A stretch of 64,000 bases of DNA from Pseudoalteromonas carrageenovora IAM 12662 (GTDB taxonomy: Bacteria; Pseudomonadota; Gammaproteobacteria; Enterobacterales; Alteromonadaceae): assembly GCF_900239935.1 (NCBI RefSeq), contig NZ_LT965928.1, forward strand, positions 2,621,520-2,685,519, written 5' to 3'. The notes beneath the pieces are model-generated. The model was not told where the DNA came from and did not search any database. It saw only the letters and a program-made list of their open reading frames with translations. Shown in pieces: positions 1-64,000 of this stretch. Position 1 is the stretch's first letter, and every line of letters starts with the position of its first letter. Position numbers and translations under genes: made by a program.

Positions 1-567
1 ATAGATTCACGCTACCCGTTTGGCCCATTCTCTAAACAAGTACAAATGGATTTGGTATATGCACATTACCAATCAGGTAATACTGAACAAGCACTTGCAA
101 CAATCGATCGCTTTATTCGGTTAAACCCAAATCATAAAGATCTTGATTACATGTACTACATGCGTGGTTTAGTAAATATTAAAGCCGATAAAAATGCATT
201 CCAAGAATACTTTGGCGTAGACAGAGCTGACCGTGACGCAAACCGTACACGTGTAGCGTTTACAGATTTATCTACTCTTGTTAAGCGTTTTCCAAAAAGC
301 GATTACGCACCAGAGGCTAAACGCCGCTTAGTGTGGCTTTTAAACCGTATGGCGCGTTATGAGCTAAAAGTAGCAACTTACTATTACGAACGTGAAGCTT
401 ATTTAGCAGCCGCTAACCGAGGCAAGTATGTTGTAGAACATTATTCGCAAAGCAGTTACTTAGAGCCTGCTTTAGAAATGATGGAAAAGAGCTACGATAA
501 ACTTGGCTTAACAGAGCTAAGCGAACATGCTAAACAAACCAGAATGGTAAATAGCAGAAATAAATAA
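1..567 (+). CDS. bamD: BamD, outer-membrane assembly lipoprotein (3' part)
   Basis: The reading frame is open from base 1, so the start codon, lipoprotein signal and first TPR repeats lie left of the window. What remains is about 188 residues. BamD is the essential periplasmic lipoprotein of the BAM complex, which inserts beta-barrel proteins into the outer membrane. Recognisable family stretches are RYPFGPFSKQVQ, AIDRFIRLNP, YMRGLVNI and FFGVDRSDRD-like YFGVDRADRDANR, followed by the TPR helices around LVKRFPKSDYAPEA and YYYEREAYLAAANR. The gene ends just before a strong hairpin terminator. Identification is by similarity to E. coli BamD as I remember it, and the order of motifs fits over the whole fragment. 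Confidence 0.95.
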   Translation: MDSRYPFGPFSKQVQMDLVYAHYQSGNTEQALATIDRFIRLNPNHKDLDYMYYMRGLVNIKADKNAFQEYFGVDRADRDANRTRVAFTDLSTLVKRFPKSDYAPEAKRRLVWLLNRMARYELKVATYYYEREAYLAAANRGKYVVEHYSQSSYLEPALEMMEKSYDKLGLTELSEHAKQTRMVNSRNK

Positions 568-570
568 ACA

Positions 571-598
571 AAAAAGGCGCTTACTAAAGCGCCTTTTT
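571..598 (+). terminator. Rho-independent terminator after bamD
   Basis: A perfect 10-bp inverted repeat (AAAAAGGCGC / GCGCCTTTTT) with an 8-nt loop begins four bases after the bamD stop codon and ends in a T run. It would also act, less directly, on transcripts coming from glnB on the other strand. Confidence 0.9.
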
Positions 599-614
599 CT
601 ATACCACATTGTCA

Positions 615-1126
<512 letters not shown>

Positions 1127-1272
1127 TTAAAGCTTCAGTTGCCTCGATTTTAGACAATCAAGAAGCCCATAGCAAACAAAGCAATTGAATTTGATGATAA
1201 AACAATCAACCATGGTATAATTATTTTCATAAAAATAGCTATACTAAACTATTAGCAGTACATGAGATTAAT

Positions 1273-1824
1273 ATGAATAATAAGCAAAATGGATTCACCC
1301 TTTTAGAGCTTATGGTCACCGTTGCCATAGTCGGTATTATTGCATCAATCGCGCTTTGGAATAGCAGTGATATGCTTGAGGAAAACAGAGCGGAAAATTT
1401 TTTATTGGAATTAAAAAGAAATATTGCATATGCACGCTCACAAGCAGCAAGTACTGATGAAATAGTTGTTGTATGTCCTACAGGACAAGGTCGAATAAAA
1501 AACAATAAAGATACATTCAACTGCAACGCAAAGTGGGATGAGGATAAAATTATTGCTGTATTTATCGATGTAGATAATGACGGGCAATACAATAAAGCTA
1601 CAGATACCTTACTTAGGGCAATGGAAGAAATATCAGACAACGATAAGTTATCGTTTGATGGTAACGATCGTCGCTTACGCTTTAACACCAGTGGTAGAAT
1701 TACGACGAAGCCCGGAGACTTTATTTTTTGTCCTAATAGTACTAATGAAAATAATAAAGCATTAACCGTATCACAATCAGGTACAGCCTTTTACGTAGGC
1801 GATACAAACAAAACCTGCGGTTAA
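1273..1824 (+). CDS. FimT/GspH-family minor pilin
   Basis: A type IV pilin-like protein of 183 residues. It begins with a short leader and a class III signal, MNNKQNG followed by FTLLELMVTVAIVGIIASIA, with Phe+1 and Glu+5. The rest fits the GspH/FimT family: a hydrophobic helix, a helical spine (LLELKRNIAYARSQAAS), then a beta-rich C-terminal domain with paired cysteines and a typical ending (DFIFCPN, ALTVSQSGTAFY, KTCG). In Pseudomonas such proteins (FimT/FimU) are minor pilins that prime pilus assembly and contribute to DNA uptake. It lies on the + strand and, with the next gene, faces the pilV-pilE operon. Which of the two corresponds to FimT and which to FimU cannot be decided from sequence reading alone. 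Confidence 0.85.
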   Translation: MNNKQNGFTLLELMVTVAIVGIIASIALWNSSDMLEENRAENFLLELKRNIAYARSQAASTDEIVVVCPTGQGRIKNNKDTFNCNAKWDEDKIIAVFIDVDNDGQYNKATDTLLRAMEEISDNDKLSFDGNDRRLRFNTSGRITTKPGDFIFCPNSTNENNKALTVSQSGTAFYVGDTNKTCG

Positions 1825-1867
1825 AAAACACACAGTTTATATTGTCATATTTTTATCATTTACTACA

Positions 1868-1893
1868 CTGAGTTGATACATTTTAAAACTCAG
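1868..1893 (+). promoter_or_regulatory. Short inverted repeat over the ribosome-binding site of the second FimT-like gene
   Basis: CTGAGTT (1868-1874) and AACTCAG (1887-1893) can pair across a 12-nt loop. The likely Shine-Dalgarno AGGA (1892-1895) of the gene starting at 1904 overlaps the right arm, so folding would partly hide it. This is read from sequence; any regulatory role is inference. Confidence 0.35.
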
Positions 1894-1903
1894 GACTTCA
1901 AGG

Positions 1904-2434
1904 ATGAGGGTAACAATATATAAAAATAAAGGTATGACACTACTCGAGCTGATGATTTCGTTAGCCATTGTGAGTATTATCAGTCAACTTTCAATGTGGT
2001 TTTATCCAGATTTTTTAGCAAATAATCGCTTAGATAACCACGTAAACCTTCTGCATAGAAACATTAATTACGGACGACTTTACGCTATTGAAAATGGAAC
2101 CTATGTCACTCTTTGTGTTTTAAAAGACAACCAATGTAGTAAGGATGAGTGGGACGGGCAAATGTCGCTATTTATCGATAATGATAAATCAACCACCCTA
2201 GATGATGACGAGCTTCTGTTAAGTACATTTGAAGACGTTCATGATGCTGATAGCCTTGAATACCCTCGTAGCGCAATTACTTTTAGACCTGATGGTTCGT
2301 TGAATGGCTTTCAAAATGGGACTTTTATTTATTGCCCCAATAATGATAAAGCCAACCTGGAGGGGCTGGCTTTATCAGTAAGTCAAACTGGGCGTATCCG
2401 TATAAAATCAACAGATAAATGCCAGAAAAATTAA
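1904..2434 (+). CDS. Second FimT/GspH-family minor pilin
   Basis: A 176-residue pseudopilin related in layout to the gene upstream. The leader MRVTIYKNKG is followed by MTLLELMISLAIVSIISQLS, so the prepilin cleavage site would be Gly|Met rather than the usual Gly|Phe; Glu+5 is kept. The later sequence has the GspH-like pattern of a helical spine (LLHRNINYGRLYAIENG), a CVLKDNQC cysteine pair, an acidic stretch, and an ending with FIYCPN, LALSVSQTGRIRI and a last cysteine. It probably functions as a minor pilin with the neighbouring gene. The 79-nt gap to that gene allows co-transcription. The stop codon is one base from the stop of the convergent pilE. Confidence 0.82.
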   Translation: MRVTIYKNKGMTLLELMISLAIVSIISQLSMWFYPDFLANNRLDNHVNLLHRNINYGRLYAIENGTYVTLCVLKDNQCSKDEWDGQMSLFIDNDKSTTLDDDELLLSTFEDVHDADSLEYPRSAITFRPDGSLNGFQNGTFIYCPNNDKANLEGLALSVSQTGRIRIKSTDKCQKN

Positions 2435-2435
2435 A

Positions 2436-2858
2436 TTAACGCCCCCAGCAATATTCAACATCAGAATTACCTTTAGTGCCTTTAGCGCCTTTGTAACCGG
2501 TGTCTGTAATTGTAATTTGTTTACAGTCAGTATCCCCTTTTACAGCGCCAGCAATAGGTTTTGCGGTGATGGTGAATGTATTGTCGTCATCATCTACATC
2601 TATAGATAATTCAAAATGACCATTTTCGGTTTTATCTTGCAACCCTAAATCATCAAATGATTCTGTATATTCACGATTATCGACAAAGAATTGCTCCTCC
2701 CTGTTTGCTGCATCTAATAATGCAGCAGCAGCCTCAGCTCGTGATGCTCGCTTTACATACTCAGTGTAATTAGGCAACGCTACTGCTGCTAAAATACCGA
2801 CAATAGCAACAGCAATCATTAGTTCAATTAGTGTAAAACCGCGAGTTAGTTTACTCAT
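2436..2858 (-). CDS. pilE: PilE-type minor pilin
   Basis: Last gene of the minor-pilin operon, 140 residues. It has a classical type IV pilin N-terminus: leader MSKLTRG, then [20 protein letters not shown], followed by [20 protein letters not shown] and the [19 protein letters not shown] segment typical of PilE-like minor pilins. A C-terminal cysteine pair (CKQ and YCW) would form the disulfide loop. A good Shine-Dalgarno (AAGGA) precedes the ATG and only nine bases separate it from pilY1, so the two are co-transcribed. In Pseudomonas PilE couples the minor-pilin tip complex to the major pilin. Confidence 0.88.
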
Positions 2859-2867
2859 ATATATTCC

Positions 2868-5800
2868 TTAATTACCCACTTCATCATTTTCTTCGCGTTT
2901 AAAGATATAGGTTTGCTGTGTTTTAAAACCAAATCCTACTGTATCAGAATCATTTACTAACTGTATTGTACCGTCCACAACCGTTAAGCCTGGGCCTACT
3001 ACCTCTACAGGTTTCATAGGATTTTGCGCATCCTCACCTTTAATTCCAGGACCAATTAAATAAAATTGACTCTCCTGTGTTACTTCAATAGTTGGGTTGT
3101 CGTCGCACATGCCGTCGCCATTCCCATCAGCACATGACGGCCCCTCTCCAAAGTATAATTGAGGAGTATCAGGCACATCATAACTAGTTGTAAATTTCAA
3201 ATCGTCATACACTTTGGTCCCATAGTGTAAGTGGAAAGCATATAACGAACCTCCACCGCCACTTAACGAGCACTGATTTTCAGTTGACGTGTCAGAAGAT
3301 GGCGTAAAACTTGTAAAGTATGCTACCCCCCCTACCACTGTAGCTGCCGCTAATGATTTTTCACCCGAACCTAGCTCATACCGCCAGCCTTTAAATTTAG
3401 CTAAATCAACTTCTAAATCAACAAATTCATCAACATCATCTAATGCATTACCAAATGGGTCGCTATTCATTTGCATTAGATCCGTTGGCTTAATCGCTGT
3501 AGGCGAAGTAGTAAACGATTTAGTTACTGTATTTTCATCCCGGATCATAAATAACTGATCGTCTTCATTTGTACCGGTTGGTTTAGAGCGATTACCACTT
3601 CCAATCACAATTGCATCATAGGGTGTATCTAAACGAGTAATGACTGTTTCACCATTAATCGTTGTTTCACTTACTTTACTATAAAGCGTACGCGCTACTA
3701 GTGGTTGATAGAAAAAACGTCTATCCTGACTCGCTAATGAACTGCCTAACTCAGCAAGTTTAAAGTGTGTAAAATTACTTGTGCTACTACCAGGCATATC
3801 AATACGCCAAATATCTCCGCCAGTATCAGCTGCATATATTCTATCAATATAGCCATCGTAATCAGAATCTAATGTAGATACATTAGCTGCTATTGAGTGT
3901 TTTCCTTTAAAGCCATTCTCACTAGGCGTTAAAGCCCACACTTTTTTACCTGTTTCAGCTTCAACAATATAAATACCACGACCTACTGAATCTTCACTTC
4001 TTACAACAGCGTCTTTATTTGTATCATACCCTGCACCAAATACTAATAATGGTTTATCACCAAACGCTTTTATGTAAGCTATCTGTGGCTTTGACCACGT
4101 TTGTGCAAGCTCTGTAAAATCGCCTTTACCCCCTTCAATCGGATTATCCCATAATTTTTTTGGTTCATTAGGGTTTGTGATATCAAGCGCATAGTAGTTT
4201 CTCCCGCCACGTCGCATTCCTGCAAAGGCCCAAACATCGTCGCCATCGCTGGCATCAACAATACCATCGTTAACACCTTCATCATTTAAGCTTTTATCGC
4301 TAAAATAAACACTGATTGGGCCGTCCATACCATACACTTTACCAGTATCTTCGTTGCGTAAAGGCTGAATAATATCGTACAAGTCTGAAGGGATGAATGC
4401 CCAGCTTTCACTTACTTCGTTATTAGTATCGTCGTCTTTAAACATATGTAAAAAGCCGGCGTTAGTGCCAATAAGTATACGTATATCATCGTTACCGTAG
4501 TCTATGGCAACAGGTTTAGAGTGAAGAGGGTCGCCAAAAATATCGCTGCGTTGGTCTGTATTTGAACCATCGTTATCCTCGTCATCAACATCAATGCCCA
4601 TAGCCCATTCAATATCTGAACTGGATAAGCTAATCGGGTTATTAGTTACTAAGTCTAAAATATCACTCACTATATTAGTGGTAAAATCTACAATATCGCC
4701 TTGTTTATCAGTGTAGAGGTTGCGCCTGTCTTCTGCTGGGGTACCTGTTAATGTAGCTAAATGGTAATTCACTCCACCTTGCGCTACTAAGTTACCATCG
4801 GCAGATTGGCCATCAGGTAACCAAAATGTTTTAGCATCGGTGTCAATTAAACCGTCAGAATCAAGCGCTGTATTATCTGCTGAGTCGACTATTTCACTGC
4901 CTGATACTTTTAATTTTTTTAAATTACCGCCCCATCTTGTGTTAGTTTCTGGGTAGAACATGGCAAAGTAAATAGCATCGCGGCTACGTGTTTGGTCTAC
5001 GTTATTACTTGCTACTGAGGGAGATGAAAAGCTATCGTTTACTTCACGAATACGAGAAATTGCGCTATTTAGTGAGTTAGAGAGCTCATCGGGGGTACTT
5101 GCAGGTAAGTTTTCACCGCCACCTAAAGAGGCTGCACGCCTTAAAAGTTCCTGACCGCTTGCGCTCATACCCGAGCCAAAACCTATGGTATATAAGCGAC
5201 CTGTTTCGTGAATATCGGGAGTAGAAGGGTATAAATCAACTGTTACATCACTTGTACCATGAATAATTTTAGCCATTTGGTGAAGGTAGCTGCTGTAGTA
5301 ACTATCTGTATTCCAGTTTAGTCCTTCACCAAAGTATTTTTCATGCTCGGCACTAATTTGGCTATCACTGTCATTATCACCAGATGGGTCGCCATCAGTC
5401 ATATAAATGATATTGATTGAATTATCACAGCGTATAGCTTCAGCATCGCTGTCTTCAAAAGGGGATATGTAAGTATATTGGTAGTTATCTTTTACTACAT
5501 TTTCACACTCATATACCCATCCAGAACGTCGCCCTTTCCAAACCCAATCACATTCAACCTCTGTATACTGGCTACCGGTTCTTAATTCAGCGCTTGTATC
5601 GCGTTCAAGTGTGGTTGCTTCAAGACCATATTGAACTCCTTGTCCGGTAATATATAAATAGGCTTCCCATAAAGTCTCTGTAAGCGGGGTTCCGCCATCA
5701 GCTGGCAAAGCCGCTATGGAATTGCGTACTACTGAAGAGTCACTCCCAACACCGTTTACAATGTAGCCACCTGTAGTGCTCTTAAAACGCATTAAGCCAA

Positions 5801-6089
5801 AATCAATAGTGTCTTCGTTATCTGATACCACTTTATTCATTGCAAACTGGGCAGCTGCAAGTCGGCTATCCACACATAGGTTATACAATCCTAAAAAATT
5901 ATTATAACCACAGTTATCTCCGTTTGAAGATGAAAAAGCCATACTTCCTGATGTATCAAAAATTAATAATACGCGGGGTTTTTCCTCTACATCAACATCA
6001 TGGTTAACATACAGCTCTATATCTTCAGCAAAAGCAGATGCACTAAGCGTCAAACTAATTAATGAGGCAAGTATTTTGTTAAGTTTCAT
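2868..6089 (-). CDS. pilY1: PilY1, type IV pilus tip adhesin
   Basis: A 1073-residue secreted protein, close to the 1100-1160 of known PilY1 proteins. Residues 1-21 are a signal peptide ending in SAFA. A von Willebrand A domain follows, with the MIDAS motif DTSGSM at about residues 45-50 and further vWA signatures (YMTDGDPSG, YTIGFGSGM). The C-terminal half fits the PilY1 beta-propeller (DPLHSKPVAIDYG, LIGTNAGFLHMF, WAFIPSDLY, GMRRGGRNYYALDI). It includes an EF-hand-like calcium loop DSDYDGYID near residue 740, as in the Pseudomonas protein, and GDIWRIDM beyond it. PilY1 sits at the pilus tip, takes part in adhesion and surface sensing, and its calcium binding controls retraction. It lies between pilX and pilE, one base after pilX. 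Confidence 0.93.
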   Translation of the reverse strand: MKLNKILASLISLTLSASAFAEDIELYVNHDVDVEEKPRVLLIFDTSGSMAFSSSNGDNCGYNNFLGLYNLCVDSRLAAAQFAMNKVVSDNEDTIDFGLMRFKSTTGGYIVNGVGSDSSVVRNSIAALPADGGTPLTETLWEAYLYITGQGVQYGLEATTLERDTSAELRTGSQYTEVECDWVWKGRRSGWVYECENVVKDNYQYTYISPFEDSDAEAIRCDNSINIIYMTDGDPSGDNDSDSQISAEHEKYFGEGLNWNTDSYYSSYLHQMAKIIHGTSDVTVDLYPSTPDIHETGRLYTIGFGSGMSASGQELLRRAASLGGGENLPASTPDELSNSLNSAISRIREVNDSFSSPSVASNNVDQTRSRDAIYFAMFYPETNTRWGGNLKKLKVSGSEIVDSADNTALDSDGLIDTDAKTFWLPDGQSADGNLVAQGGVNYHLATLTGTPAEDRRNLYTDKQGDIVDFTTNIVSDILDLVTNNPISLSSSDIEWAMGIDVDDEDNDGSNTDQRSDIFGDPLHSKPVAIDYGNDDIRILIGTNAGFLHMFKDDDTNNEVSESWAFIPSDLYDIIQPLRNEDTGKVYGMDGPISVYFSDKSLNDEGVNDGIVDASDGDDVWAFAGMRRGGRNYYALDITNPNEPKKLWDNPIEGGKGDFTELAQTWSKPQIAYIKAFGDKPLLVFGAGYDTNKDAVVRSEDSVGRGIYIVEAETGKKVWALTPSENGFKGKHSIAANVSTLDSDYDGYIDRIYAADTGGDIWRIDMPGSSTSNFTHFKLAELGSSLASQDRRFFYQPLVARTLYSKVSETTINGETVITRLDTPYDAIVIGSGNRSKPTGTNEDDQLFMIRDENTVTKSFTTSPTAIKPTDLMQMNSDPFGNALDDVDEFVDLEVDLAKFKGWRYELGSGEKSLAAATVVGGVAYFTSFTPSSDTSTENQCSLSGGGGSLYAFHLHYGTKVYDDLKFTTSYDVPDTPQLYFGEGPSCADGNGDGMCDDNPTIEVTQESQFYLIGPGIKGEDAQNPMKPVEVVGPGLTVVDGTIQLVNDSDTVGFGFKTQQTYIFKREENDEVGN

Positions 6090-6090
6090 T

Positions 6091-6594
6091 TTAAATCCCC
6101 TTACTTGTGCTAGCCATTTCTTGAGCTACACCAGTCACTATGGTCAGTTCGTGCTTTGCTTTAGAGCCATACTTTATAGTGGTAGAGACTTGCAACATAT
6201 TGCATGAAATACCTGCCGTAAAATTGAACCTGCGCGGGCATTCTAAATCAAGAGCGCCCTGATTGAGGTTAACCATTTTGCTTTTCATCTCATCGTGTTC
6301 GGCTATAACCATGCCTTCTGTACCAGCATCGGCCATAGTAGTGACTTCATCAGGCGATAAAAAAAACTGATTTGCAGCTCCCTTATTTGCCTCGTCAGAA
6401 ATCATTCTTTGAACCTCTCCGATAAGCTCATTCTCAGCAACTTCTCGCTCTTGTGCAGCATTAGTAATTTTTATATCAATACTACTACTGCTCATTAAAG
6501 TAACCGCAATACCCGTTACTGCAATAACCATGATAAGAGCCGTAATTAGTACAACACCTTGTTGTTTAGCTCGTAGCTGTGTTAAATGCGCCAT
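6091..6594 (-). CDS. pilX: PilX, minor pilin (GspK-like)
   Basis: A 167-residue minor pilin. The leader ends in QQG and continues VVLITALIMVIAVTGIAVTL. As usual for PilX/GspK-type pilins there is no Glu+5, which is thought to place the protein at the pilus tip. The following GDxxxT-like helix reads IDIKITNAAQEREVAENELI. The gene overlaps the end of pilW by 13 bases and has GGAG upstream of its ATG, suggesting translational coupling. The C-terminal part has a single cysteine pair (ECPRRF and ISCNML). Confidence 0.88.
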   Translation of the reverse strand: MAHLTQLRAKQQGVVLITALIMVIAVTGIAVTLMSSSSIDIKITNAAQEREVAENELIGEVQRMISDEANKGAANQFFLSPDEVTTMADAGTEGMVIAEHDEMKSKMVNLNQGALDLECPRRFNFTAGISCNMLQVSTTIKYGSKAKHELTIVTGVAQEMASTSKGI

Positions 6595-7565
6595 AAGTTG
6601 GCTCCTACATTATTCAATCGAATTGTGGTTGTGAACACTGTGCGTCTATAGTTATCGGTAAAGGAAAGCTCTCGCTTATCCTCATCTTCGCCCAAGGTGT
6701 ATGTTTGATTTTTAATTGTCACTCCCGGATCTTCTTGTAACGACCTAATCAATAAAAATACTTGTACAGTTAAGATTCCTTTACGGTTTTCCCAATCTGT
6801 ATGCTCCATATCATTAATACTTCTGTATGTATCAACTCGGCTATCACTATTTGTATCAAGACCAAAAACAAAGCGCATATTTTCAACGCCTTCCATTATA
6901 GTTTCGGTGGTAATATTGCCACCAACTAAGCGCTTTCTCATTAATGCCGGCACCTTGAGGCTTTTATTATTTACTGTATAAGTTTGCTCTGATAAGTAAT
7001 AAACATGGTGGCTGTATGGCCATATAGATGCATTTACATTTATAGAGCCTGCACCTATTGCTCCACGTTTAAATTGAGCCTTTTCTTGCTCTGCTATAAA
7101 ATAGTTTTCATCAGCTTGCGTATCACCTGCATCAAGCTGATTACCTTGTAAAAATTTTAACTGAATGATATCTGTATTTTTAATAGGGTTATTTGCACAG
7201 TTTAACTCTTTGGTAGAATCAGCCACTTTTGCATAAATAGTTCTAAAGTTACTCGCTGTCGCTAAATCAGGAAAGCTGCCGTTATTTAACCCCTCTGTAC
7301 AATCAGCACTAGGGTTCGATAACGATGTTGTATTGGCTGATGTAAACGAATCATCATAATAAGTTCCCCAAAAGCCAATCTGTTCAATATCACGTTGCAT
7401 TATATTTATGGCTAATCGACCTGACTCCTGAAGCTCACCAATGGTCATCGTATCCTTAGTGGTTACTTTCATTCCTATATAAGTGAACATGACGCCACCT
7501 AAAATTAGGCCACCTATAAATAACGAAATCATAACCTCTATAAGTGTAAAACCTTTTTGCTTCAT
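6582..7565 (-). CDS. pilW: PilW, minor pilin
   Basis: A 327-residue protein with prepilin leader MKQKG and FTLIEVMISLFIGGLILGGV, Glu+5 present. The PilW family features are visible: GELQESGRLAINIMQRDIEQIGFWG after the hydrophobic helix, a large insert with ITETIMEGVENMRFVFGLD-like sequence (TETIMEGVENMRFVFGLD), and FTTTIRLNNVG near the end. The ATG is preceded by TTAGGAG and lies one base after the pilV stop. In Pseudomonas PilW works with PilV, PilX and PilY1 to prime pilus assembly and in surface-induced cyclic di-GMP signalling. Confidence 0.9.
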   Translation of the reverse strand: MKQKGFTLIEVMISLFIGGLILGGVMFTYIGMKVTTKDTMTIGELQESGRLAINIMQRDIEQIGFWGTYYDDSFTSANTTSLSNPSADCTEGLNNGSFPDLATASNFRTIYAKVADSTKELNCANNPIKNTDIIQLKFLQGNQLDAGDTQADENYFIAEQEKAQFKRGAIGAGSINVNASIWPYSHHVYYLSEQTYTVNNKSLKVPALMRKRLVGGNITTETIMEGVENMRFVFGLDTNSDSRVDTYRSINDMEHTDWENRKGILTVQVFLLIRSLQEDPGVTIKNQTYTLGEDEDKRELSFTDNYRRTVFTTTIRLNNVGANLWRI

Positions 7566-7566
7566 G

Positions 7567-8127
7567 TTAGCTCCTAAGGTAAATGTAACTAGTTAAAACT
7601 ACTAAGCGGCGTTTTTTATCCGCTGTACCACATTTTATAGCTGCGGTATCATCATTAGCGTTGAACTCCTGCCGTCCCTGCCATGAAACTATCACTTCTA
7701 AATTAAATGCCTTACCGCCTGAACCTGCCACAGCCGTTGGGGCTATACACACAGTTGCGTCGTCCAACGACCCCGTATTTTCACGCGCTCTGATTGCTCT
7801 TTTCCACTGTTCAAGATCTAATGCTGCAACCTGCGCTGCTGTACAAGTATTTGTAAAACACGTTTGCGAGGTAGATGTTGAAGTTTCACTATTAAATGTT
7901 TGCGTATATAGAGCGACTAATTGGGCGGTATCATTTGCACGAATACGCTGCACAATATCATTACCTAGCGCTACAGCAGCGGCTCGCTGCATAGAATCAA
8001 AGCTTGCTTGTTTAGCTTTTGCTTGAAGCGCTACGGCACCTAATAAACCAAAGCTTAAAATAATAAACGCAATGAGCACTTCAATTAAAGTGAAGCCTTT
8101 TTGTGTTTTAGTTTGAGGAGATTGCAT
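7567..8127 (-). CDS. pilV: PilV, minor pilin
   Basis: First gene of the operon, 186 residues. The leader MQSPQTKTQKG precedes FTLIEVLIAFIILSFGLLGA, followed by the PilV signature VALQAKAKQASFDSMQRAAA and NDIVQRIRAND. C-terminal motifs include CIAPTAV and EVIVSWQGRQEF, typical of PilV/GspI-like pilins. The Shine-Dalgarno is weak, and the upstream region holds a LytTR-like operator, fitting a regulated promoter controlled by the neighbouring two-component pair. It is co-transcribed with pilW, one base away. Confidence 0.9.
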   Translation of the reverse strand: MQSPQTKTQKGFTLIEVLIAFIILSFGLLGAVALQAKAKQASFDSMQRAAAVALGNDIVQRIRANDTAQLVALYTQTFNSETSTSTSQTCFTNTCTAAQVAALDLEQWKRAIRARENTGSLDDATVCIAPTAVAGSGGKAFNLEVIVSWQGRQEFNANDDTAAIKCGTADKKRRLVVLTSYIYLRS

Positions 8128-8430
8128 AGTGAACCAAATAAAAAATTATCTGATTCTAAGTTTATGTCATTCTAACTTAGTTTCAATAATTACTAGGATA
8201 GGCGGTTAAATTTGTTGATAAACGGTTAATAAGCACTAAAGTCCATTTATCTTTAGAGGTTAAATTTACAGTCATATGATTGGAGTTTTAATAAGTCAGA
8301 GCCTATGTAATATAGTTGTTCTCATGAGTAGACGATATCGTAAGAACAGCTCCCAAAAACCCGGAGCTAGGAACCTCGTGCCGTTATCCACCTAGATTTA
8401 GCAAACCTCAATCCTAGATGATAATAGGCT
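8128..8430. other. Regulatory leader between the LytTR regulator gene and pilV
   Basis: This 303-bp stretch has no ORF I can support. On the pilV-coding strand it contains, in order from the regulator gene: a 135-nt inverted-repeat-bounded element (8298-8432), about 70 bases of AT-rich spacer, a LytTR-like direct repeat (8198-8226), and the AT-rich run up to pilV. A sigma-70 promoter for pilV is expected here but I could not choose one with confidence. Confidence 0.6.
8198..8226 (-). promoter_or_regulatory. Candidate LytTR-family operator upstream of pilV
   Basis: On the - strand, ACCGTTTAT (8226-8218) and ACCGCCTAT (8206-8198) form a direct repeat with 20-bp periodicity, two helical turns. 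The first copy matches the published LytTR half-site pattern WMMGTTNRW exactly and the second differs at two positions. LytTR proteins usually bind such direct repeats about two turns apart. The site lies 71-99 bases before the pilV start, next to a LytTR regulator gene. The function is inferred. Confidence 0.5.
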
Positions 8431-8432
8431 CT
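8298..8432. ncRNA. Unidentified structured element (possible RNA or mobile repeat)
   Basis: A perfect 9-bp inverted repeat (AGAGCCTAT at 8298-8306, ATAGGCTCT at 8424-8432) closes a 135-nt unit with several internal stems: AGCTCC/GGAGCT with a 9-nt loop (8348-8368), CTAGG/CCTAG (8367-8395), and the palindrome ACGATATCGT (about 8333-8342). It is GC-richer than its surroundings. The outer stem touches the stop codon of the LytTR regulator gene. I compared it by eye with cyclic di-GMP-I, TPP and glycine riboswitches, 6S RNA, 5S rRNA and SRP RNA and found no match. It could be a cis-regulatory leader, a small RNA or a MITE. Confidence 0.35.
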
Positions 8433-9135
8433 AATTTAAAATCTTTTTTACTGTTTTTAGCTCTCGCCTGCTAACGGTTAAATGATCGTTGCAACCCATA
8501 AGCTCTACACTATGCAAACCTGGGCCATGAGTATTTAAAGATAAAAGTTTGCTTTTATTTACTAAGGTATTTCGGTGTATTCGTACCAATTGAGCTGGAT
8601 ACTGTGATTCCAGTTGCTTTAGGCTGGATTCAATAAATGCTTCCCCGCCTTCAAATACCATATTAGTGTACTTTTCTTGGGCATTAAAATAATAAACATT
8701 GTCAAGCTCAACACTTTTAATGGTTCCCCCTAATTGGTAACTAATTTTTGTTGATTGTTGTTTTTGCACATGCGCTTTATTCAAGCGCCCAACCTGCTCT
8801 AATACTTTTACTAATGATTGTTCTGTAACAGGTTTAACTAAATAACCTGCAGCACTTAGTTGCAGGGCATCAAGAGCATGCTCAGGGTGAGCGGTAATAA
8901 ACACAACAGCTGGAGGTAAAGCTAAATTATTAAGCTCATTCGCAACCTGTAATCCATTTAAACCGGGCATATCAACGTCTAAAAATATTAAATCGGGGGT
9001 GTGCTTTTTAATGAGTAATAAGGCTTCATTGCCATTACCGGCTTCGCCTTTAATAACTATGCTTTTATCATGCGCTAGTAAACGAATTAAACGCATTCTT
9101 GCCAATGGTTCATCATCAACTATTAATACGTTCAT
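8431..9135 (-). CDS. LytTR-family response regulator (AlgR-like)
   Basis: A 234-residue regulator with an N-terminal receiver domain (DD at 7-8, phosphoacceptor Asp53 in FLDVDMPGLNG, Lys in YLVKPVTE) and a C-terminal LytTR DNA-binding domain (ISYQLGGTIKSVELDNVYYF, RIHRNTLVNKSKL, VSRRELKTVKKIL). Members such as AlgR of Pseudomonas activate the fimU-pilVWXY1Y2E operon. Here the gene is directly upstream of, and in the same direction as, pilVWXY1E, which suggests the same job. Its ATG overlaps the stop of the kinase gene (ATGA), so the pair is translationally coupled. The exact name is left open because sequence alone cannot separate AlgR from other LytR types. Confidence 0.9.
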   Translation of the reverse strand: MNVLIVDDEPLARMRLIRLLAHDKSIVIKGEAGNGNEALLLIKKHTPDLIFLDVDMPGLNGLQVANELNNLALPPAVVFITAHPEHALDALQLSAAGYLVKPVTEQSLVKVLEQVGRLNKAHVQKQQSTKISYQLGGTIKSVELDNVYYFNAQEKYTNMVFEGGEAFIESSLKQLESQYPAQLVRIHRNTLVNKSKLLSLNTHGPGLHSVELMGCNDHLTVSRRELKTVKKILN

Positions 9136-10169
9136 AGACTACTCTCAGTATTATGTTTAGGAATAACTACTTTTACTCTAAATACATCATTTTTATTGGT
9201 GATGACAAGCTGAGCTTTATTTTTATAATAAATATTTAAGCGCTGACGAATATTATCAAGTGCCATGCCATTATTAGGCCGAGTTTGATTGTTAGTAATA
9301 GTGATGGGGTTAGTAACAATCATCGTTATATAACCGGTAGTAATATGCAGCTCAACATTAATAATTGCGCCACTTTCGCTTGTTTCAACTCCGTGACATA
9401 CCGCATTTTCTATTAGCGGCTGCAGTGTTAAACATGGAATATGTAATATAGGAAGTTCATTCGGTATTTGCCAATCAACCTTTAAACGCTCTCCAAAGCG
9501 CCACGTTTCCAAGGCTACATATTGCTTACTCAGTGTTATTTCATCATTGAGTAATACACTTTTACCAGAGCGCATAGCTGCTTGAGATAAAGCTGCCAAG
9601 GCTAAAATAGCTTGCTCAGCGGCATCAGCATCATGATGAGTAAGTTCTGCTGCTGTATTTAAGCTGTTGTATAAAAAGTGAGGACGGATCCTAGCTTGTA
9701 AAGCGTCCAATTCCGCGCGAGAAAGTGCCTTCGTTTGCTGCTCTTTTTCAGTATAGATAAATAAAAACTGTACAAACAAAGCGGCTAATAAAAAAACTGT
9801 AAGGCAATTTCGCAATACAAAATAAATAAGGGTATCGGCTTTATTTATATCAAACGCAAAGTGAGAAAATAAAACACTATATATGCAGGTAAATAATAAA
9901 AACGAGGTAAAAAATAGCGTGAGCTGAAAAACGTCTGTTCGCTTTTGTAAAAAGCGCTTAAAAAGATACAGAGCTGAGGTGCTTGATAAAACAGTTAAGT
10001 GTAAAAATAAACTAATAACCCCAAGGCGTAACCAAATGTCACCTTGGGTATTTGGCGCAAACGCCAATACAACAGCTATAACTTGAGTAACAACTAGCGA
10101 GGCTAGCACCCCTCGCTCATTAAAAAGAGCTGAAAAAAGCAATGCATCAGATTGAAGCAACTTGCTCAT
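9132..10169 (-). CDS. LytS/AlgZ-type sensor histidine kinase
   Basis: A 345-residue inner-membrane protein. Residues about 18-140 hold several hydrophobic segments. A short linker (TEKEQQTKALSRAELDALQA) leads to the His_kinase domain with the H-box RPHFLYNSLN (His164), as in LytS, AlgZ and FimS. The ATP-binding region has LQPLIENAVCHGVE as the N-box and NGMALDNIRQRL in place of the usual glycine-rich GxGxGLxNxRxRL, so the G-box is reduced. FimS of Pseudomonas is also atypical in this region. It has a strong AAGGAGAG ribosome site and forms an operon with the LytTR regulator. There is no extracellular sensor domain, so the signal is probably sensed in the membrane. Confidence 0.88.
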   Translation of the reverse strand: MSKLLQSDALLFSALFNERGVLASLVVTQVIAVVLAFAPNTQGDIWLRLGVISLFLHLTVLSSTSALYLFKRFLQKRTDVFQLTLFFTSFLLFTCIYSVLFSHFAFDINKADTLIYFVLRNCLTVFLLAALFVQFLFIYTEKEQQTKALSRAELDALQARIRPHFLYNSLNTAAELTHHDADAAEQAILALAALSQAAMRSGKSVLLNDEITLSKQYVALETWRFGERLKVDWQIPNELPILHIPCLTLQPLIENAVCHGVETSESGAIINVELHITTGYITMIVTNPITITNNQTRPNNGMALDNIRQRLNIYYKNKAQLVITNKNDVFRVKVVIPKHNTESSL

Positions 10170-10209
10170 GACAGCTCTCCTTGAAATCTAAATAATTAAT
10201 TTATATAGA

Positions 10210-11139
10210 TTAACGCAGCTCAACAGGAACGGCAAATACGATGTTTTCTTCTTCACCAGGGTTTTCTACTACCTGCTTGCCGCCAAGCTCTTTAAGGCGT
10301 GTTATTACTTGCTGTACAAGTACTTCTGGTGCAGATGCTCCAGCCGTAACACCAACAGACTTAGACTCTGAAACCCACTGCTCTTGTACATCAGTTGCAT
10401 CATCAATTAAATAAGCCGTTGTGCCCATTTTATCTGCAAGTTCGCGCAAGCGATTAGAGTTAGAACTATTTTTAGCTCCAACAACTAAAAGCACATCAAC
10501 TTTATCAGCTAAATCACGCACCGCATCTTGGCGGTTTTGTGTTGCATAACAAATATCGTCTTTTCGAGGGCCATCTATTGCAGGAAATTTCTCTCGTAGT
10601 GCGTCAATGACATCTGCCGTATCATCTACCGAAAGCGTTGTTTGGCTACAATAAAATAAGTTTTCGGCATTTTTTACATTGAGTGCAATAACGTCTTCCG
10701 CGGTTTCTACCAGGTAAATCCCGCCTTCATCGTTATCGTACTGCCCCATTGTACCCTCTACTTCAGGGTGTCCATGGTGCCCAATTAAAATACATTCAAT
10801 ACCCTTGCGGCTAGCGCGTGTAACTTCCATATGAACTTTAGTTACAAGCGGACATGTTGCATCAAATACTTTTAAGTCACGGCGTTTCGCCTCAGAGCGT
10901 ACCGCTTGCGATACACCATGAGCACTAAAAATTACAATGCTGTCGTCAGGTACTTGATCAAGCTCTTCAACAAACACTGCGCCACGGCTTTTTAGCCCAT
11001 CGACCACGTAGCGGTTATGTACCACTTCGTGACGAACATAAATTGGCTTTTCAAAAATATCTAAAGCACGCTCTACAATGCTGATTGCACGGTCAACGCC
11101 CGCACAAAAACCACGTGGGTTAGCTAATAAAATATCCAT
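10210..11139 (-). CDS. ispH: 4-hydroxy-3-methylbut-2-enyl diphosphate reductase
   Basis: IspH (LytB) carries out the last step of the MEP isoprenoid pathway, reducing HMBPP to IPP and DMAPP with a [4Fe-4S] cluster. The 309-residue length is normal. The three cluster cysteines are visible in [21 protein letters not shown] and ICYATQNRQ, and substrate residues in [15 protein letters not shown] and [12 protein letters not shown]. The start ATG overlaps the fkpB stop (TAATG), and the gene closes the conserved ileS-lspA-fkpB-ispH operon. Confidence 0.97.
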
Positions 11140-11579
11140 TAGCCTTCTACCTCAATAATATCTACTTCAAATGTTAGGCGCTGACCCGATAGCGGGTGGT
11201 TAAAATCGATAGTAACCGACTCCCCTTGCACTTCTCGAACAAGCCCAGGAAGTTCAGTACCATCAGGTTGTGTAAACGCAATGATAGCACCTACTTGAGC
11301 AGGTGTTTCTGGGCCAAACTTACTGCGGTCAACATAGTAAATATTATCTGGATTTGGCTGACCAAAAGCATCTTCAGGTTCTAATTCAAATGTTTTACTT
11401 TCACCAGCAGTTAACCCTAATAAACACTTTTCGAAGTTTGCCGTTAAGCTACCATCACCCATTGTTAATTTTGCAGGTTTGTTATGAACCTTTGTAGAGT
11501 CTGCGGCAGAGCCATCTTCTAACTTAATAGAAAAATGAAAAATAACTTGCGAGTTTTCACCAATTACAGCTTGGCTCAT
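11139..11579 (-). CDS. fkpB: FKBP-type peptidyl-prolyl isomerase FkpB (SlpA)
   Basis: A 146-residue SlyD-like FKBP, a cytoplasmic prolyl isomerase and chaperone. It shows [52 protein letters not shown] and [17 protein letters not shown]; the last is the typical NHPLAG motif of SlyD/SlpA proteins. It has no metal-binding His-rich tail, so it is FkpB and not SlyD. It overlaps lspA by four bases and ispH by one, as in the E. coli operon. Confidence 0.95.
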
Positions 11580-12076
11580 GCTTTATGCTCCTTAGGACTT
11601 TCGCCTGTAAAGGCATCAAATAATAATAACGCGGCACCAATACAAATAGCGCAATCAGCAATATTAAATACTGGAAAATGTGACTTATCGTAAAACACAT
11701 GAATAAAGTCAATTACATAACCATAAGCTATACGGTCATATAAGTTACCTATTGCGCCTGCAAGTACTAACGCATAAGCACTGCACAATATTTTGTTGGT
11801 CGCTGGTAATCGCTTAAGCCACCAAACAAGTAACCCACTAATGGCAATAGCTATAAAGCTTAAAAACCAACGTTGCCAACCACCTGCTTCACTTAAAAAG
11901 CTGTAGGCTGCGCCATAGTTATGTACGTAAGTAATACTAAAAACAGGCAGTAAATTTATAGACTCTTGATAAGCCATGGTATTCACAACTAGTGTTTTAC
12001 TGGCAAAGTCTATTACTAACAGTAATAGACTTAACCAAAGCCACACTAAACCACTTTTTTGGGCTAGTTTGCTCAC
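11576..12076 (-). CDS. lspA: Lipoprotein signal peptidase (signal peptidase II)
   Basis: A 166-residue inner-membrane aspartyl protease that removes prolipoprotein signal peptides. Four hydrophobic segments are visible. The catalytic Asp residues are in LAGAIGNLYDRIAYGYVIDF and FNIADCAICIG, both complete, and VHNYGAAYSFL is the conserved N-terminal family motif. The start is GTG (GTGAGCAAACTAG), with AGGAG nine bases upstream. It lies 12 bases after ileS. Confidence 0.96.
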   Translation of the reverse strand: MSKLAQKSGLVWLWLSLLLLVIDFASKTLVVNTMAYQESINLLPVFSITYVHNYGAAYSFLSEAGGWQRWFLSFIAIAISGLLVWWLKRLPATNKILCSAYALVLAGAIGNLYDRIAYGYVIDFIHVFYDKSHFPVFNIADCAICIGAALLLFDAFTGESPKEHKA

Positions 12077-12088
12077 TGAGTAAAGCTC

Positions 12089-14917
12089 CTAAGCGAATTG
12101 ACGCTTTTCACCTTCGCCATCAACATTACTTACACAACGGCCACAAATTTCAGGATGAGCAGGATCAGTTCCTACATCGTCGCTATAGTGCCAACAACGC
12201 TCACACTTAGCTGCATCTGTTGCTGCAACACTAATGTATAAACCTTCAATTTCTGTTGCTTGCGTATCTGTTGGTTGGCTATCAACCTGCTTAACGTTTA
12301 CTGCTGATGTTAACAATACAAAACGAAGCTCATCACCTAGTGAAGCAAGTGTGCTTGCAAGGTCTTTATCCGCAAATAAATTAACTGTTGCTTGTAGTGT
12401 TGCACCAATTACTTCTTCTTTACGTGCAGCTTCTAATAAGCGGTTAACTTCATCGCGTACATTTAAAATTGCTTGCCAATCATCGTTACTAAACTGACTG
12501 CTCGTTGGTGCTTGTAAGCCGTCATACCATACTGATGTAAATACGTAATCACTGCGCTCGCCTGGTAAGGCTTCCCAGATCTCTTGTGCTGTAAAGCTCA
12601 TAATTGGCGCCATCCAGCGCGTCATAGCTTCTGCAATATGGTAAAGCGCAGTTTGACAAGAACGACGTGCATGGCTATCGCTTTTAGCTGTGTACTGACG
12701 GTCTTTAATTACATCTAAGTAAAATGAGCCAAGTTCACCGGTACAGAAGTTCATTAGCTTTTGCGTTACTAATAACATTTGGTAGCTATCGTAAGCGGCT
12801 AAAATCTCGTCTTGTAACTGTGCTGCACGGCCAACAATCCACTTATCAAGCTCAACCATGTCATCTACAGCAACTTGATCAGTTTTAGGATCAAAACCAT
12901 TTAAGTTAGCTAATAAGTAACGGCTAGTGTTACGAATACGACGATAACGATCCGCAGAGCGTTTGAATATTTCATCAGACACAGTCATTTCTGCCGTGTA
13001 ATCGGTAGAAGCAACCCACAAGCGTAAAATGTCAGCACCAAGCTTATTCATTACATTTTGCGGAGAGATAACATTACCCAGTGACTTAGACATTTTACGG
13101 CCGTTTTCATCAACGGTAAAACCATGCGTAAGTACTTGCTTATATGGTGCATGTCCATTAATCGCAACCGATGTCATCATTGACGACATAAACCAACCAC
13201 GATGTTGATCAGAACCTTCAAGGTATAAGTCGGCTGGGCCAACTAAATCTTCACGTGCATCTACTACACATGCGTGCGACACACCTGAATCAAACCATAC
13301 ATCTAGCGTGTCTTGCACTTTCATGTATTGCTTAGCATCTTCTTCGCCAAGTAAAGTAGCTGGCTCTAGGTCATACCATGCTTGAATACCTGCCTTTTCA
13401 ACAAGCTCTGCAGCTTGCTCGATAAGCTCTTGGGTATTTGGGTGTAAAGCACCGGTGTCTTTATCAACAAATAAAGCAATCGGCACACCCCATGTACGCT
13501 GACGCGAAATACACCAATCTGGACGGCCTTCAACCATGTTAGAAATACGGCTTTCGCCCCATTCCGGCAGCCACTGTGTATTTTTGATTTCTTTAAGAGA
13601 ATCTTGACGTAAGTTAGCCTGATCCATACTTACAAACCACTGCGGTGTAGCACGGAAAATTATTGGCGTTTTGTGGCGCCAACAATGCGGGTAACTGTGG
13701 GTAAGTGCATGATGATGCACTAATGCACCACGCTCTTTTAGTACTTCAATTACACTCGCGTTTGCTTTAAATACATGCTGACCTGCAAATAACTCAGTCT
13801 CAGGTAAGTACACACCATTTGCGCCAACAGGGTTAGCGACTTCTAGGTTGTAATTTAAGCCTGCCACGAAATCTTCTTGGCCATGTCCTGGCGCTGTATG
13901 CACAACACCTGTACCTGAGTCAGTAGTAACGTGTTCAGCAACAATCACTGGTACACTAAAGTCATAAAAAGGATGCGCTACTTGCAAGTTTTCAAGTACA
14001 GCACCTTTTACGTAACCTAATACGTGGTAATGATCAAAACCAAAACGGTCCATTGCATCTTTAACAAGTTCTGAGCCTAAGATTAAACGCTGCTGTGCGC
14101 CTTCATCTTCAACTTGTACAAGCGCATATTCTAGATCGGCATGAACAGCAACAGCACGGTTTGCAGGAAGCGTCCATGGCGTTGTTGTCCAAATAACAGT
14201 TCCAACACTACCTTGGCCTTCATGGCCTTGGGCTAGGTCAAACGCATTTACTACTGCGTCTTGATCATCAAAAATAAAACGTACGTCAATTGCTGGCGAC
14301 TGTTTATCTTGATATTCAACTTCTGCTTCTGCTAATGCAGAGCCACAATCTGTACACCAATGCACAGGCTTAGCGCCTTTGTGTAAGTGACCATTTTTAA
14401 TAATACGACCAAGCACACGAATTGCATTCGCTTCAAAGTCAAAATTCATTGTTAAGTAAGGCTTATCCCAATCTGCAAATACGCCTAAACGTTTAAAATC
14501 AACCTTTTGGCCTTCAACTTGCTTTTTAGCATACGCACGACACTTTTCGCGAAACTCGCTCGCCGTCACTTTTACACCCGGCTTACCTACTTTTTTCTCA
14601 ACCATTAACTCAATTGGTAAACCGTGACAGTCCCAACCAGGTACATAAGGCGAATCAAAGTCAGATAAAGTTTTAGACTTAACAATAATATCTTTTAAAA
14701 TCTTGTTTACTGAGTGGCCTAAGTGGATGTCGCCATTTGCATACGGAGGGCCGTCATGCAAAATAAAGGTCTTTTTACCCTTTTTAGCGCTGCGAATTTG
14801 ACCGTAAAGGTCGTCTTCATACCATGCTTTAAGCATTTTTGGTTCACGTTGTGCCAAATTGCCACGCATTGGAAACGGTGTTTCCGGTAAATTCAAAGTA
14901 TGTTTATAGTCGCTCAT
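12089..14917 (-). CDS. ileS: Isoleucine--tRNA ligase
   Basis: A class I aminoacyl-tRNA synthetase of 942 residues, the bacterial type with a C-terminal zinc site. The HIGH-like motif is [12 protein letters not shown] near residue 60 and the KMSKS motif is [10 protein letters not shown] near residue 605. The editing domain carries [16 protein letters not shown]. The zinc finger [12 protein letters not shown]...CGRC is at about 902-922. The E. coli-like operon ribF-ileS-lspA-fkpB-ispH is kept; ribF is 29 bases upstream. Confidence 0.98.
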
Positions 14918-14946
14918 TTATCCTACATTCCGTATCTATCGGCTGC

Positions 14947-15873
14947 CTAATTTAAACCAAAACACTGCTTAGCGGCGGCAACATCTGTTGCTATTTGCGC
15001 CGTGAGTTGTGTTAATGTCTCGAATTTTTTCTCGTCGCGGAGTTTTTGTATTAACTCCACGTGCATAAATTGTCCATAAATGTCTTGTGCAAAATCAAAA
15101 AGATGAACTTCTAGAAGTGCACGTGTTCCATTAAATGTGGGTTTGTTGCCTATATTTGCAACCCCAAAAATTTGTTTACCTGCAATTGTAGCTTGCACAG
15201 CAAACACACCATTAACAGGGCAAACTTGGCGTTTAAGCGCTATGTTTGCTGTTCTAAAACCAAGCTCACGGCCTCTTTTCCAGCCATGTATTACGCGCCC
15301 AGAGATAGCGTAGTTGTGGCCAAGCATAACTTTTGCACTGGCTAAATCACCAGCAGCTAATGCTTCACGAATCAATGTGCTGCTAACTCTAGCATTTAAC
15401 TGGCGAAAACTCGCTGTGCTTTGCACATCCATTCCCGCCTGATTACCCATACTAACGAGTAAATCAAAATTGCCTTTGCGCTGCTGCCCAAATCTAAAAT
15501 CATCACCTACTGTTAATGCTTTAACACCTAGTTTTTTTATAAGTATGTCGCTTACAAATTGTTCAGCTTGCATATTTGCAAATTGCTGATTAAAGCTAAT
15601 ACAAATTACACGTTCAATGCCTAAATCGCTCAACAAACGCAACTTATCACGTAATCGCGTAAGCCTTGCTGGGGCATTTTTTTTAGCAAAAAACTCTTGA
15701 GGCTGAGGTTCAAAAAGCATCACTGTACTTGGTAAGTTGTGCGCTTTAGCATCGGTTAGCAAACCTTTTAATACTTGCGAATGACCTAAGTGAACACCGT
15801 CAAAATTACCAATAGTCAGCACACACCCAAAGTGATGCGCTCGAATATTGTGTATACCTCTAATTAACTCCAT
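14947..15873 (-). CDS. ribF: Bifunctional riboflavin kinase / FAD synthetase
   Basis: RibF makes FMN and then FAD from riboflavin. The N-terminal adenylyltransferase domain carries TIGNFDGVHLGH (about residues 20-31), VGDDFRFGQQRKGN and VSSTLIREAL. The C-terminal kinase domain begins at about 185 with ISGRVIHGWKRGRELGFRTANI and continues GVFAVQATI and LLEVHLFDFAQDIYGQ. The 308 residues match the family. It is between murJ (82 bases upstream) and ileS, the usual order. Confidence 0.97.
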   Translation of the reverse strand: MELIRGIHNIRAHHFGCVLTIGNFDGVHLGHSQVLKGLLTDAKAHNLPSTVMLFEPQPQEFFAKKNAPARLTRLRDKLRLLSDLGIERVICISFNQQFANMQAEQFVSDILIKKLGVKALTVGDDFRFGQQRKGNFDLLVSMGNQAGMDVQSTASFRQLNARVSSTLIREALAAGDLASAKVMLGHNYAISGRVIHGWKRGRELGFRTANIALKRQVCPVNGVFAVQATIAGKQIFGVANIGNKPTFNGTRALLEVHLFDFAQDIYGQFMHVELIQKLRDEKKFETLTQLTAQIATDVAAAKQCFGLN

Positions 15874-15955
15874 GCCACCTAAAGCCTTTTTCAGCGAGTA
15901 TTATTACGACTTATACCAAGGAAAAGCCACAAGGCTGCCGATTATAATCTTTTTT

Positions 15956-17536
15956 TTAGTTTGATTCAGTAATTGCTACACTTTTTATCGTATTTAGTCT
16001 TACGCCCATTAAAAAGAGCATTGCAAAGTAGCTAACTCCCGCTAATGCAACAAGAGCAATTAACAATATAACTTGCTGCATAAACGTCCATGAAGCCCAA
16101 TAATAGTAACTACTTACATACCATGTAACACATCCCATAACTATACTTGCAACAATACACTTTATAGTGAAACGCAAACTCATAGAAGAAAACTGATAAA
16201 CTTTTTCTTTTTTAAGCTGCCTGTAAAGTAAAAATGCATTACAACTGGCCGACATTGATGTAGCAAGGGCTAACCCTAAGTAACCTATAAAAGGGGCCAA
16301 CATAATGTTAAACACCATATTTAGCACTAGGGTTATAATACCAATGCGTACAGGCGTTTTAGTATCTTGACGGGAATAAAAACCAGGCGCGAGCACTTTA
16401 ATCAGCATAAAGCTAACTAACCCTACAGAGTAAGCAACAACACCTAAACTTACCGCTTTTACATGATCAACACTGTCTTCTTTAAAAGCACCATGATCGA
16501 ATAGCACCGTAATTATAAGTGGGCTAATTATCATTAGGCCAACCATTGCTGGTATACCTAAAAATATTACAAAGCGCACACCCCAATCTAACGTATGCTG
16601 AAAATCGCTCAATTTTTTACTACTGTGCAATTTAGAGAGTGCGGGTAAAATAACCGTCGCAATACCTATTCCAAACAAACCAAGCGGAAACTCTATTAGC
16701 CTATCTGAGTAATAAAGCCATGCTATAGAGCCTGTCATTAATAGTGAGGCTATCATGGTATCTAGTAATAAATTAATTTGGCTTATCGATACGCCAAACA
16801 ATGCAGGAAGCATAAGCTTACGAACTTTTTTAACATTTTCGTCTTGCCAAGCCCAACGCGGGCGCGCCAACATTTTTGCGCGATATAAAAACGGCAATTG
16901 AAATAACAATTGCACAATACCACCGACAAATACGCCTATAGCTAGAGCGTATGCACCAACACTAAACTTATCATGTAAAAAGATGGCGCAGCTGATTATT
17001 GATATATTAAGTAAAACGGGCGTAAAAGCAGCGACTGCAAAGCGGTTATAAACGTTCATTACTGCACCACTAAGCGCAACTAAGCTCACAAAAAATAAAT
17101 ACGGAAAAGTTAACTTTAATAACGAACTAGCAAGTTCAAATTTTTCAGCGTTTGGGCCACCCTGCCACCAATCTATAAACCAACCTGTACCAAATAAGGC
17201 CGCAATTACCGGTGAAGCAACGACACCAAATATGGTTACTATAAGTAAAATTGTACCGAGCGTACCGGCAGCTTGCGCCACAAAAAGTTTAACTTTGTCA
17301 TCACCTTGTTGCTCTTTAATTTCACTAAGAACAGGTACAAACGCCTGTGCAAAGGCACCTTCGGCAAACAAACGTCGTAAAAAATTAGGAATACGGTTAG
17401 CAAATAAAAAAACATCGGCAGCGGCGCTGGCCCCTAATAAATTTGCAACTACTGCATCTCGTACTAGCCCTAATATACGTGAAATCATAGTCATACAACT
17501 CACAATCATACCTGAGCGAAATAAACCTTTTGACAC
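15956..17536 (-). CDS. murJ: Lipid II flippase MurJ
   Basis: A multi-span inner-membrane protein of 526 residues (MOP superfamily) that flips lipid II to the periplasm. Family motifs include MTMISRILGLVRDAVVA, NFLRRLFAEGAFAQAFVPVL, LLNISIISCA, WLYYSDRLIEFPLGLFGI and KVLAPGFYSRQDTKTPVRI. The likely start is GTG (GTG TCA AAA GGT); this gives an N-terminus in line with E. coli MurJ. The next ATG nine codons on is a possible alternative. The gene is divergent from rpsT. Confidence 0.96.
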   Translation of the reverse strand: MSKGLFRSGMIVSCMTMISRILGLVRDAVVANLLGASAAADVFLFANRIPNFLRRLFAEGAFAQAFVPVLSEIKEQQGDDKVKLFVAQAAGTLGTILLIVTIFGVVASPVIAALFGTGWFIDWWQGGPNAEKFELASSLLKLTFPYLFFVSLVALSGAVMNVYNRFAVAAFTPVLLNISIISCAIFLHDKFSVGAYALAIGVFVGGIVQLLFQLPFLYRAKMLARPRWAWQDENVKKVRKLMLPALFGVSISQINLLLDTMIASLLMTGSIAWLYYSDRLIEFPLGLFGIGIATVILPALSKLHSSKKLSDFQHTLDWGVRFVIFLGIPAMVGLMIISPLIITVLFDHGAFKEDSVDHVKAVSLGVVAYSVGLVSFMLIKVLAPGFYSRQDTKTPVRIGIITLVLNMVFNIMLAPFIGYLGLALATSMSASCNAFLLYRQLKKEKVYQFSSMSLRFTIKCIVASIVMGCVTWYVSSYYYWASWTFMQQVILLIALVALAGVSYFAMLFLMGVRLNTIKSVAITESN

Positions 17537-17712
17537 CTTAAACCCACTTAAAAATCCCTAATATGGGCAATTATGCCACAGTCTTTTTTATAAATCGCTT
17601 TAAAGCACTAGGCTGGGAGTCTGTGCTTTGTTACAATATCGATATTAACTGCTAAAGCGGCAAATTGATGTTCGTTATAAGGAGCAGTTTTTCTTGGATT
17701 GTTAAATTTACA

Positions 17713-17741
17713 TTGACATTCATGATAAAAACAGGCATATT
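17713..17741 (+). promoter_or_regulatory. Sigma-70 promoter of rpsT
   Basis: A perfect -35 box TTGACA (17713-17718), a 17-bp spacer and a -10 box CATATT (17736-17741) lie about 48 bases before the rpsT start. Confidence 0.7.
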
Positions 17742-17788
17742 CCACGGCCTTTAATTTAAGCTTTATTTAAGATTGTTAGGAGCAAACC

Positions 17789-18049
17789 TTGGCTAACATC
17801 AAGTCTGCAAAAAAACGCGCTATCACTAGCGAAAAAAACCGTCAGCACAACGCAAGCCGTCGTTCAATGATGCGCACTTACTTCAAAAAAGTAATTGTTG
17901 CTATTGAAGCTGGCGATAAAGAAGCTGCACAGCAAGCTTTTTCTGTTGCTACACCTATCCTAGACCGTTACGCAACTAAGGGTCTAATTCACAAAAACAA
18001 AGCAGCTCGTCATAAGAGCCGTATTGCCGCTAAAATTAAAGCGCTATAA
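17789..18049 (+). CDS. rpsT: 30S ribosomal protein S20
   Basis: A small basic primary binding protein of 16S rRNA, 86 residues, with the family motifs [31 protein letters not shown] and [15 protein letters not shown]. The start codon is TTG (TTGGCTAAC) after TTAGGAGC; the E. coli gene also starts with UUG, which is part of its autoregulation. It is a single-gene unit with its own promoter and terminator. Confidence 0.98.
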
Positions 18050-18067
18050 TTTGTTTTTGTAGAATAT

Positions 18068-18097
18068 AAAAAACCGGCATTTGCCGGTTTTTTTTTT
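18068..18097 (+). terminator. Rho-independent terminator after rpsT
   Basis: AAACCGGC (18071-18078) pairs with GCCGGTTT (18083-18090) around a 4-nt loop, followed by a long T run. The A run upstream makes it usable for the convergent receiver gene as well. Confidence 0.92.
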
Positions 18098-18125
18098 GCT
18101 TTAATTTTAACTGCACTTAACTTGC

Positions 18126-18509
18126 TTATGCATTTTCTAAATCTGGGTAAAACTTCTTCAACATTGCCGCTATTTTTTTAGGTGTAAATGGTTTTACAAC
18201 AAACCCTTTAGCGCCTTTATCTATTGCATCCTTTACGTTATCAACACCTGAATGTGCAGATACCATCACCACATTTGTCTCTGGGCTTAATTCATTGATT
18301 TGCGAAATCAAATCTTTACCATCTCCATCTGGTAATTCAATATCTAAAAAAATCATATCGTAATTGGCAGCCTGACACTCACTAATACATTGCGAGGCCG
18401 TAGATGCTTCCTTTACATTGTCTATCCCTAAGTGCATGAGCGTTTGGCTCAAAAAACTACGCACCGTGCTAACGTCATCTACAATTAAAATTGATAGCTG
18501 CGTATTCAT
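18126..18509 (-). CDS. Stand-alone receiver-domain response regulator
   Basis: A single-domain CheY-like protein of 127 residues. The start chosen is the ATG at 18509 (MNTQLSILIVDD), because GAGGAATAAAG precedes it. A longer frame to 18572 has no such site and adds residues foreign to the fold. Acidic pair DD at 11-12, phosphoacceptor Asp56 in DMIFLDIELPDGDG, Thr/Ser in MVSAHSG and Lys in FVVKPFTPKKI are all present, so it should be phosphorylated. No output domain and no adjacent kinase are visible, so the partner is unknown. It is not the flagellar CheY, which lies at 33743-34126. Confidence 0.88.
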   Translation of the reverse strand: MNTQLSILIVDDVSTVRSFLSQTLMHLGIDNVKEASTASQCISECQAANYDMIFLDIELPDGDGKDLISQINELSPETNVVMVSAHSGVDNVKDAIDKGAKGFVVKPFTPKKIAAMLKKFYPDLENA

Positions 18510-18613
18510 CTTTATTCCTCGTAGGCTATAAGCTAACTTTAAGTTATCATATTGATACATAAATTTATTCATTTAATTATAGAGACCTACGCCAAAAAGG
18601 CCAGATTTGCTTT

Positions 18614-19057
18614 ATGTCTAAAACACCAAATAAACAATCACTGCTTGGTAAAGCACCAGCAAGAAAAAAAACACCCCAAAAAAGAAAGCCTCAGCCTTCA
18701 ACCCAGCGTCCACAAACAAATAACGCAAATGCACAAACTCTCGATGATAAATGCAAACACACCAAACCTAAAAAAGGGTTATTTATAACACTTGCAGTTA
18801 TAGCGGTGATTATTTTAGCGTTTCCAAAACCGACCTTACTCACCTATAAAAAATTAGGGATGGTAAGTGAAAGTATTTATTGGCCAGGTGTTTTTGGTAA
18901 AGGCGCAATGCTTATTGATTCAAACTTACACCCACAGCTTGATTCTAAGCGTAAATCCCTTTATTTATGCAGTGATTTACAAAAACCACAAAGCTGCCAA
19001 AAGTATCAAGTGATAGCTGACAATGGTTTATTTGCTGCAATAGGCAGTTACTTTTAG
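18614..19057 (+). CDS. Unknown protein with a basic N-terminus and one membrane segment
   Basis: A 147-residue protein I do not recognise. Residues 1-55 are Lys/Pro/Gln-rich and probably disordered (KTPQKRKPQPSTQRPQ). Residues about 56-72 form one hydrophobic span (FITLAVIAVIILAF), followed by a soluble domain of about 75 residues with two cysteines (YLCSDL, KPQSCQKYQ) and an aromatic ending, AIGSYF. The charge distribution predicts the N-terminus in the cytoplasm and the C-terminal domain in the periplasm, where the cysteines may pair. It is divergent from the receiver gene. Confidence 0.65.
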   Translation: MSKTPNKQSLLGKAPARKKTPQKRKPQPSTQRPQTNNANAQTLDDKCKHTKPKKGLFITLAVIAVIILAFPKPTLLTYKKLGMVSESIYWPGVFGKGAMLIDSNLHPQLDSKRKSLYLCSDLQKPQSCQKYQVIADNGLFAAIGSYF

Positions 19058-19163
19058 CATTAAAAAAACTAATCTGAAAATTTAAAATTACTTGGTTGAA
19101 AGGTGTGCAAAAGATCAACATAATGGCGCTCCTTTTTTCAACAACTGAACTATTGAAACGACC

Positions 19164-19409
19164 ATGCTAAACGAGCTAGATTGGCTTTTAAACACGACAC
19201 TACTTGCACTAGGTTTAGGTGCATTCTTTATTAACCAGATAACACTGCTGCGCATTGCCGCCATTAGTGCTTGTGGTTTGTTATTCTTATCATTTAGCTT
19301 AGATCTTATGTCGTCGAGTGTTATTTCAAATATGAGTTTAGTGTTGATCAACACTTTTTACTTGTTTAAAGTTTATACATTTGGGCAGTTTAACGTAACC
19401 CCAAATTAA
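19164..19409 (+). CDS. Small unknown membrane protein
   Basis: An 81-residue protein with two or three hydrophobic stretches (LLNTTLLALGLGAFFIN, LRIAAISACGLLFLSFSLDL, MSLVLINTFYLFKVY). The layout is like small inner-membrane proteins, but I do not recognise a family. The Shine-Dalgarno is weak. A terminator follows 25 bases downstream, which supports a real transcript on this strand. A 79-codon frame on the other strand overlaps it and looks like a shadow. Confidence 0.55.
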   Translation: MLNELDWLLNTTLLALGLGAFFINQITLLRIAAISACGLLFLSFSLDLMSSSVISNMSLVLINTFYLFKVYTFGQFNVTPN

Positions 19410-19433
19410 CAACTTCTCCTTAGAATATTTGAT

Positions 19434-19458
19434 AGCCCAGCATTGCTGGGCTTTTTTA
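19434..19458 (+). terminator. Rho-independent terminator
   Basis: AGCCCAGC (19434-19441) pairs with GCTGGGCT (19445-19452) across a 3-nt loop, followed by a T run. Confidence 0.9.
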
Positions 19459-19536
19459 TATTAAAATTTAAAGTTTGGGGTTCACAATGAACTGAGATAA
19501 AATTTATTACGTATTATTCTAAATTTAGGTCTTACT

Positions 19537-20118
19537 ATGCCTTTATCTGACTTTGATTTATTTTTATCTTCTATGGAAGATGTAAAACCAATAAACCACG
19601 ATACTGTTACTCCCATTTCAAATAGCCACAGTGCAACCCTAGCCCAACAAGAAAAACGTAAAGCAGCACAAACTAATCTAGCAAATGATGAAAATTACTT
19701 ACAATCTGAGCATGTTGAAATATTAGACCCACTCGCTATATTAAGCTTTAAAAAAGATGGCGTACAAAGTGCGGTTTTCAAAAACTTACGTTTAGCTAAA
19801 TACCAAGTAGATGCCACGCTTGACCTCCATGGGCAATTACTTAAAAACGCACGTAACACTTTATTTAGCTTTATTGCTGATTGTCACCAGCGAAATATAC
19901 GTGTTGTATTAATACGCCACGGGATCGGCATAAAAAATAAAGCTAAACCAGGCATTTTAAAAAGCTATGTAAACAAGTGGCTACAAGAGTTGCCTCAAGT
20001 ATTGGCTTTTCATACCGCACTTAGGCACCACGGTGGAAGCGGTGCTACTTATGTATTACTTAAAAAAAGTGAAGACAAGAAAAACGAAAACCGAGAAATA
20101 CACAGTAAGCGGGGTTAA
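19537..20118 (+). CDS. smrA: Smr-domain DNA/RNA endonuclease SmrA
   Basis: A 193-residue protein with a disordered N-terminal 60 residues and a C-terminal Smr (MutS2-related) domain at about 90-180. The core motifs are complete: TLDLHGQLLKNAR (the LDLHG motif), VVLIRHGIGIKNK (usually HGxG), GILKSYVNKWLQ and HHGGSGATYVLLK. Stand-alone Smr proteins of this size in gammaproteobacteria are annotated as SmrA, with nicking nuclease activity shown for the E. coli homologue (YdaL). Its stop codon overlaps that of a convergent 48-codon gene. Confidence 0.88.
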   Translation: MPLSDFDLFLSSMEDVKPINHDTVTPISNSHSATLAQQEKRKAAQTNLANDENYLQSEHVEILDPLAILSFKKDGVQSAVFKNLRLAKYQVDATLDLHGQLLKNARNTLFSFIADCHQRNIRVVLIRHGIGIKNKAKPGILKSYVNKWLQELPQVLAFHTALRHHGGSGATYVLLKKSEDKKNENREIHSKRG

Positions 20119-20261
20119 TCCGCTACCGTTAACTCTTCCTTGGTTTGAACTTTTGAAGGGATATCTTCGGCATTAGCCTGATTAAACCAAGCAGAAACGC
20201 CAAGTACTACAATAGAAATGATAACTAGGCTTAATTTAACGCCACTTTGACTCGATTTCAT
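20115..20261 (-). CDS. Short membrane-anchored peptide, 48 residues
   Basis: An ORF with a good ribosome site (GAGGG, then ATG at 20261). It codes for a polar start MKSSQSGVK, one hydrophobic segment (LSLVIISIVVLGVSAWF) and a short acidic tail ending EELTVAD. It could be a single-pass inner-membrane peptide, or a small exported one, because the sequence NQANAED after the hydrophobic core resembles a signal peptidase I site. I recognise no family. The stop codon overlaps the smrA stop on the other strand. A perfect 19-bp inverted repeat is immediately upstream. Confidence 0.6.
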   Translation of the reverse strand: MKSSQSGVKLSLVIISIVVLGVSAWFNQANAEDIPSKVQTKEELTVAD

Positions 20262-20270
20262 AACACCCTC

Positions 20271-20320
20271 TTTGTAATTTTTATTAGTGAGAACAGCTTT
20301 ACACTAATAAAAATTACAAA
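20271..20320. repeat. Perfect 19-bp inverted repeat upstream of the 48-codon gene
   Basis: TTTGTAATTTTTATTAGTG (20271-20289) and its exact complement (20302-20320) flank a 12-nt loop. The left arm ends three bases from the GAGGG ribosome site of the 48-codon gene. The stem is AT-rich and lacks a trailing T run in either direction, so it is not an ordinary terminator. It may be an operator or an mRNA hairpin. Confidence 0.75.
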
Positions 20321-20357
20321 TGTTAACAAGCTGTTTTTTAAACTAATTAGCTATCTC

Positions 20358-21278
20358 TTAATAACCTTTAGTTCTATCTATTGTATTATTAAGTGAAACG
20401 CCCTGATTTAAGCATTCAACATTTTTTGCTATTTGATCTATTACGCTATCAATATCAGATAATGCTGCACAGTGCGGAGTTAAAGTAACTTTAGGATGGC
20501 ACCAGTATGGATGTTCTTGTGCTAGCGGCTCTTGCTCAAATACGTCAAGCGTTGCGCCGCGCAAAGTATTATTATTTAAGGCGTTTAATAAATCTGGTTC
20601 TACGACATGTCCTCCTCGAGCCACATTAATAACTACAGCATGTTCAGGTAATTTAGATAGCAAGGAGCCATTAATAATACCTTGCGTTGCCTGTGTAAGA
20701 GGAAGTAAACACACTAAGTAATCAACGTTAGGAAGCATATTGCTAAGGCCTTGCTCAGCGTAAAAAATATCTACACCAGTTACATTTTTACCACTTTGTG
20801 CCCACGCACTTACCTTAAAGCCATTATTAATAAGTTTTTGTGCACATGCTTTGCCTAGCTCTCCATAGCCAAGAATACCAACATGCTTATTTTTGAATGC
20901 GCGTTTTGGTTTCCACGTTTGCTGCGCTTGTTTTAGGTAATACTCTTTTAAACGAAGCTTTTGAGCTAACACATGTGTTAGCACATATTCAGCCATATCC
21001 TCTGCAAGTTGCTCATCAACAATACGAACAACGTCCACCTTATCATTTAAAAGTGATAAATCTATACTATCTACACCGGCACCAAATGACGACACAGCTT
21101 TTAAATTAGGTAGCTGTTGCCACATAGCCTCAGGTGCATTCCAAGCAAGTACAAATTCAACACCTTCTACATTTTTACACGCGGGCCATTGCTCTATCAG
21201 GGTATTGGGCAAACGCTGTTGTAACTTGGTTATCAGTTTTGTGTTATCTCGTCCAGTTATAGCCACTAATACCGACAT
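20358..21278 (-). CDS. D-2-hydroxyacid dehydrogenase (GhrA-like)
   Basis: An NAD(P)-dependent oxidoreductase of 306 residues. The start is set at the ATG at 21278 (MSVLVAITG) because AGGAGAAT lies just before it; the frame is open five codons further without such a site. The nucleotide fold carries GILGYGELGKACAQKL. The catalytic Arg is in NVARGGHVVE, the Glu in FEQEPLAQEHPYW and the His in LTPHCAALSD. Family proteins near this size, such as GhrA, reduce glyoxylate and hydroxypyruvate; the true substrate cannot be read from sequence. It has its own transcription unit. Confidence 0.85.
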   Translation of the reverse strand: MSVLVAITGRDNTKLITKLQQRLPNTLIEQWPACKNVEGVEFVLAWNAPEAMWQQLPNLKAVSSFGAGVDSIDLSLLNDKVDVVRIVDEQLAEDMAEYVLTHVLAQKLRLKEYYLKQAQQTWKPKRAFKNKHVGILGYGELGKACAQKLINNGFKVSAWAQSGKNVTGVDIFYAEQGLSNMLPNVDYLVCLLPLTQATQGIINGSLLSKLPEHAVVINVARGGHVVEPDLLNALNNNTLRGATLDVFEQEPLAQEHPYWCHPKVTLTPHCAALSDIDSVIDQIAKNVECLNQGVSLNNTIDRTKGY

Positions 21279-21407
21279 AAATTCTCCTAGCAATACAAAG
21301 TTTATAAACTAACACTTTAAAAAGTCACACAACTGCAAAGTAATTGTCACACCCTTTTTTTAATCTTATAGGTATGGCGAATAGGCCAAATTGAAGATGA
21401 GGTTAAT

Positions 21408-23114
21408 ATGATAAGTGTTGATAAAGTAATTGCTGCAAATTTACCACAACTAGATAACTCTCCAAAGGTAAAAGGGTTAGTAAAAAAAGGCCTTGGTTAT
21501 TTGCTACATGAACAAGAGTTTGTTGCTTTTGGCGATGCATATCCTCACCTACAAGGATTAGAGTTTGTTGAGCAAGTGCTTGATGAGCTCAATTTTGATA
21601 CTCGTTATAAACCAAAGCAAATAGAGCATATACCAACAGAAGATAAGTTAGTCATTGTTGCTAACCACCCTATTGGCTCATTAGACGCATTAGCGCTCAT
21701 TAAAGTACTCTCAGGTGTTAGGCAAGATTTAAAAGTAGTAGCTAACCGTATGCTAATGTCGGTAACGCCGATGCACTCTCTTTTACTGCCTGTAGATAAC
21801 TTATCTGGGATGAGTAAAAAACAAGAGCTAAACAACATACAAAATCATTTAAAAAGCGAGGGAGCCTTGCTCATCTTTCCTGCTGGTGAAGTATCTCGTT
21901 TAGGGCCAACCGGTATAAAGGACTGCAAATGGAATAGTGGCTTTTTACGCATGGCAAAAAAAGCTAACTGCCCTATTCTACCTATTTATATTAAAGCTAA
22001 GAACAGTCCTCTGTTTTATGGCACTTCGATGATTTACAAGCCTTTGGCTAGCTTGCTATTAGTAAAAGAAATGTTTAAGCAACGTCAAAAATCATTAGAG
22101 TTTGAAATAGGTGCCTCAATCCCTCCAGAGTCATATTTAATAGAAAACTTAAAAGACAAAGAGGTTGTAAACCTAATTCGCAAGCAGCTATATCGCCTTA
22201 CCACTAAAAAAACATTACCACTAAAAACACAAACTCCTATTGCAGTGCCGGAGTGCAGAAAAGAGCTTAAAAAAGCCATAGAACAATGTAAGTTACTGGG
22301 TAAAACCTTAGATGGTATGCATATCCACCTATACCAATATACAGGTAGTTCACCTATTTTTAGAGAGCTTGGGCGCCTTAGAGAAATTGCCTTTAGAGCC
22401 GTGGGTGAAGGAAGTGGTAAACGCCGCGACATAGATAAATATGATATGGACTATCAACATTTGGTACTTTGGGATCCCACCCAGTTAGAACTTGTAGGTG
22501 CTTATAGGCTTGCATGTGCAAAAGACATTATAGATAAACATGGGAGAGAAGGTTTATACACCGACAGCTTATTTAGCTATACCGATGCTATGAAACCTTA
22601 TTTAGAACAAGGCATAGAGTTAGGCAGAAGCTTTGTACAACCTAAATATTGGGGGCGAAAAAGCTTAGATTATCTGTGGTATGGGATTGGTGCTTTTGTA
22701 AAAAACTATCCGCAATACCGTTATTTATTTGGCGCTGTAAGCGTTCCAAATACGTTACCAGATCAAGCAAAAGCCATGTTAATTCATTATTACCAACACT
22801 ATTATAAAACTGATGAAGCGCTTGCAAGCCCTAATAATGAGTTTAAGCCTAGCGAGCAAGAGCTCATACAATGTAATAATGTTTTTAGCGGTAACGACGT
22901 AAAAGAAGACTTTGTTGAGCTTAAACACGTTCTTGCAAATATGAGTGTGCAAGTACCTACTTTATTTAAACAATATACTGAGCTTTGTAAGCCTGGCGGG
23001 GTAAAATTTTTAAGCTTTAGCATCGATCCCGATTTTAATAATTGTATCGATGGACTAGTACTCGTAGATATGCAAAACGTGAAAGACAACAAAGCAAAGC
23101 GTTACCTAGGCTAA
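21408..23114 (+). CDS. Two-domain acyltransferase, OlsF-like (ornithine lipid synthesis)
   Basis: A 568-residue fusion. Residues about 70-270 are a lysophospholipid-type acyltransferase domain, with NHPIGSLDAL at 86-95 and LLIFPAGEVSR further on. Residues about 300-480 are a GNAT-like OlsB/hemolysin-type N-acyltransferase domain, with LREIAFRAVGEGSGKRRDIDKYD, VGAYRLACA and IELGRSFVQPKYWG. This architecture matches OlsF, described from Serratia, which makes ornithine lipids in one protein instead of by OlsB plus OlsA. The domain order, N-terminal O-acylation and C-terminal N-acylation, is the same. GAGGTTAAT precedes the ATG. The call rests on motif reading; the acyl acceptor could be another amino acid. 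Confidence 0.75.
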   Translation: MISVDKVIAANLPQLDNSPKVKGLVKKGLGYLLHEQEFVAFGDAYPHLQGLEFVEQVLDELNFDTRYKPKQIEHIPTEDKLVIVANHPIGSLDALALIKVLSGVRQDLKVVANRMLMSVTPMHSLLLPVDNLSGMSKKQELNNIQNHLKSEGALLIFPAGEVSRLGPTGIKDCKWNSGFLRMAKKANCPILPIYIKAKNSPLFYGTSMIYKPLASLLLVKEMFKQRQKSLEFEIGASIPPESYLIENLKDKEVVNLIRKQLYRLTTKKTLPLKTQTPIAVPECRKELKKAIEQCKLLGKTLDGMHIHLYQYTGSSPIFRELGRLREIAFRAVGEGSGKRRDIDKYDMDYQHLVLWDPTQLELVGAYRLACAKDIIDKHGREGLYTDSLFSYTDAMKPYLEQGIELGRSFVQPKYWGRKSLDYLWYGIGAFVKNYPQYRYLFGAVSVPNTLPDQAKAMLIHYYQHYYKTDEALASPNNEFKPSEQELIQCNNVFSGNDVKEDFVELKHVLANMSVQVPTLFKQYTELCKPGGVKFLSFSIDPDFNNCIDGLVLVDMQNVKDNKAKRYLG

Positions 23115-23131
23115 TTAGCATTAACTTAACT

Positions 23132-23147
23132 GCGAGCATGTGCTCGC
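23132..23147. terminator. Hairpin between the convergent olsF-like and dapE genes
   Basis: GCGAGCA and TGCTCGC (23132-23147) form a 7-bp stem with a 2-nt loop, extended by weaker pairing of TTAAC and GTTAG. A short T-rich tail follows on the + strand. It is probably a shared terminator, but the T run is poor. Confidence 0.5.
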
Positions 23148-23149
23148 TG

Positions 23150-24346
23150 TTAGTTTTCGTTTATAAAAATACGCGATAATAGATTAGTATAAATACCCTC
23201 AATCTTAATTAAATCATTAATTGAAACATGTTCGTTAGTTTGGTGAATCGTTTTATTTAGTACACCACACTCTATTACTTGGGTATGGTTATTTGAAAAA
23301 AAACGCCCATCTGATGTGCCACCGCTGGTACTTAAAAGAGGGTAACTGCCTGTTTGCTCATAAATGGCCTCCTCTACTTGCGCTATTAAGCACCCGTTAG
23401 TATTAGCGCTGGTGTAATATGGCTCGCATGGACGCTCCCATGTGATAGATATTTTCTCTAAAAATTCATTTAATGTATTTAGTAATAATGCTTTAACAGC
23501 CGTACTGTTATAACCGTGACTATAGCGTACATTGAATGTGATTTCGCACTCACTAGGTACTAAATTATCAACCACGTTATTTATATTTATACCGGTTACT
23601 TGCAGTGTTGTTTTAGAGCTTGCTTCATCTAGAAGCCAAACTTGCTCACTTAACAAATTTACTATTTTTGCGCCCAAATGCGCGGCATTAAGTGTATTTT
23701 GAGGATACGCGACATGCCCAGCCTTACCTCTTACGGTTATACGCGCAGAGAGCGCGCCACGGCGTCCGTTTTTAATTGTATCGCCAACTTGTATTGAGCT
23801 TGTAGGCTCTCCTACAATACAACCGTCTAATACTATGCCTTGACTAATTAGCCTATTTACTATTTCTAAAGAGCCAAACTCAGCTTCACCTTCTTCATCA
23901 GACGTAATAAGCCAATAAAGTGTGCCTACTTTTGTAGATGTATTAGTAATTAAATTTTTTGTAGCGCTTAACATCGCCGCTACACCGCCCTTCATATCAG
24001 CAGCGCCTCTGCCAAAAATAGCACCATTTACTATTTTACCTTCAAAAGGAGGGCTTAACCACGCGTCACCTGTTGCTGGTACAACATCAATATGGCCAGA
24101 GAAAGCAATGCTCGGACCCTCTTTAAACTTAATACTCGCTATTAAGTTTGTTACGCCATTTATAGTAAATTTTTCATAATTAAAGCCCAACTCTGTTAAT
24201 TGCTTAATTAGCCAATCTATTGCACCCGCTTGCTCAGGTGTTACTGATTTAAAGCGAATGAGCGTCTGTAGGTACTCTACAACATCGGCTTTACTATCTG
24301 TGTGTTTTATTTGTGATTCAAGTGCCGCTAAAAACATATTAAACAT
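23150..24346 (-). CDS. dapE: Succinyl-diaminopimelate desuccinylase
   Basis: An M20-family dizinc amidohydrolase of 398 residues; it removes succinate from N-succinyl-LL-DAP in lysine and peptidoglycan synthesis. Zinc-binding and catalytic motifs are clear: SGHIDVVPATGD, FGRGAADMKGG, SDEEGEAEFG, VGEPTSS, STSGGTSDGRF and NKTIHQTNEHV. The last two distinguish DapE from ArgE. It is about 20 residues longer at the N-terminus than E. coli DapE. Two in-frame ATG codons (24346, 24337) exist and neither has a strong ribosome site, so the start is uncertain. The gene stands apart from other lysine genes. Confidence 0.93.
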   Translation of the reverse strand: MFNMFLAALESQIKHTDSKADVVEYLQTLIRFKSVTPEQAGAIDWLIKQLTELGFNYEKFTINGVTNLIASIKFKEGPSIAFSGHIDVVPATGDAWLSPPFEGKIVNGAIFGRGAADMKGGVAAMLSATKNLITNTSTKVGTLYWLITSDEEGEAEFGSLEIVNRLISQGIVLDGCIVGEPTSSIQVGDTIKNGRRGALSARITVRGKAGHVAYPQNTLNAAHLGAKIVNLLSEQVWLLDEASSKTTLQVTGININNVVDNLVPSECEITFNVRYSHGYNSTAVKALLLNTLNEFLEKISITWERPCEPYYTSANTNGCLIAQVEEAIYEQTGSYPLLSTSGGTSDGRFFSNNHTQVIECGVLNKTIHQTNEHVSINDLIKIEGIYTNLLSRIFINEN

Positions 24347-24599
24347 ACTATGTGGCCTAAGGAGCTTTTATTAAAACGTGGTTTCATGACTCCCCTATGT
24401 CAGCCCTAATACATTCTTGTGACGATGAGTAAAATAAAATGTCAATATTTGCGATTAACGAATAACGCTAAAATTAATCTAAATCAATAAAGTGCTTCAC
24501 AAGGTTCAAACATTTTTGAAACTTTGATCTAGAACAGTTTTTTAAATTTTTTATTCGTCAATAATAGCGGCAATTAAAAAGTCGTTCTCGGAGAACAGC

Positions 24600-25253
24600 A
24601 TGAAAACTCAAATTAGCATTGCATTACTTACTTCTTTACTAGCACTCTCTCCTGCTGCACACGCTAACTTTAGCGTAAATGTTGGCGCTATTAACGTTAA
24701 CCCTGACAACAGCAGCTCAGCAATTAACGAAGCGCCAACATTGGGCCTTAAAGGCGATTCAGATACACAATTAGGTATTACTATCGATTACGCATTTAAC
24801 GATAAATGGGTGCTAGAACTTATAGCAGCTACACCATTTTCTCATGATGTAAACGGCGCTGGTGGTTTGGCTGGTAATAAAATTGCGGATATAAAACAAT
24901 TACCACCTTCACTTGTCGCTCAATACCACTTTTTAGATACGAGTTATGCGCTAAGACCTTTTGTAGGTGTAGGTATAAACTACACTGCATTTTTTGACGA
25001 ACAGCCATCTCAAGCTCTTAAAACAACACTGGGCACAGATGATGTAGAAGTAAAATTAGATGATTCTTTTGGCTTTGTAGCTCAAGTAGGCGCTAACTAT
25101 AAAATTGATAAAAACTGGGGCTTGCACGCCATGGTATCGCTGATGGATATTGATACTGATGCGACGGTATACGCTAATGGTGCAAAAGCACTTACCTCAA
25201 CGGTAGAGCTAGACCCTGTAGTGGCAATGTTTGGTGTTAGATATAGTTTTTAG
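24600..25253 (+). CDS. ompW: OmpW-family outer-membrane protein
   Basis: A 217-residue precursor with a signal peptide (MKTQISIALLTSLLALSPA, cleavage after AHA). The mature part is an eight-stranded beta barrel of the OmpW family: VNVGAINVNPDNSS, DTQLGITIDYAFNDKWVLEL, PFVGVGINYTAFFDE, GANYKIDKNWGLHAMVS, and the C-terminal Phe in VRYSF as required for BAM recognition. OmpW proteins form narrow channels for hydrophobic compounds; the physiological cargo here is unknown. GGAGAACAGC precedes the ATG. Confidence 0.88.
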   Translation: MKTQISIALLTSLLALSPAAHANFSVNVGAINVNPDNSSSAINEAPTLGLKGDSDTQLGITIDYAFNDKWVLELIAATPFSHDVNGAGGLAGNKIADIKQLPPSLVAQYHFLDTSYALRPFVGVGINYTAFFDEQPSQALKTTLGTDDVEVKLDDSFGFVAQVGANYKIDKNWGLHAMVSLMDIDTDATVYANGAKALTSTVELDPVVAMFGVRYSF

Positions 25254-25274
25254 AAAGTAGTATATGTGTGTGTT

Positions 25275-25297
25275 AAAAAGGCGCTATGCGCCTTTTT
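25275..25297. terminator. Bidirectional terminator between ompW and the DUF2802 gene
   Basis: A perfect 10-bp inverted repeat (AAAAAGGCGC / GCGCCTTTTT) with a TAT loop. It has A and T runs on both sides, so it can serve both converging genes. It overlaps the stop codon region of the - strand gene. Confidence 0.88.
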
Positions 25298-25685
25298 GTT
25301 TATGTAGTGAAAAAAGTAATTCAGCTTCAGCTCTTGGTAATTCGCATTCGCGTATAACTTCATCTAATTCAGCACCGAGTTCAACCATTTTCACAGCACG
25401 AGAGTAGATCTTAGCATCGGGATCATCGTACTTTTGAGCCGCTTGTTGCTGAATTAAGTCTTGGTTTTGTTGTTCAACTTCAAGTACTCGCTTACCAATA
25501 CTCAGCAATCCGGTTCTTAACTCTGACACTTCACTTCTTAAAATATGAGTTTGCTCAGATGATTCTTTAAGCTGCTGCGAAATGGCATCGATTTCTGCAG
25601 TGTGTTTATTTTTTAATGCAATAATTAACGCCAGCGATATAAGACCTACCGCTAGCGCCGATATAGCTATACTAAGTAACAGCAT
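25284..25685 (-). CDS. DUF2802 protein of the chemotaxis operon
   Basis: A 133-residue protein. An N-terminal membrane segment (MLLLSIAISALAVGLISLAL) is followed by a coiled coil of about 60 residues (HTAEIDAISQQLKESSEQTH and onwards) and a C-terminal helix pair (YSRAVKMVELGAELDEVIRE, RAEAELLFSLHKQ). DUF2802 genes follow cheW in Pseudomonas, Shewanella and Vibrio, but their role is not established to my knowledge. It lies 17 bases after cheW and ends the cluster at a strong terminator. Confidence 0.8.
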   Translation of the reverse strand: MLLLSIAISALAVGLISLALIIALKNKHTAEIDAISQQLKESSEQTHILRSEVSELRTGLLSIGKRVLEVEQQNQDLIQQQAAQKYDDPDAKIYSRAVKMVELGAELDEVIRECELPRAEAELLFSLHKQKGA

Positions 25686-25702
25686 AATTTATTTGGTAAA
25701 GC

Positions 25703-26200
25703 TTATATATCGCTTAACTCATCCCATTCATCATCACTAAGTAGTTTATTTAAATCAACTAATATAAGTAATTCATTATCGCGATTACAAACACCTTGAA
25801 TAAACTTAGCACTTTCTTCAGTACCCACATTAGGAGCACTGTCTATTTCAGAGCTTCGCAGATAAACAACCTCAGATACGCTATCGGCTAAAATACCAAT
25901 GACTTGCTCTTCTGCTTCAATAATCAAAATTCGAGAATTATCAGTAGTATCAGCTGCTGGTAAGCCAAAACGAGAGCGAGTATCAATAACCGTTACCACG
26001 TTACCGCGAAGGTTAATAATACCAATAACATAAGAAGGCGCACCAGGTACTGGAGCAATTTCTGTATAACGAAGTATTTCTTGTACTTGCATTACATTTA
26101 CGCCGTAGGTTTCTTCCTCAAGCTTAAACGTAACCCACTGTAAAATTTCATCATTATTATCTGCATTTTTATTTGCTGACAGTAATTTATCTTGATTCAT
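25703..26200 (-). CDS. cheW: Chemotaxis coupling protein CheW
   Basis: A 165-residue cytoplasmic adapter that links CheA to chemoreceptors. It shows the CheW fold motifs QWVTFKLEEETYGVNVMQVQ, YVIGIINLRGNVVTVIDTR, ILIIEAEEQVIGILADSV and the conserved receptor-binding Arg region. It lies after parP in the same direction with a 24-bp gap, the order known from Vibrio. Confidence 0.96.
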   Translation of the reverse strand: MNQDKLLSANKNADNNDEILQWVTFKLEEETYGVNVMQVQEILRYTEIAPVPGAPSYVIGIINLRGNVVTVIDTRSRFGLPAADTTDNSRILIIEAEEQVIGILADSVSEVVYLRSSEIDSAPNVGTEESAKFIQGVCNRDNELLILVDLNKLLSDDEWDELSDI

Positions 26201-26224
26201 GCTATTACCCCGTAATGGTCATTA

Positions 26225-27007
26225 CTACTGACGGCTGTCTAAGCCTTTCTCTAATAATATATTTAAGTTGTCTACATCAATTAAAGCACACATTTTTTCT
26301 TTTATAACGCCCGCAAGCCATGGACGCTTGCTTTGGTTGGTACGCCATTTTACATCTTCTTTACTCAATGTAATGTTATTTATCAGCTTTTCAGCTAATA
26401 AGCCCCACTGACTATCGCCTAGTGTAATTAAATATTGATAGTCTAATGACGCTTCTAATTTTTCATCGTACTTCTCTGGCATTACCCAACGAGCGGTATC
26501 AACAACGTTGAGTTTTTCCTCTCGGTTAAGCATGACACCTTTAAACCACTTAGGTTTACCAAACAAATGATTTACTTCACCTAATTGATGAATACCACCT
26601 AATGCCTTTAATGGCACGGCAAGTGTGAGCCCTGCCACTTCAAAAAATAACGCCTGAAACTCACCTTCAAAATAATCAGCCTTACCATCAATTGAAAGCT
26701 GCGGCTCAACACTTTCAAGTGCGGTAGTGGTTGTTTCTACATTGTCGTTACTAACAACCTCACTAACATTTTCGGTATCAGATATTGGCACTACATCTGA
26801 AGCGAGTAAATCTTGATCGAATACTTTTTCTGCTGCTTTTAATTGCTCTTTAGGTTTTAAATGAACTTGCTCAGGCTGTGTGCCATCTGGTAGCTGCTCG
26901 AGTAACTTTGCTACTGGCTCAAGGCTATCTACAGGCTCGTCTTCACAAAGCAAAGCCCCTAGGTATTGTTTCATTACTTTTTCATTAGCAAATAATTGCT
27001 TACTCAT
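26225..27007 (-). CDS. parP: ParP, polar array protein with a CheW-like domain
   Basis: A 260-residue protein. The N-terminal half is acidic and Pro/Gln-rich without obvious fold (MSKQLFANEKVMKQYLGALL, then VVSNDNVETTTTALES). The C-terminal half, about 110-255, is CheW-like (YFEGEFQALFFEVAGLTLAV, HLFGKPKWFKGVMLNREE, WLAGVIKEKMCALIDVD). This two-part layout and position between parC and cheW match ParP of Vibrio, which retains CheA and receptors at the old pole through its C-terminal domain and binds ParC with its N-terminal part. The name rests on context and layout. Confidence 0.82.
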   Translation of the reverse strand: MSKQLFANEKVMKQYLGALLCEDEPVDSLEPVAKLLEQLPDGTQPEQVHLKPKEQLKAAEKVFDQDLLASDVVPISDTENVSEVVSNDNVETTTTALESVEPQLSIDGKADYFEGEFQALFFEVAGLTLAVPLKALGGIHQLGEVNHLFGKPKWFKGVMLNREEKLNVVDTARWVMPEKYDEKLEASLDYQYLITLGDSQWGLLAEKLINNITLSKEDVKWRTNQSKRPWLAGVIKEKMCALIDVDNLNILLEKGLDSRQ

Positions 27008-27010
27008 TCA

Positions 27011-27781
27011 TTAACCTTGTTCAATTAAATACTCCAATAGAGCTTTGTATGCATATACACCACGCGAGCGGGGGCAAAATTCTATTGGCACTTTTTGCGC
27101 TAAGCTTGCATCTCTAAACTTAGTATCCACCGGAATGACACCCGGCCATACTTTATTGGTATATGTATTTTGTAATGTTTTATATGCCTCTAACGATGCT
27201 TTAGTACGCTTATCATACATAGTAGGAATTATAGTGTATTGATAATCTTTCGCCTGAGAGGTTTGCATTAATTCCATTGTACGCATCATTCTATCCAGCC
27301 CTTTAAGCGCTAAAAACTCAGTTTGTACCGGAACTAAAATACGCTCACTGGCGGCTAAAGCGTTAACCATCAACACACCTAAAACAGGAGGACAATCTAA
27401 AATGGCATAGTCGTAATGTTCACTGATTTTTGCAAGCGCTTTTTTTAATATTAGTCCCATTCCCGTTTTATTACCCATACTTCTATCAAGCGTGGCTATG
27501 GCCATTGTTGCGGGTAAAATATCTAGGTTTTCGAGAGTTGATGGACATAATGCTTGGAGTATTTCTTCGCTTTGCATATTCGTACCACGTGCAAAAATAT
27601 CGTACACGCTGACTTCTAAGTCTTCAGAGTCTATACCAAAGTAATATGTGAGTGATGCATGAGGATCGGTATCTATAAGCAGCACACGTTTACCCTGCAA
27701 AGCTAAAATACCAGCAAGGCTAACAGCAGTGGTTGTTTTTCCAACCCCTCCCTTTTGATTTGCGACAGTCCAAATCTTCAC
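27011..27781 (-). CDS. parC: ParC, ParA-like ATPase for polar chemotaxis arrays
   Basis: A MinD/ParA-family ATPase of 256 residues with a deviant Walker A (NQKGGVGKTTTAVSL), switch regions LLIDTDPHASLTYYFG and YAILDCPPVLGVLMVNALAA, and the ParA-type ending RSRGVYAYKALLEYL. ParC positions chemotaxis arrays at the flagellated pole in Vibrio and inherits them at division. The start is GTG (GTGAAGATTTGG) with AGGA seven bases upstream; the ATG two bases earlier is out of frame. It lies 12 bases after motD. Confidence 0.88.
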   Translation of the reverse strand: MKIWTVANQKGGVGKTTTAVSLAGILALQGKRVLLIDTDPHASLTYYFGIDSEDLEVSVYDIFARGTNMQSEEILQALCPSTLENLDILPATMAIATLDRSMGNKTGMGLILKKALAKISEHYDYAILDCPPVLGVLMVNALAASERILVPVQTEFLALKGLDRMMRTMELMQTSQAKDYQYTIIPTMYDKRTKASLEAYKTLQNTYTNKVWPGVIPVDTKFRDASLAQKVPIEFCPRSRGVYAYKALLEYLIEQG

Positions 27782-27793
27782 ATTTTATCCTAA

Positions 27794-28753
27794 TTACTGT
27801 TCATTGCGTGTGGTTATGCGAATACCACCATGAGGCAATCGAATTATTTTTATAGTATCGTCGTCCGACGGTAGCTCGACTTCGTGCTCTACCGCTTCAG
27901 GCTCACTTTCTTGCTCACCTTTTTTAACTTCTTTTTTAGGTGGTAGGCCATACTTAGAAAGTGCAATTACAACTTTACGATTTTCAGCTCGCCCTTCGGC
28001 GGTACTGTTATCTGCAAACGGAGAGTATTGACCATATCCCTCTATAGCCATTCTCGCCGAGTTAATACCTAATGCCTCAAGCTCCACTAAAATAGAGGTA
28101 GCTCTAGCAACCGACAGTTCCCAGTTAGAGCGAAAAATTTCATTACGAATAGTTTCATCGTCAGTATAACCGCGCACTCGTACATAGTTATCTACAGGAG
28201 CAATAATATCTTTAACTATTTTAACTACTTGCTTTGCTCTTGAGTGCGCAACTGAGCTTCCACTTGAGAACAACATTCCAGAACTAAGCTCTATAATCAA
28301 CCAATCTTGGTTAAGCTCTAAGCTAGCCTCGCCATCACGAATTTCATCAATTAGTGCTGACTGTAATTTAATTAAAAGGCTATCAAGTGGTTTGCCTAAG
28401 TACTTTTGTTGAATATTACTTGTATCACTTTGCCCATCAAGAAGCTCAGGACCTTGCTCTTGCTTTTGAATACTTTCGCCATAAAGAACTTCCTGCTCTG
28501 GCGTCACTCTATCGGTCAAAATTCCATTGCCGTTAACACCTTCACCTTGCTGCGAAAATTGGCGTGCAGACTTATCAAAAACATGTTCAAGTGAGTCAGA
28601 TAAAACCTGAAAGCTTTCTTCTTTATTAATGGCAATAGCGTATAGCACTACAAAAAAGGCAAACATTATGGTCATGTAATCAGCATACGACACAAGCCAA
28701 CGCTCTGTGTGTTGGTCTTTAGCAGCTGAATGACGAAGGCGCCTACGCAGCAT
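27794..28753 (-). CDS. motD: MotB-type flagellar stator protein (MotD-like)
   Basis: A 319-residue stator protein with a basic start (MLRRRLRHSAAKDQHTERWL), one membrane span carrying the proton-pathway Asp (SYADYMTIMFAFFVVLYAIA), and a long periplasmic part. The OmpA-like peptidoglycan-binding domain, about 150-270, has GYTDDETIRNEIFRSNWELS and GYGQYSPFADNSTAEGRAENR. A short Glu-rich tail follows. Together with the MotA-type gene upstream it corresponds to the MotC/MotD pair of Pseudomonas, found inside the chemotaxis cluster. Confidence 0.87.
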   Translation of the reverse strand: MLRRRLRHSAAKDQHTERWLVSYADYMTIMFAFFVVLYAIAINKEESFQVLSDSLEHVFDKSARQFSQQGEGVNGNGILTDRVTPEQEVLYGESIQKQEQGPELLDGQSDTSNIQQKYLGKPLDSLLIKLQSALIDEIRDGEASLELNQDWLIIELSSGMLFSSGSSVAHSRAKQVVKIVKDIIAPVDNYVRVRGYTDDETIRNEIFRSNWELSVARATSILVELEALGINSARMAIEGYGQYSPFADNSTAEGRAENRKVVIALSKYGLPPKKEVKKGEQESEPEAVEHEVELPSDDDTIKIIRLPHGGIRITTRNEQ

Positions 28754-28755
28754 AG

Positions 28756-29520
28756 TTACACATCCACTAAATTAGGGCGCTCAACACGATAAGCTTCAAG
28801 CTTTAATTCTATATTCATAGGGCTTTCGCCAACGCTTATAGCAATCACACCTTCAGCAAGCATTTCATGGTATAGCATTTTTTGCTCAACTCGCTGTTTA
28901 AGCTTATTTGCCATTGGTAAAAACAGTAAATTAGCGAGTCCAACTCCGTAAATTGTCGCTATAAAAGCAGTTGCAACACCTGCGCCCAACATTTGTGGGT
29001 CAGTAATAAAAGACATTGCCTGAATTAATCCAAGCACAGCTCCTAAAATCCCAATGGTAGGACTGTAACCTCCCATGGCTTCATAAACACGAGCCGCTTC
29101 TAATAAGCGATCACGTTCAAGTAGTAAATCAATTTCGAGTGTGTCGCGCAGCTTTTGCTCTGAACAGCCATCAATCAGTAAGCTTAAACCTTTTGCAGCA
29201 TAAGCATCTGAGTGTGTTAGTGCTTCGTTTTCAAGCGCTAAGTAACCTTCTTGTCGAGCTTTATGGGACCAGCGCTTAACTTGCTCTATCGCTTCGTCAA
29301 TATCATAGTGAGGAGCAACAAAAACCCAGCTACTCATATTCAGCATTTTTTTAAATGTACTGGCAGAGGTTTGTAGCATAACCGCACCAATCGTGCCGCC
29401 TAAAACAATAATTAATGCAGGCCCATTAAAAAGAGCTGAAACAACGCCACCCTCTAAAGAATAACCAATAGCTATTGCACCAAGCGCGACGACTAACCCA
29501 AGTATTGAGAGCTTATCCAC
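28756..29520 (-). CDS. motC: MotA-type flagellar stator protein (MotC-like)
   Basis: A 254-residue MotA/ExbB-type membrane protein with four spans: residues about 3-22 and 30-48, then 150-170 and 180-200. The [20 protein letters not shown] sequence is the proton-channel helix and a cytoplasmic loop lies between. The start is set at GTG 29520 (GTGGATAAGCTC), with AGAGAG well spaced upstream, in agreement with the MDVLS-type start of Pseudomonas MotC. An in-frame TTG at 29526 is less likely. The end of cheB is close to this start, a coupled arrangement. Confidence 0.88.
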
Positions 29521-30661
29521 ACCCAATCTCTCTTTTAATTCTCATAGCAACATCATCAAGTGCTAAATTTTCACTTGCAAGTCCTGCGTTTGCGATCGCT
29601 TGTGGCATACCATACACTACGCAACTTTTTTCATCTTGAGCCCAAATTGTGGCACCAGTTTGCTTCAACATCCGCGCACCATCACGCCCATCAGCGCCCA
29701 TCCCTGTTAAAACAATTGCCAGCACATCACCTTGATAAGCCTTTGCTGCACTAGCAAAAGTAACATCTACACTAGGTTTGTAACTTATGCGTTCGCTATT
29801 ATCTTCAAATACACGCAGTGTTCTATTTGAGCCGCGCCCTTCAACCATCATTTGTTGACCACCTGGCGCTAAGTAAGCCGTTCCAGGTTGTAAACGATCC
29901 CCTTGCTGAGCTTCTTTTACTTTAATTTGGCACAATCCATTTAGACGTGCAGCAAATGCTGGCGTGAACGCAGCAGGCATGTGTTGAATAAGTAAAATTG
30001 GGTGAGGAAAATTTGCAGGTAACTGAGTTAAAATAGTTTGTAGTGCAACAGGTCCCCCTGTTGATGTACCTATTGCGACAAGTTGGTAGTGTTTACCACT
30101 TGCTCGTATTGACGCATTATTTGAGTGAGCTTTTGCAGGCTCAGCACGTTGAAAGCTTCTATCAGGCTGCTTTACAGTGCTAGCCCCTGAAAAACTAGAG
30201 CGTACAGACGTTGCTCTTTCTACTGGTTTACTTGTAGTGATTGGCTTAAACGCTCTTGGCGCCCGCCTTCTTCCTATTTCTTTTACTTTTGTTTGTAGTA
30301 ACTTAATAGCATCTTCGTTATTACGCGCAATATCTTCGAATTTTTTTGGTAAAAAATCCATTGCTCCAGCATCTAGTGCATCTAGTGTTGCTGTTGCACC
30401 ATCACGTGTTAGCGACGAAAACATTAATATCGGCGTTGGATTACTCGCCATTATTTCTTTCACAGCACTAATGCCATCAAGCACGGGCATTTCTACATCC
30501 ATAGTGATCATGTCAGGGCGTAGCTGCGCTGTTTTTTCTACAGCTTCTCTGCCATTTACAGCAAAACCTATAACGTGTATGTCGCTATCTTGTTCAAGTA
30601 TTTCGCTTACTCTACGGCGAAAAAAGCTTGAATCATCAACAACTAAAACTTTAACGGCCAT
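29513..30661 (-). CDS. cheB: Chemotaxis methylesterase/glutamine deamidase CheB
   Basis: A 382-residue response regulator enzyme that demethylates receptors. The receiver domain has DD at 9-10, Asp55 in [12 protein letters not shown] and Lys in FLPKKFED. A 50-residue Ser/Arg-rich linker follows. The catalytic domain has the Ser of [12 protein letters not shown], the His of [11 protein letters not shown] and the Asp of [12 protein letters not shown]. It is 58 bases after cheA. The matching methyltransferase CheR is not in the window. Confidence 0.96.
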
Positions 30662-30719
30662 TTAGCTCTCTTATTAAGTTTATGCGCAGGTAAGTATTCA
30701 CTACATACCTGCATTATTA

Positions 30720-32942
30720 TTAGCCTGCGTAATGTTTTAACATGCTTGGAACATCAAGAATAAGTGCAATACCACCATCAGAGGTAATTGTAGCGCCTGC
30801 CATGCCTGGCGTGCCTTGAAGCAATGCATCAAGCGGCTTAATTACCACTTCCTCTTGGCCTATTAATGAATCGACAACAAAACCAACTTGCTGCGTTCCA
30901 ATTTGAACAATAACAACATGTCCTTGGGCTTTTCGCTGAGAGCGGTCTGCACCTTTAACTAGCCAATGCTCTAGATAAAATAACGGAATCGCTTTTTTAC
31001 GCACAATAATTGTTAATTGACCATCAACAACATTTGTCTTAGTTAAATCTAAATGGAATATCTCACTTACCCCAGCCAGTGGTAAGGCAAATGTTTGTGC
31101 CCCAACAATAACCATTAGAGTAGGTAAAATAGCTAAAGTTAGAGGAACTTTTATTTCTAAAATAGTGCCTACACCTAGCTCAGACTGTATGCTAACCGAA
31201 CCATTCAATTGAGTGATTTTAGTTTTTACTACGTCCATCCCTACACCACGGCCAGAAATATCTGAAATTTCTTCTTTGGTAGAAAAACCTGGAGCAAAAA
31301 TTAGGTTATAAGCTTCAGTGTCAGAAAGTCGACTAGCTTGGTCATGATCGAGAACGCCTTTACTAATCGCTATTTTTTTGAGTTTCTCAGCGTCCATACC
31401 TGCACCATCATCTTTAATGGTTAACAAAATATGATCGCCTTCTTGCGATGCAGATAACGTTACATTACCTGTTCGTGGTTTGCCTGCGGCTTCACGGGCG
31501 GCTGGCATTTCAATTCCATGATCGACTGAATTACGAACTAAATGCACAAGAGGATCGGCAAGCGCTTCAACTAAGTTTTTATCTAAATCAGTTTCTTCAC
31601 CAACAAGTTGTAGATTTATATCTTTATTCAAACTACGCGCTAAATCACGAACAACACGAGGGAAACGGCCAAAAACCTTTTTGATTGGCTGCATTCGTGT
31701 TTGCATAACCGCACCTTGAATATCAGCAGTTACTACATCAAGATTAGATATTGCTTTGCCCATGGCCTCGCTATCAGAGTTAGTGGCAAGACTCACTAAG
31801 CGATTTCGAACAAGTACTAGCTCACCCACCATATTCATAATTTGATCAAGACGCTTAGTATCTACACGTACTGTAGTTTCAGCTGGGGGTGGTGCTGCCT
31901 TTTTAGGTGCAGGAGGTGCTTTTGCTGCAGGCTTTTCAGGTGCTTTTTCAACTGGTTTTGATACAAAGGCTTTAGCTGGTTCCGCTTTTTTTACCGGCTC
32001 AGGCTGTTTTGCAGCTGGCGGTGAAACAGGCTCAGGTTGTTTTGCAGCTGGTGCGCTTTCTGTCGATTTAGGAGCAGTCCCTTTGCCATGAAGCTCATCA
32101 AGAAGCGCTTCAAACTCATCATCACTAATTTCATCATCTGACGATGAACTCACATCGCTTGGTGTTGCTTTAGCATGTTCAACAGGAGCTTGTGCAGTGT
32201 TACTTTTTTCTGGTTCTGAGTTTGCTACAGCACCAAAACTACCAACACCATGTAATTCATCTAATAAACTATCGAATTCATCATCTGTTATATCGCCGCT
32301 AAAATCAGCACCGCTTGCTGTTGCTTCTTCAGCAATAGGACCTTGTCCTTTACCATGAAGTTCATCAAGCAGGTTTTCAAATTCGTCTTCGGTAATTTCA
32401 TCTATTTGTGCATCAGCTGCGCTAGGTGCACCACTAAACAATTCATCAAAAGCAAATGGGTCTTCTTCGTCTATATCATTCGCTTCTACAGACTCAGCTT
32501 GAGGTTGCTCTGGTTCATTTTGGGATGCTGCACCGGCTAGTTCAGCCTCTGTCGGCGGTAAACCAAGTATATGGAGAGTTTCGAGTAACTGAGGGTCTGC
32601 AGGTTCAGGTTTGTCTCTATTTTGAATAGTCGCAAACATTTCGTTAATGGTGTCGAGGGCTTGTAATATAACATCCATCAACTCAGAGTTGACAGTTCGC
32701 ACTCCTTGACGCAGTAAATCGAATACGTTTTCTGCACCATGACACGCATCAACAAGCTCCGTCATTGCTAAAAAGCCGGCACCACCTTTTACGGTATGAA
32801 AACCTCTAAATATAGCATTTAGTAGTTCGGTATCTTCTGGGTTATTTTCCAGCTCAACTAACTGTTCAGATAAAAGCTCTAGGATTTCTCCAGCTTCTAC
32901 AAGAAAGTCTTGTAAAATATCTTCATCGACTTCAAAGCTCAT
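30720..32942 (-). CDS. cheA: Chemotaxis histidine kinase CheA
   Basis: A 740-residue kinase that phosphorylates CheY and CheB. It starts with an HPt (P1) domain whose phosphorylated His49 is in GFHTVKGGAGF. A classical P2 domain is not seen. Instead, residues about 140-356 form an acidic then Pro/Ala-rich linker with three copies of the motif (D/E)I(T/S)xDEFxxLLDELHG at 182-199, 217-234 and 271-288. From 357 come P3 dimerisation (TTVRVDTKRLDQIMNMVGEL), the P4 kinase core (LVRNSVDHGIE, DDGAGMDAEK, ISGRGVGMDVVK) and the CheW-like P5 domain. In Vibrio the comparable linker (LID) binds ParP. It lies 15 bases after cheZ. Confidence 0.96.
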   Translation of the reverse strand: MSFEVDEDILQDFLVEAGEILELLSEQLVELENNPEDTELLNAIFRGFHTVKGGAGFLAMTELVDACHGAENVFDLLRQGVRTVNSELMDVILQALDTINEMFATIQNRDKPEPADPQLLETLHILGLPPTEAELAGAASQNEPEQPQAESVEANDIDEEDPFAFDELFSGAPSAADAQIDEITEDEFENLLDELHGKGQGPIAEEATASGADFSGDITDDEFDSLLDELHGVGSFGAVANSEPEKSNTAQAPVEHAKATPSDVSSSSDDEISDDEFEALLDELHGKGTAPKSTESAPAAKQPEPVSPPAAKQPEPVKKAEPAKAFVSKPVEKAPEKPAAKAPPAPKKAAPPPAETTVRVDTKRLDQIMNMVGELVLVRNRLVSLATNSDSEAMGKAISNLDVVTADIQGAVMQTRMQPIKKVFGRFPRVVRDLARSLNKDINLQLVGEETDLDKNLVEALADPLVHLVRNSVDHGIEMPAAREAAGKPRTGNVTLSASQEGDHILLTIKDDGAGMDAEKLKKIAISKGVLDHDQASRLSDTEAYNLIFAPGFSTKEEISDISGRGVGMDVVKTKITQLNGSVSIQSELGVGTILEIKVPLTLAILPTLMVIVGAQTFALPLAGVSEIFHLDLTKTNVVDGQLTIIVRKKAIPLFYLEHWLVKGADRSQRKAQGHVVIVQIGTQQVGFVVDSLIGQEEVVIKPLDALLQGTPGMAGATITSDGGIALILDVPSMLKHYAG

Positions 32943-32957
32943 GCAGTTACTCTCCTC

Positions 32958-33725
32958 TTAGAAGCCCAAACTTGATAAAAGATCATCGACTTCATCTTGA
33001 TCAGATACAACATCATTACGTGAATCTTTATCAATAATAGGGCCTTCAGGACCTGCTAAAGTTTGTGTGGCAACTGGTTCTTCTGTTTTTTGTTGTTCTA
33101 TTATTTCAGCTGTGCTGTCATCTTGTGCAGCAAAGGCTGTTAAAAGATGGAGTAAGCTCTCTTCAACTTCTCTTACAAGTTCTATAACACGACGAATGAC
33201 CTGTCCGGTTAGATCCTGATAGTCTTGAGCCATTAACACGTTGGTCATTAAGCTCTGTAACTCATCAGTTTTATGATGAGAATTGTTCATAAACTTATCG
33301 ATGCTATGACACAGCGTCTTAAACTCACCTAACTCAATTTCGCGACTCATTAAGCGATCCCAAGTCGGTTTAATATGAGATATTTCATCTGCTAATTGCT
33401 GAGCAATAGGCAAACTTGCTTCAACGGCATCCATTGTTTTATTAGCTGCATTTTCAGTCATTTCCATAACATAATTAAGCCGCTTTTTAGCATCAGGAAT
33501 AGCGTCGGTAGTTAAGTCAGTTAAACGTGTATCAAGTTCAAAGCTTTTAAGCGCTTCGTGCAATTGACGGGTTAACTTTCCAACTTCAGCAAATAATTCA
33601 GATTGCTCTTGTGAAGCGGTTTCTAAAATTAACTGATTGGCTTTCTCTTGCTCACCGTTTTCTAAAAAAACGACGAGTTGTCGAGCTTGTTCTAAAGTTA
33701 TTTGAGGCGCAGCAGGTGCTGACAT
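32958..33725 (-). CDS. cheZ: CheY-P phosphatase CheZ
   Basis: A 255-residue helical protein that dephosphorylates CheY-P. The start is set at the ATG at 33725 (MSAPAAPQ), with GGGGGAGAGG four bases before it; the earlier in-frame ATG codons at 33743 and 33740 lie in and before that site. The active-site helix with Gln is AQDYQDLTGQVIRRVIELV, matching DFQDLTGQ of the family. The C-terminal end (DEVDDLLSSLGF) is the CheY-binding peptide. Confidence 0.95.
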   Translation of the reverse strand: MSAPAAPQITLEQARQLVVFLENGEQEKANQLILETASQEQSELFAEVGKLTRQLHEALKSFELDTRLTDLTTDAIPDAKKRLNYVMEMTENAANKTMDAVEASLPIAQQLADEISHIKPTWDRLMSREIELGEFKTLCHSIDKFMNNSHHKTDELQSLMTNVLMAQDYQDLTGQVIRRVIELVREVEESLLHLLTAFAAQDDSTAEIIEQQKTEEPVATQTLAGPEGPIIDKDSRNDVVSDQDEVDDLLSSLGF

Positions 33726-33742
33726 AAGCCTCTCCCCCATCA

Positions 33743-34126
33743 TTAACCTAAACGTTCAAATACTTTTTCTAATTTAGTTTTTAATGTTCCAGCCGTAAAA
33801 GGCTTCACAATATAACCATTAACGCCAGCTTGAGCTGCTGCAATTATTTGTTCTTTTTTCGCTTCAGCTGTCACCATTAGTACAGGGATATGTTTTAATT
33901 TATCATCTGCACGAATCGCTCTTAAAAGGTCAATACCTTGCATTCCCGGCATGTTCCAATCTGTAACCACAAAGTCAAATACTTGATTTTGTAACATAGG
34001 CAAAGCTGTAGAACCGTCATCAGCTTCTTGAACGTTAGTGAAGCCTAAGTCACGTAACAGATTTTTAATAATACGTCTCATCGTTGAAAAATCATCAACA
34101 ACAAGAATTTTCATGTTTTTATCCAA
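33743..34126 (-). CDS. cheY: Chemotaxis response regulator CheY
   Basis: A 127-residue single receiver domain that binds FliM and switches flagellar rotation. DD at 11-12, Asp56 in [13 protein letters not shown], Thr in [10 protein letters not shown] and Lys in [10 protein letters not shown] are intact. The start is most likely TTG (TTG GAT AAA AAC ATG), because GGAGG is six bases before it and too far (17 bases) from the ATG four codons on. Vibrio CheY begins with a comparable MxKNMKI. It lies 40 bases after fliA. Confidence 0.95.
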
Positions 34127-34166
34127 AACATCCTCCAGTGAGGTTTTAACCTTAGTTTACTTACTA

Positions 34167-34901
34167 CTAATTTATCCAGTCATTGATTTTAGCTTTAAGC
34201 TTAATCATCGCCTGACCATGTATTTGACTTACACGCGATTCACTTACATCGAGTATATGTCCTATTTCTTTTAAATTCATTTCATCGTTATAGTACAAAG
34301 AAAGTACCATTGCATCACGCTCTGGTAATGATTTAATTGCACTAAGCAAAGACTCATTAAACCGTTCATTTTTAACATTATTAAAAGGTTTGTCTAGTGA
34401 TAAATCTTGCCCTACAGGAGTGATAACATCTTCATCAACTCCAAGATCCTCAATACCTAATACTTTACTTGCGTTAACATCATTTAAAATATGATGGTAC
34501 TCATTTAACGAAATTTCAAGTTTTTCAGCAACTTCTGTATCTGATGGTTCACGATTTAAGCTACTTTCAAGCTCTGTGATGGCCTCAGCTACTTGCCTAC
34601 TTTTACGGTGTACTGAGCGAGGGGCCCAATCACCCCGGCGCATTTCATCGAGCATAGCTCCACGAATTCTTATACCTGCGAAGGTTTCAAAACTTGCGCC
34701 TTTGGTTGCATCAAAGTTTTTTGAAGCTTCAATTAAACCTATCATTCCTGATTGAATTAAATCATCAAGTTGAACACTTGGCGGTAATCGAGCAATTAGA
34801 TGGCATGCCACTTTTTTTACAAGCGATGCATGCTTTTCAACAATCACATTTAAGTTTTGTGTTGTTTGATATCCCATAGCTCTATTCACCAATGTTGTCA
34901 T
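34167..34901 (-). CDS. fliA: Flagellar sigma factor FliA (sigma-28)
   Basis: A 244-residue sigma factor of the sigma-28 group. Region 2 shows IEKHASLVKKVACHLIARLP-like sequence (VEKHASLVKKVACHLI), DDLIQSGMIGLIEA, FETFAGIRIRGAMLDEMR and RGDWAPRSVHRKSR. Region 4 has LPERDAMVLSLYYNDEMNLKEI and SESRVSQIHGQAMIKLK. It directs transcription of late flagellar genes; matching GCCGATAA-type promoters are seen before fliS and a flagellin gene here. It starts two bases after flhG. Confidence 0.97.
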   Translation of the reverse strand: MTTLVNRAMGYQTTQNLNVIVEKHASLVKKVACHLIARLPPSVQLDDLIQSGMIGLIEASKNFDATKGASFETFAGIRIRGAMLDEMRRGDWAPRSVHRKSRQVAEAITELESSLNREPSDTEVAEKLEISLNEYHHILNDVNASKVLGIEDLGVDEDVITPVGQDLSLDKPFNNVKNERFNESLLSAIKSLPERDAMVLSLYYNDEMNLKEIGHILDVSESRVSQIHGQAMIKLKAKINDWIN

Positions 34902-34903
34902 AA

Positions 34904-35764
34904 TTAGCCGTTTACTAGTTTTTCAATGAAAAACTCTAAATGCCCAGATGGTTGGTTTGGTATTGGCCATTTAACTGCTTTTGTTGCCAGCGTTTTAAAT
35001 GCAAGGGCTGCTGGCGAATTCGGAAAGAGTTCTACAATTACTTTTTGGCGACGCGTTGATTTACGCATATTTTCATCATATGGAACGGTGGCAACAAGCT
35101 CCATTGAAATATCTAAAAACCGATCCGTTACTTTAGATAGCTTTGCAAATAACTCTTGGCCTTCTCGCATACTGCGGACCATATTTGCAACAATTTTAAA
35201 TTTATAAACACCATGCTCACGGCTTAATACTTTAATTAACGCATATGCATCAGTTATTGATGTTGGCTCATCACAAACAACAACCATGACATCTTGTGCA
35301 GCTCGAGAAAAACTTAGCACCATGTCAGAAATACCGGCGGCAGTATCTACAATTAAAATATCAAATTCAGTGTTGAGTTCACTAAAAGCACGAATTAAAC
35401 CAGCGTGCTCTGAAGGCGATAGTTCGACCATACTCTGCGAACCCGACGTAGCAGGTACAATTTTTATTCCTGCAGGGCCTTCAACTAAAATTTCATCCAG
35501 CTCGCATTCGCCAGATAAAACATGTGACAAGTTGCGCTCTACGCGCAAACCAAGCATCACATCACAATTTGCTAAGCCTAAGTCGGCATCAAGCACTAAT
35601 ACTCGATTACCTTGCTGCCCTAATGCAATAGCAGTATTTAGAGAAACGTTTGTTTTCCCTACTCCACCTTTACCACCAGTAACAGCGATAACTTTTACGC
35701 CGTTGTTATTGTTTTGACTCATTTTGCGCAGGCCGCTTGCTTGATCTAATACTGTGTTAATCAT
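34904..35764 (-). CDS. flhG: FlhG (FleN), MinD-like regulator of flagellar number
   Basis: A 286-residue MinD/ParA-family ATPase limiting flagellar number at the pole. It starts with the DQAxGLR element (DQASGLRKM) that stimulates FlhF GTPase. The deviant Walker A is TGGKGGVGKTNVSLNTAIAL. Further motifs are LVLDADLGLANCDVMLG and ILIVDTAAGISDMVL. A C-terminal amphipathic helix (LEFFIEKLVNG) may bind the membrane. Its ATG lies inside the end of flhF (8-bp overlap). Confidence 0.96.
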   Translation of the reverse strand: MINTVLDQASGLRKMSQNNNNGVKVIAVTGGKGGVGKTNVSLNTAIALGQQGNRVLVLDADLGLANCDVMLGLRVERNLSHVLSGECELDEILVEGPAGIKIVPATSGSQSMVELSPSEHAGLIRAFSELNTEFDILIVDTAAGISDMVLSFSRAAQDVMVVVCDEPTSITDAYALIKVLSREHGVYKFKIVANMVRSMREGQELFAKLSKVTDRFLDISMELVATVPYDENMRKSTRRQKVIVELFPNSPAALAFKTLATKAVKWPIPNQPSGHLEFFIEKLVNG

Positions 35765-37241
35765 ACATCCCTACTGTGCTTGGCGCCACTGCTTGGTGCC
35801 TTGAATGTTGTGCTTTTGTTCTTTTTAAATACAATTGCTCAGCCTTTTTAACTAGTTTCTCAGCATTTGCAACTCGAATATCTTCTGGTACTCGTTGCCC
35901 GTTAGTAAGATACCCTATTGGAAGGCGATTTTGAATCGCAATACTAATAATCTCACCCAAACTTAAAGACTCGTCTAACTTGGTGAAAATACAACCACTT
36001 AACTGTACTTTTTTAAAGTGACGTACGGTTTCTTGTAGTACATTAATTTGTGCTGTTGCACTTAATACTAAATAACTACGAATATCAACGCGTTGATTAC
36101 GCATTAATGTATTTAACTGCTCAGTTAAACGCAAGTCTCGCTGGCTCATACCTGCTGTATCAATTAATACTAGACGCTTATTACGTAAATGATATAAAAC
36201 TTCAGCTAATTCATTAGCATCTTTTACTTGTTTAACTCCACAACCAATGATTCGTCCGTATGTGGCAAGCTGCTCATAAGCACCAATTCTGTAAGTGTCA
36301 GTTGTAATTAATGCGACTTTATCAGCACCATATTTTTGAGCGCCTAAAGCTGCAAGTTTAGCAACCGTTGTTGTTTTACCTACGCCTGTTGGGCCAACTA
36401 ACGCATAAACACCACCTTGGCGAAGTATCTCGTTGTTAGTTGTTTGCATTTGATCTTCGACCATAGTTAATAATGCTTTCCAACCTTGTTGGCGAGATAC
36501 ATCGTCAGGCACAAAACAAGCCATTTGCTGAGCGACTTCTTTATCTATACCCATACCAACTAAACGGTCAACCATACACGCACGTGTTGGATCGCGACGC
36601 GCCATATCTTGTTGCATTAAACCCGATACTTGATGCTCAAGTAATTGACGAATTGCGTTCATTTCCTCGCGCATATTTGTCATTTCTTCGCTTTCATTAT
36701 TTTTAGTTTGTGGGCGAGAATTTACAGGCGCTTCTAAATCATCAAAATCACGGTCTAAGTCGTCAAAACCTAAGCTATCAGCTTGCGTATGCGGACGCTG
36801 CGGGGCTACATCATCACGTGCAAACATATTATTGGTAGGACGCGCTTTAGCGACTGGCTCTTGGTAGTTGTCGGTAGTATCAATACCCGATTGTGAAAAC
36901 ATTGAAGCAAGCTCTGGAGAACGAGGACGTGGAGACTGGCGCTCTAATAACGCTTGTAAGCTGTCTGCAACTTTTGCTTGAGGCTCTGGTTTAGCACGCT
37001 GAGGCTCTGGTTTTACAAAATTATGCATACTTTGTTGTGGTGCTTGAGCACGTGTATTTTGAGCTGTTTGAGGCTGCGAAGCTACTTTAGGGGCTGCCTT
37101 GTCATAATCAACCGCTGCTACAATTTCAACACCGTTAGCAAGCTTCTTATTTGACATAATAACCGCATCAACACCTAACTCTTCTTTAACTTCTTTAAGT
37201 GCTGTGCGCATATCTTTAGCGAAAAAACGTTTAATTTTCAT
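35757..37241 (-). CDS. flhF: FlhF, SRP-type GTPase setting the flagellar pole
   Basis: A 494-residue protein. The N-terminal B domain begins MKIKRFFAKDMRTALKEVKEE; a disordered Gln/Pro/Arg-rich region of about 130 residues follows. The N and G domains at about 210-480 carry YALVGPTGVGKTTTVAKLAA (G1), TTDTYRIGAYEQL, VLIDTAGMSQRDL (G3) and TKLDESLSLG (G4). FlhF recruits early basal-body parts to the pole. The gene is 22 bases after flhA and overlaps flhG. Confidence 0.97.
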   Translation of the reverse strand: MKIKRFFAKDMRTALKEVKEELGVDAVIMSNKKLANGVEIVAAVDYDKAAPKVASQPQTAQNTRAQAPQQSMHNFVKPEPQRAKPEPQAKVADSLQALLERQSPRPRSPELASMFSQSGIDTTDNYQEPVAKARPTNNMFARDDVAPQRPHTQADSLGFDDLDRDFDDLEAPVNSRPQTKNNESEEMTNMREEMNAIRQLLEHQVSGLMQQDMARRDPTRACMVDRLVGMGIDKEVAQQMACFVPDDVSRQQGWKALLTMVEDQMQTTNNEILRQGGVYALVGPTGVGKTTTVAKLAALGAQKYGADKVALITTDTYRIGAYEQLATYGRIIGCGVKQVKDANELAEVLYHLRNKRLVLIDTAGMSQRDLRLTEQLNTLMRNQRVDIRSYLVLSATAQINVLQETVRHFKKVQLSGCIFTKLDESLSLGEIISIAIQNRLPIGYLTNGQRVPEDIRVANAEKLVKKAEQLYLKRTKAQHSRHQAVAPSTVGMYD

Positions 37242-37262
37242 GGTTTAACCCCTGTTAAAATC

Positions 37263-39374
37263 TTATTGTTGGCCTACCGAGCTTACAATCTTGATCTGTC
37301 TTTCATCTGGTACCTCTTGATAAGACATCACCCTTAAACCAGGTATTGTGTACTTAACAAAACGAGATAACACAGTGCGTAACATTCCTGACGTTAGCAA
37401 TATCGAAGGTTCACCAGCCATTTCTTGATTTTGATGCGCTTCGGTTAATGACACTTGAAGTCGCTCTGCAAGTCCTGGCTCTATACCGGCACCTTCGTCG
37501 CCTGCATTTTGCAATGACTGATGCAACATCTGTTCCAACTCGGGCGCCAAGGTTATGACAGGGATTTCTGATGACATACCCACTGCGTCTTGAACAATCA
37601 ATCTACGCAGAGAAATGCGCACGGCAGCCGTTAAAACATCAGGGTCTTGGCTTCGCGGGCCATATTCAACAAGGGTTTGTACAATTGAGCGCATATCGCG
37701 AATAGCGACACCTTCGTTTAGTAAATTTTGCAGTACTTTTACAATTACAGTCAATGGCAATACATCTGGCACTAGCCCTTCAACTAAGCGAGGGTGGCTT
37801 TTAGCAAGCATATCAAGTAGGTTTTGAACCTCTTCGTGACCAAGTAATAATGCAGCGCTATTTGTAAGTAATTGGCTTATATGCGTCGCAACAACGGTGG
37901 CTGAATCAACAACGGTGTAACCAAGAGATTGAGCTTCATCTTTTTGATCGGGCTTAATCCAAACAGCATCAAGTCCAAATGCAGGGTCTTTTGTGTCTAC
38001 ACCTTTAATTGGCCCAAATACTTGACCTGGATTTATAGCAAGTTCGTCACCATGCTTAAGCTCACTTTCACCGGTAGAAACACCCATCAAGGTTATTCTG
38101 TAAGCGTTTGGATCTAGCTCTAAATTATCGCGAATATGCACAGGCGGCACTAAAAAACCAAGCTCTTGAGAAAGCTTTTTACGCACCCCTTTAATTCGAT
38201 TTAGTAGCTCGCCGCCTTGCGACTGATCAACCAATGGAATTAATCTGTAACCGACTTCTAGCCCTATAACGTCAATTTGTTGTACGTCATCCCAACCAAG
38301 CTCTTTTTGCTCTTGTTTATTAGCAACGCCTGTTGCTGCATTATTTCCATTAGCAGCGGCTTCAGCCTCTAAAGCGGCTGCTTTTAATTTACTTTGTTGT
38401 GTGTAATACGCTACATAGCCTAATAAACCACCTAGGCTCAAAAAGGCTAAGTGAGGCATACCGGGTACAAGCCCCATTACAATTAAAATACCTGATGCAA
38501 TAAATAATGACTTTTCGTTACCAAGTTGCTTCTTAAATTGGTCGCCCATATTAAGCGATTCATTTTGACGCGTTACAACAATTGCGGTACCAATTGAAAG
38601 TAGTAAAGAAGGAAGCTGAGCAACTAGGCCATCGCCAATAGTAAGTAATGTATACACTTCCATCGCATTGCCAAAACTCATATTGTGTTGGATCATACCT
38701 ACAAATAAGCCACCAACAATATTGATGATTAATATAACAATACCTGCAATTGCATCGCCTTTAACAAATTTACTAGCACCATCCATAGAACCGTAAAAAT
38801 CAGCTTCGCGAGTAACTTCTTCACGGCGATCTCGCGCTTGCTCGGCACTAATAAAACCAGCATTCAAGTCTGCATCAATAGCCATTTGCTTACCCGGCAT
38901 AGCATCAAGGGTAAAACGTGCTGACACTTCAGATATGCGCCCTGCACCTTTGGTAATTACTACAAAGTTAATAATAATCAGAATTAAAAACACCACTAAA
39001 CCAACGGCGTAATTTCCGCCAATAACCACCGAGCCAAAAGCCTCAATTACTTTACCTGCAGAATCCCCCCCGTTATGTCCTTCAAGTAATACTACACGTG
39101 TACTGGCAACATTTAGGGCTAATCGCATTATGGTTGCAATAAGTAACACGGCCGGAAACATACCAAATTCAACGGGCTTCATTGTATAAACAGTCACAAG
39201 CAGAACAACTAACGCAAGTGCTATATTGAACGAAAAGAGTATATCGAGAAGAAAAGGTGGGAGCGGTAAAATAACCATACCAAGCGCAGCTAACACCAAC
39301 AGTGGTGTTCCTACGCCTTTGGCGTACTCTTTTTTATCTTTATTAAGTTGTTGTAATACAGCTTTAAAATCCAT
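37263..39374 (-). CDS. flhA: FlhA, flagellar export gate protein
   Basis: A 703-residue component of the type III export gate. Eight membrane spans occupy about residues 20-330, including PLPPFLLDILFSFNIALALV and the FHIPEP-family signature region MAIDADLNAG. The cytoplasmic ring domain, about 360-695, contains DVIGLEVGYRLIPLVD and the substrate/chaperone platform. A sigma-54 type promoter lies about 40 bases upstream, so it can head its own transcription unit with flhF-flhG-fliA. Confidence 0.97.
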   Translation of the reverse strand: MDFKAVLQQLNKDKKEYAKGVGTPLLVLAALGMVILPLPPFLLDILFSFNIALALVVLLVTVYTMKPVEFGMFPAVLLIATIMRLALNVASTRVVLLEGHNGGDSAGKVIEAFGSVVIGGNYAVGLVVFLILIIINFVVITKGAGRISEVSARFTLDAMPGKQMAIDADLNAGFISAEQARDRREEVTREADFYGSMDGASKFVKGDAIAGIVILIINIVGGLFVGMIQHNMSFGNAMEVYTLLTIGDGLVAQLPSLLLSIGTAIVVTRQNESLNMGDQFKKQLGNEKSLFIASGILIVMGLVPGMPHLAFLSLGGLLGYVAYYTQQSKLKAAALEAEAAANGNNAATGVANKQEQKELGWDDVQQIDVIGLEVGYRLIPLVDQSQGGELLNRIKGVRKKLSQELGFLVPPVHIRDNLELDPNAYRITLMGVSTGESELKHGDELAINPGQVFGPIKGVDTKDPAFGLDAVWIKPDQKDEAQSLGYTVVDSATVVATHISQLLTNSAALLLGHEEVQNLLDMLAKSHPRLVEGLVPDVLPLTVIVKVLQNLLNEGVAIRDMRSIVQTLVEYGPRSQDPDVLTAAVRISLRRLIVQDAVGMSSEIPVITLAPELEQMLHQSLQNAGDEGAGIEPGLAERLQVSLTEAHQNQEMAGEPSILLTSGMLRTVLSRFVKYTIPGLRVMSYQEVPDERQIKIVSSVGQQ

Positions 39375-39411
39375 AAATCTACAATTTCAAAAAATTGACA
39401 CTGCGCTGAAA

Positions 39412-39428
39412 TTGCAATAACTATTCCA
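39412..39428 (-). promoter_or_regulatory. Candidate sigma-54 promoter of flhA
   Basis: On the - strand TGGAATAGTTATTGCAA has GG and GC exactly 12 bases apart and a perfect TTGCA -12 element. It ends 38 bases before the flhA start. Confidence 0.6.
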
Positions 39429-39445
39429 AGTTATAACCTTAACGA

Positions 39446-40576
39446 CTAATACTTGTAAGCATCTGGAATTGGGAGTTTTTTGTTGAGTGGAACAGGACGT
39501 TTACCACGCCCTTTATTAAAGCGTTTAAGCTGAAATACATACGCCAAAACTTGCGCAACAGCGGTAAATAATTGATCGGGTATTTGATCGCCCACCTCAG
39601 CGGTATGATAAAGCGCACGGGTTAGCATTGGCGACTCCACAATAGGAACTTCGTTACCTATTGCAACTTTACGAATTTGCATTGCCATTTCATCTGCGCC
39701 TTTGGCAAGCACAATAGGTGCGCCTGCACGCTCCGTATCGTATTTTAACGCTACAGAATAATGTGTAGGGTTAGTAACAATAACATCGGCATCTGGGACA
39801 TCTTGCATCATTCTATTTTGCGACATTTGCCTTTGCGTTTGCCTAATTCGCGCTTTAATTTGTGGATCACCTTCAGAGTTTTTATACTCGTCTTTGACCT
39901 CTTGCATGGTCATTTTAAGTTGTTTGTTATGGTTATAACTTTGAAACGGTGCATCTATCGCTGCAATCACAATTAAAGTGCATGAAAGGCCTAAAAACAT
40001 CCACCCTAAAATTTCTAGCGCGTGGATTATATTACCGGGTGCACTTTCTAAACTTAAATGCAGTATTTCATCAAAGTAAGTATTAATTAAAAAAACGGCG
40101 AAAGTAGCAACTAAGCCAAACTTTAAAAGTGATTTAACAAGCTCAACACCAGCTTGTGGGCCAAACATACGTTTAAAGCCTTTCATCGGCGACATTTTAC
40201 TTGCTTTAGGTGTGGCAGCTTCCCAGCTAAAGTTAAAGCCTCCTAGTAAGGTATTACCAATAAATGCAGCAAGTACGATAATTAATACAAACATTGCCAT
40301 TGGGAACATTAAGGCATCAGCAACTTCACCCCACACCGCAAACATTTTTGTCGTATCAAATGCTTCATTTCGGTTTAAACTTAGGGTTCGGCCCATTACG
40401 TTGTATAAACCTTTACCAATTTCAGGCCCATACATCAATAAAGAAATAGCTGAAAATATGAGTACAAACATAGTCCCTAACTCTTTTGAGCGGGCTATTT
40501 GGCCTTTCTTTTTAGACTCATCCAATTTTTTGGATGTGGGTTCTTCTGTTTTTTCTTGACCGGAATCTTCTGCCAT
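39446..40576 (-). CDS. flhB: FlhB, flagellar export specificity switch
   Basis: A 376-residue export-gate protein with four membrane spans in residues about 30-210 and a cytoplasmic domain carrying the autocleavage motif NPTH (VIVTNPTHYSVALKY). An acidic/Lys start (AEDSGQEKTEEPTSKKLDES) is typical. It has GGAGGAAATA before its ATG and lies nine bases after fliR. Confidence 0.97.
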   Translation of the reverse strand: MAEDSGQEKTEEPTSKKLDESKKKGQIARSKELGTMFVLIFSAISLLMYGPEIGKGLYNVMGRTLSLNRNEAFDTTKMFAVWGEVADALMFPMAMFVLIIVLAAFIGNTLLGGFNFSWEAATPKASKMSPMKGFKRMFGPQAGVELVKSLLKFGLVATFAVFLINTYFDEILHLSLESAPGNIIHALEILGWMFLGLSCTLIVIAAIDAPFQSYNHNKQLKMTMQEVKDEYKNSEGDPQIKARIRQTQRQMSQNRMMQDVPDADVIVTNPTHYSVALKYDTERAGAPIVLAKGADEMAMQIRKVAIGNEVPIVESPMLTRALYHTAEVGDQIPDQLFTAVAQVLAYVFQLKRFNKGRGKRPVPLNKKLPIPDAYKY

Positions 40577-40585
40577 TATTTCCTC

Positions 40586-41365
40586 CTACGGCGAACAGCC
40601 AACTAAAGTACACATTAGCTCAACCATTTTAAGCCATTGAAACTCAAATTGAGTCACAAAATTGCCCAGCGTAGCCCAAATAATAATAAGCCCAGCCACC
40701 AAGGTAAACGGGAAACCAATAGAGAAAATATTCAATTGAGGGGCTGCACGCGTCATAATACCAAACGACATGTTAATAACGAGCATCGCAGTTAATGGCG
40801 CAAGAGACAGCACTAAAGCAGTTGTAAACATCCACCCGCCCCACGTTACTATGTCCCAATAATGATCAACAGACCACCAATTACCATCAATTGGCAACAC
40901 CTGAAAACTATGCACCACCATTTGAATCATCATTAAATGGCCATTAAAAACAAAAAATAATAGAGTGGCTAAAATCAGAAAGAACTGACCAACTGCCGGT
41001 ACGCTTGCACCATTCGAGGGGTCGATTACAGAAGCAAAACCTAAACCGGTTTGCATTGCGAGTATTTGACCTGCTAAAACAAACGTATTTAGTAAAAGGG
41101 TTGATGCAAAGCCAATAGCAACACCTATCAACATTTGCTGAATAACCACTAAAATCATTTCAAACGAAAATAGGTTAGTAAATGTAGCAGGCGGTAATAC
41201 GGGTACTACTAAAAATGTAACAACAACCGCTAAGCCCATTTTAATTCGAGTAGGTACATTTTTAGCACCTAAGCCTGCCATTATCATGATCATTGAGCTT
41301 ATACGCACTAAAGGCAATAAAAAGTCGCTTAACCACTGAATGATAACGGCAAATGGATATTCCAC
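40586..41365 (-). CDS. fliR: FliR, flagellar export gate protein
   Basis: A 259-residue membrane protein with about six hydrophobic spans. The family stretches PVLPPATFTNLF, QMLIGVAIGFASTLLLNTFV, LAGQILAMQTGLGFASVIDP and GIMTRAAPQLNIFSIGFP are present. It forms the FliP5-Q4-R1 gate with the neighbouring gene products. It follows fliQ by two bases. Confidence 0.96.
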   Translation of the reverse strand: MEYPFAVIIQWLSDFLLPLVRISSMIMIMAGLGAKNVPTRIKMGLAVVVTFLVVPVLPPATFTNLFSFEMILVVIQQMLIGVAIGFASTLLLNTFVLAGQILAMQTGLGFASVIDPSNGASVPAVGQFFLILATLLFFVFNGHLMMIQMVVHSFQVLPIDGNWWSVDHYWDIVTWGGWMFTTALVLSLAPLTAMLVINMSFGIMTRAAPQLNIFSIGFPFTLVAGLIIIWATLGNFVTQFEFQWLKMVELMCTLVGCSP

Positions 41366-41367
41366 AG

Positions 41368-41637
41368 TTAACCTGCAATTTCAGGAATAAGCAAAACTAA
41401 GCGCGTAAAAAAGTCCATTAGCTCCTGCGTTAGCCAATGGCCTCCAACTATAAGTGCACTAATTGTTATTAATAGGCGAGGTAAAAAACTTAGTGTTTGT
41501 TCGTTTATAGAAGTTGCAGCTTGAAATACAGCAACCACTAAACCCACAATTAAACCAGGGACAACGATTGCAGACACCAATTTAATCACTAAAAATAATG
41601 CGTCACTTAGAATATCAACAAAAATTTCCGGTTCCAT
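41368..41637 (-). CDS. fliQ: FliQ, flagellar export gate protein
   Basis: An 89-residue protein of two membrane hairpin helices, with LVSAIVVPGLIVGLVVAVFQ, AATSINEQTLSFLPRLL and HWLTQELMDFF, the usual length and motifs. It lies between fliP and fliR. Confidence 0.96.
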   Translation of the reverse strand: MEPEIFVDILSDALFLVIKLVSAIVVPGLIVGLVVAVFQAATSINEQTLSFLPRLLITISALIVGGHWLTQELMDFFTRLVLLIPEIAG

Positions 41638-41677
41638 GTTGTACTCCTATTTTTGTATTACAGCTAAACTTTGCATT

Positions 41678-42418
41678 TTAAGTCCCTAAGCCAAAACTTT
41701 TAGCTAAAGTGCCCATTACTAAGCTCCAACCATCAACCAATACAAATAACATTATTTTAAATGGTAAAGATACAATCATTGGCGATAGCATCATCATACC
41801 CATCGCCATAAGAACCGAAGCCACGACCAAATCTACTATTAAAAATGGGATGAAAAACATAAACCCAATTATAAAAGCAGTTTGCAGCTCGCTGGTTACA
41901 AAAGCGGGTATAAGCACAATTAGCGGTGTATCTTCTGGCGAATCTAACTGATCGTAACCCGCTATTTTGGCAAATGTTTCTAAGTCTTTTAGGCGCACTT
42001 GCGAGAGCATAAATGCTTTCATTGGTTCTTTTGCAAGTTCTAGCGCTTGTACCGAGGTAACCTGTTCGTTTAAGTAAGGCTCAATGGCTCGCTCATTCAC
42101 TTGCTGATAAATCAGCGACATTATAAAAATACTTAAAAATAACGACATACCTAGTAGCACTTGGTTTGATGGCGTTTGCTGCAAACCAATTGCTTGGCGC
42201 AAAATAGCAAGTACTACAATAATGCGGGTAAAAGAGGTCATCATAATGATGGCTGCTGGTATAAAACTCAGCGCCGTCATAATGGCTAAAACTTGTAATG
42301 TTACCGAGTAATCCTGAGTACCGTCGGCATTTGTTGTAATGGTCAGCGCATCAATTCCTTCTGCGCTTACATTTGGTACAAACACCATGGCAAAAATAAT
42401 AAGCAGCCACTTTGTCAT
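41678..42418 (-). CDS. fliP: FliP, flagellar export gate protein
   Basis: A 246-residue membrane protein with a cleavable signal peptide ([20 protein letters not shown]). Family motifs are [57 protein letters not shown] and [20 protein letters not shown]. It is four bases from the end of fliO. Confidence 0.97.
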
Positions 42419-42422
42419 AGGT

Positions 42423-42806
42423 TTAATTCTTTTTATTTTGGTTTGATTGCGTGTTTAAAAGCTTACCAAATCGCTTTGCAAGCTCTGGTAATTCTTTTTC
42501 ACTTAATGGGGTTTCTAGCTTATGCAAATAATTAATACTGTGCGGAGTTACACCTAATAAATGCTGTGCGTTATCTATCTCAACAACCATTAAGCGCTCA
42601 CGAGAGCCCAGTGGTAAGCTTCGCACTACTTTAAACTCATCACTATTTGCTAAATTAGGGTTAAGTTTTTTAACAAAAAATGCCAGTACTATAATCAGCA
42701 CTAGCACCATTATTAACGACAACACCATAGAGAGAATATCTCCGGTAGGTGTTACCGCATCTGCTTTTGTAAAAACCGAATTCGTTAAAGCTACTAGCGT
42801 GTTCAT
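42423..42806 (-). CDS. fliO: FliO, export gate assembly protein
   Basis: A 127-residue protein with one membrane span ([20 protein letters not shown]) and a short cytoplasmic FliO domain ([36 protein letters not shown]). FliO stabilises FliP during gate assembly. Its ATG overlaps the fliN stop (ATGA). Confidence 0.93.
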
Positions 42807-43201
42807 CGTAACTTTTTGATCCGCTCTACTTGGCTAATAACATCAGTTAAGCGAATACCAAACTTATCGTTTACTACAACTACTTCACCATGCGCAATGA
42901 GCGTACCATTAACTAATACATCTAACGGCTCACCAGCAACACGGTCAAGCTCTACAACAGAGCCTTGGTTTAGCTGAAGTAAGTTACGAATATTAATTTT
43001 AGAGCGCCCAACTTCCATAGAAATAGTGACAGGTATATCTAATATAGTATCGAGTTTGCGCTTTTCTTCGCCACTCATTTCGTGTTTAGAATCACTTAAT
43101 TCATCAAGTTCGGCTACTTGCGCTTCGCCACCTTCATCAGTACCCTCAGCCTCAGCTAGTGCTGCTGCCCACTCGTCCATTGTATCTTGATCATCGCTCA
43201 T
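42803..43201 (-). CDS. fliN: FliN, flagellar switch/C-ring protein
   Basis: A 132-residue C-ring protein with an acidic N-terminus (MSDDQDTMDEWAAALAEAEG) and the SpoA domain: TILDIPVTISMEVGRSKINI, LLQLNQGSVVELDRVAGEPL, GEVVVVNDKFGIRLTDVI. It lies between fliM (21 bases upstream) and fliO. Confidence 0.97.
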   Translation of the reverse strand: MSDDQDTMDEWAAALAEAEGTDEGGEAQVAELDELSDSKHEMSGEEKRKLDTILDIPVTISMEVGRSKINIRNLLQLNQGSVVELDRVAGEPLDVLVNGTLIAHGEVVVVNDKFGIRLTDVISQVERIKKLR

Positions 43202-43222
43202 ACTTTTAACCTTTTAAATCAA

Positions 43223-44314
43223 TTACCAGTCTAAGTCTACACCGTCAGAAAGGTGTAAATCATCTTCTAGTTCTGCTAATTCTGCATCTGAGTCAATTTT
43301 CTTGCCGCCTTTGGTAAATACATGCAGCTCAGATTTAACTGAATCAGGTCGTTTAATTTTTTCACTAATTTGTAGCGCAACATTATCGCGAGAGCGGCCC
43401 ATTTTAGCCCTAAAGGTAGGAAGCTCTTCAACAAATACCGTAATATGCTCCGGCATTTCTACCGGGATAATGTCACCCGCTTTAAGCTCCATAATTTGCT
43501 TAAGAGAAAGATCGACTTCAAGTAGCTGAGTCGACATATCAACTTCAACATCCATAATCTCATCGCGAAGCGCTTTACTCCAACGTAGATCGGTATCTTC
43601 AGTATCTGATTGCACACCGGCGTCAAGTAATTCTCTAATAGGCTCAAGCATTGAATAAGGAAGTGCAATATGAAAGTCGCCACCGCCGCCATCAAGCTCA
43701 ATATGAAAAGAGCTAATAACTACAACTTCTGTTGGGCTTACAATGTTGGCCATTGCAGGGTTTACCTCTGAGTCGAGGTATTCAAACGACACGTCCATAA
43801 CCGGTGCCCAAGCTTCTTTATAATCTTCAAAAATTATTTTAAGCAGCATTTGCACTATTCGGCGCTCGGTTGGAGTAAATTCTCGACCTTCTATTTTTGC
43901 ATGATAACGTCCATCACCACCAAAAAAGTTATCTACCAAAATAAACACGAGTCGTGCTTCCATGGTAATAAGGCCTGTGCCTTTTAATGGTCTAAAACGC
44001 ACCATGTTTAAGCTAGTCGGAACAAATAGAGTATGGATATATTCGCCAAATTTAATCATTTGAACGCCGTTAATCGACACCTCAGCGGTGCGGCGCATCA
44101 TGTTAAATAGGCTAATTCGCATGTGACGAGCAAAACGCTCATTAACAATTTCCAGTGTCGGCATGCGACCACGCACGATCCGATCTTGCGAAGAAAAGTC
44201 GTACTGAAGCGTACTTCCTCCGCCGTCTTCACCTTCGTGTATATCTTCCTCTTCAACGTCATCAACACCATGTAATAGCGCATCAATTTCGTCTTGGGAT
44301 AATAAATCGCTCAC
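43223..44314 (-). CDS. fliM: FliM, flagellar switch protein
   Basis: A 363-residue C-ring protein that receives CheY-P. The N-terminal CheY-binding peptide is MSDLLSQDEIDALLHGVDD. The middle domain has YDFSSQDRIVRGRMPTLEIV and FGGDGRYHAKIEGREFTPTE. A SpoA domain ends the protein (LKAGDIIPVEMPEHITVFVE). It lies nine bases after fliL. Confidence 0.97.
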   Translation of the reverse strand: MSDLLSQDEIDALLHGVDDVEEEDIHEGEDGGGSTLQYDFSSQDRIVRGRMPTLEIVNERFARHMRISLFNMMRRTAEVSINGVQMIKFGEYIHTLFVPTSLNMVRFRPLKGTGLITMEARLVFILVDNFFGGDGRYHAKIEGREFTPTERRIVQMLLKIIFEDYKEAWAPVMDVSFEYLDSEVNPAMANIVSPTEVVVISSFHIELDGGGGDFHIALPYSMLEPIRELLDAGVQSDTEDTDLRWSKALRDEIMDVEVDMSTQLLEVDLSLKQIMELKAGDIIPVEMPEHITVFVEELPTFRAKMGRSRDNVALQISEKIKRPDSVKSELHVFTKGGKKIDSDAELAELEDDLHLSDGVDLDW

Positions 44315-44323
44315 ACTAACCCC

Positions 44324-44851
44324 TTATTGCATCACAAAGCCGGTAAACAATACCCGCTCAATTACTTTACTGCCTTCAACATCATTTAAAGCTGTTTGTA
44401 CTTTTTCAAGCGCTGAAAAACGAAGTGTTTCTTTGCCAGCACTGGTGCTTAACTCATCAGCAGTTGTAGTAGAAAACACGCTTAACAAGGTACCTTCAAT
44501 AAGTGGAATATGCTTTTTGGCTGTCTCTTCATTTACATCACCACGGACTAATAACTGCACTTTAATTTGAACAATTCTATCGCGGCTTGAGCCCGGTACA
44601 TTAAATACAAAAGGCCTAGGCATAGCAACGTACAAAGCACTCCCCATTTGAGCTGACGAACCAGACGCTTCAGGAGCTTCTTCAGACATAGCCGTTTCTT
44701 CATCGAGTGTTTCAACAGGCGCATCAGAACCCGACATAAAAAAGTAACCACCAACGCCACCCGCAATAAGTAAAACAGCCACTATTATAATTATTAGCTT
44801 CTTTTTACTTTTACCGGTTTCTTCTATTTCTAAACTTGCTTCTTCAGCCAT
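44324..44851 (-). CDS. fliL: FliL, stator-associated flagellar protein
   Basis: A 175-residue protein with a cytoplasmic Lys-rich start, one membrane span (KLIIIIVAVLLIAGGVGGYF), an acidic/Ser linker and a periplasmic FliL domain (YVAMPRPFVFNVPGSSRDR, VQIKVQLLVRGD-like, ending ERVLFTGFVMQ). It stabilises the stators. It is 57 bases after fliK. Confidence 0.94.
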   Translation of the reverse strand: MAEEASLEIEETGKSKKKLIIIIVAVLLIAGGVGGYFFMSGSDAPVETLDEETAMSEEAPEASGSSAQMGSALYVAMPRPFVFNVPGSSRDRIVQIKVQLLVRGDVNEETAKKHIPLIEGTLLSVFSTTTADELSTSAGKETLRFSALEKVQTALNDVEGSKVIERVLFTGFVMQ

Positions 44852-44908
44852 TATGATTCCTTTATTTGTAAAGGTACTTGCTTGTTTTAGTTATTATAAT
44901 AGCAGTAC

Positions 44909-46996
44909 TTAGGCATAGTAATCTATTGATGATGAACTTTGTTGTCGAGAACTTTGTGAAGCACTGTTTGCTTGCTCGTCATTTTCACCATTTACCGATT
45001 CGTTATTAGCTAAACCCGCTTGACTACCGCTATCACTTTGCTCTGGGTTTTCACCGCCCGATTGCCCATAAGAAATAGTACTTTCGCCAAGCTCTAACCC
45101 CTGCTGAGCTAACATCTCACGTAGTCGTGGCATTGACTGTTCAAGCGCTTCTTTGGCTTGTTGGTTTTGCACTACAAAATTAATTTGAGCTTGTTCTGCA
45201 TCACTTCTAATACGTATTTGCATACTGCCCATTTCAGGTGGATCTAGGCGTATTTCAGCCTCTTTATTGTTAATGCTGAGCATAGAGCTTACTCGCTCTT
45301 GCAAAAGTTTAGCTGCATCACTTTTTACAATGTTTATTGCTTGCATAACACCGGGGTCAATACTTACTTGCTTTACTTGTGCCGCACTTTGTAATTGCTG
45401 GCTTTGCAAAAGCTGTGTATCTACAAGTCCTTGCTCAAAGTTAAGCCCTTCATATAAGCCGATACTATTAGCTTGCACTGTATTAAACGCAGCCGTAAGT
45501 TGAGTAAATATTTGTGCTACACGTGGTGAGCTTTGCTCCGCTGTTGTACTTTTAAGCCCTTCTTTAGAAAGTTGCTCCAATTGCTTAGCTAAATCATCAT
45601 CGTTTGACACTGTAATTTTACTTATTTCGGCATCCGCTTTATTGACAGATTTTGAGCTGGCTTGAGCAACTGTATTTACCGTATTTGGGGTTTCACCGGC
45701 AACAAATGTGCTTGGCTTGATTTTAGCGCTATCAACTAACTTTATTTCAATTGACGCTTCAAGTTCACTAACCGTTTGCTTAAGGGCTTTTAACTGCTCG
45801 CCTTGGGGTTGCTCCGTTTTAATGTATGCGTTTAATTGTGTTAACAATGTTTGTTTTTCGCTTGTATTAAGCGTATTAATTTCTGAGCTTACACTTTGCT
45901 TTACGGTTGTATTTTGAGTTTGTTCATTATCTGTAATAAATTGCGCAAGCATCTCTTTTAAACTTGAAGTATTACTTACATTAGCCGTATCAGAATTTGT
46001 AATTGCTTGCGCTTGCGTATTAAGTTGCAAGCGCTGCCCAGGGGCCAAACTAGCAATCACTTTATCAGCAGTAGTTGATCCGATCTCTTTAGTTAAAAAG
46101 TTAGTTAATGCTGTACTTTGTCCATTTTCAGAAGCTAATTTAGTTGATTGGTTTACCGCTGATTCTGATGTTGTTGCTTTTGTTGAATCTACTGGCATTT
46201 GCGACTGTGAAACAGAAACTGAATTTGTTACTAGTGAAGGAGACACTATATTTTTGTCGCTTTGAGCCACAGCCTTATCTTGCGCTATTTGCTTCTCAGC
46301 AGCCATTGGTGTTAATTCAGGCTTATTTATAATTGGGCCTACGCTATCCTCAGGCTTTTTATTATCCAAAAACTGCCCTTCTATAGCTTGCGCTACAGAA
46401 CTTTTTAAATGTTTATTTTCATTGAGTAACAAAGAGTTTTCGTTATCATTTTTTGAGTCAGTTGATTGAGCCGTTTTAGGATCGGTATTAGCAGAAATTG
46501 TATTTTGTATTGAAGATGACTGATCACCTTCCTTAGCAACCAGTAAAGCTGCTTTAACGTCTTCACTAAGCACTTTAGCGCCTGTATTAGCAGAAAACTG
46601 TGAAGGATTTTTTAACTCGGTATTGCTTAACGTATCAGTAGGTTTACTAACGGATGTACTCATAGTTTGTGCAGAGCTAATCTGCGCAAGCATACTATCT
46701 CCAGATACAAATACTGTATCAGTGTCTTCCTCACCCAACTCTATGCTTTGCTCTTCATTTTGAGCTTCATTTTCTTGTGGCTGTTTGTGTTTAGGAACGG
46801 CGATAGAGTTTTCAGTTTCAGTCTGAGCTTTGGCATTGCCTTTTTTTTCAGACTCAATAGAATTGTGAGCGTTGTGGAGTTGGCTTAAAAATTCAGCACC
46901 TGAGTCTTTGTCACTTTTTGCCAAGTTACTGTCTTTAAAAGCTAATAAAGCGTCTTGTTCAGTAGTAGCCAAAAAAGAAATATCATTCATCGCCAT
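44909..46996 (-). CDS. fliK: FliK, flagellar hook-length control protein
   Basis: A 695-residue protein, long for the family but within the range of marine gammaproteobacteria. The first 500 residues are Ser/Thr/Gln-rich and of low complexity, as expected for a molecular ruler. The conserved C-terminal domain, about 550-650, carries LLQERVSSMLSINNKEAEIR, LDPPEMGSMQIRIRSDAEQA, INFVVQNQQAKEALEQSMPR and LREMLAQQGL. It then ends in a Gly/Asn/Ser/Gln-rich tail. A near-perfect sigma-54 promoter precedes it. Confidence 0.93.
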   Translation of the reverse strand: MAMNDISFLATTEQDALLAFKDSNLAKSDKDSGAEFLSQLHNAHNSIESEKKGNAKAQTETENSIAVPKHKQPQENEAQNEEQSIELGEEDTDTVFVSGDSMLAQISSAQTMSTSVSKPTDTLSNTELKNPSQFSANTGAKVLSEDVKAALLVAKEGDQSSSIQNTISANTDPKTAQSTDSKNDNENSLLLNENKHLKSSVAQAIEGQFLDNKKPEDSVGPIINKPELTPMAAEKQIAQDKAVAQSDKNIVSPSLVTNSVSVSQSQMPVDSTKATTSESAVNQSTKLASENGQSTALTNFLTKEIGSTTADKVIASLAPGQRLQLNTQAQAITNSDTANVSNTSSLKEMLAQFITDNEQTQNTTVKQSVSSEINTLNTSEKQTLLTQLNAYIKTEQPQGEQLKALKQTVSELEASIEIKLVDSAKIKPSTFVAGETPNTVNTVAQASSKSVNKADAEISKITVSNDDDLAKQLEQLSKEGLKSTTAEQSSPRVAQIFTQLTAAFNTVQANSIGLYEGLNFEQGLVDTQLLQSQQLQSAAQVKQVSIDPGVMQAINIVKSDAAKLLQERVSSMLSINNKEAEIRLDPPEMGSMQIRIRSDAEQAQINFVVQNQQAKEALEQSMPRLREMLAQQGLELGESTISYGQSGGENPEQSDSGSQAGLANNESVNGENDEQANSASQSSRQQSSSSIDYYA

Positions 46997-47066
46997 AAAT
47001 CACCTAATACTATTACGGCAATACACCACCGCATATTGCCAAAAGTTAAATACCACCAAGTAATAA

Positions 47067-47082
47067 AGCAATTAACGTGCCT
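47067..47082 (-). promoter_or_regulatory. Candidate sigma-54 promoter of fliK
   Basis: On the - strand AGGCACGTTAATTGCT differs from the consensus TGGCACG-N4-TTGCT only in its first base. It lies directly after the fliJ stop and about 70 bases before fliK, separating fliEFGHIJ from fliKLMNOPQR as two units. Confidence 0.75.
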
Positions 47083-47085
47083 AAC

Positions 47086-47532
47086 TTATAAAACTTTACG
47101 ACGTTGAAAAAATTGGTTAGCTGAAAACTCATCTAACATCTTTTGCTCATTTTTTGCGATCAAAACACTGGCTTTAAGCTTTTGCTTTTCGATTAATTTA
47201 GCCACCGCTTTTGCCTTAATTTGCTGCTTTAACCATAGTGCTTTTCGCTGGGTAACAACTTGCTTTGCTGTATTTACTGTACTTGCTTGCTGACGAATAG
47301 CCTCTTCAATTTTAGCTATAAACGCATGATACTGACCAAATCCGGCACTCGATAAACCCGATTTACCTTTTAAGTGTAATTGCTGTGAATACTCCAACCT
47401 AAAGTTGTTTAGCCCTTGAAGCTTTTGTTGGTTTGCTTGCAAGTTTTGATTTGCTTGTAAGTAATTCATTCGCAAACTTTCTTCTTTATCGTTTTCTAGC
47501 TTTAGCAATAAATCGAGTTTATTTTTAGCCAT
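47086..47532 (-). CDS. fliJ: FliJ, export chaperone-like stalk protein
   Basis: A 148-residue alpha-helical coiled-coil protein (LDLLLKLENDKEESLRMNYL, LQANQNLQANQQKLQGLNNF, FIAKIEEAIRQQASTV) forming the stalk in the FliI ATPase ring. The sequence is poorly conserved, so the call relies mainly on coiled-coil character and its position after fliI, which it overlaps by one base. Confidence 0.9.
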   Translation of the reverse strand: MAKNKLDLLLKLENDKEESLRMNYLQANQNLQANQQKLQGLNNFRLEYSQQLHLKGKSGLSSAGFGQYHAFIAKIEEAIRQQASTVNTAKQVVTQRKALWLKQQIKAKAVAKLIEKQKLKASVLIAKNEQKMLDEFSANQFFQRRKVL

Positions 47533-48866
47533 TATGCTTGTCCTAATAACTGCGCAAGACCCTGTAAGCCATCGTCGTAACTAATTACATCTCGCATGCC
47601 TTGTTGTAAAAATGCATTTACTCTTGGCATCATATTTATCGCTTGATCAAGCATTTGGTCGGTCCCTTTTTGGTAGGCGCCAAGAGTAATCATATCTTTG
47701 TTTTGCTGATACATTGAATACACTTGCTTTAACACGCGAGCTTGCTGCATATGAGGTTCAGACACAACTTGCGGCATAACACGCGAAATCGACTTTTCGA
47801 TATCTATTGCGGGGTAATGTCCGCTGTCGGCTAAATCTCGAGAAAGCACAATATGTCCATCTAAGATAGCGCGGGCAGCATCGGCAATTGGGTCTTGCAT
47901 ATCATCGCCTTCACTCAGTACGGTAAAAAAGGCGGTAATAGAGCCTTGTCCTTCCCCTCCATTACCTGCACGCTCAACCAATGCAGGAAGCTTTGCAAAT
48001 ACTGAAGGCGGATAACCCTTCGTTGCAGGTGGCTCACCTACAGCAAGCGCTATTTCGCGTTGCGCCATGGCATAACGCGTTACCGAATCAAGTAACAACA
48101 ATACGTTTAGTCCTTGATCCCTAAAATATTCAGCAATGGTAACCGCACTTTCACAGCCTTTTAAGCGCATCAGGGGTGAAGCATCAGCAGGGGCTGCAAC
48201 AACAACAGAGCGTTTACGTCCTTCTACACCTAGTATTTCTTCAATAAATTCTTTTACTTCTCGGCCACGTTCACCGACTAAACCAACAACAATTACATCG
48301 GCTTCGCTGCCTCGGGTCATCATTCCTAATAATACCGACTTACCAACACCGGAGCCTGCAAACAAGCCCATACGCTGGCCTTGCCCTACTGTAATTACGG
48401 AGTTAATAGCACGCACACCAACATCCATAGGTTTACTGATTGGTCTTCTTGAGAGGGGGTTTATTGTGTTTTGAGCAAACTTTAAGTGATGTTCGGCATT
48501 TATTTTACCCAGCCCATCAAGAGGACGGCCTAAACCATCAACTACGCGACCAAGTAGGCTCATTCCCACCGGTAAACCAGTGTCGTTTACTTGAGGAATG
48601 ACTCTAGCGCCAGGTAACACGCCCGAAATATGATCATTTGGCATTAAATAAAGTGTTTGATCATTAAAACCAACAATTTCAGCATCAACAAAGCCGTGCA
48701 TTGTTTCAATTTTGCATTGGCTACCAACAGGTGCACGCAAGCCTTTAGCTTCTAAAGTAAGGCCTACCACTCGCGTTAAAATACCGGCCACAGCCGGCGC
48801 TGGGGTTTTAATATGTTGTTGGTATTGAGATAAGCGTTCGCTTAAAGGTGCACGTTGCTGTGACAT
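47532..48866 (-). CDS. fliI: FliI, flagellum-specific ATPase
   Basis: A 444-residue F1-beta-like ATPase. Walker A is [17 protein letters not shown] near residue 170. Other motifs are [40 protein letters not shown] and [16 protein letters not shown]. It energises export together with FliH and FliJ. It lies 18 bases after fliH. Confidence 0.97.
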
Positions 48867-48884
48867 AACACGCCAAAAATGAAA

Positions 48885-49691
48885 TTAGATACCACTATTA
48901 TGCAAAAAACTATCCAACGTTTCTTTGACACGCGTTTTTAGGGTCATATCGAGTGACGATTGTGCTGTTTTCACCTCGCAGCCGCCGCGTTCAAGTGTTG
49001 GCTCTGCAACTAACTGCCAATTATTATCAGCAATAGTTTGCTCGCCGTAGCTCTCTTTAATAAGAGCTAGGTCGTCTGGGTGTAAATGTATGCGTACTTT
49101 TTCTTGCTCAGCATTAAGTGAATCAATGCTTTGCTTTAAGGTATGTAAAATAACATCGGGCGATGTTTTTACTTCTTGATAAATAACTGCTTCGGCTAAC
49201 ATACTCGCTAACTGTACTAATTGTTTTTCTGCTTGTTCATCTACTTTATTGAGTGGTGTGGTTAAGCTCTCTAAAATACTTTTTAAACTCGTTAATTGCT
49301 CTTCAACTAGCGGTTTAACTTCTTCATGGCCTTGTGTTTTGCCAAGCTCAACGCCTTCTTTGTAGCCAGCTTCTTTGCCTTCACCCACACCTTTTTCAAA
49401 GCCATCTATGTAACCTTGCTCATGACCCTGTTTAAGCCCTTCCTCATAAGCGTCTTGCCTAATACGCTCAAGCTCAACCATAGTTAATGAAGGTAGTTCT
49501 GGTTCTTGGGGTTCATCAGCGGGCATTTCCTCTTCAAGCTCTTTTTTATAAAGCTCACTAAGCGGTGTGCCATAAGCAGTAGAGCGGTTTCCAAAACTAC
49601 TTTCATCGGGGGCTACATCAGGAATAGCCCAGTTTTTTAATAATTCATCGGCTTCATCAGCGCGAAGTGTACGGCCTTTGAGTTTGCTCAT
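48885..49691 (-). CDS. fliH: FliH, negative regulator of FliI
   Basis: A 268-residue protein with a charged N-terminus, a helix of repeated glycines at 4-residue spacing (HEQGYIDGFEKGVGEGKEAG) typical of FliH, and a C-terminal FliI/FliN-binding domain (VQLASMLAEAVIYQEVKTS-like, VRIHLHPDDLALIKE, LVAEPTLERGGCEVKT). It is three bases after fliG. Confidence 0.95.
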   Translation of the reverse strand: MSKLKGRTLRADEADELLKNWAIPDVAPDESSFGNRSTAYGTPLSELYKKELEEEMPADEPQEPELPSLTMVELERIRQDAYEEGLKQGHEQGYIDGFEKGVGEGKEAGYKEGVELGKTQGHEEVKPLVEEQLTSLKSILESLTTPLNKVDEQAEKQLVQLASMLAEAVIYQEVKTSPDVILHTLKQSIDSLNAEQEKVRIHLHPDDLALIKESYGEQTIADNNWQLVAEPTLERGGCEVKTAQSSLDMTLKTRVKETLDSFLHNSGI

Positions 49692-49694
49692 GGT

Positions 49695-50735
49695 TTACAA
49701 GAACTCCTCACCACCACCGCCACCAAGCTGAATTTCACCTGAGTCAGATAATCTGCGCGCAGTTGATAAAATCTCTTTTTGTGCAGCTTCTACTTCACTT
49801 ATACGCACAGGTGCCATTGCCTCTAAATCATCAGCAAGCATTTCGGCTGCACGCTTAGACATATTGCCAAGTATTTTATCTTTCAATGCATCATCTGTGC
49901 CCTTAATGGCTTTCATTAATACGTCTTGCTGAACTTCACGTAATATTGCTTGAATACCGCGATCTTCAACGTCCATTAAGTTTTCGAACACAAACATAAG
50001 ATCTTGAATTTGTTGCGACATTTCTTCGTCATGCTCACGAATAGAGTCCATTAACTGCCCTTCTACGTTTGTATCTAGGTAGTTCATAATATCTGCCGCA
50101 GCCTTTAAGCCACCCATTTTAGCTGCTTGCGCACCTGCTTGGCCGGCAAATTGTTTTTCCATAATTTCGTTAAGCTCTTGTAGAGCAGCTGGCTGTACTT
50201 CTTCAAGGTTGGCAATACGCATAGTTAAATCAAGGCGCACTTTTTCAGGAAATTGCGCAATAATTTCAGCGGACTGCTCAGGCTCTAAGTACGACAGTAC
50301 AATAGTTTGAATTTGCGGATGCTCATTACGAATAATGTTAGCTACCTGTTTAGAGTCCATCCATTTTAATGAATCTAAACCTTTAGCCCCTGAGCCCATA
50401 ACAATTTGGTCAATAAGACTCGCGGCTTTATCTTCACCAAGGGCGGCTGTAAGCGCTTTTTTAATAAAGTCTTCAGACTGAAAACCTATAGTACTAAAGC
50501 TTTGAATTTGTTCTATAAACAAATTATGTACAGCACTTATTTTAGCCTGCGATAAATCATCTAACGCAGCCATGGCCATACCCACTTTTTGCACTTGCTT
50601 TGGCTCTAAGTGTTTAAGTATTTGCGCGGCATCTTCCTCTGATAAACTCAAAAGTAATATGGCGGCTTTATCTACACCGTCTAGCTTATCAACATCAAAC
50701 GCTGGCGGGAGTTGTTTTTGTTCTTGATCAGTCAT
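49695..50735 (-). CDS. fliG: FliG, flagellar rotor protein
   Basis: A 346-residue C-ring protein with three armadillo-like domains: DKAAILLLSLSEEDAAQILK, HPQIQTIVLSYLEPEQSAEI, and the torque helix region DLMFVFENLMDVEDRGIQAI and LLMKAIKGTDDALKDKIL-like sequence. It contains the charged torque-generating residues and the EHPQTIA-like motif. Its start overlaps the end of fliF by eight bases. Confidence 0.97.
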   Translation of the reverse strand: MTDQEQKQLPPAFDVDKLDGVDKAAILLLSLSEEDAAQILKHLEPKQVQKVGMAMAALDDLSQAKISAVHNLFIEQIQSFSTIGFQSEDFIKKALTAALGEDKAASLIDQIVMGSGAKGLDSLKWMDSKQVANIIRNEHPQIQTIVLSYLEPEQSAEIIAQFPEKVRLDLTMRIANLEEVQPAALQELNEIMEKQFAGQAGAQAAKMGGLKAAADIMNYLDTNVEGQLMDSIREHDEEMSQQIQDLMFVFENLMDVEDRGIQAILREVQQDVLMKAIKGTDDALKDKILGNMSKRAAEMLADDLEAMAPVRISEVEAAQKEILSTARRLSDSGEIQLGGGGGEEFL

Positions 50736-52443
50736 CTTCTGTTAACCACGCTTTCACTACTTGTGATGATAGTTCTGGTTCGTTAGCTACAAGGGCACGA
50801 ATTGCTTTAAGTAAGTCTTCATCGCCATGTAAATCTGGTAACTGCAGTGTACCATCACTTGAGAAACCAACCGAAGCAGAATCAAAGTCTTTATTTAGCA
50901 TATCTAACGTACTGTCGCCAATATCTACACCAGAACTTAATGCATCTTCGTCGTACTCTTCAAGGGTATCGTCTGGGTAAATTAAGCGTTTAAGCATAGG
51001 TTTAACTACAGCCATTATTAATACAATAATAACTAGGGCACCAAGAACAAGGCGGGCTATTTTCATAAACCAGTCTTGCTCCCAAAGCGGTACTTCAATA
51101 TCTAAATCTGTTGCTTCTCTTACAAACGGTACGGTGACTACTTCAAGCGCATCACCTCGTTGCATATCAAAACCAACACCGCCTTGTAATAAACGACGAA
51201 TATTTGATAATGCCTCAACTGAGCGAGGAGCCATTGTTGTCTCGCCGTTTTCACCTACTTTAGGTAAATAATCAACAGCAACCGACACACTAATTCTACG
51301 TATTACACCGGTTTGTTGGCGCTTATGCGAAATAGTTGTATCGAGTTCGTAGTTACGCGTTGCCTCTTTATGGCTGCGTGTTGGAGAAGTGGCAGTGCCT
51401 GCTCCGCCTTGCCCTGCGACCTCAGGAATATTTGAATTAACCGGAGGCTGATTAGTCAGCGCACCAGGAATACCCACAGCTAAACCACCTATGTTACTTT
51501 CTTCAAATGTGGTTTCGCTACGTACAGCGGGTAAGTCGGGGTTGTAACGTTTTTGGGTTTCTTCTACAGCGCTAAAGTCCATACTTAAATCAACTTGGGC
51601 GGTATAATTACCTAGCCCTACAACCGGGATAAGTATGCTATCTATTTTTTCTAAGTATTCTTGTTCGCGCTTACGCTCAAGGTCGTACTCTTTACGAGAA
51701 CGCGCTGCCAATGAACTTTGAGAGCCTGAATTTAATAAGCGGCCATTTTGATCGGTTACTGTTACACGAGCAGGCTCTAACCCTTGAACGGCTGACGCTA
51801 TCATATCAACAACGGAGTCAATTTCTTCACCATCGAGCATTCTGCCGCGTTTAAGAGTAAGTACCACTGTGGCTGATGGCTTTTTTTCTCTACGTGCAAA
51901 AACGTTTTCTTTTGGTATAGCGAGCAATACTTTAGCGCGAGTTACATTGTTAAGCTCTTCAATGGTACGCGCAAGTTGTTGCTCTCGGCCATGCTTTAAA
52001 CGTTCACGTTCTAAGCGTTGGCTTACACCAAAGCCCATATCTTGCATAATAATATCGCTACCCGATGTAGGCCCTTGCTCTAGCCCTTCGCGTGCCATTA
52101 ATAGTTTAATATTTTGGTATTCGCTTTCATCAACCGATACGACATTTCCGTCTAGTTGGTATTCAATTTTTTGTGCATCTAAAAAATCAAGCGTTTGAAT
52201 AAGCTCTTCTGTAGGCATTTTACCTAACGGACGCATATCTGGCTGGCGAGCCCAAATAATCACAAAAATAGCGATAGCTAAACAAATCGCTAATGCAATA
52301 ACAAGCGTAACTTGGCGTAATACATCAACACCATTTAACGCACTTAAATAGCCCGATTTTTGCTCTTGTTGACTATCGCCATCGCTTTGCTCGAGTGTGC
52401 CACCAGCAAGTGCAAGGTCTGTAGATTGATTAGATTGCGCCAC
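50728..52443 (-). CDS. fliF: FliF, flagellar MS-ring protein
   Basis: A 571-residue protein with two membrane spans (about residues 46-66, VTLVIALAICLAIAIFVIIW, and about 455-480, LVLGALVIIVLIMAVVKPML) flanking a large periplasmic part with RBM domains (GLEQGPTSGSDIIMQDMGFG, RVLLAIPKENVFAR-like AKVLLAIPKENVFARREKK, PSATVVLTLKRGRML). The C-terminal tail binds FliG (LSSQVVKAWLTEDD). The start is GTG (GTGGCGCAATC), with GGAG seven bases upstream. Confidence 0.97.
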   Translation of the reverse strand: MAQSNQSTDLALAGGTLEQSDGDSQQEQKSGYLSALNGVDVLRQVTLVIALAICLAIAIFVIIWARQPDMRPLGKMPTEELIQTLDFLDAQKIEYQLDGNVVSVDESEYQNIKLLMAREGLEQGPTSGSDIIMQDMGFGVSQRLERERLKHGREQQLARTIEELNNVTRAKVLLAIPKENVFARREKKPSATVVLTLKRGRMLDGEEIDSVVDMIASAVQGLEPARVTVTDQNGRLLNSGSQSSLAARSRKEYDLERKREQEYLEKIDSILIPVVGLGNYTAQVDLSMDFSAVEETQKRYNPDLPAVRSETTFEESNIGGLAVGIPGALTNQPPVNSNIPEVAGQGGAGTATSPTRSHKEATRNYELDTTISHKRQQTGVIRRISVSVAVDYLPKVGENGETTMAPRSVEALSNIRRLLQGGVGFDMQRGDALEVVTVPFVREATDLDIEVPLWEQDWFMKIARLVLGALVIIVLIMAVVKPMLKRLIYPDDTLEEYDEDALSSGVDIGDSTLDMLNKDFDSASVGFSSDGTLQLPDLHGDEDLLKAIRALVANEPELSSQVVKAWLTEDD

Positions 52444-52463
52444 AATAATTCTCCACTACCTAG

Positions 52464-52796
52464 TTAAACAGGCATGTTCATGATTTCTTTGTAAGCTTCT
52501 ACAAGTTTGTTACGAACCTGTACTGTTGCTTCAAATGCGACTGATGATTTTTGCGAAGCAATCATTGCATCGGCAAGCGATACACTGCGATCGCCCATTT
52601 CAACTGCTTTTACTTTTTGGCCTGTGTCTTGTTGTAGCTCATGCACTGTATTTAATGCATTACTTAACATATCGCCAAACTGTGCGCTTGAAGGTGATTG
52701 AACCTGAGTAGGCAGCTTATTTGCTTGATTACTGCGGCCAGCTTCTAAGGCCATTGATTGCATTTCTTGAAATACAGCGCTGTTTTGAATTTTCAT
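52464..52796 (-). CDS. fliE: FliE, MS ring-rod junction protein
   Basis: A 110-residue protein with the FliE family C-terminal region: FGDMLSNALNTVHELQQDTG, MGDRSVSLADAMIASQKSSV, AFEATVQVRNKLVEAYKEIM and NMPV at the end. It is first in the fliEFGHIJ unit, with a sigma-54 type promoter about 40 bases before its ATG. Confidence 0.96.
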   Translation of the reverse strand: MKIQNSAVFQEMQSMALEAGRSNQANKLPTQVQSPSSAQFGDMLSNALNTVHELQQDTGQKVKAVEMGDRSVSLADAMIASQKSSVAFEATVQVRNKLVEAYKEIMNMPV

Positions 52797-52836
52797 AATT
52801 TTTCTCTGACGGTGCAGTTAACTCTTAAAGGTAATA

Positions 52837-52853
52837 AAGCACAAAGCATGCCA
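52837..52853 (-). promoter_or_regulatory. Candidate sigma-54 promoter of fliE
   Basis: On the - strand TGGCATGCTTTGTGCTT has GG and GC at the right 12-base distance, with one mismatch each in the -24 (TGGCAT) and -12 (GTGCT) elements. It ends 40 bases before fliE. Confidence 0.65.
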
Positions 52854-52913
52854 AATAAATAACCCTTTAAATACATACGGTTAACACTTAGATTGGTGAG
52901 TCAGAGTTTTGAC

Positions 52914-52944
52914 AACCCTAAATTCGCAGTACGAATTTAGGGTT
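52914..52944. repeat. Perfect 13-bp inverted repeat between flrC and fliE
   Basis: AACCCTAAATTCG and CGAATTTAGGGTT pair across a 5-nt loop (CAGTA) just after flrC. No T run follows on the - strand, so if it ends flrBC transcripts it is not a classical intrinsic terminator. Confidence 0.7.
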
Positions 52945-52953
52945 TATAGGAAG

Positions 52954-54378
52954 CTATGCTGGAAGTGAAATACCTAAGTCGCGCATTTGCGCTAATTTAT
53001 AACGTAAAGTTCGCGGACTAATACCGAGTGTTTCGGCTACGTCTTTTCGCTTACCTTGGCAACGCGCTAACGTTTCTAAAATTATTCGATGCTCTTTATC
53101 TTTTAGTTCGTCTTTATAGCTGCCGGTATCTGGTGTTGGCAAATCTTGTTGAGGAATTACATCAGCACTTTTCTGATCGTAATAAGCGTTACTCAACGAC
53201 TTTTTCTCTACTGTTTCACTTTTTTCAGGCTGTGGAATAACAAAGTTGCTCGGTGCTAAATTTTCAATAAAAATTGCATGCTCATTTATTGTATCGCCAC
53301 TTCGCAGTATAAGTGCACGTTGAATCACGTTATCAAGTTCGCGCACATTGCCAGGCCACGCATGCGCAAGTAACTTTTGCTCGGCCACGCTATCTAAATA
53401 CGCCATTGGCTCTTTGCTTTTAGCTATGTGGCGCTCTATTAAGTGTTTAGCTAACACAATTATATCACCAGGGCGCTCGCACAAAGGTCGCCACATAAGC
53501 GGAAACACATTTAATCTGTAATATAAATCTTCTCGAAACTGATTATCTGCCACTGCTTCTTTTAAGTCGCGGTTACTTGTTGCAAGTACACGTACATTTA
53601 ACTGAATTGTTTTACGACCACCTAAACGCTCCACTTCGCGCTCTTGCAAAACGCGTAATAATTTAGCCTGTAGGCCTAAATCCATTTCGGTTATTTCATC
53701 AAGCAAAATAGTGCCGCCTTGTGCTTGTTCAAATTTACCAGGACACGCTTGAATAGCACCTGTAAAGGCGCCTTTTTCATAGCCAAACAAGGTTGCTTCA
53801 AGCATATTTTCAGGTATTGCCGCACAATTAATTGCTACAAAAGGCTCATTGCAGCGGTTTGATTTATCATGAATATAGCGTGCTAATACTTCTTTACCTG
53901 AGCCACTAGGGCCAAGCACCATAACACTTGCATCAGAGCGCGCAACTTTACTTGCCAGCTCTAGGAGTTGAATACTCGTTGGATCGGCAACAATGGGGCC
54001 ATCAGTGTCTTTAGGTTTTTCAGGTAGGTAACGGCTCACCATGTTTAGCAGCACTTCGGGGGCAAATGGTTTTGCCATGTAATCAATAGCCCCTAAGCGC
54101 ATAGCCTCTACTGCATCGTCAATTGTTGCATAAGCGGTCATCATCAATACGGGTAAATCAGGGTGATTTAATTTAATACTACGCAGTAAATCAAGGCCAC
54201 TCATTGCGCCCATTTGTACTTCACTTACCACTAACGAAAATGACTCTTTTTTAAGTAATAGCATTGCTTGCTCTGCACTATTTGCAGCAACACATTCAAT
54301 ACCCGACATTTCAAGCGTATCAATCAAGGCTTCGCGTAAGCCCGCATCATCCTCGACAACTAAAATAGTGTTACTCAT
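52954..54378 (-). CDS. flrC: FlrC (FleR), sigma-54 activator of class III flagellar genes
   Basis: A 474-residue NtrC-type activator. The receiver domain (1-120) keeps the acidic pair (EDD at 9-11) and Lys in YMAKPFAPEVL, but the phosphoacceptor position 53 is Glu (VVSEVQMGAMSG), read as GAA. The AAA+ domain has VLGPSGSGKEVLARYIH, the sigma-54 loop [12 protein letters not shown] and FPLMWRPLCERPGDI. The DNA-binding helix is at the C-terminus (KRKDVAETLGISPRTLRYKL). It overlaps the flrB stop codon. Confidence 0.96.
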   Translation of the reverse strand: MSNTILVVEDDAGLREALIDTLEMSGIECVAANSAEQAMLLLKKESFSLVVSEVQMGAMSGLDLLRSIKLNHPDLPVLMMTAYATIDDAVEAMRLGAIDYMAKPFAPEVLLNMVSRYLPEKPKDTDGPIVADPTSIQLLELASKVARSDASVMVLGPSGSGKEVLARYIHDKSNRCNEPFVAINCAAIPENMLEATLFGYEKGAFTGAIQACPGKFEQAQGGTILLDEITEMDLGLQAKLLRVLQEREVERLGGRKTIQLNVRVLATSNRDLKEAVADNQFREDLYYRLNVFPLMWRPLCERPGDIIVLAKHLIERHIAKSKEPMAYLDSVAEQKLLAHAWPGNVRELDNVIQRALILRSGDTINEHAIFIENLAPSNFVIPQPEKSETVEKKSLSNAYYDQKSADVIPQQDLPTPDTGSYKDELKDKEHRIILETLARCQGKRKDVAETLGISPRTLRYKLAQMRDLGISLPA

Positions 54379-55487
54379 GATGATTCCTCTAATTTAGATG
54401 TTGTTTTAATGGGAAGTAACAAACTAAAGCAGGCTCCCCCGTGTTCATTATTAGCCACGTCAACACGACCTTGATGCGCATTAGCCACCGAGCTTACAAC
54501 CGCAAGCCCTAAGCCTGTGCCTTGGCTTTTTGTAGTAAAAAATGGCTCGAATATTTTATCGCCTTGGCTTAAATCAACGCCTGGGCCATTATCACTAACA
54601 CTAATTCGTACCATATTTGGGTCGTGTGAATCTGTTTGCGCCGTTATTTTTACCGCTGCGCCATTACCAATAACTTGAATACTGTTATGCACTAAATTTT
54701 GAATCGCGCTCGCAAGCGCAGTTTTATTACCAACAATTTGTATGTCGGGCTCAGGTAGGCTTACATCTAGCTCACTGTTATTTAGGGCTACCATAGCGTC
54801 CGCGCCGGTTTTAACCTCTGTTAATAACTGCTGCATAGAAACTTGCTCAACAACCTGCTGATCACCACTTTTTGCAAATAGCAGCATGTCGTTAACTTGG
54901 GTTTCTAAGTCTTTTAATCGCGACATTAATTTAGTTTGAAAGTTATCACGAGAGGCTTCTGGTAAGCGTTTTGAGCCTAAATTAGCAGCGTATAACATAG
55001 CCGCAGAAAGTGGCGTACGGACCTGATGCGCCAATGAAGCAACCATTTTACCCAGCGCACTTAAACGCTGCATATGAGCAACCCTTTTTTGCAATCGGCG
55101 GGTTTCTGTTAAATCGGTCATTAATATAAGCTGACCAGGCTCTGGAGCGAGTGCGGTTATATCAAGCTTTATTAAACGCCCATCTTTAAGCGACACTTCG
55201 TGCCCATCATCTTGATGCGGACGAAAAGAGCGCTGGATCACATTAAACCACTTCTCACCCTCTAGTGGTTCACCAAGCATATCTATCGCTATTTGATTCG
55301 CTTTCGCTATCATACCTTTGCCATCTAGTACCACCACACCTGCGGGCATAGTGTCTACTAAATGCGAAAGCCAGCTTGCTTGCTTACGCAGATCGCTTAA
55401 CTCACCAATGTACTCCTCTTGAAGTAAACATGGGTTATACTGATTTGCAGAAATAAACTGTGGTTTTAACACGCTTGCAAGAGCCAT
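54375..55487 (-). CDS. flrB: FlrB (FleS), histidine kinase for FlrC
   Basis: A 370-residue soluble sensor kinase. A PAS-like domain (about 45-140: VDTMPAGVVVLDGKGMIAKA) precedes the H-box ASLAHQVRTPLSAAML. N, G1 and G2 boxes are complete (LVHNSIQVIG, VSDNGPGVDL, KSQGTGLGLAVVSSVA). No membrane span is seen. The start is set at the ATG at 55487 (MALASV); an in-frame TTG two codons earlier is less likely. It is divergent from tag. Confidence 0.95.
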   Translation of the reverse strand: MALASVLKPQFISANQYNPCLLQEEYIGELSDLRKQASWLSHLVDTMPAGVVVLDGKGMIAKANQIAIDMLGEPLEGEKWFNVIQRSFRPHQDDGHEVSLKDGRLIKLDITALAPEPGQLILMTDLTETRRLQKRVAHMQRLSALGKMVASLAHQVRTPLSAAMLYAANLGSKRLPEASRDNFQTKLMSRLKDLETQVNDMLLFAKSGDQQVVEQVSMQQLLTEVKTGADAMVALNNSELDVSLPEPDIQIVGNKTALASAIQNLVHNSIQVIGNGAAVKITAQTDSHDPNMVRISVSDNGPGVDLSQGDKIFEPFFTTKSQGTGLGLAVVSSVANAHQGRVDVANNEHGGACFSLLLPIKTTSKLEESS

Positions 55488-55522
55488 AATCAAATCTCGA
55501 ATTGATGTAGATACAGGGCTAA

Positions 55523-55539
55523 ATGCACAATTTATACCA
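55523..55539 (-). promoter_or_regulatory. Candidate sigma-54 promoter of flrBC
   Basis: On the - strand TGGTATAAATTGTGCAT has GG and GC 12 bases apart; -24 is weak and -12 is GTGCA. It lies 36 bases before flrB. FlrA-dependent sigma-54 control of flrBC is known in Vibrio, which makes the position meaningful. Confidence 0.5.
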
Positions 55540-55619
55540 AATTTTATTTATATATTTTTCATTAAGTTACACACTAATTTTAAGCGACATAAAAATGACG
55601 CACACTAAAAGGGATCATA

Positions 55620-56213
55620 ATGAGTGAGCAAAAAAAGTGCCGTTGTCCGTGGCTCGACACCACTAAACCAGACTACGTTATTTACCACGATGAAGAATGG
55701 GGCGTGCCACTTTATGATGATACAAAACTATTTGAATTTATTACGCTAGAGTCGGCGCAAGCGGGTTTAAGTTGGTACACCATTTTAAAAAAGCGTGAAG
55801 GCTACAAAAAAGCATTTGCTAATTTTGATGTGCACAAAGTAGCTAAATATACAGCACAGGACATCGAGCGACTCATGCTTGATGAAGGTATTGTGCGTAA
55901 CCGCTTAAAAATTGCAGCAACTGTAAATAACGCTAAACGATTTATAGAAATTCAAAAAGAGTTTGGTAGTTTTAGTAATTACCAATGGCAGTTTGTAGAC
56001 AACAAGCCAATTATCAGCAACTTAAATAGCATAGATGACTACCCTGCAATAACAGAGGCCTCTACCGCGTTTGCAAAGGATTTGAAAAAACGTGGTTTTA
56101 AGTTTTTAGGGCCTACAACGGTGTACGCACATATGCAGGCCTGTGGCATGGTTAACGATCATAGTAATGATTGCTTTAGAAAAGAAGAAATTATTAAGGC
56201 TTTTGGTGAATAA
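55620..56213 (+). CDS. tag: DNA-3-methyladenine glycosylase I
   Basis: A 197-residue DNA repair enzyme that removes 3-methyladenine. The zinc site is formed by Cys in KKCRCPWLD, His in VIYHDEEWGVPL, and the C-terminal MQACGMVNDHSNDCF, all present. FEFITLESAQAGLSW carries the catalytic Glu. AAAAGGGATC precedes the ATG. It lies on the + strand inside the flagellar regulator set, between flrA and flrBC, and has no known role in motility. Confidence 0.96.
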   Translation: MSEQKKCRCPWLDTTKPDYVIYHDEEWGVPLYDDTKLFEFITLESAQAGLSWYTILKKREGYKKAFANFDVHKVAKYTAQDIERLMLDEGIVRNRLKIAATVNNAKRFIEIQKEFGSFSNYQWQFVDNKPIISNLNSIDDYPAITEASTAFAKDLKKRGFKFLGPTTVYAHMQACGMVNDHSNDCFRKEEIIKAFGE

Positions 56214-56303
56214 GTGACTTATAACCATAAAAGTGATCTGTTCACAAAGAGGGTAAGAGACGCTTCGCTTTAGAGAAGTAACACGTAAGTTAACTATGGC
56301 TCC

Positions 56304-56483
56304 TCATTTGCCCTCGTTTTTAAGATACGTGTTTAAGTAATTAAAAGCTGCGCTTTTCACGCGAGCAAGCTCAGCGTCTACCATCGTGGCTAGACTTACT
56401 TGTAGACGCGCTGCTTGCAGGCGTTCAAAAACATAGTTTCGAGGTGAGTGTTTAAATAACGAAAAGTCTTTCACCATTTGCAT
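56304..56483 (-). CDS. Small protein of 59 residues directly after flrA
   Basis: An ORF beginning four bases after the flrA stop: ATG at 56483 (MQMVKDFSLFKHSP) with a second ATG at 56477, ending NTYLKNEGK. The product is alpha-helical, basic and amphipathic in the middle (YVFERLQAARLQVSLATMVD), without a membrane segment. No clear Shine-Dalgarno is visible, so it would depend on coupling with flrA. I recognise no family. Reading as a chance ORF is possible, but codon use looks like that of its neighbours. Confidence 0.5.
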   Translation of the reverse strand: MQMVKDFSLFKHSPRNYVFERLQAARLQVSLATMVDAELARVKSAAFNYLNTYLKNEGK

Positions 56484-56487
56484 ACTG

Positions 56488-57924
56488 CTAATCTCGCGAC
56501 AAGTTATACTTTTTCATTTTTTCGACGAGCGTTGTACGCCTTACACCTAATATTTCCGCTGCGCGTGCCACAACATAATCAAAGCGTTCAAGTGCTTGGG
56601 TAATTAAGCTAATTTCAAGCTCTGCTAAATAGTCTTTAAGCTCAATACCGTCTTCAGGTAGTAATCCGCTGCCTTGTTGATTAAATTCAGCTTCGGGTTC
56701 AGAATCATAATCACTAAAACCAGTGCTAAAAATATCGTTAAAGGCATCTTTTTCTAAAAGCTCTTCTGGGTACTCTGGCTCGTAGGCATCGACTTCTATG
56801 TAACGATATTTATTTGGTAAATCAGGTACATCAACCACCTTTTCAGGAAACATAATAACCATACGCTCAACTAAATTAGCAAGCTCACGAATATTGCCTG
56901 GCCACGCATGTTCTTTTAAGCTCTCAACCGCGCGTTCTGTAAATTTAGCGGTGGTGCCACTTTGCTCATTAACACGGCGCATTAACTCTTTTAATAGCAG
57001 TGGAATGTCGTCAGCGCGCTCACTTAGCGAAGGGTTTTCAATAGGGAATACATTCAAGCGATAATATAAATCTTCTCTAAAACTCCCCTCTTCTATCATG
57101 TTTTCGAGGTTGCGGTGAGTAGCGGCAATAACCCGCACATCAGCCTGTATGGCTTTTGTGCCACCCACTCTCTCGTAGCTGCGTTCTTGCAACACCCTTA
57201 GTAACTTAACTTGCATTTGCAGCGGCATATCACCTATTTCATCTAAAAATAGTGTACCACCTTGAGCAAGTTCAAAACGTCCTTTACGCGCCGATATAGC
57301 CCCTGTAAACGCCCCTTTTTCGTGCCCAAATAACTCACTTTCAAGCAACTCCCCAGGTATTGCACCACAGTTAACCGGCACAAACGGCCCTGTATTACGC
57401 TTAGACAATAAGTGCACGTTGCGCGCAACAACCTCTTTACCTGTGCCCGACTCACCTAAAATAAGCACGTTTGCATCGGTTTTAGCCACTTGCTCAATTA
57501 AAAAGCGTACGTCTTTAACTGCATCAGTTTCACCTACTAAACCATCAAATGATTTATGAGGTTTATGGCCTTTATGGTCAGTTGGTAACATACGTTGATA
57601 CTGCTGGCAATCGTGCAGCAATTGCGTGGTTACTTCGTGATTAAAAGGCTCACAAATTAAGCCTACAACATTTGCAATACTTAGTAGTGGCTTAAGTGTT
57701 TCACCAATTAATAAAAAAGGGAGTATTGGGTAGCGTTTAATTAAGCTTTCGTGATCTAAGCTTTGCAATGCACCTAAAATGACTATGCATTCTTGCTGCT
57801 GATACTTACTGCATATTTGCTCAAAGCTAGATTCATCTAGCAATTGTACAGCCTCACCTATAAAGGTAAGTGATGCGTTTAATCCTATTGAGCGATTGTT
57901 ATTATTATCTAAAATCAAGATCAT
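56488..57924 (-). CDS. flrA: FlrA (FleQ), master flagellar activator
   Basis: A 478-residue sigma-54 enhancer-binding protein at the top of the polar flagellar hierarchy. The N-terminal receiver-like domain (1-120) lacks the usual phosphoacceptor pattern, as in FleQ. The AAA+ domain has [18 protein letters not shown] (Walker A), [16 protein letters not shown] and [19 protein letters not shown]. The C-terminal HTH is [20 protein letters not shown]. In related proteins the AAA+ domain also binds cyclic di-GMP. It is divergent from fliS, with a 361-bp upstream region. Confidence 0.96.
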
Positions 57925-57966
57925 AGTTAGCGAGCCGTACTTTCACTAATTTATTTAATTAGTTAA

Positions 57967-57994
57967 ATTGTAAGCCAGTTAAGCGTGGATGCAA
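57967..57994 (-). promoter_or_regulatory. Possible sigma-70 promoter of flrA
   Basis: On the - strand TTGCAT (57994-57989), 16-bp spacer, TACAAT (57972-57967), 43 bases before the flrA start. The -35 box is weak. Confidence 0.35.
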
Positions 57995-58167
57995 GCGATA
58001 GCGGCAGTTTTTTGACATAAACGCCAAAAAACAGACGGACTAGTAAAATCAATCATACTTAAGAATTAATCATTAAGTATCAATTTATAAAAACCTTATA
58101 TAAAAGCTAACTAAAAATTTTAAAGTACAAATTACCCAATATACAAAATATATAAGCTATTATTTAC

Positions 58168-58194
58168 TTAAGTTGAAAGTAACAATGCCGATAA
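58168..58194 (+). promoter_or_regulatory. Sigma-28 (FliA) promoter of fliS-fliT
   Basis: TTAAGTT (58168-58174), 12-bp spacer and a perfect GCCGATAA (58187-58194), about 90 bases before fliS. This is the standard FliA promoter pattern. Confidence 0.85.
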
Positions 58195-58285
58195 CTATAC
58201 AAATGTAAAACGCTTGGCATTAATATTGCTTTTATTTTGGTATAAGTTTTACATAATTTTAGTAGTTAAATTTTAGGATTTTCCC

Positions 58286-58687
58286 ATGGCACATGTCTCA
58301 CTGAAAAAATACAGTCAAGTTCGTGCAAGTAACATTGCAGAAATGGCGCCGTATGAACAAATAAACCTTATTTTTAGTAATATTATTGGTCGCTTAGCTG
58401 CTACTAAGGGTTTTATTGAACGCAAAGAAATAGAAAAAAAAGGCGAAAACCTCTCAGCATGCATTTTATTATTAGGTGCACTGCAAGATGCGCTTAACTT
58501 AGAAGTAGAACAAGATCCTAGTATTTCTGATAATTTATTGGCGCTATACGCCTACTGCCAGCGCAAATTAACGCAAGCGAATATAAATAATGATATTGAA
58601 GCAGTTGTTGAAGTTTCAAGCATCATTAAAGAAATAAAAGAAGGTTGGGATAGTATTCCAGCAGATCAACGCAGTCCTGCGGTATAA
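58286..58687 (+). CDS. fliS: FliS, flagellin export chaperone
   Basis: A 133-residue helical chaperone that binds the flagellin C-terminus. The family start KKYSQVRASNIAEMAPYEQI, the ESAPPHKLI-equivalent (APYEQINLIF), GRLAATKGFIERKEIEKKG and ALNLEVEQDPSISDNLLALY are recognisable. It is read on the + strand, opposite to fliD and the flagellins, with its own sigma-28 promoter. Confidence 0.92.
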   Translation: MAHVSLKKYSQVRASNIAEMAPYEQINLIFSNIIGRLAATKGFIERKEIEKKGENLSACILLLGALQDALNLEVEQDPSISDNLLALYAYCQRKLTQANINNDIEAVVEVSSIIKEIKEGWDSIPADQRSPAV

Positions 58688-58691
58688 GGCT

Positions 58692-58988
58692 ATGGGTCAA
58701 AGCCTTTCAGTTAAAGCAGAGCATATTCATGCGCTGCTTAATAATATTGAAGCATTAGTACAAAGCAATAAAGCAGATGAAGCCAAGCCAATTATGGATA
58801 CTTTAAATAGTGAACTTAAAAGCTGGTGCGAAAGTGATACACCACCAAACACTCAAGAATTAGAGACTATACAAGCTGTTATAAACGCTATAAGCAAGCA
58901 GGCTATAGCTGCAAAAAATGAATCATCTAAAGCTATAATTAAGCAAAAAAAATCGGGCAAAGCAATCTCAGCATATAAATCGGTTTAA
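58692..58988 (+). CDS. FliT-like flagellar protein (FlaI type)
   Basis: A 98-residue helical protein four bases after fliS. It matches FliT/FlaI-type chaperones only in length, helical character (EHIHALLNNIEALVQSNKAD, LETIQAVINAISKQAIAAKN), basic C-terminus and position. FliT binds FliD in enterics; FlaI holds this place in Vibrio. The function is inferred from context. Confidence 0.65.
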   Translation: MGQSLSVKAEHIHALLNNIEALVQSNKADEAKPIMDTLNSELKSWCESDTPPNTQELETIQAVINAISKQAIAAKNESSKAIIKQKKSGKAISAYKSV

Positions 58989-59013
58989 TTGCTCTCATGT
59001 AAATAGCAGGCAT

Positions 59014-59044
59014 AAAAAAACCGTTTTTTTTAAACGGTTTTTTT
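59014..59044. terminator. Bidirectional terminator between fliT-like and fliD genes
   Basis: A perfect 13-bp inverted repeat (AAAAAAACCGTTT / AAACGGTTTTTTT) with a 5-nt loop. Its A and T runs allow termination from both converging genes. Confidence 0.92.
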
Positions 59045-59060
59045 GTGATCACAACTAGTA

Positions 59061-60500
59061 TTAAGAGTTATTACTCACTACACCAGGCATATTTTCAAGC
59101 TGAGCTTGCACATAGCTACTAGTAGAGTTTAGGCTCGCTACCAATAAGTCCATGGCGTTGTATTGAGCGTATAATCTATCAGATAACGACTCCATCTTGC
59201 TAGCAAGGCTGAGGCGCTGATCATCTAAATCGTCTAATTGATTTGTTTTACTGTCTATACGGTTTTGGATAATACCATCTGAGTCTGTATAAAAGCTCAT
59301 TAGCTCATCAAACGATTGGGCAAAACCACCTTCGTCTTCATCTGTGCCAATAAAAAACTGCTGCACTAAATCTACATTTGAGTCTATTTGCTCATTTAGT
59401 GTTTCTGTATTAAGTGTTAAAACACCGTAGCGGTCCGTTTCGACACCTAATTGAGATAGGGACAATGAATTACCATCACCTAAATCAACTGATTCAGTTA
59501 TTTCACTACGTAGTTTTGACATAACACCACGAAGGAGTGAATCACCCGCCATTACACCTGCGCCAGCTTCACTAGATGCGCCTAAATTGTTACTAAGTTC
59601 TAGCAACTCATTATAGCTTTCGATAAAGCTATTTAAACCTGCTTGTATATTATTATTATTTTCAGTGACTGAAATATCACTTATATCGTCATCAGCATCA
59701 TGCAATTTTTTAGCGGTAATATCCACGCCATCAATTACATTACTAAACTCATTCGTATTGCTTGATACCGTTAATGTGCCATCAATCGTTATTTGGGCAT
59801 TTTGTGCAGCGTTTACTTCAGTCAAGTTGGTAGTATGGTTTAGCGGGTCTGCGTCAGATACATCGTAAGCTAACCGTGAAAGCCCGCCAGTGTCAGTATT
59901 ATTACCATCGTCATCTTGTACGGTAATAGTAATTGCATTGTCTTCACCAGTTTCTTTACTAGTAAGTACTAAATGCTGGCCTGAGTCACTGGTTACTATA
60001 GTCGCCACCACCGAGTCGTTACTGTCATTGCCTGTAAAAGGGCCGTTATTAATTTGGTCGCGTAAATCTTCTAAAGTATTAGTTGCCGATAAAACAGTAG
60101 AAAAACTGTTTTCACCAGAGCCTATTGTAATTATACCGGCGCCAATAGCTTCATCGACTGCAAATGCAGGAGATGATAATTTATGCGCTTGTGCTAATGC
60201 ATCTACCTTTACATTGTAGCTACCTGGTTGAGCGTCTTGATCAGCACTTATCGATATAAAATCATCATTACCAGATGCTGTACGCTTTTGATAATTATCG
60301 CTGTCGCCTAAAGCTTCCATTGATGTTTGTACTTTTTCAAGAGCAGATTTTAATGCTCCAACGGCCGATATATCAGTAGTTAAATTACTTTCGGTAGTAT
60401 TTAAACGAGCTTCAGCAGGGGCCTGCTCAGCATTAACTAATGCATCCACAATGTCTGATACCGCTAAGCCAGAGCCCAAACCATTAAACGAAATAGACAT
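59061..60500 (-). CDS. fliD: FliD, flagellar filament cap protein
   Basis: A 479-residue cap protein (HAP2). N-terminal FliD_N motifs are ISFNGLGSGLAVSDIVDALV and NAEQAPAEARLNTTES; the C-terminal domain has LRGVMSKLRSEITESV, SQLGVETDRYGVLTLNTETL and a coiled ending MESLSDRLYAQYNAMDLLVA. The middle is acidic and Asp-rich, like many marine proteins. It lies 59 bases after flaG. Confidence 0.95.
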   Translation of the reverse strand: MSISFNGLGSGLAVSDIVDALVNAEQAPAEARLNTTESNLTTDISAVGALKSALEKVQTSMEALGDSDNYQKRTASGNDDFISISADQDAQPGSYNVKVDALAQAHKLSSPAFAVDEAIGAGIITIGSGENSFSTVLSATNTLEDLRDQINNGPFTGNDSNDSVVATIVTSDSGQHLVLTSKETGEDNAITITVQDDDGNNTDTGGLSRLAYDVSDADPLNHTTNLTEVNAAQNAQITIDGTLTVSSNTNEFSNVIDGVDITAKKLHDADDDISDISVTENNNNIQAGLNSFIESYNELLELSNNLGASSEAGAGVMAGDSLLRGVMSKLRSEITESVDLGDGNSLSLSQLGVETDRYGVLTLNTETLNEQIDSNVDLVQQFFIGTDEDEGGFAQSFDELMSFYTDSDGIIQNRIDSKTNQLDDLDDQRLSLASKMESLSDRLYAQYNAMDLLVASLNSTSSYVQAQLENMPGVVSNNS

Positions 60501-60559
60501 ACTTCACCTCTTTAAATACCTAAAAATAAGCTAACTAAATATACGAGTAACAATAGCCG

Positions 60560-60994
60560 CTAAACAGTTTGATCTATCAAAATACCGGCTGACTCAGAAA
60601 GCTTTGACACTAAACTCAACACTTCTTCCGAGGGGTACTGCTTAATTACATCACCACTGGTTTTATCTAGTATTTTAATTACATCACGCCCTGAATCTTC
60701 ATCAACTTGAAACTGCAGGCTACGGTTCATTTCACCCATAAAGTCTTGCAATTGCTGCGCCACTTTTTCAAGCTGTTCACGCTCAAGCTGTTGGTTTTGC
60801 GAACTATTAGTCTTAGTTCCTTGTTGTGCGTATTGATTGTTTAACTGATTTTGTGGGCCTTGTTCATCCGTTTTATTTACGTCATCAACAGCTCGCTGAG
60901 TCAATACTGAGCCAGCCTGCCCTATTTGTTTATCTTCACCAGCTAACGGTGTTGATGCTATCGTAACTTCTGCGTTTGAAGTAATGGTATTCAT
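60560..60994 (-). CDS. flaG: FlaG family protein
   Basis: A 144-residue protein. The N-terminal half is polar and Gln/Asn-rich. The C-terminal FlaG domain reads MNRSLQFQVDEDSGRDVIKI, LDKTSGDVIKQYPSEEVLSL. FlaG influences filament length in Pseudomonas and Vibrio. It has a strong AGGAGGCGTT ribosome site and lies between fliC and fliD. Confidence 0.92.
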   Translation of the reverse strand: MNTITSNAEVTIASTPLAGEDKQIGQAGSVLTQRAVDDVNKTDEQGPQNQLNNQYAQQGTKTNSSQNQQLEREQLEKVAQQLQDFMGEMNRSLQFQVDEDSGRDVIKILDKTSGDVIKQYPSEEVLSLVSKLSESAGILIDQTV

Positions 60995-61066
60995 AACGCC
61001 TCCTAACTTTGCCGAACTTGTATAGTTATTAGACTAACAATAGCTTAATTTATACCCTTAAACCAC

Positions 61067-61096
61067 AAAAGGAGGTAGCTAAAGCCACCTCCTTGT
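61067..61096 (-). terminator. Terminator after the complete flagellin gene
   Basis: AAGGAGGT (61069-61076) pairs with ACCTCCTT (61087-61094) across a 10-nt loop with T-rich sequence on both sides. It ends the flagellin transcript and isolates flaG. Confidence 0.82.
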
Positions 61097-61161
61097 TTTT
61101 TAAAACTAATACTGACTTTTTGTACTAGCTAGCTACCCATTAAGCTATAAGGTTTTACTTA

Positions 61162-62565
61162 TTAACCTAATAAGCTAAGTGCTGTTTGTGGTAACTGATT
61201 CGCTTGCGATAAAATTGACGTACCTGCTTGTTGCAAGATTTGGTTTTTAGTCATCTCTGCTGTTTCAGTTGCAAAGTCTGTATCTTGAATACGGCTACGA
61301 GAAGCAGATACATTTTCAGAGATATTAGATAAGTTACTTATCGTGAAATCAAAACGATTTTGAATAGCACCTAGATCTGCTCTCTGACTATCGATTTCTG
61401 CAATGGCAGAGTCAATTATAGATAATGCTCTTTGAGAACCAGCCTGAGAAGATATATCAACTGAATCAACATACTGCTCTGTAGATTGTGCCGTGATGGC
61501 TCCCGTCGTTTCTGTGCCTCCACTTACAGTGAATGATTTCTCAGATGAAAACTCTAAGCTTGAGGTCAGACTGGCTGCAGCACTATCCGTACCAACTGCT
61601 GCAATAGTCCCACCTCTTTCGGTAAGCGAAACTGTATTAGTAGCAACACCGTCTGCATTTTTTTGGATTGCTATACCATCCACACCACTAGCGTTTAATT
61701 GTACAACCGTGCCACTTACTTCTGCATCATAACCCAAATCTTTTAATTTTGCGGCTAAACCATCATTATCAAGGCCATCTAAAGCTATTTCTTTATCTCC
61801 AACAGTAAGTACCCCTGTAACTGAGCCACCCAAAGCAATATCCACTTTAGCAACAGCTGCGGCGTTAACACCTGATGCTGATGCATTAATTACACTAGCT
61901 GCCTCTGTTACCGTTGAGTCTGCTTCAATCAATACACTAGAAGAATCTATACCTGACGCAAAAACTAAAGTTTCATCAACTGTGCTTTTATTAAATTCAG
62001 CATCTGCACCTGTAACACCAAATACGCTACCCGCAGCAGTGTCACTAGCAAAAGAACCTCCAATTTCTTCCGCTGCTACACTTTTTAATGAAACATTAAT
62101 TACCTCGTTGGCATTAGCACCAATTTGGAATGACTTAGTGCCGAAACCACCATCAAGAAGTTGTTGGCCACCAAATGAAGTAGTATCGGCTATGCGTGTT
62201 AATTCAGTTTGTAAAGCTGATACTTCTTTTTGCAATGAGTCACGGTCTTCTTTAGAATTTGAGCCATTAGCAGATTGTAGCGCTAGTTCACGCATACGTT
62301 GCAAAATATTGGTTGACTCACTCATAGCACCCTCAGCAGTTTGTGCCATTGAAATACCATCATTAGCATTACGCTGTGCTACTGCTAATCCGTTTACTTG
62401 TGAAGTTAAACGGTTTGAGATTTGCAGGCCTGCCGCATCATCTTTTGCGCTGTTAATACGCATACCCGATGACAAGCGTTCCATTGACGTTGCAAGGTCT
62501 GAACCTGATTGAGACAAGTTACGTTGAGCATTTAGTGAAGATACATTTGTATTTACTGAAATCAT
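61162..62565 (-). CDS. fliC: Flagellin, first complete copy
   Basis: A 467-residue flagellin. The N-terminal D0/D1 domain is conserved ([60 protein letters not shown]) as is the C-terminal one ([40 protein letters not shown], ending PQTALSLLG). The central domain, about residues 158-367, has Ala/Ser/Val-rich beta-type sequence. That central DNA (61466-62093) is identical to the same region of the next flagellin gene. GCCGTTAA-type sigma-28 promoter upstream. The name fliC is used in the general sense; Vibrio-type labels (flaA and others) cannot be assigned. Confidence 0.97.
61466..62093 (-). repeat. 628-bp perfect direct repeat, copy A (flagellin central region)
   Basis: Base-for-base identical to 63182-63809 (offset 1716), read in both copies line by line. 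It covers the central variable domain of the flagellin. Both ends are abrupt, with many differences immediately outside. Confidence 0.95.
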
Positions 62566-62655
62566 AATAAAACTCCTGATTACTTTCGTAATGTTTCTGT
62601 TTAGATTTAACCAAGAGCTGTCACAATTGTATGTTCAAGCTCTGTACTGATTAAG

Positions 62656-62682
62656 TTAACGGCAGGAGAAAATTTATCTTTA
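62656..62682 (-). promoter_or_regulatory. Sigma-28 (FliA) promoter of the downstream flagellin gene
   Basis: On the - strand TAAAGAT (62682-62676), 12-bp spacer, GCCGTTAA (62663-62656; consensus GCCGATAA), about 90 bases before the start codon. Confidence 0.75.
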
Positions 62683-62816
62683 GCGTTATTTTGATTTATT
62701 CTTAAAGTAATTTATAAAATAAACCTAAACACCTAATTTTAAAAAGAATAATAAAACCACCTCCCCCTAAAAAAGTTTTTCATTCACGTACAGCGTACTA
62801 TTTTTCGTCAAAAACT

Positions 62817-62846
62817 AAAAAGCACACCTAAAAAAGCGTGCTTTTT
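62817..62846 (-). terminator. Terminator after the partial flagellin gene
   Basis: AAAAAGCAC (62817-62825) pairs with GTGCTTTTT (62838-62846) across a 12-nt loop, and a T-rich stretch follows on the - strand. It lies 28 bases after the stop codon. Confidence 0.8.
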
Positions 62847-62874
62847 ATTATAAGCTTTATTAGCTTGTTTGTTA

Positions 62875-64000
62875 CTATCCACCCAACAAGCTAATTGCTG
62901 CCTGTGGAATTTGGTTTGCTTGAGATAGGATTGACGTACCAGCTTGCTGTAATATTTGATTTTTTGTCATCTCTGCTGTTTCAGTTGCAAAGTCAGTATC
63001 TTGAATACGACTTCTAGAGGCCGATACATTTTCTTCAATATTAGCAAGATTGCTGATTGTGAAACTAAAACGGTTCTGTACAGCACCAAGATCAGATCTT
63101 TGTCCATCAATATCAGCAATTGCAGAATCGATTAATGAAAGCGCTCTTTGTGAACCTGCTTGAGTAGATACATCTATTGAGTCAACATACTGCTCTGTAG
63201 ATTGTGCCGTGATGGCTCCCGTCGTTTCTGTGCCTCCACTTACAGTGAATGATTTCTCAGATGAAAACTCTAAGCTTGAGGTCAGACTGGCTGCAGCACT
63301 ATCCGTACCAACTGCTGCAATAGTCCCACCTCTTTCGGTAAGCGAAACTGTATTAGTAGCAACACCGTCTGCATTTTTTTGGATTGCTATACCATCCACA
63401 CCACTAGCGTTTAATTGTACAACCGTGCCACTTACTTCTGCATCATAACCCAAATCTTTTAATTTTGCGGCTAAACCATCATTATCAAGGCCATCTAAAG
63501 CTATTTCTTTATCTCCAACAGTAAGTACCCCTGTAACTGAGCCACCCAAAGCAATATCCACTTTAGCAACAGCTGCGGCGTTAACACCTGATGCTGATGC
63601 ATTAATTACACTAGCTGCCTCTGTTACCGTTGAGTCTGCTTCAATCAATACACTAGAAGAATCTATACCTGACGCAAAAACTAAAGTTTCATCAACTGTG
63701 CTTTTATTAAATTCAGCATCTGCACCTGTAACACCAAATACGCTACCCGCAGCAGTGTCACTAGCAAAAGAACCTCCAATTTCTTCCGCTGCTACACTTT
63801 TTAATGAAAGGTTTATGATTTCATTAGCATTTGCACCTACTTGAAATGACTTTGTACCATAACTTCCATCAAGTAATTGCTGACCACCAAATGAGGTTGT
63901 ATCTGCAATACGTGTTAGCTCAACTTGAAGGGCTGACACTTCTTTTTGCAGCGCTTCGCGGTCTTCTGTTGAGTTTGAACCATTTGCCGATTGCAGAGCA
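62875..64000 (-). CDS. Flagellin, second copy (5' end outside the window)
   Basis: The frame is open to the right edge; about 375 residues are visible and the D0 start is missing. The visible part starts at [18 protein letters not shown]. It goes on through [20 protein letters not shown], the shared central domain, and the C-terminal domain ([40 protein letters not shown], ending [10 protein letters not shown]). Outside the 628-bp shared segment the DNA differs clearly from the neighbouring flagellin. An internal Met at 63939 is not the real start. Confidence 0.95.
63182..63809 (-). repeat. 628-bp perfect direct repeat, copy B (flagellin central region)
   Basis: The partner of 61466-62093, same orientation and offset 1716 bp. 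Recombination between the copies would remove one flagellin unit of that size. Confidence 0.95.

What the first reader, a model, noticed from the sequence alone, without database searches (positions are those of the whole stretch)
61466..63809. Two tandem flagellin genes with an identical central domain and diverged flanks
Over 628 bp the two genes agree at every base. This is the central region, which in flagellins normally varies fastest. The D0/D1-coding flanks, where selection keeps the protein alike, differ at many positions just outside both boundaries (for example 62094-62200 against 63810-63916). This is the reverse of the expected pattern. The simplest explanation is a recent gene conversion that copied the surface-exposed domain from one gene to the other, or introduction of a new domain into both. 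It suggests that the two filament proteins are kept antigenically or structurally matched, or that the cassette was replaced recently.
Basis: seen in the sequence. Interest (0 to 1): 0.78.

Follow-up and report, generated by a model that had tools for sequence, protein, structure and literature searches.

The report
Paired flagellins sharing one surface domain
Two neighbouring genes for the bacterium's swimming-tail protein have kept different cores and switches but now carry an identical outer surface, which was copied from one gene to the other, and several related species show the same kind of copying.

Summary
Copies 61466-62093 and 63182-63809 are identical over 628 bp, while the coding flanks are near synonymous saturation (dS about 1.6). 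The tract matches the predicted outer (D2/D3-like) domain of two flagellins, with sigma54-type (flaA) and sigma28-type (flaB) promoters. Strong conservation is ruled out: only 2 of 107 congeners have a recognisable relative of this segment (44-51% identity). Of 32 genomes of the genus with two or more such genes, 31 (own included) were analysed: 7 have a homogenised centre (dS 0.08 or less), 24 a saturated one (1.04 or more), none between. Copying between the genes is shown by two sister strains whose flaA and flaB each differ by the same single residue, and by a block that is flaB-only in those strains but in both genes here. In G080 the copied 5' flank came from flaB, though its centre does not say so. 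Among 22 close species pairs, single-gene cassette swaps are in flaB only (4 distinct cases). Best reading: recurrent gene conversion confined to the surface domain, a domain-restricted variant of known flagellin concerted evolution. Why the surfaces are matched is untested.

The parts
61162..62565 (-). flaB-type flagellin gene, 467 aa (downstream copy, sigma28-type promoter)
   Evidence: Flagellin_N 4-140 and Flagellin_C 381-466 by Pfam; ORF
62875..64000 (-). flaA-type flagellin gene, 3' part; the 469-aa gene continues 284 bp beyond the window (L004 3395-4804)
   Evidence: Flagellin_N 5-141 and Flagellin_C 383-467; ORFs
61466..62093 (-). homogenised tract in flaB, codons about 158-367: outer domain
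   Evidence: exact 628-bp repeat; predicted model has a strand at 154-159, the outer domain after it, and the C-terminal helix from 374
63182..63809 (-). homogenised tract in flaA, identical to 61466-62093
62094..62565 (-). flaB 5' flank (D0/D1), diverged from flaA (dS 1.63)
61162..61465 (-). flaB 3' flank (D1/D0), diverged from flaA (dS 1.59); holds the 29-bp identical stretch 61250-61278
62656..62682 (-). sigma28-type promoter of flaB, TAAA-N15-GCCGTTAA, 1 mismatch to TAAA-N15-GCCGATAA, 117 bases before the ATG
   Evidence: 0 of 40 mononucleotide shuffles as good. Consensus recalled; site not tested by experiment. The sigma54-type site of flaA (TGGCACAGTAAATGC) lies outside the window at L004 4890-4904

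Best explanation
The two genes are an old tandem pair of polar flagellins with separate promoters (flaA sigma54-type, flaB sigma28-type) and diverged D0/D1 cores. Homologous recombination within the cell (interlocus gene conversion) copies the outer-domain segment from one gene to the other. In this genome the most recent traceable copying, at the 5' part of the tract, went from flaB to flaA. Because the flanks are about 22% different at DNA level, the matched segment is the only long stretch of homology left, so later exchange would be confined to it. New outer domains enter the locus by cassette replacement, seen in some relatives in flaB alone, and may then be spread to flaA. Shown: identity, boundaries, recurrence in other species, shared strain-specific changes, and direction for the 5' part here. 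Inferred: RecA-type conversion as the mechanism, the two-step order, and the benefit (a filament with one uniform surface along its flaA and flaB segments).
For: 628-bp identity between flanks with dS about 1.6. 7 of 31 genomes with an analysed pair, own included, have centre dS of 0.08 or less; the other 24 have 1.04 or more (one saturated). In all 7 the high identity covers the whole centre and the 5' end of the gene stays different (profiles of six, of G080). Direction here: the 39-residue block before DETLVF differs at 10 of 39 between A and B in the sister strains but at 1 of 39 here, and A here has the B version. G080: at sites where the close relative G083 separates A from B, nt 421-480 of both G080 genes match the B side at 12 and the A side at 1, and nt 361-420 4 and 0. 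Trees: the A/B label clusters on the flank tree (13 changes, shuffled mean 20.8 or 20.7) and not on the centre tree (22, shuffled mean 21.0 or 20.9); own-pair cherries 13 of 31 genomes on the centre tree, 6 on the flank tree.
Against: Direction is not uniform. In G080 the 5' flank of the tract is flaB-derived, but over nt 481-1260 the shared sequence matches the A side of G083 at about 100 informative sites and the B side at about 72 (summed), and its centre is only 62-65% identical to its orthologues in G083, so its origin is unclear. In G009, and for this genome against G021 and G069, direction could not be read. Import of the same cassette into both genes is not strictly excluded for this genome. 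No evidence bears on benefit.
Confidence: 0.86

Rival explanations
1. The same foreign cassette was imported separately into both genes from one donor (two transfers), with no copying between the genes.
For: Cassette replacement between species is real: G045/G048, G056/G102, G014/G069 and G052/G101 have almost unchanged flaA, and flaB with a different centre. In 16 of the 22 close pairs both centres differ, so both genes can be hit.
Against: In the four cases above only one gene was hit. The strain-specific residue shared by A and B in two sister strains and the flaB-like 5' flank inside flaA of G080 need exchange within the cell or a coincidence.
Confidence: 0.07
2. Neutral conversion hot spot: once two copies match, the long homology keeps them matched by recombination, with no benefit from a uniform surface. 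This concerns the cause and is compatible with the mechanism above.
For: Outside the tract no identical run exceeds 32 bp, so recombination would be confined to the tract whatever its value.
Against: Does not by itself explain why the first copying recurs in separate lineages, nor why the 5' end is never included (7 of 7). Not tested further.
Confidence: 0.4
3. Assembly error: one copy was filled in from the other.
For: 628 bp cannot be spanned by short reads; in congeners G029 and G054 a contig ends inside the flagellin gene (184 and 205 residues in), and in G030 both copies run off contig ends.
Against: The genome is in 3 contigs; the same A and B proteins are held on 3 contigs, the longest 3633318 bases, longer than this contig of 3620649; G016, G020 and G080, with at most 3 contigs, show the pattern; the sister strains have the same 172-residue stretch identical in A and B.
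Confidence: 0.04
4. Extreme protein conservation of the centre.
For: None found.
Against: No change at 120 fourfold codons; the two centres are 20-79% identical at protein level in the other 24 genomes; the cassette matched only 3 of 108 genomes, own included.
Confidence: 0.01

Closest known systems
Concerted evolution of the Campylobacter flaA/flaB pair (Meinersmann and Hiett 2000; Harrington 1997; Alm 1993; seen only as citations in passages of PMC5126078 and PMC8535712)
   Same: Flagellin pair, flaA under sigma28 and flaB under sigma54 (PMC5126078 passage), exchange of sequence between them, conserved ends with a variable interior prone to recombination (PMC8535712 passage)
   Different: Here the exchange is resolved to the outer domain with near-saturated flanks, is set against many species, and goes with cassette replacement in the sigma28-type gene. 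How far the older papers already showed this was not seen
Recurrent concerted evolution of fla in Alteromonadales (PMC6053082; section 6 read, passages)
   Same: Flagellin paralogues in this order listed as converting recurrently in 8 species
   Different: [quoted passage not shown] here only the surface domain is homogenised. Which species and pairs it used was not seen
Shewanella oneidensis FlaA/FlaB two-flagellin filament (PMC3120886, PMC11839096; passages)
   Same: flaB under sigma28, flaA not; FlaA near the hook, FlaB the bulk of the filament
   Different: Those flagellins have only D0 and D1 with a small variable region; no outer domain to match
Pseudomonas aeruginosa flagellar filament (PDB 8sug; D2/D3 crystal 8erm)
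   Same: Best structural match to the model (rank 1), and its D2/D3 part alone also matched (rank 46)
   Different: A single flagellin gene (recalled), so no matching problem

Membership tests
Bacterial flagellin (PF00669/PF00700) | N- and C-terminal helical domains | tested here: met
   Both genes, both domains far over the cut-off
Concerted evolution by gene conversion | Paralogues within a genome closer than orthologues between species, over a bounded tract | tested here: met
   Centre: own partner nearest for 30 of 62 genes, flank 14 of 62; own-pair cherries 13 against 6 of 31 genomes
Concerted evolution by gene conversion | Lineage-specific changes shared by both paralogues | tested here: met
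Concerted evolution by gene conversion | Recombination machinery dependence (RecA) | not testable with these tools
   needs mutants
Campylobacter-type sigma54/sigma28 flagellin pair | One gene per sigma factor | tested here: inconclusive
   Consensus sites only: flaA sigma54-type with at most 1 mismatch in 28 of 31 genomes, flaB sigma28-type with at most 1 mismatch in 28 of 31 (mononucleotide shuffles for 22 pairs). No expression data
Full-length fla conversion of PMC6053082 | High identity across nearly the full length | tested here: not met
   Flanks 78-79% identical with dS about 1.5-1.6
Antigenic variation from silent cassettes | Extra silent copies in the genome as donors | tested here: not met
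   Only two matches to the cassette protein in the own genome

The most novel reading that the evidence does not exclude
The pair works as a surface-renewal relay. The sigma28-type gene flaB, which would supply most of the filament, is the entry port where foreign outer-domain cassettes are swapped in by recombination in the conserved flanks. Gene conversion then copies the new surface to the sigma54-type gene flaA, so that the whole filament changes its coat as a unit while cores and promoters stay specialised.
Probability: 0.3. Interest if true: 0.75.

Novelty: new variant of a known kind. Interest (0 to 1): 0.52.

Why it matters
Flagellin surfaces change fast, presumably under phages, grazers or hosts, and many bacteria build one filament from several flagellins. 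This locus shows how several genes could keep one surface while staying different in core and control: exchange confined to one domain. It gives a testable asymmetry (swap in flaB, copy to flaA) and a natural series of matched and mismatched species in one genus in which to ask whether a mixed surface costs motility or phage resistance.

Tried and rejected
Strong conservation of the centre: rejected. Third or silent copy of the cassette in the genome: none. Foreign base composition of the tract: GC 42.6% against 41.0-42.8% in the N flanks and 37.3-38.6% in the C flanks, not telling. Direction from G021 and G069 as outgroups for this genome, and for G009 from G079: not readable. Rfam search of 56000-64000: no match at the gathering score. 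Rows dropped: of 35 genomes with the long type at E 1e-60 or better, G029, G054 and G070 have one match and G033's second gene was not caught by my pattern, so 31 were analysed. In G031 and G072, with more than two copies, only the flaB-type copy next to flaA was used; a further long flagellin of G068 elsewhere on its contig was not used. G052 flaB ends in another reading frame and was kept as read, which is why its C flank scores low. Short flagellins: 21 pairs in 7 genomes that I chose, none with a centre dS under 0.50; as a control it does not separate selection from homology. Of the 80 best loci kept, one search found two or more flagellins in 26 and compared 28 pairs (2 cut by contig ends); 2 pairs had a centre above 90% and above the N flank (L089 Pseudoalteromonas sp. 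FUC4, L148 Rhodoferax MAG), while one pair of L120 and the pair of L153 are alike in centre and N flank. Papers: the listings of ten searches showed no title or abstract start on outer-domain-confined conversion in Pseudoalteromonas; most subscription papers are not in that library, and Meinersmann and Hiett 2000 was not read, so priority is uncertain. Change of odds after checking: best explanation from 0.87 to 0.86 and the relay from 0.35 to 0.3, because the centre of G080 does not support the flaB origin that its 5' flank shows.

Full report
What is there. The window ends in a flagellar cluster on the minus strand (genus Pseudoalteromonas, judged by the named relatives). Two tandem flagellin genes lie at 61162-62565 (467 aa, here called flaB) and 62875 to 284 bp past the window end (469 aa, here called flaA; read whole). 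Both have the N- and C-terminal flagellin domains. Their central 628 bp are identical (61466-62093 and 63182-63809). In the whole alignment 173 of 1407 columns differ, six of them gap columns; 20000 random placements of those differences never gave a clean run above 107. Flank dS is 1.63 and 1.59 (NG86; 1.15 and 1.28 by YN00), and the tract has 120 fourfold codons without a change.

What the tract encodes. An AlphaFold2 model of flaB (mean pLDDT 72.5; block means 80-92 throughout 181-340) has a strand at 154-159 and the start of the C-terminal helix at 374. The tract, codons about 158 to 367, is therefore the outer domain and little else. The model is weak (pLDDT under 50) at 1-14, 26-40, 132-141, 176-178 and 429-467, so the exact domain edge on the N side is less sure. 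The best solved match is the P. aeruginosa filament (8sug), and its D2/D3 crystal structure (8erm) is also matched.

The two genes differ in control and core. flaA has a sigma54-type site and flaB a sigma28-type site here and, with at most one mismatch, in 28 of 31 genomes each, own included (consensus recalled, sites not tested by experiment). In Shewanella oneidensis flaB is sigma28-dependent and flaA is not (PMC3120886, passages), and FlaA lies near the hook with FlaB making up most of the filament (PMC11839096, passages). I carry this arrangement over by analogy only.

Is it conservation? No. The cassette protein was found in 3 of 108 genomes of the genus: own (two copies), G021 (51 and 47%) and G045 (44%, partial). 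In the large protein collection 16 proteins matched it, of the 7998 candidates that were scored. Of 35 genomes with this flagellin type, 31, own included, were analysed as pairs. Centre dS is 0.00-0.08 in seven (G000, G009, G016, G020, G030, G067, G080) and 1.04 or more, or saturated, in 24, with nothing between. In all seven the identical or near-identical stretch covers the whole centre and leaves the 5' end of the gene different; how far it runs into the flanks varies (60-nt profiles of six, of G080). Seven chosen genomes with short flagellins gave no centre dS under 0.50 in 21 pairs.

Evidence for copying between the genes. (i) Two sister strains, held as proteins P0006/P0004 and P0007/P0005 and paired by equal contig lengths, differ in flaA only at G319D and in flaB only at G318D, the same site; this genome and the first strain differ in flaB only at residue 309, and flaA carries the same change. 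(ii) In these strains the 39 residues before DETLVF differ between flaA and flaB at 10 places, here at 1, and flaA here has the flaB version: a longer tract, flaB to flaA. The 172 residues from DETLVF on are identical between A and B in all three. (iii) In G080, nt 421-480 of both genes match the flaB side of its close relative G083 at 12 informative sites and the flaA side at 1. Against this, over nt 481-1260 the shared sequence of G080 matches the flaA side at about 100 sites and the flaB side at about 72 (summed), and its centre is only 62-65% identical to its orthologues in G083, so only the 5' edge has a readable direction. (iv) On trees the flaA/flaB label clusters for flanks (13 changes, shuffled mean 20.8 or 20.7, at most 2 of 500 shuffles as low) but not for centres (22, mean 21.0 or 20.9, 374-384 of 500); genomes whose two genes are sisters on the tree number 13 of 31 for centres and 6 of 31 for flanks. 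These were quick trees with long-branch warnings.

How new surfaces enter. One search lists 22 species pairs with a flaA or flaB flank at least 94% alike. In one (G102/G103) neither centre differs. In five rows, four distinct cases because G102 and G103 are alike, flaA is nearly unchanged (protein flanks 100%, centre 94.5-100%) but the flaB centre differs (45-69%): G045/G048, G056/G102 or G103, G014/G069, G052/G101. In the two clearest (G045/G048, G056/G102) the flaB DNA flanks are 90-100% identical and the change runs from about residue 165-176 to 369-393. In G014/G069 it begins at residue 112, and in G052/G101 the flaB C end of G052 is out of frame and flaA also has one low patch. In the other 16 rows both centres differ. 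No row had a swap in flaA alone. Four against none is suggestive, not significant.

Against a simple one-way story: in another lineage the flaA-type gene P0009 carries the related cassette (70%) while its flaB P0022 has a different one, and P0008, with a flaB-type end, has it at 81%. The cassette has moved more than once, and its first home here is unknown.

What is known. Concerted evolution of duplicate flagellin genes was described in Campylobacter (cited in PMC5126078 and PMC8535712; the originals not seen), and fla of Alteromonadales is listed among recurrently converting genes, 8 species (PMC6053082, section 6 read). That outer domains can pack into sheaths or screw-like surfaces by dimer contacts, and that breaking one such contact reduces motility in E. 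coli O157:H7, is in PMC8931119 (abstract and passages); this makes a structural reason for matching reasonable. The part I did not find in print (ten searches, listings only) is the sharp restriction to the outer domain, the all-or-none dS distribution, and the flaB-only swaps. Ordinary process, unusually clear case; benefit unproven.

Noticed in passing
L163 (G031) 725-7124: One congener has one flaA and three flaB-type genes in tandem; the flaB-type N flanks are 99.6-99.8% identical and the two complete flaB copies have centres about 78% identical, the reverse of the present case.
   Followed up: partly
L148 (Rhodoferax MAG): Divergently oriented flagellin pair with a centre 91% identical and flanks 78-79%, a possible independent case in Betaproteobacteria.
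   Followed up: no
L056 (G029), L057 (G054): Draft contigs end inside the flagellin gene, about 184 and 205 residues in, as expected if identical centres break short-read assembly; the frequency of matched pairs may be underestimated.
   Followed up: no
L039 (G052) 1225-2538: flaB-type gene whose C-terminal end is in another reading frame; sequencing error or a broken gene.
   Followed up: no
L155 (G080) 2167-3480: About 1.3 kb lies between the two flagellin genes, more than the roughly 0.2-0.5 kb in most relatives; content not examined.
   Followed up: no
L050 (G016) 2799-5158: About 2.4 kb lies between the two flagellin genes; the pair is still homogenised. Content not examined.
   Followed up: no
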